Positions 1 to 21,963 of a stretch of DNA of 21,963 nucleotides are shown one piece after another. The notes under the pieces were generated by a model, which saw only the letters and a list, made by a program, of their open reading frames with translations, made no database searches and had not been told where the DNA came from. A program made the position numbers and the translations under genes. The stretch covers positions 1 through 21,963 of the forward strand of contig JAFRCB010000326.1 of NCBI GenBank assembly GCA_017404585.1, given 5' to 3'. This DNA is from Lachnospiraceae bacterium. GTDB lineage: Bacteria > Bacillota > Clostridia > Lachnospirales > Lachnospiraceae. Positions within the stretch are counted from its first letter, which is position 1; the number at the start of each line of letters is the position of its first letter.

Positions 1-2
1 AG

Positions 3-56
3 CTCGATGTAGTGAGCGAAGAAATCTGGGATAATGGTATGGCGGTGATTCGGTAA
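3..56 (+). CDS. C-terminal end of an unidentified protein (cut by window start)
   Basis: An open frame enters from the left edge and reads LDVVSEEIWDNGMAVIR before a TAA stop. The stop sits inside a rho-independent terminator, the normal arrangement for a gene end. Seventeen residues are too few to identify the protein. That the frame is real is inferred from the terminator position and absence of earlier stops, not from homology. Confidence 0.45.
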   Translation, partial: LDVVSEEIWDNGMAVIR

Positions 57-70
57 GATCACCGCTTTTT
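42..70 (+). terminator. Rho-independent terminator
   Basis: A perfect 8-bp stem (GCGGTGAT at 42-49, ATCACCGC at 58-65) with an 8-nt loop is followed directly by five T residues (66-70). It ends the gene entering from the left, whose stop codon lies in the loop. Confidence 0.85.
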
Positions 71-200
71 GCGTTTATGCGAAAATCACAAAAATGGCCA
101 CTTTCGGATTTTCGGTTCCTCAACCTATTTTATCTGCGTCTCCCAAGTGTTAATATCGCACCAGTATAAGAAAGGGGCGAGTATCACACTGTAACGGTGA

Positions 201-413
201 GAACGCATAAAGTGCTTTTTATTTGCCACGGTGAAATCTGCCTTCGAAAGAGGTTTTACAGTAATCATTCCCGAAGGAACCAATTCGACCTTTGACAATG
301 ACTATATGACCGGTGAAACAACGTACAGATATTACAATGAGGATGTTTGGGAAGAGCTGGCTGACGTCATAACATTTGAAGAGGCTATTGCCCTATTGGG
401 TGGCAAAGAATGA
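201..413 (+). pseudogene. Cysteine hydrolase (isochorismatase family), C-terminal remnant
   Basis: The frame from 201 reads a segment containing CFLFATVKSAFERGFTVIIP and then EGTNSTFDN..TYRYYNED. This resembles the last third of isochorismatase-type cysteine hydrolases, where a catalytic Cys is followed by a helix ending in RGF/RGY, a VIVP strand and a short tail. A stop at 198-200 closes the frame upstream. The usual N-terminal two thirds, with catalytic Asp and Lys, are missing. A GTG at 231 could start a 60-residue peptide, but similarity continues upstream of it, so this is better read as a decapitated gene than a small protein. The stop overlaps the start of the Nudix gene by ATGA. Family assignment is from motif memory; the truncation is directly visible. 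Confidence 0.6.
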
Positions 414-814
414 TTGACTTCGAGAAGAGCTGTGGCGCAGTAATATATACTGAACTGAATGGGATGCGTCTTTATCTTATTGAACAGATGCAGAAAGGTC
501 ACCGTTCCATCTGTAAAGGCCATATGGAGAAAGATGAGTCTGAGCATCAGACGGCTACGCGGGATATTCTGGAGGAAACTGGCCTAACGGTAAAGTTTGT
601 AGAAGGGTTTCGTGAGATAATTGAGTATAGCCCTTATGAAAACTGCTTAAAAACGGTGGTTTTCTTCTTGGCTTATACAGACAGTATGAATGTAGTATCT
701 CAAGAAGAAGAGATTAAAGAAATATATTGGCTCTCTTTCGACGAAGCTATGACTGCGCTTTCATGTGATTCTGACCGGGCAGCATTACAAAAAGCGGAGC
801 AATCCCTAGCCTGA
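410..814 (+). CDS. Nudix hydrolase
   Basis: A 134-residue protein, about the size of a single Nudix domain. Such enzymes hydrolyse nucleoside diphosphates linked to another group (NTPs, ApnA, ADP-sugars) in the cytoplasm; the substrate cannot be told here, although the KGH lead-in resembles Ap4A-hydrolase-like members. The Nudix box spans residues 37-59: G37, E43, then R51-D52-I-L-E55-E56-T-G58-L. The glutamate normally following the box Arg is Asp (D52), a conservative change; the metal-binding EE pair (55-56) is intact. The ATG overlaps the stop of the cysteine-hydrolase remnant (ATGA), so it was probably translated by coupling and may have been in an operon with the intact ancestor. Confidence 0.85.
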   Translation: MIDFEKSCGAVIYTELNGMRLYLIEQMQKGHRSICKGHMEKDESEHQTATRDILEETGLTVKFVEGFREIIEYSPYENCLKTVVFFLAYTDSMNVVSQEEEIKEIYWLSFDEAMTALSCDSDRAALQKAEQSLA

Positions 815-865
815 ACATTAGTCTCATTATGAAAAACAGTTCAGACGAGATGACCGGAGGCTGGC

Positions 866-946
866 ATGAAACAGCAATCGAAAAAGGAATATGAGAAGTA
901 CCAGCAGTACCAGACCGATAGGATGCGAAAAAAAGCCGTAATGTAG
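866..946 (+). CDS. Possible 26-residue basic peptide
   Basis: The frame reads MKQQSKKEYEKYQQYQTDRM followed by RKKAVM and a stop. A GGAGG core lies at 856-860, five bases before the ATG, which is the main reason to list it. The peptide is highly charged, rich in Lys, Gln and Tyr, and has no membrane segment. It may equally be the start of a longer protein cut by deletion, since the surroundings (815-1099) look eroded. No family is recognised. Confidence 0.3.
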   Translation: MKQQSKKEYEKYQQYQTDRMRKKAVM

Positions 947-985
947 CGTAAATGCTGACTTTCCCGGCTGTTTTTAGTTGCAACA

Positions 986-1014
986 TTGACAAGGTCTAAA
1001 TACTCGGATAAAAT
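986..1014 (+). promoter_or_regulatory. Near-consensus sigma-A promoter
   Basis: TTGACA (986-991), 17-bp spacer, TAAAAT (1009-1014). The -35 is perfect and the -10 matches five of six positions. Transcription would begin near 1021, giving about an 80-nt leader before the ATPase start at 1100. Confidence 0.7.
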
Positions 1015-1099
1015 TAAGCCAAAAAGACGGATAAATATGGTCCAAATACTCGAACGGAAGAAAGAATACTTGGCCAATGCATAATTAAGGGGATTAACA

Positions 1100-2371
1100 G
1101 TGAAAGAGTACTTTCAAAGAGTATCAGATAAGGTGTTGCTGGAACATTTAGAGTCTAAAGGGGCGGTATTGATCGAAGGAGCTAAATGGTGTGGAAAAAC
1201 TACATCGGCAAAGCATATTGCAAAGAGCGTCATAGAAATGGACCGTCCGGATATGACGGAGCAATATCAACAAATGGCAAGAATAAAGCCTTCAAATCTT
1301 CTTGAAGGTGAAGTCCCGCACTTGATTGATGAATGGCAGATTGCAACAAATATCTGGAATGCAGTGCGGTATGAGGTGGACCGAAGAGGTGAATTTGGTC
1401 AATTCATTCTTACCGGTTCTTCCGTTCCGGTCAAGTTGGATGAAAGTATGCACACGGGCACAGGACGGATCGTTCGCATGCGTATGAGGCCGATGTCTTT
1501 GTTTGAATCCAGAGATTCCAGTGGACAGGTATCATTATGCGATATGTTTAACGGAAAAGATATTTCAGCCATAGACGATCACTGTATTGAGGATATTGCT
1601 TTCATGATTTGTCGGGGAGGCTGGCCTGCAGCCTTGAATCATTCAGAGAAAGTCGCTTTAAGGCAAGCCTTCGATTATTATGATGCAATTATAAATGACG
1701 ATATTTCCAGAGCAGATGGTGTGAAACGGGATCCTGAGAGAACAAAGCGCGTCATGAGATCGTATGCCAGAAATGTTTCGACACAGGTCTCCCTGGAAAC
1801 TATCCGAACAGATGTGATAAGTAATGATATAGAAACCTTTGACAAGGAAACCCTTTATAGCTATTTGAATGCTCTGAAGAGGATTTTTGTCATCGAAGAC
1901 TCTCCTGCATGGAATCCAAATCTGCGGTCAAAGACAGCGATCCGCACATCGGATACAAGATATTTTGTTGATCCGTCTGTGGCGACCGCAGCGCTTGGTA
2001 TCGGTCCTGTGGATCTGATCAATGACCTGGAACTGATGGGCTTAATATTTGAAAACCTGTGCGTCAGAGATCTGAGGATATATGCTGAAGCCTTGGATGG
2101 CACTGTTTATCACTACAGAGATAAAACAGGTCTTGAGTGTGATGCTGTGATCCATTTGAGAAACGGCAGATATGGTTTGGTTGAAGTGAAGCTGGGTGGA
2201 GACAAGTTGATTAACGAAGGGGCTGAGAACCTTAAGAAACTGGCTGGCAGAATTGACACAGAAAAAATGCGTGATCCGGCCTTTATGATGGTTTTATGCG
2301 GAGTCGCTCCATTTGCCTATAAACGTCAGGATGGAGTGTATGTTGTTCCGGTTACATGTCTGAAGGATTAA
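1100..2371 (+). CDS. AAA_14/DUF4143 family ATPase
   Basis: A 423-residue cytoplasmic protein of the AAA_14 + DUF4143 type, common in bacteria and archaea but without a firmly established role. The N-terminal P-loop domain shows Walker A GAKWCGKTT (27-35), Walker B HLIDEWQ (74-80) and a sensor-like ILTGSS (103-108). The C-terminal DUF4143 region ends in a restriction-endonuclease-like signature, with GLIFENL (314-320), D348 in LECDAVI and E362-V-K364 in LVEVKL, fitting a PD-(D/E)XK core. The start is GTG, chosen because AAGGGG lies at 1087-1092 and the frame opens shortly before. It has its own strong promoter and no operon partner. The surrounding DNA is AT-rich relative to the MATE gene and later loci, suggesting separate acquisition. 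Length is normal and no frameshift is seen. Confidence 0.88.
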   Translation: MKEYFQRVSDKVLLEHLESKGAVLIEGAKWCGKTTSAKHIAKSVIEMDRPDMTEQYQQMARIKPSNLLEGEVPHLIDEWQIATNIWNAVRYEVDRRGEFGQFILTGSSVPVKLDESMHTGTGRIVRMRMRPMSLFESRDSSGQVSLCDMFNGKDISAIDDHCIEDIAFMICRGGWPAALNHSEKVALRQAFDYYDAIINDDISRADGVKRDPERTKRVMRSYARNVSTQVSLETIRTDVISNDIETFDKETLYSYLNALKRIFVIEDSPAWNPNLRSKTAIRTSDTRYFVDPSVATAALGIGPVDLINDLELMGLIFENLCVRDLRIYAEALDGTVYHYRDKTGLECDAVIHLRNGRYGLVEVKLGGDKLINEGAENLKKLAGRIDTEKMRDPAFMMVLCGVAPFAYKRQDGVYVVPVTCLKD

Positions 2372-2518
2372 TGACATAACGAAAACGGGTTGATAGTCGA
2401 CATAATGCTTTGCTCGTAATCGCGGTCACAAAAGGTCACACCACTCACAAAAAGATACCAAAAAACTCGCAGGCGAGACCTCACTTTGTAATGCTCAGAC
2501 TGAGAGGATGTTTTACCT

Positions 2519-3874
2519 ATGCTGTACACAAAGCCCCGCGAGGGCTTCTATCATAAGCTTCTTACACTGCTTCTGCCCATAGTCATACAGAATCTGATCA
2601 CATCAGCTGTCAGTATGGCCGACGTTGTCATGCTCGGACAGGTGAATCAGACAGTTCTCTCGGCAGCCTCTCTGGCCGGGCAGGTCCAGTTCATTTTGAA
2701 TATTGTGTATTTCGGGCTCGCGTCAGCGCTCACGATCCTTGCTTCCCAGTACTGGGGCAGGGGCGACCGCAGGACTGTCGCCAGAATTTTTGGCATGGGA
2801 CTCATCATATCGGTCCCGGTGTCGACAATCGTCTGCGCAGCAGCCGCCTTCTTCCCCGGCTTTGTCATACGCATATGGACAAATGTGCCTGAGCTCATCG
2901 ATGCAGGAACCGATTATCTTCGCTGGGTCGCTCTCTCATATTTCTTTATGGGCATTACGCAGCCATATCTGTCCATCATGAAGAGCTGTGAGCGTGTCTC
3001 CATGGCGACGAAAGTTTCGGTGCTTGCCCTCGGTCTCAATGTTGTACTGAACGCAGTCCTCATCTTTGGCCTTTGGGGATTTCCTCAGATGGGAATTCGC
3101 GGAGCTGCCCTTGCGACCGCGATCTCCCGATTCGTGGAGCTGTCGATCTGCCTTGTGGATTTTGTCCGTCAGAGAATAATGCCGAAGAATCCGGTCAACA
3201 TGTTCACCATCCCGCGTGCGCTCGTCGGCGATTTCGTCCGCTATTCCCTTCCGGCCTTCATCAATGACGCTATGTGGGGACTGGCCTTCAATATGAACTC
3301 CATCATCATGGGCCATCTGGGCTCGGATATTGTCGCGGCCAATTCGATCGTGACGGTCACCAGAGATCTCATAACGACGGTAGGATTCGGCATTTCCGCC
3401 GCGTCATCCATACTTCTCGGTGTCGAGCTCGGTGCAAATCAAATCAGCCGCGCCAGAGAGGACGCCTCCTCGATCATGCAGGTCACTGTGATCGTGAGTA
3501 TCGTGCAGGGATTGGTGCTGCTGGTGTTGTCTCCGGTGATCCCGTCATTTGCAAAACTCTCCCCTGTTGCAGTAGGTTATCTGCGGGTAATGCTCCCTGT
3601 CAACTGCGTATATCAGATGGGGCAGATGATCAACACGGTGCTGATTGCGTCAATCTTCAGATGCGGCGGGGATTCCAGGTACGGCATGAAGCTGGATATC
3701 ATCTGCATGTGGTGCTTTGCCGTGCCGCTTGGGCTTGTGAGCGCATTCGTGCTGAAGCTGCCGCCGCTCATTGTATATCTGTGCATGTGCACGGATGAGT
3801 TTGCCAAGATGCCGTTCGCACTCAGGCATTATAAGAGCGGGGAGTGGATCCGCAATCTGACGAGAGAACTTTGA
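2519..3874 (+). CDS. MATE family multidrug/toxin efflux transporter
   Basis: A 451-residue protein of the usual MATE length with about 12 predicted membrane helices. MATE carriers export cationic or polyaromatic compounds using Na+ or H+ gradients. The first helix carries LLLPIVIQNLITSAVSMADV followed by MLGQ, the N-terminal signature of NorM/DinF-type proteins. SQYWGRGDRR (about residues 77-86) matches the family's conserved cytoplasmic loop, and the second half repeats the pattern (MNSIIMGHLGSDIVAANSIV, SSILLGVELGAN). The ATG is preceded by GAGGA about ten bases upstream. No regulator lies beside it, so the substrate cannot be inferred. No obvious promoter is seen in the 147 bp upstream, which contains a short CTCGC-AG-GCGAG inverted repeat. 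Codon use is more GC-rich than the preceding ATPase. Confidence 0.92.
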   Translation: MLYTKPREGFYHKLLTLLLPIVIQNLITSAVSMADVVMLGQVNQTVLSAASLAGQVQFILNIVYFGLASALTILASQYWGRGDRRTVARIFGMGLIISVPVSTIVCAAAAFFPGFVIRIWTNVPELIDAGTDYLRWVALSYFFMGITQPYLSIMKSCERVSMATKVSVLALGLNVVLNAVLIFGLWGFPQMGIRGAALATAISRFVELSICLVDFVRQRIMPKNPVNMFTIPRALVGDFVRYSLPAFINDAMWGLAFNMNSIIMGHLGSDIVAANSIVTVTRDLITTVGFGISAASSILLGVELGANQISRAREDASSIMQVTVIVSIVQGLVLLVLSPVIPSFAKLSPVAVGYLRVMLPVNCVYQMGQMINTVLIASIFRCGGDSRYGMKLDIICMWCFAVPLGLVSAFVLKLPPLIVYLCMCTDEFAKMPFALRHYKSGEWIRNLTREL

Positions 3875-3943
3875 ACCGCGATGTTTACCGAGCGAGGCTT
3901 ATACATTCTTGAGTGAGAAAACTCAGTATGTTAATATGAAATA

Positions 3944-4033
3944 TATATCTCAGTGTGAGATGACCCCCGCCTCTATAGGCGGTGGGCAACAAACTAGTCT
4001 CCGTGGCGGGTGTCAATCCCCCACTGAGATATA
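3944..4033 (+). repeat. Three-way-junction-like structured element
   Basis: Perfect 12-bp outer arms (TATATCTCAGTG at 3944-3955, CACTGAGATATA at 4022-4033) enclose 66 bp containing two further hairpins: CCGCC-TCTATA-GGCGG (3967-3982) and a GTGGCGGG/CCCCCAC pairing (about 4003-4025). Closing stem plus two inner stems resembles a folded RNA. I do not recognise a known riboswitch. It lies 265 bp before the redox operon. Confidence 0.6.
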
Positions 4034-4034
4034 C

Positions 4035-4173
4035 GCTCCGCGAGGGCGCAGAACGTCCAGTGGACGTTCGCTTTGCGCTGACCGTAGCGAAGCGGAGACC
4101 GCAGGGATTCGGTTTGGAAGATGTCAGCTAACGCTGACCCGAATCCCGCGTCAAGTCTCGCGAGCGAGACTTG
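4035..4173. repeat. Cluster of nested inverted repeats
   Basis: Back-to-back palindromes: CTCCGC (4036-4041) with GCGGAG (4092-4097); inside it GCGCA (4046-4050) with TGCGC (4074-4078); and inside that a 19-bp perfect palindrome GAACGTCCA-G-TGGACGTTC (4051-4069). Next GGGATTCGG (4104-4112) with CCGAATCCC (4139-4147) around GTCAGC-TAAC-GCTGAC (4123-4138). Last CAAGTCTCGC-GA-GCGAGACTTG (4152-4173). No T-run follows any stem, so these are not ordinary terminators. The 4141-4173 piece recurs near 12620. The remainder to 4297 holds only a weak AGGGC/GCCCT stem and the ribosome binding site of the next gene. Confidence 0.7.
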
Positions 4174-4297
4174 AAAATATCAACTGAAGTATTGAGAATT
4201 CCTGCGGCGAAAGGCGGGAAGATTTCTTTCAACTTAGCAGGGCGTTTCCGATGCAGTCAGCCCTCCGGCAGATTGCATCTTGAAGAAAGGAGCGGAC

Positions 4298-5068
4298 GTG
4301 AATAAGAATAAGGTGTATTTAATCGTACAGTCTGTTCTCTGCATTGTGGTTTGCGCGATGCTAGCCGCCGCAGCAATCATGATCTACCGGGACGGGCTGG
4401 TCTTAAAGGCAGCCGATCCCCTGAGCTGGATTTATACCCGCGAGAAGGTGGCAGCAGCGGCGGGTCCTGTCATGCCGGTGCTTGTTCTCGGAATTGTTCT
4501 GACCGCCGCAGGTCTCTTTATGAGGATTTCGGATGCAAATGCCGACAAGCCCGCAAAAGACACCGAATGGCAGCGGGATACGATCGTAAGCCGCGTTGCT
4601 GCACCGAGCAACGAGATGAAAGCGGAGCGGAGCAGGCAGAGGAAACTTAATTATGGCGGCTGGGCTGCATTTGCACTCTGCATGGTTCCGATCCTTATTT
4701 ATATAACGAACGGAAACCACTTCCCGAACGGAGATCTGGAGCCTGTGTTCCTTGCCCTTATCCTGCATGTCATCCCGTGGACGCTGATCGGCCTCGGTAT
4801 ACTTATGATTTCTACTGTGCTGCAGGAAAAAAGCATGGAACGTGAGATCATGGCCGCCAAGGAGCAGATCAAGCTGGAAAAAGCCGAAGGTGTGAAGCCG
4901 GAGGCAGATGACGGAAAAGTGCAGCCGGCAGACCGGGCGCGGCTCCTTCGGATCGCTCTTTTGGCAGTCGCAGTTATGATGATCGTTGCGGGCACTTTTA
5001 ACGGAAGCGCAAGAGATGTTTTTGGTAAAGCAGTTAAGATTTGTACGGAGTGTATAGGCCTTGGATAA
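4298..5068 (+). CDS. Multi-pass membrane protein with C-terminal CD1871A-type CXXC tail
   Basis: I place the start at GTG 4298, because AAGGAG (4287-4292) sits five bases upstream; an in-frame TTG at 4280 would put that site inside the gene. The 256-residue protein has about five membrane segments (roughly 6-29, 55-75, 121-137, 149-172, 216-232) with charged cytoplasmic-looking linkers (78-118, 175-214). The last 40 residues, a helix followed by AVKICTECIGLG with C249 and C252, resemble the small clostridial CD1871A CXXC proteins, normally free-standing peptides of about that size. Here the motif is fused to a larger membrane body I do not recognise. The gene overlaps the polyferredoxin-thioredoxin gene by eight bases, so the two are almost certainly one operon; the CXXC is a plausible thiol partner of that thioredoxin (inference). 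Confidence 0.72.
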   Translation: MNKNKVYLIVQSVLCIVVCAMLAAAAIMIYRDGLVLKAADPLSWIYTREKVAAAAGPVMPVLVLGIVLTAAGLFMRISDANADKPAKDTEWQRDTIVSRVAAPSNEMKAERSRQRKLNYGGWAAFALCMVPILIYITNGNHFPNGDLEPVFLALILHVIPWTLIGLGILMISTVLQEKSMEREIMAAKEQIKLEKAEGVKPEADDGKVQPADRARLLRIALLAVAVMMIVAGTFNGSARDVFGKAVKICTECIGLG

Positions 5069-6716
5069 TACAAATGCTATCGGACGGAAGAACCTCCGTC
5101 CCTCGACAAGAAGACTCATACAGCTTTACAGTGCGCTTCTTCACAACGCGCATCTGAAGGGCTTTATTGACGGAGAGATTTACCAAGGATCGGCGAAGTA
5201 CGCATGCGCTCCCGGATTTAATTGTTATTCCTGCCCCGGAGCTGTTGCTGCATGCCCGCTAGGCGCGCTGCAGAATGCGCTGGCCTCTTCCGGTCATCGG
5301 GCAGGATGGTATGTGATGGGCATTCTCCTGCTCTTCGGCGTGACCCTCGGGCGCACCATCTGCGGATGGCTCTGTCCGCTGGGTCTTATTCAGGAACTCT
5401 TGAATAAGATTCCTACATATAAGATAAAGAAGAGCCGTATTACGAGAGTGCTGACATGGCTGAAATATGTGATTTTGGCCGTATTTGTTCTGGCCATTCC
5501 GCTCTGGTACGGACTTGCGCACGATATTCCGGTGCCGGGATTCTGTAAGTATATCTGCCCGGCGGGAACATTTGAAGGAGCGATCGGCCTCCTGTCCAAT
5601 CCGGCAAATACAAGCCTTTTCGGTATGTTGGGAATCCTCTTTACGAGGAAGTTCACTATCATGCTGATCATCGGACTTGTCTGCATTTTCTGCTACCGGA
5701 GTTTCTGTCGTTTCATCTGCCCGCTCGGCGCAATTTACGGATTGTTTAACAGGTTCTGCCTCGTTGGAGTGCGGGTGGATCAGAGCCGCTGCAACAGCTG
5801 CGGGGCCTGCGTGAGGAACTGCGGCATGGATGTTCGCCATGTGGGCGATCATGAGTGCATTCACTGCGCAAAGTGCATGGACGTGTGTGCGCAGAAGGCC
5901 ATTTCGCTCAAGGCTGGTAAGGTGGTGCTGATAGCATCGGAGGAAACAGACTCGCTGAAAGCCACGGCGGCAGCAGGCTCGATCAAAGCGGGCAATGCGG
6001 TGAAGACTGCGGCGGAAGCAGGCTCTCTCAGAGTGGACAATGCGGTGAAAACACCGGCGGAAACTCTCGATAGGAAGGCATATGAGAGCCGCAAAAAAGC
6101 AGGAAGGATTGCTTGGGGCATTGCGCTTGCGGTGCTATGTTTTGCGCTTGTGTGGTTCAATTTCCTTGATCCGGCAGTCCGCGCAGAGACCGGAGCGGGG
6201 GTTTCCGAACAGGCGGCAACAGGAGCTGAGGGTAGCGGTCAGGCTGGAACCGGTGTAGATGCTACAGGCCAGACGGGAGCAACTATAGGTTTTGAGCCTG
6301 GCATGGAGCTTGCTGACTTCACGATGGAGTGCCTTGACGGCTCGGAGTTCCATCTTGCGGATACCCGGGGCAAAGTCGTCTTCATCAACCTCTGGGCGAC
6401 CTACTGTACGCCATGCGTGCAGGAGCTTCCGCATTTTGACGAACTCTATCAGCAGCATGAGGGAGATATTGCCATGCTTGCCGTTCATTCTTCCATCGTG
6501 ACGGATGATCCGGCGGAATTCCTGGCCGACAAGGGCTGGACGATTCCCTTCGCTGTCGACACGGAGGACGACATGTTGTGGAGCATCGTCGACGGCTCGT
6601 CGACCTTGCCGCAGACCATTGTGCTCGACCGGAACGGCATCGTCATTTACAACCAGAAGGGATCAGTGACTCCCGAGGTGCTCGCGGCTCTTTATGAGCA
6701 GGCGGCGGGGGAGTGA
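5061..6716 (+). CDS. Membrane polyferredoxin fused to TlpA/ResA-like thioredoxin
   Basis: A 551-residue fusion. Residues 50-280 form a NapH/CcoG-like membrane iron-sulfur part: cysteine groups C55/C58/C65, C101/C105, C162/C166 and C216/C220 lie at membrane edges in CP(L/A)G contexts, then two classical 4Fe-4S motifs, C244-C247-C250-C254 and C266-C269-C272-C276. Membrane helices fall near 84-104, 132-150, 187-211 and 349-368. A Gly/Ala/Thr-rich linker (372-410) leads to a thioredoxin fold with WATYCTPC (active cysteines C449, C452) and cis-proline P517. Topology suggests clusters inside and thioredoxin outside, so electrons could pass across the membrane to an external disulfide (inference). 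The start is TTG, overlapping the previous stop; ACGGAG at 5044-5049 is a usable but distant binding site. Residues 305-319 and 320-334 are a tandem repeat. Confidence 0.88.
   Translation: MDNTNAIGRKNLRPSTRRLIQLYSALLHNAHLKGFIDGEIYQGSAKYACAPGFNCYSCPGAVAACPLGALQNALASSGHRAGWYVMGILLLFGVTLGRTICGWLCPLGLIQELLNKIPTYKIKKSRITRVLTWLKYVILAVFVLAIPLWYGLAHDIPVPGFCKYICPAGTFEGAIGLLSNPANTSLFGMLGILFTRKFTIMLIIGLVCIFCYRSFCRFICPLGAIYGLFNRFCLVGVRVDQSRCNSCGACVRNCGMDVRHVGDHECIHCAKCMDVCAQKAISLKAGKVVLIASEETDSLKATAAAGSIKAGNAVKTAAEAGSLRVDNAVKTPAETLDRKAYESRKKAGRIAWGIALAVLCFALVWFNFLDPAVRAETGAGVSEQAATGAEGSGQAGTGVDATGQTGATIGFEPGMELADFTMECLDGSEFHLADTRGKVVFINLWATYCTPCVQELPHFDELYQQHEGDIAMLAVHSSIVTDDPAEFLADKGWTIPFAVDTEDDMLWSIVDGSSTLPQTIVLDRNGIVIYNQKGSVTPEVLAALYEQAAGE
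5973..6062 (+). repeat. In-frame 45-bp tandem duplication
   Basis: Two 45-bp copies (5973-6017, 6018-6062) encode AGSIKAGNAVKTAAE and AGSLRVDNAVKTPAE, between the ferredoxin clusters and the last membrane helix. They lengthen the cytoplasmic linker without breaking the frame. Confidence 0.8.
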
Positions 6717-6798
6717 CGGAGGGGAGACATCATCTTTTCGCATAGGTGCCAGACATGCCTTGACGCGCCGGAAGAATAGAAAAATTGAGTCTCGAAAT

Positions 6799-6846
6799 AA
6801 ATTACGCGCCAAAGCTCGAATGAGTTAGTTGGCGCGTAATTTTATT
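6799..6846 (+). terminator. Strong rho-independent terminator of the redox operon
   Basis: A perfect 14-bp stem (AAATTACGCGCCAA at 6799-6812, TTGGCGCGTAATTT at 6829-6842) runs into T-rich TTTATTCTT. The loop holds a small CTC-GAAT-GAG pairing. It lies about 80 bp after the thioredoxin stop. The A-rich left side means it might also work for minus-strand transcripts, but no minus-strand gene is seen there. Confidence 0.88.
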
Positions 6847-7584
6847 CTTGCGATAGAATCTATACATACTCTTCGCACCAAAGTAGTAATGGCGAACAGT
6901 CATCTTTGTCCTTTCCGGCGTAGGTTGACTGCTCAGTGGCATTGAAGGCAGTCTCTTGCAATGAAATCAATTCTTAATGACTGAAGGCAAGAATTCAGGC
7001 AGGCAGTCATCATAGGTCGATGCGGCGTAAGTTGACTGCCCGGAAGGGTTAGAGGGCAGTAGATTTTAGAGAAAGCACCTTTTGCTAAGTGCTGATCAAA
7101 ATCTCATATAAGAACGTCTTACCATCACCGAGTATCAAAAACATTAATAGTAACTGCTTTTAAGCTGTTCATTCAGTTTGGGTCAACAGTAGATATAACT
7201 AAAATCGAGCTTGCGCGACTGCCTATGCAGCTTGATTTGAGTCTTGTATGGCACTGCGTATGTGCATTATTTTGCAAAAGCGACTGCTGGTTACTCTTAA
7301 GTGGGGGTCAATTTGGCAGTTGTATTCAAATCAGCTTGATAAAAGAGACTGCCGACTCTTAAGTGATGTAGGCTAAATTAAATCATCTTAAATTGTTCTA
7401 TATCTTCGTATGGGTTTTGCTATTTATGTGCCATAAGGACATAATGCGCGAATGGCAAGTGAGCCATCATACCTCGGCAATAAACAAGACAAGCTTTACG
7501 CGCTGGGAGCAAGAATAGATAAAACGAGGCGCAAACTATGCTGAACCAATGAACTCAATTAGGCTTAGAAATGCCCACGACTTC
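6847..7584. repeat. Non-coding AT-rich region with an ACTGC/GCAGT motif array
   Basis: No supported gene or RNA family is seen. ACTGC starts at 6928, 7035, 7153, 7218, 7253, 7283 and 7348; its complement GCAGT starts at 6948, 7003, 7056 and 7316: eleven hits in about 430 bp, where about one would be expected by chance. Opposed copies form hairpins: GGCAGTCA (7002-7009) with TGACTGCC (7033-7040), ACTGCCC (7035-7041) with GGGCAGT (about 7054-7060), and GGCAGT (7315-7320) with ACTGCC (7348-7353). A 17-bp phrase CGGCGTA(G/A)GTTGACTGC repeats at 6916 and 7023. The remainder (7360-7584) shows nothing I can name. Confidence 0.6.
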
Positions 7585-7613
7585 TTGAAGTATTACACTA
7601 AATCGAGTATTAT
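7585..7613 (+). promoter_or_regulatory. Probable promoter of the L,D-transpeptidase gene
   Basis: TTGAAG (7585-7590), 17-bp spacer, TATTAT (7608-7613). This predicts a leader of about 100 nt. A perfect TTGACA at 7643-7648 lies downstream but lacks a well-spaced -10. The ribosome binding site AGGTGGAG (7706-7713) stands seven bases before the ATG. Confidence 0.5.
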
Positions 7614-7720
7614 GTTATGGGGTTTGCACTTTTTTAACAATATTGACAGCAATCTGCAACACTTTTCTGGTGATATTGGTCTAATATAGTGTGTAATATT
7701 TTCTCAGGTGGAGTATTTAA

Positions 7721-9670
7721 ATGAGTAATTACAGGGATGACCATGGGGTGGTAAATCCCACTGGTATTAATATTGAGGGCTCCGTTGGAATCGGTCCTGC
7801 CGGTGAGGAGCTTCTGGCTGAACTCAATCATGAGTATGAGCGTCCCGCGCAGACAGCGGGAAACCTGCGTAATGTCAAGGCGGCCGGTGAAGGCGGTGTG
7901 CCTGAAGATGCTGAAACAGCAACTGCAGCAGGGATAACAGAAGCAGCTGATGCGACGGATATACCTGTATCTGACACAGGCGAAACAGCAACTACGATAG
8001 AAACAGCGGCAGCAGAGCCGACAGCAAGCGCCGAAACTGCAGCAGCAGAGCCGACAGAAGCTGCCGAAACTGCAGCAACGGCAGACATCGGAACAACTGA
8101 AGCAGCCGGTACTACAGCTGCCACCGCAGCAACCGCGCCGCAAGCGGAGAACGCAGCCCCGGAGAACGCCGCATCTGCGGAACCCGTGCAGCCAGACTCA
8201 ACTCCGCCGGCTTCCGAGCCGCCGGTCCCGGAAAAGCGCACGCCGATCTGGATCAAACTGCTCCGCACGAGTCTGCTCCTGGCGGCGATCATTGGCCTCT
8301 TCGTATTCTATTATCTGACCCAGTCTTACCAGTACACGGATAAGTTCATGATCGGCACTTATGTCAACGGAAATGACGTCAGCGGCCAGACCGTTGAGGA
8401 GGTCGAGGAAGATATCAGGGCCCGCGTCGAGGACACTTACAGCCTGACGCTCACTTTCCGCGACGGTGAGAAGGAGACGATCACACCGGAGCAGATCGGC
8501 TACAGATATGTCTCGACAGGTGAAGTTGAGCAGGCCATGAAAGATCAGAACCCGCTGACATGGGTCCTCAGAAATATGGGACAGACAGTTGAGATTGATG
8601 TCCCGGAGAACCACACATTTGATGAAGCCAAGCTCGCGGAGGTCGTGAAGGCGATGCCTGAATTCCAGGTGGAAAATGTCGTCACGCCCACAAACGCGGA
8701 TCTGAACATCACTGACAAGAAGGAGTTCGAGATCGTTCCGGAGACCCAGGGCAACGCCCCGATCGCGGACGCCATACTCCCGACTTTGAATGAGATGGTC
8801 ACGAACTCGGTGATGGAGGGCAGCCTCACCGATATCAAGGGCTCCTACGAGACTCCGACGGTCACGGCGGACAATCAGGATCTCATTTATCAGTGCGACA
8901 ATCTGAACAAGTTCCTGTCGACCAAGATCACTTATAAGCTTCCGAAAGACGTGACCAAGACAATTGACCGCGGGATGCTGATCGACTGGATCACGAGACA
9001 GGACAACGGTTACTACTATCTGGACGATGCTACCATCCGCGATAACTGCGCGAAATATGTTGCCGGAATCGCGGCGGAGGTCGATGAGAGACACACATCG
9101 ATTCCGTTCCCGTCGACAAATTCCGGAACGATCAACTTGTCCTGCGCGGAGTACGGACATGTGGTCGACCAGCCGGGTGAGACAGAAGCCCTATTCAAAG
9201 AGCTCAAAGAATGCACTTCCGAGGAGAAGGAACCGCTGTATTCTCTCAATAAGGATGTCGATGCGAGATTCGGCGGAACATATGTAGAGGCGGATCTCTC
9301 TAATCAGCATGTCTATTACTATGAGAACGGTCAGCTGGTCCTCGACACGCCGTGCGTGTCGGGTACAAAGTATGATTCATCAAGACACACGGTGCTTGGT
9401 CTTTACTCGATTTACTATAAGCAGAGGAACCGTACTCTGAGGGGACCGATGGTGAACGGGGCCCCGTCCTACACATCATTTGTCAACTTCTGGATGCCGT
9501 TCTACAGGGGCTACGGTCTGCACGACGCGTCCTGGAGAGGCAGCTTCGGAGGAACGATTTATTACAGTTCCGGTTCCCATGGCTGCATCAATCTGCCGTA
9601 CAACGCCGCGGCAACGCTTTATGAGCATACGGAGGTCGGTACTCCGGTCATCGTATTCGGCGGTTATTAA
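7721..9670 (+). CDS. YkuD L,D-transpeptidase with PG-binding repeats and Ala/Thr/Glu-rich cytoplasmic tail
   Basis: A 649-residue, single-pass membrane enzyme. L,D-transpeptidases make 3-3 cross-links in peptidoglycan or attach partners to it, using a catalytic Cys. Residues 1-175 form a low-complexity, presumably cytoplasmic tail very rich in Ala, Thr, Glu and Pro. One membrane helix follows at about 176-200. The external part has two PG_binding_4-like regions (roughly 205-380 and 385-510), then a YkuD domain from about 525. The active-site signature is complete: H601 in GYGLHDASW and S619-H620-G-C622-I-N624. The tail contains an 11-residue tandem repeat. Codon GC rises sharply compared with the preceding 1 kb. 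The gene is followed by its own terminator, so it appears monocistronic. Its place beside the Hsp70-like and pseudokinase genes suggests envelope maintenance. Confidence 0.92.
   Translation: MSNYRDDHGVVNPTGINIEGSVGIGPAGEELLAELNHEYERPAQTAGNLRNVKAAGEGGVPEDAETATAAGITEAADATDIPVSDTGETATTIETAAAEPTASAETAAAEPTEAAETAATADIGTTEAAGTTAATAATAPQAENAAPENAASAEPVQPDSTPPASEPPVPEKRTPIWIKLLRTSLLLAAIIGLFVFYYLTQSYQYTDKFMIGTYVNGNDVSGQTVEEVEEDIRARVEDTYSLTLTFRDGEKETITPEQIGYRYVSTGEVEQAMKDQNPLTWVLRNMGQTVEIDVPENHTFDEAKLAEVVKAMPEFQVENVVTPTNADLNITDKKEFEIVPETQGNAPIADAILPTLNEMVTNSVMEGSLTDIKGSYETPTVTADNQDLIYQCDNLNKFLSTKITYKLPKDVTKTIDRGMLIDWITRQDNGYYYLDDATIRDNCAKYVAGIAAEVDERHTSIPFPSTNSGTINLSCAEYGHVVDQPGETEALFKELKECTSEEKEPLYSLNKDVDARFGGTYVEADLSNQHVYYYENGQLVLDTPCVSGTKYDSSRHTVLGLYSIYYKQRNRTLRGPMVNGAPSYTSFVNFWMPFYRGYGLHDASWRGSFGGTIYYSSGSHGCINLPYNAAATLYEHTEVGTPVIVFGGY
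8000..8098 (+). repeat. 33-bp tandem repeats in the transpeptidase tail
   Basis: Three 33-bp units (8000-8032, 8033-8065, 8066-8098) encode ETAAAEPTASA, ETAAAEPTEAA and the decayed ETAATADIGTT. The first two are close at DNA level, so length variation by slippage is likely between strains. Confidence 0.75.
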
Positions 9671-9681
9671 TGGATTTTATG

Positions 9682-9727
9682 TGGACGGTCCTGCATGCAT
9701 GAACGCGGGATCGTCCATGTTGTTTTT
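9682..9727 (+). terminator. Rho-independent terminator of the transpeptidase gene
   Basis: TGGACGGTCC (9682-9691) pairs with GGATCGTCCA (9708-9717) with one G-U wobble, followed by TGTTGTTTTT. It begins 11 bp after the transpeptidase stop. Confidence 0.75.
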
Positions 9728-9787
9728 AGGGCTGAAAATCCGGTATTCTCCCCGGTAATTTGGTTAATTACATAGCAGGAGGATTAC

Positions 9788-9856
9788 ATGATGACACCGC
9801 ATCGTCCATGGGCACCGGGTTTTCGACTACCATTATCGAAAGGATTGTATTTATGA
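9788..9856 (+). CDS. Candidate 22-residue leader peptide
   Basis: A perfect AGGAGG (9777-9782) five bases before an ATG opens a short frame (MMTPHRPWAPGFRLPLSKGL, then YL) whose TGA overlaps the ATG of the next gene (ATGA at 9853-9856). This is the strongest ribosome binding site in the neighbourhood and it serves the short frame rather than the main gene, whose own site GAAAGGA (9838-9844) lies inside the short frame. Translational coupling or an attenuation-type leader would explain this. Whether the peptide itself has a function cannot be told. The alternative is an N-terminally extended main gene from TTG 9760, which I disfavour because that start has no visible binding site. Confidence 0.5.
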   Translation: MMTPHRPWAPGFRLPLSKGLYL

Positions 9857-10698
9857 ACATCAGAGAATTGCTTGAAAAAGATAAAGAGCGGCTCATGACG
9901 CGTCTTGCAAATGCCGACTCTCCCGAACAGGCCGCCCGCGAATGCGAGGATGAACTTGGCCGCCTTCTTCTCGAGTACAACGAACAATCCCCAAGTGACC
10001 GGGTAAGCGAAGCGGCTTACTACTCGATGCAGACAGCCAGGGCAGCCATCTCTCTGGTCGACAGCACAGGCGAGATCCGTGCCTATGAGCGCACCGTCGG
10101 TACAGAGGTGAACGGGAAAAATTACATTATACCTCTGGCTGGAGGCATAGGTGCCATGGCGGCCGGAGGACTTGTGCTTGCACTTGCGCCGGCGGTATTG
10201 GCACCGGTCGGCCTTATCGGTCTCATCGCAGGTTTTGTCGGAACCTTTGTCGCCGGAGTGAGGTTCGGCGGGAAACGCCCCATGCCAAAGACGCGGGATC
10301 AGATTTTCGAGACCCGGGTGGACGGGAGCAAGATATATTCGAACCTGCTTCGCATGATGACGGTCATTGATCGGAACCTTCAGGATATTCACGGAAGGGA
10401 GCAGATGGAAACTCCTGTGATAGAGATGAAATCCGAAAAGGCCGAGTCGGAGGAACTCGAGCTCCTGTCAGGCATTCTGGAGTCAGCCTATGCAAAGCGC
10501 GATGAGGGTGACTCCGAGGATACCATTTCCAATATTAAGTTCTATCTGCACAGGCGGGGACTTGACGTCGTCGATTACTCGGCAGAGACAGAGCGCTGGT
10601 TCAATAAGATGCCCTCGAAGAGGCGCGGGACGATCCGGCCGGCATTGGTGAAGGACGGAGCGGTCCTCGTAAGAGGGATAGCACAGGGAGGAATGTGA
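9853..10698 (+). CDS. Membrane-hairpin protein, partner of the Hsp70-like ATPase
   Basis: A 281-residue protein I cannot name. The N-terminal 1-75 is charged and helical (ELLEKDKERLMTRLANADSP), suggesting a coiled coil. Residues 92-136 form a Gly/Ala-rich hydrophobic pair of helices (PLAGGIGAMAAGGLVLALAP and GLIGLIAGFVGTFVAGVRFG), probably a re-entrant hairpin with both ends cytoplasmic. The C-terminus ends in a small domain with GTIRPALVKDGAVLVRG (259-275), faintly recalling the beta-wing end of GrpE, the DnaK nucleotide-exchange factor; this is a weak, testable resemblance. ATG 9853 is chosen because GAAAGGA precedes it by eight bases and it overlaps the upstream short frame. The Hsp70-like gene follows after one base, so the two surely form one transcript and probably one complex. 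Confidence 0.65.
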   Translation: MNIRELLEKDKERLMTRLANADSPEQAARECEDELGRLLLEYNEQSPSDRVSEAAYYSMQTARAAISLVDSTGEIRAYERTVGTEVNGKNYIIPLAGGIGAMAAGGLVLALAPAVLAPVGLIGLIAGFVGTFVAGVRFGGKRPMPKTRDQIFETRVDGSKIYSNLLRMMTVIDRNLQDIHGREQMETPVIEMKSEKAESEELELLSGILESAYAKRDEGDSEDTISNIKFYLHRRGLDVVDYSAETERWFNKMPSKRRGTIRPALVKDGAVLVRGIAQGGM

Positions 10699-10699
10699 G

Positions 10700-12610
10700 A
10701 TGGAGAGATTTTTCGGATTTGACCTTGGCGACGCCGAGAGTGCTGTTACCAGGCTAAAAAATGATTCGTCCGCTGTCCCCGAGGTGCTTTCTGTCAGGGA
10801 CGCCAAAAGCTTTATTACTGCCTACGCCCGGCTGGTCAACCAGGACATTCTGATCGGTGAGAGCGCCTGCTATTCGGCGGAGGCGATTGAACGAAAGATA
10901 CGCTTCAAGAGCCGCTTTCTTGTTGACCGGGACTGCGAGCGGGATATAAAAAGCTTCGCGGCAGGTGTCCTGGGAGAGCTGATAAGAAACGGAGATTACA
11001 TTCAGGGCGAGGACTGCAGCATGTATATCGGCTGCCCCGCCGGCTGGGACGCGCAGACAAGAGAGCGCTACCGCTATATTTTTGAACAGATCGGTTACCC
11101 GCCGGTGAAAATCATTTCCGAATCGAGGGCAGCCCTTGTTTCCGCCTGTCAGTCAAAGCACCTGCAGGTCGGCTATGATATCCTTAGTCATCCGGTCCTG
11201 GTCGTGGATATCGGATCCTCGACGACGGACTTCGCCTACATTTCCGGCGGAAAGGAAGCTCCGCTGCATACAGCGGGTGAGGTTTTCCTGGGCGGCGGAA
11301 TCATGGATGAGCTGCTCCTCGACTGCTCGTTAGAGACGTCGAAGGACGGAAAGCGGCTCAGGGAAGTGTTTGCGGAGAGTCCGTCGTGGCGGAGCTACTG
11401 TGAATTTGCAGCGCGACGACTTAAGGAAAAATACTTCTCGGATGAGGGCTACTGGAAGGACAATCCGTGTGTGAAGACAGTCCAGGTCTATTATGACAAG
11501 CCGCTGAAACTGGTCCTCAAAATGGATGCGTCCGTGGCTGACCGCATCCTGCACAAAAAGACGGACAGGCTCGGCGGGAAGTCCTTTAAGGAGGTCTTTA
11601 TTGAGAGCCTGCAGGAGACGAGGAGACATATAAACGGTGATATGCCGGACCTCATTTTCATGACGGGCGGCGTTTCCAAGCTCGCGGAGATCAGGGACTG
11701 GTGTCGGGAGGTCTACCCGGAAGCGGTCATCATTACGGAAATTCAGCCGGAATTTTCTGTGGCCAAGGGGCTTGCGCTGAGCGGCAGGATAGACGAGGAA
11801 CTGAGACTTTTCCGCAAGGAGCTGCAGGATCTGATCGATTCTTCGGTGATCGAGCGTATTGTGTCTGAGAATGTGGACGGTCTCTACATGAGGGCGGTCG
11901 ATTCCATGACCGGCCCGATCCTCAAGAAGGTCATGCTGCCGGTGATTCACCGCTGGAGGGACGGAAAAATCAAGCGGCTGAGCGACATCGACGGTGAGCT
12001 GCAGAAGGACATCGAGGCATTCCTGCACACGGACGAGGCAAAGCAGCTGCTTGTAGAACCTGTCCAGCAGTGGCTGCGGCCTGTCGCCTATGAGGTCGAG
12101 GAGCACACTGTGCCGATCTGCGTGAACCACAATGTGCCCTATAAAGCTCTGAGCCTCTCGTCATATCTCGCCCTGTCGGATATTGATATACATCTTGACA
12201 CCAAGAACGTGTTCAATGTGGAGGAGATGACTCTGCTCATAGACACGATCGTTGCCCTCATTATCGGGCTTCTGTGCGGCGGCAGCGGCGTGGCCCTCAT
12301 TGCCGAAGGTTTTGTCGGCATTATCGCGGGCTTCGTCATCACGGCGCTTGTGCTCATCCTCGGAAAGAACCGGATGCAGAAAGCGATCATGGATCTTGAC
12401 ATTCCGCGCCCGATCCGTAAGCTTGTCCCGAAAAGCTACTTTGAGGATCATCTGGACCAGCTGAAGGACGAGATCCGGGCAAGTTTCTATGAGAGTTTTG
12501 AGAAGGAGAAAAATGAGGAGATCTCCGAGCGCCTTGTGAGGGAGATATCTGACCAGATTGAAGAGTGTCTGACCAATATGGCAAGAGTGGTGGAAATTCC
12601 GCTTGGATAA
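10700..12610 (+). CDS. Membrane-anchored Hsp70/actin-fold ATPase
   Basis: A 636-residue protein. The first 370 residues have the actin/Hsp70 nucleotide-binding fold: phosphate-1 FGFDLGDAES (5-14), phosphate-2 LVVDIGSSTTDF (167-178), a GEVFLGGGIMDELL segment (193-206) like the Hsp70 GG-D region, and adenosine motif LIFMTGGVSK (318-327). No classical beta-sandwich substrate-binding domain follows. Instead there is a helical region (365-470), a segment 471-510, a hydrophobic hairpin (511-555) and an amphipathic, coiled-coil-like C-terminus (575-625). The phosphate-1 loop is atypical: DLGDAES replaces the usual DxGTTxS. AGGGAGG lies just upstream of the ATG, one base after the previous stop. Likely a membrane-bound ATP-driven switch or chaperone acting with the upstream hairpin protein (inference). 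Confidence 0.8.
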   Translation: MERFFGFDLGDAESAVTRLKNDSSAVPEVLSVRDAKSFITAYARLVNQDILIGESACYSAEAIERKIRFKSRFLVDRDCERDIKSFAAGVLGELIRNGDYIQGEDCSMYIGCPAGWDAQTRERYRYIFEQIGYPPVKIISESRAALVSACQSKHLQVGYDILSHPVLVVDIGSSTTDFAYISGGKEAPLHTAGEVFLGGGIMDELLLDCSLETSKDGKRLREVFAESPSWRSYCEFAARRLKEKYFSDEGYWKDNPCVKTVQVYYDKPLKLVLKMDASVADRILHKKTDRLGGKSFKEVFIESLQETRRHINGDMPDLIFMTGGVSKLAEIRDWCREVYPEAVIITEIQPEFSVAKGLALSGRIDEELRLFRKELQDLIDSSVIERIVSENVDGLYMRAVDSMTGPILKKVMLPVIHRWRDGKIKRLSDIDGELQKDIEAFLHTDEAKQLLVEPVQQWLRPVAYEVEEHTVPICVNHNVPYKALSLSSYLALSDIDIHLDTKNVFNVEEMTLLIDTIVALIIGLLCGGSGVALIAEGFVGIIAGFVITALVLILGKNRMQKAIMDLDIPRPIRKLVPKSYFEDHLDQLKDEIRASFYESFEKEKNEEISERLVREISDQIEECLTNMARVVEIPLG

Positions 12611-12615
12611 CACTG

Positions 12616-12713
12616 ATACGAATCCCGCGCTTTTGCCTCGCGGGCGAGTCTTGCACCGGCCCGGATCATGCGCTTTCTGCATCGGAATGGGTTCGGAACC
12701 GGTCCGAATCCCA
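12616..12713. repeat. Inverted-repeat element sharing sequence with 4141-4173
   Basis: CCCGCG (12624-12629) pairs with CGCGGG (12639-12644), and TGGGTTCGGA (12688-12697) pairs with TCCGAATCCCA (12703-12713) with one bulge. GAATCCCGCG (12620-12629), CTCGCG(G)GCGAG and GCGAGTCTTG (12644-12653) match 4141-4173 almost base for base, marking a dispersed repeat. There is no T-run, so it is not an obvious terminator although it follows the Hsp70-like stop. Confidence 0.6.
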
Positions 12714-12766
12714 TATCACTTCACAACCCGAAAAATGTCGACCAAATAATATACCGACATTTACAA

Positions 12767-12822
12767 TTGTTAAACATTTATAAGATTTTTAAGATTACTA
12801 TATACAAATTGGTGGTTTTGTA
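12767..12822 (+). promoter_or_regulatory. AT-rich promoter region of the pseudo-histidine-kinase gene
   Basis: A markedly AT-rich patch (12730-12840) separates the repeat element from the kinase gene. The best promoter match is TTGTTA (12767-12772), 17 bp, TAAGAT (12790-12795), four of six in each box. TACAAA (12803-12808) with TTTGTA (12817-12822) forms a small inverted repeat downstream that could bind a regulator. Both are tentative. Confidence 0.35.
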
Positions 12823-12911
12823 CGATAATATAACTCAGTATAGGGTACCTCTGCCCAAATGCCGGCAGGCTCTGTAAAGGTCTTTGCGGCGGGGGTCAGC
12901 TTCAGAAACAG

Positions 12912-14579
12912 ATGTTTATCGTTTATCGGCAAAACAGTGATACCGGACAGAGGCGGGAATCGGGGGCTTTTATGGGCAGACTTGAAGGGGAGATAATCGA
13001 TTCCATATTATCCAGATATTTACTGATTTATGAAGTGGATCTGGAGAACGACTATATGGAGGTCGTGTACGAGACTGAGAAATACGGTACATTCGGTATG
13101 GAACGGTCCGGCAGGTATTCCGAGCTCAACAGCAAGTATAGTCAGGAGAGGGTTGACCTTGAATTTTCCAAGTGGAGAGAAGAGGTCGGCAGCATCGATA
13201 ATCTGAAAAAAGAGCTGACAGATAAAGATTATTTTGATCTGGCCTTTCCCGTAAATTACGGAAAGTGGCGTAGTGTTGAATATAGAGTCGTAGCAAGAAG
13301 ACGCGAGATTCCGACGAAAGTCATCATGTGCTATAAAAAAGTTGATGACGACCGGGCGGAAGTATTTCTGATGCGCCAGGAACGTGAGCGCAATCGCAGT
13401 CTGCTTGAAGATATGCTGAATAAAGAGCGGGAAGCCGGCGCGCGCCGTATGGTCTTTCTTGCAAATATGTCTCAGGAGCTCCGCGTCACCATGAACAGCG
13501 TGGTCGGAGACGCAGCCATGGCCCTGCAGAGCGAGGAAGATGAGCTTGTCAGGACGAATCTCGAGCGTATTCTGAAGAACAGTACAATGATGCAGCGGCT
13601 GATCACCAATACTCTGGATCTTGTGCGCATCGAGACCGGCCGCGTGCGCATCGATGCCGCTCCGAATGATCTGAAAACTATCATCCGGGATATTCAGGAG
13701 ATCATAGAGCCGATGGCAGAGGCCAAAAAGCAGAGTTTCTCTGTAGAGATGGGGCATCTTGAACACTCCAGAGTCATCTGCGACAGAGGCAATCTGTCAA
13801 TTGTGCTCCTGAATCTTCTTAGGAATGCAGTGAAATTCACACCGGAGGGCGGAGCGGTAAGGCTCGCTGTCCGGCACAGGAAGAGCCACGAGACGGACGC
13901 CCTCTCATATGAATTCCTGGTGGAAGATACCGGAATCGGAATCGGTGAGGAGTTCCAGAAGAGACTGTTCGAGCCGTTTGCCAGAGAGTATGTAAACGAA
14001 TACGAAGGAGCAGGTCTTGGCCTTCGAATTGCGTACAGGCTGACTCAGCTCATGGGCGGTACGATCACTGTGCACAGCACGCGCGGTTCCGGCAGTTCGT
14101 TTACGGTCATCCTCGATCTTAAGCTGCAGGACCCGGTAGAACTGCTCCCCAAGAGAGCGGAAGATGAGAAGGTGCCGATTGAACAGCTGATGGCGGGCAA
14201 GAGGTTCCTGGTCGTCGAGGACAGTATGATCAATACCGCGATTCTGACTAAGTTCATGAATCATCTGGGTGCAAATGTCGAGTACGCCGAGGACGGCATG
14301 AGGGCCATCGCAATGGTGCGTAAGAACCCGGCGGATTATTATGACGGCATTTTCATGGATATCCAGATGCCGGTGATGAACGGGTACGAGGCGACGGAAG
14401 CTATTCGCATGATGGACGGCGGCGCTTCTTCGCGAAGCTCGATTCCAATCATCGGCGTGAGTGCGAATGCCTATGAGGTTGACCGTGAAAAAGCACTTGC
14501 TGCCGGTATGGACGCTTATCTGGCAAAGCCGGTCGAGATTGAAGAGCTGATGTCGGTATTGTCTCAGGTAATGCATTGA
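12912..14579 (+). CDS. Hybrid histidine kinase lacking its phosphoacceptor histidine
   Basis: A 555-residue, apparently soluble hybrid sensor kinase. An N-terminal PAS-like region (about 25-150) is followed by a coiled coil (150-180), a HisKA-type dimerisation helix, an HATPase domain and a receiver. The H-box, normally FLANMSHEIRTPMN, reads FLANMSQELRVTMN (182-195): position 188 is Gln (CAG 13473-13475) and the conserved Pro is lost. The ATP site looks intact: N-box NLLRNAVKF (301-309), G1 VEDTGIGIGE (337-346), G2 GAGLGLRIA (366-374). The receiver keeps E436/D437, phosphoacceptor D483 (FMDIQMPVMNG) and K539. It may act as a phosphatase, an ATP-gated scaffold or a receiver for another kinase (inference). 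ATG 12912 lacks a clear binding site; ATG 12972 (residue 21), behind a G-rich tract, is an equally plausible start. A terminator follows. Confidence 0.85.
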   Translation: MFIVYRQNSDTGQRRESGAFMGRLEGEIIDSILSRYLLIYEVDLENDYMEVVYETEKYGTFGMERSGRYSELNSKYSQERVDLEFSKWREEVGSIDNLKKELTDKDYFDLAFPVNYGKWRSVEYRVVARRREIPTKVIMCYKKVDDDRAEVFLMRQERERNRSLLEDMLNKEREAGARRMVFLANMSQELRVTMNSVVGDAAMALQSEEDELVRTNLERILKNSTMMQRLITNTLDLVRIETGRVRIDAAPNDLKTIIRDIQEIIEPMAEAKKQSFSVEMGHLEHSRVICDRGNLSIVLLNLLRNAVKFTPEGGAVRLAVRHRKSHETDALSYEFLVEDTGIGIGEEFQKRLFEPFAREYVNEYEGAGLGLRIAYRLTQLMGGTITVHSTRGSGSSFTVILDLKLQDPVELLPKRAEDEKVPIEQLMAGKRFLVVEDSMINTAILTKFMNHLGANVEYAEDGMRAIAMVRKNPADYYDGIFMDIQMPVMNGYEATEAIRMMDGGASSRSSIPIIGVSANAYEVDREKALAAGMDAYLAKPVEIEELMSVLSQVMH

Positions 14580-14591
14580 TTTTAGAACTCA

Positions 14592-14618
14592 CGGGGCTGT
14601 ACGGGCAGCCTCGTTTTT
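14592..14618 (+). terminator. Rho-independent terminator after the pseudo-histidine-kinase
   Basis: CGGGGCTG (14592-14599), loop TACGGG, CAGCCTCG (14606-14613) with one G-U pair, then TTTTT (14614-14618). It separates the kinase from the glycosidase gene 25 bp later. Confidence 0.82.
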
Positions 14619-14643
14619 ACTTAAGTGGGGGAAACACTGGAAA

Positions 14644-16503
14644 TTGACCAAAATAGTGATGAACAAAAAGAAGCTGGCAGGTATTGCTATAGCCGCGGCC
14701 GCAGTGATCTTTCTTTTTTTTGGATTCCTCGTACCGGTAGGCATTACAGCAGAACCGACGGCAACTCTTTATGAGTACGAGGCGCTGACCGAGGATGATT
14801 TTAAGGTGGAGACAAGGACGCTTTTCGGTGTGCGGAAAGAGGCTGCTGAGTTCTCCATGACAACCGAGGTGCCGGTCGGCCGGGAGAGCAGCGCAGAATC
14901 GAACGCGGCGGAACCGAATGCCGCAGTAGACTCGGGTACAGCAGCGGCGATAGATTCTGATGCGTCGGGAGCAGGCCCGGATGCGTCGGAACCGAAAGAC
15001 GAAGCAGTTCCGGCAACCGTCACGGAATACACATTCATCAGCGATAAATGGACCGCGAGCATCAGCGTACCGTTCGTGAAGGCTGAGAAAATAATCACCG
15101 GATATGACGGAAAACTGTATCAGAGTGACGTGGTCGACCCAAAGCGGGTCACTACATCTCTCGTGTATGAGGACGGGAGAGAAAAAGAGGTCCCGGAGGA
15201 AATGCCTAAGCTCCCGGAGGAAGGGATATTCGACAAAGTAACCCTGCCGGTCACGACAGCGTACGGAGACTCTGTCCTCGCTGTCGATCCGGTGAAGGCT
15301 GTGGGGGCAAGTCTTATTCAGGACGGCCTCTTCTACGAGACCACGCTGCCGTCGGCGGAGAACCTTACCTGCGTGATCCGGTACGGGGACGGCCATGAAA
15401 AGGAGACAAAGATCTTCACAGTCAGAGATCCGAAGCCCCTCAGGGAAGACGGGAAAGTGACCGTGGATACATTTGCGGGAGAAGCCTCCTGCGAAATCAA
15501 AATAGAACCCGTCATGGGCGCAATCGCGGACACAGACCCCGGCCTTCTCTTTCAGGAAGATATGCTTAACGTGACGGGCATCCGCCTGCAATATAAGGAC
15601 GGGCACGAGGAGCATGCGGAGATGGATGAGGTCCGCCTTGAGCCCGAAGCCTACCTGCCGCTTGTCTACGGGGATACGGAGATATCGTTCGATTATCGCG
15701 GAGGGACCTATGCGTTCACGGTAAATGCCAGCAGGGACACGGAGATCCATCGGGCCATGAAGGACTATGCGGATGAGATTGCGAGCGCTAAATATCTGCA
15801 TCTCACTGATACGATCATGGTGACTATCAATGAGTATGAGACGTATGAATACTATTATCTGCTGACCCATATCATCATCGATGACCCGTCACAGATCCAC
15901 GCAGGTCTTTCAAATGACGACTACGGCGGAGCGAGGGAGACTCCGACCAGCGCTGCGGAGAGACTGGGCTGGGTCGTGGGAATAAACGGCAGCAATTTCA
16001 GCTACGTCACGAACACGCCGACGATGGCGGATATTTCGATCAAGAACAGCCAGGTCATGCCGGACAGCAAAATGACGGCCAACGGTATGGAGATATGCCT
16101 TACGAACAGCGGGAACCTGTTCTCACCTCAGCAGGGGATGACCGTTCAGGATCTTCTCGCGATGGGAGTCACAGATACATGGTGCTGCGGCGATACCCTG
16201 CTCATCTCCAACGGTCAGGCGGTGAACGTGGGTATTCAGAGCGAGCAGTACAGGTACCCGAGAACCGCTATAGGAATGGTCAGACCGTGCGAATATTATA
16301 TTATCACCGCCGGCAATGGAGGTTATAATAAAGGCATGACTTACGATGAGATCCGCGATACGCTGATGTCCCGGGACTGCGGTTTCGGCAAATGCCTCGA
16401 CGGAGGAGGCAGCAGCTCGCTTGTATTCGAAAAGCAGCTTCTGAATATACCGGCAACGGGTTCCGAGAGACCTGTTACTGACTTTTTATATTTTACTGAA
16501 TGA
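14644..16503 (+). CDS. Membrane-anchored/secreted phosphodiester glycosidase (NAGPA/DUF2233 family)
   Basis: A 619-residue extracytoplasmic protein. One N-terminal hydrophobic segment (residues 8-30) acts as signal anchor. Residues 35-370 are beta-rich, with an Ala/Ser/Glu/Pro-rich insert at 80-120, and may contain Ig-like folds. The C-terminal 230 residues match the phosphodiester glycosidase family that includes mammalian NAGPA (uncovering enzyme) and bacterial exopolysaccharide-related proteins: VVGINGSNFSY, a Y-PRTAIGMV strand and the signature CLDGGGSSSLVFE near the end. Such enzymes cleave sugar-phosphate diesters, so a teichoic-acid or capsule-type substrate is plausible here (inference). 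TTG 14644 is chosen with GGGGGA (14627-14632) upstream; ATG 14659 is the alternative and would lose five residues. Its stop overlaps the start of the pseudokinase gene (ATGA), implying translational coupling. Confidence 0.85.
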   Translation: MTKIVMNKKKLAGIAIAAAAVIFLFFGFLVPVGITAEPTATLYEYEALTEDDFKVETRTLFGVRKEAAEFSMTTEVPVGRESSAESNAAEPNAAVDSGTAAAIDSDASGAGPDASEPKDEAVPATVTEYTFISDKWTASISVPFVKAEKIITGYDGKLYQSDVVDPKRVTTSLVYEDGREKEVPEEMPKLPEEGIFDKVTLPVTTAYGDSVLAVDPVKAVGASLIQDGLFYETTLPSAENLTCVIRYGDGHEKETKIFTVRDPKPLREDGKVTVDTFAGEASCEIKIEPVMGAIADTDPGLLFQEDMLNVTGIRLQYKDGHEEHAEMDEVRLEPEAYLPLVYGDTEISFDYRGGTYAFTVNASRDTEIHRAMKDYADEIASAKYLHLTDTIMVTINEYETYEYYYLLTHIIIDDPSQIHAGLSNDDYGGARETPTSAAERLGWVVGINGSNFSYVTNTPTMADISIKNSQVMPDSKMTANGMEICLTNSGNLFSPQQGMTVQDLLAMGVTDTWCCGDTLLISNGQAVNVGIQSEQYRYPRTAIGMVRPCEYYIITAGNGGYNKGMTYDEIRDTLMSRDCGFGKCLDGGGSSSLVFEKQLLNIPATGSERPVTDFLYFTE

Positions 16504-18530
16504 GGGAAAAAATGCTGGCACAGGGAATACGCCTGGCAGACCGTTACGCGGTCCGCGACAGAATTTCATACGGGGGCGAAACGGTGAGCCGCGCGTACGA
16601 TATGAAGACCGAGCGGTTCGTTCTCGTGCGGACTGTCACTAATGTCAGAGACAGCGAGCTGCTCCTCCGTGTCAGAGCCCTATCCACTGTGGAAGGAAGT
16701 CACATTCAGGCGGTCCTTGATGCTGCTGTGTATGACGGTACCCTCTATGCGGTCTGCGATGACGTAAAAGGCGCGTCCATGAGGAGCGCATTTCTCATGC
16801 ATGGCCACTATGAGGAGAAGGAAGTTCTCCGGTGGGCCCGGGGAATCGCGAAAGCGCTGTCCACCCTGCACGGGCGGAGGTATCCGATTGCTCATGGCCG
16901 GGTGGATATGGCCCATATCCTGATCGACCCGGTAAAGAGCAGCGCGAGGCTGGTAAACTACGATATTCAGGAAGCTGTCAGACTGCAGGATGAATCAAAA
17001 GCGGAGGAGGCTTCATGGCAAAAGAATAAGAGGTTCTATCAGAGGCGAAGGGAGACCTTTGTGTCGGAGGCGAACGCGGAGGCATTTGCACGTGATATCC
17101 GCGCGTTCGGCGAGGTCATGTACGAGCTCCTCACCGGAAAGAAGCCCGCCTCGCCCCATGAACCGCTCAGGGAGTGTCTGCCGGAGATGTCGGAGCCATT
17201 TGCAAATGTCATAGAAAACTGTCTTGCGGATGACGCCCGGGGATACAGAAGCGGACTTGAACTTTCGGATGCTCTGCGCCATCTTTACCGTGAGGATTCC
17301 CAGTACAAGAGATACAGGCGCGAATCCCACAAGCGAATGATGGCGGGTCTTGCCTGCATTGCGGCAGGCGCGGTCTTTGTCGGAGCAGGATTCTTTGTGC
17401 GCAGCTACGGGAAATATGCAAGATACACCAAACTGGTGGAGAGTGTCAGGGCCGCTGAGGATTCCGATACTCCCGAAAAAAATATGGTTTTCATTGAGGA
17501 AGCGAAAGCGCTCCTGCCGGGAAAGCTTTATGCCTATGTCCTCGAGATGGAGAATCTCTACGAGCGAGGCGAGTACCGGGCTGTGGTCGACTGCGGAAAA
17601 GCCGTGAAGAGGAACCGGCAGATCGAGGCGAGCGCGGAGAACGCAGCCCTTCGCAGCGAGATGTTTTTTACCTGGGGCAACGCCGAGTTCGAGCTGGGTG
17701 ATTACAAGGAGGCGGACAAAGCTTTCTCGGACGCTGTCTACTATATGCCCGAAGACGCTGAAAACCTGTATGTGAGGACACTCAGGGACGAGGCGGTAAG
17801 TCTCATCAGGGACGGCAGACCCGAGGAGGCGGATCCCCTTACGGCTGAACTCACAAAACATCAGGCAGGAAAGTCTGTCATCCCATACGTGAGCGCGGAG
17901 ACGGCCTACATGCAGGGAGAGTATGAGAAGGCTATGACTCTGTACATGGAGGCAGCCGAAGTGGGAGAACCGGATATGACGCGAAGGTCTGTCCTCATGA
18001 TCTCGAAGCTCTACGGAATCTCCGGGGAGACGGAGAAGCGGATCAATTTCCTGACGGAGCAGGTGAGATCCGCGGACGGCCGGTTCTACCTCACGCTGGT
18101 CTCGGAGCTCGCGGATGTCTGGACCGAGAGGGCGGATGCCGAGAAAAATGTGACCAAAAAAGCGTCCTATATGAGAACTGCCTACAAGCAGTATATGACT
18201 TTGAAGGATGAGGGCAGCGCGTCAGCCCATACGCTGGATCGGCTGGCATACATATCCGAGACACTCGGCGATTACAATGCAGCCGCTGATTTTGTATCGG
18301 AGCTGACGAGAAATTATCCCGAGGATTACCGCGGCTTTAAGAGAAAGGCTTTCCTTGAGGCTGCCATCGAGGAGGAGCGGCAGGAGAGTGAGCGCACCTA
18401 CGATGAGTTCCGGGATGCTTACAATCGCGCCAATGCCCTCTTCTCCTCCAGCGGCAACCTGGCGGATGATGAGATGCTGAAGCTCCGGGAGCTTCACGAG
18501 AAACTGAGAAAGGGCGGCTGGTTCGGATAA
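16500..18530 (+). CDS. Membrane pseudokinase with extracytoplasmic TPR repeats
   Basis: A 676-residue protein with a Ser/Thr-kinase fold (about 12-265), one membrane helix (279-301) and a TPR-like helical repeat region (305-676). All catalytic motifs are degenerate. The glycine loop reads ISYGGETVSRAY (22-33), the VAIK lysine is Arg (FVLVRTV, R44), the HRDxxxxN catalytic loop reads HGRVDMAHIL (132-141), and DFG reads NYD (VNYDI, 152-156). Structural landmarks remain, such as DIRAFGEVMYELLTGKKP (199-216), which matches helix F of bacterial STPKs. Phosphotransfer is therefore unlikely; a scaffold or binding role as in MviN-type pseudokinases is the best comparison. The TPR part should lie outside the membrane, unusual for a protein-interaction repeat. 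Translation is coupled to the glycosidase by ATGA; ATG 16512, five bases after GAGGG, is an alternative start. Confidence 0.85.
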   Translation: MREKMLAQGIRLADRYAVRDRISYGGETVSRAYDMKTERFVLVRTVTNVRDSELLLRVRALSTVEGSHIQAVLDAAVYDGTLYAVCDDVKGASMRSAFLMHGHYEEKEVLRWARGIAKALSTLHGRRYPIAHGRVDMAHILIDPVKSSARLVNYDIQEAVRLQDESKAEEASWQKNKRFYQRRRETFVSEANAEAFARDIRAFGEVMYELLTGKKPASPHEPLRECLPEMSEPFANVIENCLADDARGYRSGLELSDALRHLYREDSQYKRYRRESHKRMMAGLACIAAGAVFVGAGFFVRSYGKYARYTKLVESVRAAEDSDTPEKNMVFIEEAKALLPGKLYAYVLEMENLYERGEYRAVVDCGKAVKRNRQIEASAENAALRSEMFFTWGNAEFELGDYKEADKAFSDAVYYMPEDAENLYVRTLRDEAVSLIRDGRPEEADPLTAELTKHQAGKSVIPYVSAETAYMQGEYEKAMTLYMEAAEVGEPDMTRRSVLMISKLYGISGETEKRINFLTEQVRSADGRFYLTLVSELADVWTERADAEKNVTKKASYMRTAYKQYMTLKDEGSASAHTLDRLAYISETLGDYNAAADFVSELTRNYPEDYRGFKRKAFLEAAIEEERQESERTYDEFRDAYNRANALFSSSGNLADDEMLKLRELHEKLRKGGWFG

Positions 18531-18574
18531 ATCAGCCTGAAGAAAAACTGAGAAAAGGCAGATGGTTCGGATAA
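18501..18574 (+). repeat. Duplicated gene tail
   Basis: The last 30 bp of the pseudokinase gene including its stop (18501-18530, encoding KLRKGGWFG-stop) are repeated 44 bp later (18545-18574, KLRKGRWFG-stop) with 27 of 30 bases identical. The second copy is in another frame relative to the gene. The preceding codons also correspond loosely (ELHE versus QPEE). Confidence 0.85.
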
Positions 18575-18589
18575 AAGGAGGAGATAGTT

Positions 18590-18727
18590 ATGATTGTCGG
18601 TGGAATTGTCCTGATCGTCGTCGGCATCGGACTTGCCGTCGGCGGAGCTGTGATCCTTGTCGCGGAAGCCTTTCTCATGCAGAAGCGTGAGAAGCAGATC
18701 ATTGATAAAATGAACGAGAAATACTGA
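18590..18727 (+). CDS. 45-residue single-pass membrane peptide
   Basis: A short gene with a perfect AGGAGG (18576-18581) eight bases before its ATG. The peptide starts MIVGGIVLIVVGIGLAVGGA, has one Gly/Val/Ile-rich membrane helix (residues 2-25) with GxxxG-like spacing (G4/G5, G12, G14, G18/G19), and ends in a charged, Lys-rich tail (31-45). The tail is presumably cytoplasmic by the positive-inside rule. It sits between the pseudokinase and CoaBC genes, 15 bp after the duplicated tail, and could be a small partner of the pseudokinase or an independent stress peptide. I recognise no family. The binding site, codon use like the neighbours and clean helix make it a credible gene. Confidence 0.72.
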   Translation: MIVGGIVLIVVGIGLAVGGAVILVAEAFLMQKREKQIIDKMNEKY

Positions 18728-18744
18728 TAAGCGAGGAAATTACT

Positions 18745-19947
18745 ATGATGCCTGACGGAAAAAAGAACGTACTTCTGGCTGTGTCCGGTTCGATCGCGGC
18801 ATATAAAGCGTGTGATATTGCGAGAGCATTCGTGAAGGAGGGCGTGAGTGTCACGGTCACCCTGACACCCAACGGGGCAAAGTTCGTCACGCCGGTCACA
18901 TTTGAAACGCTGACAAACAGCAAATGCCTGATCGATACATTCGACCGGAATTTCAAGTTCGAGGTGGAGCACATCGCGGCGGCAAAGGCGGCGGACGTGT
19001 GCCTCATCGCTCCGGCTTCCGCCGACATAATCGGCAAGATTGCGAACGGCATCGCGGACGATATGGCAACCACCACGATCATGGCGGCGACCTGCCCTAA
19101 GCTGATCGCTCCTGCTATGAATACTGCCATGTATGACAACCCGATCGTTCAGGAGAACCTGGCTAAGCTTATCCGCTATGGCTATAAAATCATCACGCCT
19201 GACACCGGCCTTCTGGCATGCGGTGATGTGGGCAGGGGAAAGCTTGCGTCCGTTGAGACGATCGTGGATGCTGCAAATGAAGTACTGTTCGAGAGGGAAC
19301 GTCCAAAGGATCTTGCCGGCAAGAAGGTCCTTGTGACAGCCGGACCTACCCAGGAAGCGATCGATCCTGTCCGCTATATTACAAATCATTCGAGCGGAAA
19401 GATGGGGTACGCGCTGGCGGAAGCCGCCCGGGACCGCGGGGCGGAGGTGGTTCTCGTATCCGGTCAGGTAGCCCTTGCGTCGCCGAAGGGCGTGACCGTC
19501 AGGAAGATCGTCTCGGCTGCGGATATGGCGGAGGCTGTATTTGCAGAATTTCCGGATACGGATGTACTCATTATGGCGGCGGCGGTCGCTGACTACAGAC
19601 CGAAGGAAGTTGCCGACCAGAAAATCAAGAAGTCCGGCGGAGGAATGACGATCGAGCTTGAGCGCACGACCGACATCCTGGGCACTCTGGCCGACAAAAA
19701 GACGCATCAGTTCGTGTGCGGATTCTCGATGGAGACGGAGAATCTGATCGAGAATTCCAGAAAGAAGCTCGAAAAGAAGAAGCTTGATATGATAGCGGCC
19801 AACAGCATCCGTGACGAGGGGGCGGGATTTGCCCACGACACGAACAAGGTGACTGTCATAACGCAGGAGGACCTGTGTGACCTGCCGCTCACGTCAAAGG
19901 CGGAGACAGCGCATCTCATCCTTGATGAGATCGTAAGGAGACTATGA
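18745..19947 (+). CDS. coaBC: Bifunctional phosphopantothenoylcysteine decarboxylase / phosphopantothenate-cysteine ligase
   Basis: A 400-residue enzyme carrying out two consecutive steps of coenzyme A synthesis: joining cysteine to 4'-phosphopantothenate (CoaB, nucleotide-dependent) and decarboxylating the product (CoaC, FMN-dependent). The CoaC half (1-185) shows GSIAAYK (15-21), catalytic H76 in VEHIAAA, APAMN (122-126) and active-site C159 in LLACGDVGRG. The CoaB half begins near 190 with VTAGPTQEAIDPVRYITNHS followed by SGKMG, and continues with AAAVADYRP and a KIKK segment. Length is standard. GAGGAAATTACT precedes the start; the second ATG at 18748 is equally possible. It lies 17 bp after the membrane peptide. 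No other CoA gene is nearby. Confidence 0.96.
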   Translation: MMPDGKKNVLLAVSGSIAAYKACDIARAFVKEGVSVTVTLTPNGAKFVTPVTFETLTNSKCLIDTFDRNFKFEVEHIAAAKAADVCLIAPASADIIGKIANGIADDMATTTIMAATCPKLIAPAMNTAMYDNPIVQENLAKLIRYGYKIITPDTGLLACGDVGRGKLASVETIVDAANEVLFERERPKDLAGKKVLVTAGPTQEAIDPVRYITNHSSGKMGYALAEAARDRGAEVVLVSGQVALASPKGVTVRKIVSAADMAEAVFAEFPDTDVLIMAAAVADYRPKEVADQKIKKSGGGMTIELERTTDILGTLADKKTHQFVCGFSMETENLIENSRKKLEKKKLDMIAANSIRDEGAGFAHDTNKVTVITQEDLCDLPLTSKAETAHLILDEIVRRL

Positions 19948-20057
19948 AAGACCGTAACAGCTCAGACTGGCTGTGCCTGGTATCATAAACCAGCTCAAAA
20001 AGGATTTTGATTTAGGCAAATTGCAATGAATTACTCATAAAAAAGGAGGGCAAAGAC
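19948..20057 (+). other. Intergenic gap with two small hairpins
   Basis: ACAGC-tcagactg-GCTGT and CTGGT-atcataa-ACCAG are two short stems just after the coaBC stop (about 19956-19999). Neither is followed by a T-run, so termination is doubtful. The gap ends with AGGAGGG (20044-20050), the ribosome binding site of the GH13 gene. Confidence 0.35.
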
Positions 20058-21650
20058 ATGATGAAATGGCTACAGGATGCAGTGTTTTATGAAATCTACC
20101 CCCAGTCGTTCTACGATGCGAACGGTGACGGCATCGGAGACCTTATCGGTATCATTGAGAAGCTCGATTATATTAAGGAACTTGGATGCAACGCGCTCTG
20201 GATCAACCCGTTTTATGACTCCCCGTTCAAGGACGCAGGCTATGACGTGCGCGACTACAAGAAGGTCGCGGCCCGCTACGGGACGGATGAAGATGGCGTC
20301 AGACTTTTTGAGGAAGCTCATAAGCGCGGTATCAAAGTCCTGATCGACCTTGTTCCTGGCCACACGTCCGAGGAGCACGAATGGTTCAAAGCGAGCTCTA
20401 AGGCGGAGAAGAATGAGTACTCGGACCGCTATATCTGGTCGGATTTCATCTTCAACGGCATTGAAGGTCATCCCTATATCGGCGGTGAGGCCGAGCGTGA
20501 CGGCGTCTACATGTTGAATTTCTTCAAATGTCAGCCGGCTCTCAACTACGGCTGGCTGAAGCCGACGGAGCCCTGGCAGAAGGGGATCGATGACCCTGCA
20601 TGCCTGGCGACTCGTAAGGCCATGGCGGATGTGATGCGGTTCTGGCTCGAGAAGGGCTGCGACGGCTTCCGCGTTGACATGGCGGATTCGCTGGTCAAGG
20701 AGGATGACGAGAATAAGAGTGGAACATGCCAGATCTACAGAGATATACTTCCGGGGTTGTGGCACGATTTCCCGCATGCGGCATTTGTGTCTGAATGGAA
20801 TAACCCTGATCAGGCGATTAACGGCGCGGGCTTTGACATGGATTTCTACCTGAATCATCCGGGCAACGGCGTGAATTCCCTGTTCCGCGACTATATCACG
20901 GAGGGTGAGGACAGAAGTTTCTTCCGCGCGGACGGTCACGGGGACATCACGAGGTTCCTTGAAGAATATCAGCCGAGATACAATAAGACTATGATGAGCG
21001 GCTACATCAGCCTCATCACCTGCAATCACGATACACCGAGACTGACTAAGACTCTGACTAAGCGCGAGATCGAGCTCGCTTATGCGTTCATTTTCACGAT
21101 GCCGGGCGTTCCTTTCCTCTATTACGGCGATGAGATCGGCATGAAGTATCTGGATCTGCCCACCAAGGAGGGCGGATATTTCAGGACGGGAAGCCGCACG
21201 CCGATGCAGTGGAATTCCGGCAAGAATCTCGGATTTTCGGAGGCAGACGCGGCGGACCTCTATCTGCCGGTCGATGACGCGCCGGATGCTCCGAACGCAG
21301 CGGATGCCATGAAGGATCCGGACTCTCTCTATCACACGGTAAAGGATCTGATCGCGCTTCGGCATGCCAATAAGGACCTGCAGGCCAATACATACTGCGA
21401 GGTCATCTACGCAGAGAAGGAGAAGTTCCCGTTCATCTATAAGCGCGGCAGCTTTATCATGGTCCTCAATCCATCTAAGGAGACGATGACGAACATCATC
21501 CCGGCGGGATTTGCCAAGGTCTATGGGATTGGCGACATCGAGGCACTGCCGGTGGATGAGAGTGACGTGCTGAAGGTGGGGCCGCAGTCATTTGCGGTAT
21601 TTAAGGCGACAACGGAGAAGGCAAGAGAAGCCGCAATTGCCTGGAAGTAA
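20058..21650 (+). CDS. GH13 family alpha-glucosidase/alpha-amylase-type hydrolase
   Basis: A 530-residue cytoplasmic GH13 enzyme (no signal peptide) likely acting on alpha-glucosides such as malto-oligosaccharides or trehalose-type sugars. It opens with WLQDAVFYEIYPQSFYDANG, a standard GH13 start. Conserved regions: I DLVPGHTS (97-104), II GFRVDMADS with nucleophile D207, III FVSEWNNP with acid/base E246, IV ITCNHDTPR with H324-D325. In region I the usual Asn before His is Gly (VPGH rather than VxNH), seen in some amylase-family members and possibly marking a subfamily. A short C-terminal beta-domain (about 430-520) follows. AGGAGGG stands seven bases before the ATG. The exact substrate cannot be read from sequence. 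Trehalose synthase is less likely because of the short length and the opening residues. Confidence 0.88.
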   Translation: MMKWLQDAVFYEIYPQSFYDANGDGIGDLIGIIEKLDYIKELGCNALWINPFYDSPFKDAGYDVRDYKKVAARYGTDEDGVRLFEEAHKRGIKVLIDLVPGHTSEEHEWFKASSKAEKNEYSDRYIWSDFIFNGIEGHPYIGGEAERDGVYMLNFFKCQPALNYGWLKPTEPWQKGIDDPACLATRKAMADVMRFWLEKGCDGFRVDMADSLVKEDDENKSGTCQIYRDILPGLWHDFPHAAFVSEWNNPDQAINGAGFDMDFYLNHPGNGVNSLFRDYITEGEDRSFFRADGHGDITRFLEEYQPRYNKTMMSGYISLITCNHDTPRLTKTLTKREIELAYAFIFTMPGVPFLYYGDEIGMKYLDLPTKEGGYFRTGSRTPMQWNSGKNLGFSEADAADLYLPVDDAPDAPNAADAMKDPDSLYHTVKDLIALRHANKDLQANTYCEVIYAEKEKFPFIYKRGSFIMVLNPSKETMTNIIPAGFAKVYGIGDIEALPVDESDVLKVGPQSFAVFKATTEKAREAAIAWK

Positions 21651-21658
21651 ATCAGACC

Positions 21659-21835
21659 GGCTTATCTCGCAGTTCGCTGCCCGGCAGCAAGCATCATCTT
21701 CATCGAAAAGCGTAAGTCCTTTCCTGCGAGCTAAGGAAGCGCTAACGCGTTTCCTGATCTCTCGGTCGGACTTACAATGCTTTTCTCACGAAGAAGGATG
21801 CTTTGCAGCCGGTAAACGAACTGTGAGCTGAGCCT
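21659..21835. repeat. Long near-palindromic element, copy 1
   Basis: Outer arms GGCTTATCTCGCAGTTCG (21659-21676) and CGAACTGTGAGCTGAGCC (21817-21834) match at 14 of 18 positions. They continue inward through CCGGC(A/T)GCAA(A)GCATC, a TCTTC...GAAAAGC segment and GTAAGTCC/GGACTTAC to a central hairpin AGGAAGCG-ctaacg-CGTTTCCT (21734-21755). The whole folds as one hairpin of about 175 nt. It begins nine bases after the GH13 stop and may also end that transcript, though there is no T-run. Confidence 0.75.
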
Positions 21836-21963
21836 GCCCGGTCGCAAGCAACATCTTCATCGAAAAGCGTAAGTCCTTCCCTGCGAGCTAAGGAAACGCT
21901 CACACGTTTCCTGATCTCTCGGTCGGACTTACAATGCTTTTCTCACGAAGAAGGATGCTTTGC
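21836..21963. repeat. Long near-palindromic element, copy 2 (cut by window end)
   Basis: Starts exactly 157 bp after the equivalent point of copy 1 (GCCCGG at 21679 and 21836) and stays in register to the last base, with about seven differences over 128 bp. The central hairpin AGGAAACG-ctcaca-CGTTTCCT (21891-21912) is perfectly paired where copy 1 has a G-U wobble. The array probably continues past the window. Confidence 0.85.

Follow-up and report, generated by a model that had tools for sequence, protein, structure and literature searches.

A TPR-bearing membrane pseudokinase beside a NAGPA-domain gene in a Lachnospiraceae bacterium: a probable scaffold related to type VII secretion-locus kinases

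The window, that is, the whole stretch of 21,963 nucleotides analyzed here, comes from a Lachnospiraceae bacterium (genome G000, 65% complete), which we take to be a gut bacterium. One of its genes encodes a protein with a kinase-like domain, a single membrane helix (TM), and a C-terminal tetratricopeptide repeat (TPR) region, in which every catalytic motif has been lost. On balance, we regard this protein as a dead, relocated paralogue of the kinase-TM-TPR proteins found in type VII secretion system (T7SS) loci that lack EssB, and it would most likely act as an EssB-like, non-catalytic, membrane-spanning scaffold.

The T7SSb possesses a dead kinase (EssB); several recently described T7SS subtypes possess an apparently active one. 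The gene described here appears to be a natural case in which a T7SS-type kinase lost catalysis while selection preserved its TPR domain and a small partner, and it therefore offers a way to ask directly which is fundamental to such kinases, catalysis or scaffolding.

The gene and its conservation

The ORF (16500..18530, forward strand, as are all features below) encodes 676 residues, or 672 if the alternative start at 16512 is used. It was matched in 3 of the 42 genomes of the genus (G000, G025, and G017), and the reading frame is unbroken in all three species. The dN/dS ratio is 0.12-0.14 for the kinase-like part and the TPR part alike, which indicates purifying selection. Our searches of open-licence literature on T7SS, pseudokinases, and NAGPA/DUF2233 yielded no description of this protein, nor of a bacterial membrane pseudokinase with an extracytoplasmic tetratricopeptide part; a study of spore kinases deals, by its abstract, with a different family.

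Loss of the catalytic motifs

The kinase-like domain (residues 1-265; 16500..17294) is predicted to be cytoplasmic. The position of the beta3 (VAIK) Lys is occupied by R44 (16629..16631), an Arg in 12/12 orthologue rows and a Lys in 83/83 relatives. In the alignment, HGRVDMAHIL (16893..16922) replaces a catalytic loop of the HSDIKPANIM type, and NYD (16956..16964) replaces DFN/DFG. All five catalytic residues (the beta3 Lys, HRD Asp, catalytic-loop Lys and Asn, and DFG Asp) are present in each of the 83 sampled kinase relatives, these being 83 of the 120 listed, which were the best 120 of 1820 matches, after fragments, long variants, and near-copies had been dropped from the alignment by eye. 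The same five are absent in all 12 orthologue rows, which comprise 9 of 17 close proteins, P0001, and two loci, and which are not 12 independent cases (L032, contig C205 of G017, is nearly identical to P0006). The sequence-only reading of this DNA had proposed a pseudokinase with every catalytic motif lost, and this comparison bears it out.

The losses extend to the alpha-C Glu, to two G-loop positions that are otherwise conserved, and to the activation segment. Where that segment would start, the model's secondary structure shows a predicted helix (residues 156-176; 16965..17027); by the alignments, the PPEQ region is missing, and only 1 of 12 highly conserved positions of the activation region is retained. 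The domain also matches the NCBIfam defence kinase model MADS6 at E 8e-10; the score is 37.8 bits against a cut-off of 460 bits, and we read it as a general kinase match.

Membrane helix and topology

The single membrane helix, already suggested from the sequence alone, spans residues 280-300 (17337..17399) and lies within a predicted continuous helix (residues 267-318). It is followed by a TPR superhelix (residues 301-676; 17400..18527) predicted to lie outside. Of 23 positions conserved at 90% or more among the 83 kinase relatives, residues 481-676 retain 20. A positive-inside charge bias is seen in 26 of 29 kinases and is slight in the window protein. TPRs across the membrane from the kinase domain, as the sequence-only reading had proposed, are the likely reading for the family as a whole.

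The earlier description of this arrangement as a "reversed sensor design" is not supported, because such proteins (PASTA kinases, EssB/YukC, and TsjD) normally have the kinase part inside and the other domain on the outer side. Standard PASTA kinases have the kinase inside, a single helix, and a protein-binding domain outside; the same genome encodes one of these (L033).

A single structure model was used, with the full-length chain folded as one. Among the structural matches listed (50 from Foldseek and 50 from VIA), nearly all are kinases, TPR proteins, or other helical repeat proteins. EssB is not among these 100 entries, which carries no weight as a test.

Relatives in type VII secretion loci

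Within the genus, the closest relatives share 27-31% identity with the protein. They are kinases that adjoin EssC-like and WXG100-type genes at T7SS loci lacking EssB, and the homology spans the kinase, TM, and TPR parts. In five congeners (G025, G035, G033, G004, and G026), these kinases lie no more than about 2 kb from EssC-like genes; at locus L035, in G025, YukD is present as well.

In the tree, the pseudokinases form one clade (100/100) within a group (98/99) shared with the T7SS-locus kinases. A long stem leads to the pseudokinases (2.23 changes per column), their closest sister is joined at a weakly supported fork (80/82), and P0001 was flagged by the tree program for atypical residue composition; the support values therefore overstate how secure the sister and the direction of the move are. 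The transfer probably ran from the T7SS loci outward.

A family search of 397 genomes, drawn from a larger number, gave matches at E 1e-45 in six genomes, one being the window's own. The translations of the other five read HSD or HGD, KPANIM or KPSNIM, and DFN, so they look active. At three loci of the family (L115-L117), the kinase-TPR gene has FHA-type genes as neighbours, and stretches of 8.4 to 20 kb there gave no EssC match (Pfam was run on L115 and L116 only); the kinase-TPR family is thus wider than the T7SS.

A small membrane gene downstream

Short genes are easily missed, and one that was absent from the ORF list (18590..18727) encodes a 45-residue protein with one hydrophobic helix and a charged C-terminal tail. 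A small membrane gene lies directly downstream of the pseudokinase in 3/3 loci, and a gene for a 44-residue membrane protein lies directly downstream of the kinase in 5/5 T7SS loci. An HMM of the five T7SS-locus small proteins matched the 45-residue protein at E 3.7e-4 (best domain 0.002) in a search of 13,393 segments, a number in which some stretches count twice, since loci overlap. The match is modest, and the proteins are likely homologues. The 45-residue protein is identical in L032 and L034, with every nucleotide difference at a third codon position. On these observations, a short membrane gene joins the likely partners of T7SS-locus kinases.

The NAGPA-CoaBC neighbourhood

Upstream lies a gene (14644..16503) for a protein with an N-terminal hydrophobic helix (residues 14-32) and a NAGPA (phosphodiester glycosidase) domain (PF09992, E 1.1e-20); its end falls on the pseudokinase start or 8 nt before it, depending on the start chosen. 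The right-hand neighbour of the pair is CoaBC (18745..19947), recognized by its Flavoprotein and DFP domain matches.

In three congeners (G001, G020, and G022; NAGPA identity 56-57%), the NAGPA gene adjoins CoaBC with no pair between them. For the NAGPA gene of G023 (43%), no CoaBC was found within its 10.7 kb stretch; the comparison left out G020:C48 (53%, partial) and G012 (33%). Because those three congeners have NAGPA next to CoaBC, the kinase-partner pair was probably copied into this unit, though the pair could instead have been lost elsewhere. The insertion was missed by the sequence-only reading, as were the 45-residue partner gene and the kinship with T7SS-locus kinases.

Further upstream, the genes for an LDT, a 312-residue protein, and a hybrid histidine kinase are syntenic in two orthologous loci. 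We set them apart from the unit; a terminator-like hairpin with a T tail (14591..14614) lies between the hybrid histidine kinase and NAGPA, and this is a weak signal (10 such sites in the region vs 7.3 expected in shuffles). The Hsp70/actin-like gene at 10700 was considered as a functional associate and set aside, since it is matched in 27 of 42 genus genomes against 3 of 42 for the pseudokinase.

Comparison with known systems

The closest described architecture is that of the TsxD kinases of T7SSc/d/e/j, foremost TsjD of T7SSj, which is described as having its kinase inside, a single helix, and an outer part with a predicted TPR domain (Garrett, Higginson and Palmer 2024; PMC11217815). The N-terminal Hanks kinase fold, single membrane helix, and C-terminal helical/TPR domain are shared with the pseudokinase; the likeness to TsjD is drawn from the published description, and sequences were compared with the T7SS-locus kinases of the genus only. 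The same source states that the kinase active site is conserved in TscD (PMC11217815), whereas in the pseudokinase it is lost (the five catalytic residues in 0/12 orthologue rows). The pseudokinase gene also differs in lying outside a T7SS locus, beside NAGPA, and a Pfam scan of 13 window ORFs showed no match to a TsxC ATPase or WXG100 TsxA gene.

EssB/YukC is a non-catalytic hub that binds the FHA domains of EssC. Its crystal structure comprises a pseudokinase (residues 3-206), a TM (220-243), and an extracellular helical domain (244-384), and the protein is described as not binding ATP in vitro and as the interaction hub of the T7SSb (PMC9600267). The window protein resembles it as a membrane pseudokinase with a degraded G-loop and motifs, a shortened activation loop, a single helix, and a predicted outer helical domain; however, this outer domain has about 375 residues of TPRs rather than about 140, and the gene is not in a T7SSb locus. 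Membership of EssB itself was rejected: PF10140 had no Pfam match in the window protein at E up to 1, and hhalign of the family profile against one congener's EssB gave 3.8% probability. Nor was PF10140 matched in G000, an incomplete genome.

The PASTA kinases PrkC/PknB/StkP share the fold and the predicted orientation and are among the best solved-structure matches, but the window protein lacks a PASTA domain match and the catalytic residues. A review of bacterial pseudokinase families (MviN-type, ActPs1-3, GLW, CP1, DYD, and DLHK; PMC12599244) likewise describes lost motifs, a deleted activation segment, and a membrane helix at the C-terminus; in this comparison by description, the families differ in that the review mentions no TPR domain.

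Proposed function and its alternatives

Under the scaffold reading, a two-gene unit of kinase and small membrane partner would have been copied into the NAGPA-coaBC junction, after which the kinase would have lost all ATP-binding and catalytic residues and the activation segment while keeping its fold, membrane helix, TPR superhelix, and small partner. The inner pseudokinase face would dock a cytoplasmic protein and the outer TPR face an envelope protein, with the co-encoded NAGPA enzyme as first candidate and the 45-residue protein as a membrane subunit. Scaffolding is the most likely role, and the EssB parallel is an analogy without a sequence match. Congeners hold NAGPA genes without the pseudokinase; shared transcription may therefore be all that connects it with NAGPA.

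More tentatively, an EssB-like membrane pseudokinase may have been invented here anew and independently: an active T7SS kinase and its small partner would have been duplicated out of the secretion locus, the kinase would have lost its activity, and the two would have been rewired to an envelope glycosidase. If true, the scaffold function of T7SS kinases would be separable from catalysis, and a route by which EssB itself could have arisen would be suggested.

Alternatively, the pseudokinase might still serve a T7SS in trans, as an extra EssB-like subunit or as a dead partner pairing with and tuning the same cell's active T7SS kinase. In its TPR and C-terminal residues it agrees with the T7SS-locus kinases, the small partner gene is retained, and both other carriers (G025 and G017) possess an EssC-like gene, G025 also having a full-length paralogue with intact motifs (L035:8540-10696). 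We nevertheless consider this unlikely: no EssC match was found at E 1e-20 in the 65% complete G000, the gene is not part of a T7SS locus, and the co-occurrence comes from two genomes.

A single-pass sensor, the idea of the sequence-only reading but in the usual orientation, with outer TPRs reading the wall state or the NAGPA product and the inner pseudokinase signaling by binding, would suit the continuous helix that is predicted to cross the membrane and the unit shared with a likely envelope enzyme. We find it quite improbable, as no ligand, partner, or output was identified, and Pfam, run on 13 window ORFs, matched none of the FHA domains seen alongside active relatives. Purifying selection on the pseudokinase domain, together with the other activities described for some pseudokinases (PMC12599244), could point to a remnant enzyme with another mode of nucleotide binding or another transfer activity, like SelO and SidJ; the joint loss of the five catalytic residues, alpha-C Glu, two G-loop positions, and activation segment leaves this with very little probability. 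A decaying copy without function is scarcely credible: it would account for the lost motifs, the long stem, and the 5 of 17 close database clusters shorter than 672 residues (perhaps fragments), but the frame is intact in three species and in the other 12 clusters, the window's own included, the small protein sequence is unchanged, and the dN/dS values in both halves disfavour a pseudogene.

Even if the scaffold reading proves wrong, one genus presents an evolutionary series consisting of an active kinase, a site without the pair, and a dead copy.

The pseudokinase gene and its likely small partner

The pseudokinase ORF encodes 676 aa at 16500-18530 (+), and its start may lie at 16512 instead of 16500, since 12 of 17 close database clusters have 672 aa and GAGGG precedes the second ATG. 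Within the genus, three of 42 genomes carry the gene: that of the window (G000, ~65% complete, with the window as its contig C203), G017 and G025. The G017 locus (L032, JAFWIM010000054.1, "Lachnospiraceae bacterium isolate RGIG5770 Sheep_Ileum") holds a near orthologue.

Between the pseudokinase stop and coaBC lies an ORF (18590-18727, +), preceded by AGGAGG, for a 45-aa protein that has a single hydrophobic helix followed by a charged tail. This protein is identical across the window, L032 and the G025 locus (L034); compared pairwise, its gene differs by 4, 5 and 7 nucleotides, in every case at third codon positions. In both parts of the pseudokinase, residues 1-265 and 301-676, dN/dS was 0.12-0.14 (Nei-Gojobori, three species pairs); judged from these sequences, the pair is under constraint. 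Database searching with the 45-aa protein returned eight unnamed proteins, and NCBIfam gave no match. It may be akin to TseK or TsdH, which PMC11217815 describes as having a single helix and a short cytoplasmic stretch. The stretch 18504-18574 holds the pseudokinase end (LRKGGWFG stop) and, behind it in the intergenic region, an imperfect second copy of it, with similar second copies in L032 and L034.

Origin of the pair

In all three carriers, the pair sits between the NAGPA-domain gene and coaBC. NAGPA homologues of 56-57% identity were found in G001, G020 and G022, where CoaBC follows NAGPA directly (3/3) and neither member of the pair was matched in the stretches examined around the site. 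The G023 NAGPA (43%) had no CoaBC match within the 10.7 kb examined; the comparison leaves out G020:C48 (53%, partial) and G012 (33%).

Relatives of the pseudokinase at 27-31% BLAST identity, matched over both kinase and TPR parts, occur in G025, G035, G033, G004 and G026. Each has an EssC-like gene within ~2 kb and, between the two, a WXG100-type ORF of 97-125 aa (backed by Pfam in loci L035 and L036). In L035, the EssC-like protein carries FtsK and FHA domains and a YukD match was confirmed. The T7SS-like loci of the five congeners (L035, L036, L038, L040 and L041) share genes of the EssC-like, WXG100-type and kinase-TPR kinds, and in L035 there are LytTR, YukD and PP2C genes as well. In all five, a protein of 44-47 aa with the same plan as the 45-aa protein starts no more than about a dozen bases before the kinase gene ends. 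When a profile of these five was searched against 13,393 six-frame segments, the only others above the inclusion threshold were those of L034 (E 2.5e-4), L032 (3.7e-4) and the window (3.7e-4; best-domain E 0.002).

In a tree of 28 rows, the six pseudokinases form one clade (100/100) inside a 98/99 group of 14, the rest being the genus T7SS-locus kinases and close database relatives. The pseudokinase stem branch is long (2.23), the closest-joining fork is weak (80/82), and the orthologue row P0001 was flagged by the tree program for its letter make-up. The simplest reading is that a two-gene unit was gained in the lineage of G000, G017 and G025, the alternative being loss elsewhere. What is new here is the series: a T7SS-locus kinase with intact motifs, a NAGPA-CoaBC site without the pair, and a dead copy inserted there together with its small partner.

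A search for the EssB family (PF10140) found nothing in G025, G026, G033 and G035. Its one match in G004 stayed below threshold (18.7 bits) and lay on another contig; at E 0.001 the family matched in four of 61 genomes, above cut-off in one (G020). Parts of a published survey (PMC11217815) describe T7SS subtypes with membrane kinases, a TscD with conserved active site and EssB-like topology, and a predicted TPR C-terminus in TsjD; "Lachnospir" is absent from its main text. Long kinases (L037:14203-16845, 880 aa; L040:1527-4403, 958 aa) with GRGSYG and HRDIKPANIF also lie near T7SS loci and are apparently another kinase group.

The kinase-TPR family is wider than T7SS: of 7993 candidates scored, 1820 matched a single T7SS-locus member, and some members have FHA and FHA-ABC transporter genes as neighbours. 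Three relatives whose motifs read HSD/HGD and DFN (L115:2984-8012, L116:5863-10681 and L117:5722-10588) lie beside genes for an FHA protein (by Pfam in L115 and L116) and for an ABC transporter bearing two FHA domains (by Pfam in L116 and by BLAST similarity in L115 and L117), neighbourhoods suggesting phospho-threonine signalling outside T7SS.

Topology

The sequence-only observation holds, including TPR repeats past one membrane helix: the single hydrophobic helix (residues 280-300) lies within a continuous helix predicted at 267-318 in the structure model, and Pfam and structure-search matches show a TPR superhelix in the C-terminal part. Relatives with intact motifs need ATP, so one would expect the kinase domain on the inner side of the membrane and the TPRs on the outer. 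K/R are higher N-terminal of the helix in 26 of 29 kinases of the wider group and tied in three; in the window pseudokinase by itself the bias is slight (6 vs 4), with equal net charge. The "reversed" design proposed earlier was not borne out, as the predicted orientation is the ordinary one of PASTA kinases and, in the relevant part of PMC9600267, of YukC/EssB. A sensor role is possible but unsupported.

Proposed function

The pseudokinase is probably a non-catalytic membrane scaffold, by analogy with YukC, the T7SSb pseudokinase, for which parts of PMC9600267 report no ATP binding in vitro, a role as interaction hub, and co-purification of the inner domain with the FHA region of the YukB ATPase. 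The pseudokinase is predicted to have lost catalysis, as EssB has; it retains the C-terminal domain and small partner of the intact-motif relatives, and its gene directly follows that of NAGPA, a likely envelope enzyme. The inner domain and outer TPRs would dock different proteins, with NAGPA the first candidate outside. That the pseudokinase instead serves a T7SS in trans is the main rival, which we consider unlikely, though EssC-like genes are present in G025 and G017.

Upstream ATPase

Upstream in the window, 10700-12610 encodes an Hsp70/actin-like ATPase of 636 aa that is anchored in the membrane, has hydrophobic segments near 504-555 and matches MreB/HSP70 below cut-off. Ahead of it, 9760-10698 encodes a protein of 312 aa; this has a hydrophobic segment rich in Gly, and no Pfam family matched it above cut-off. 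Of the 42 genomes in the genus, 27 gave a match to the ATPase, whose dN/dS (0.012-0.026) is the lowest among seven genes compared.
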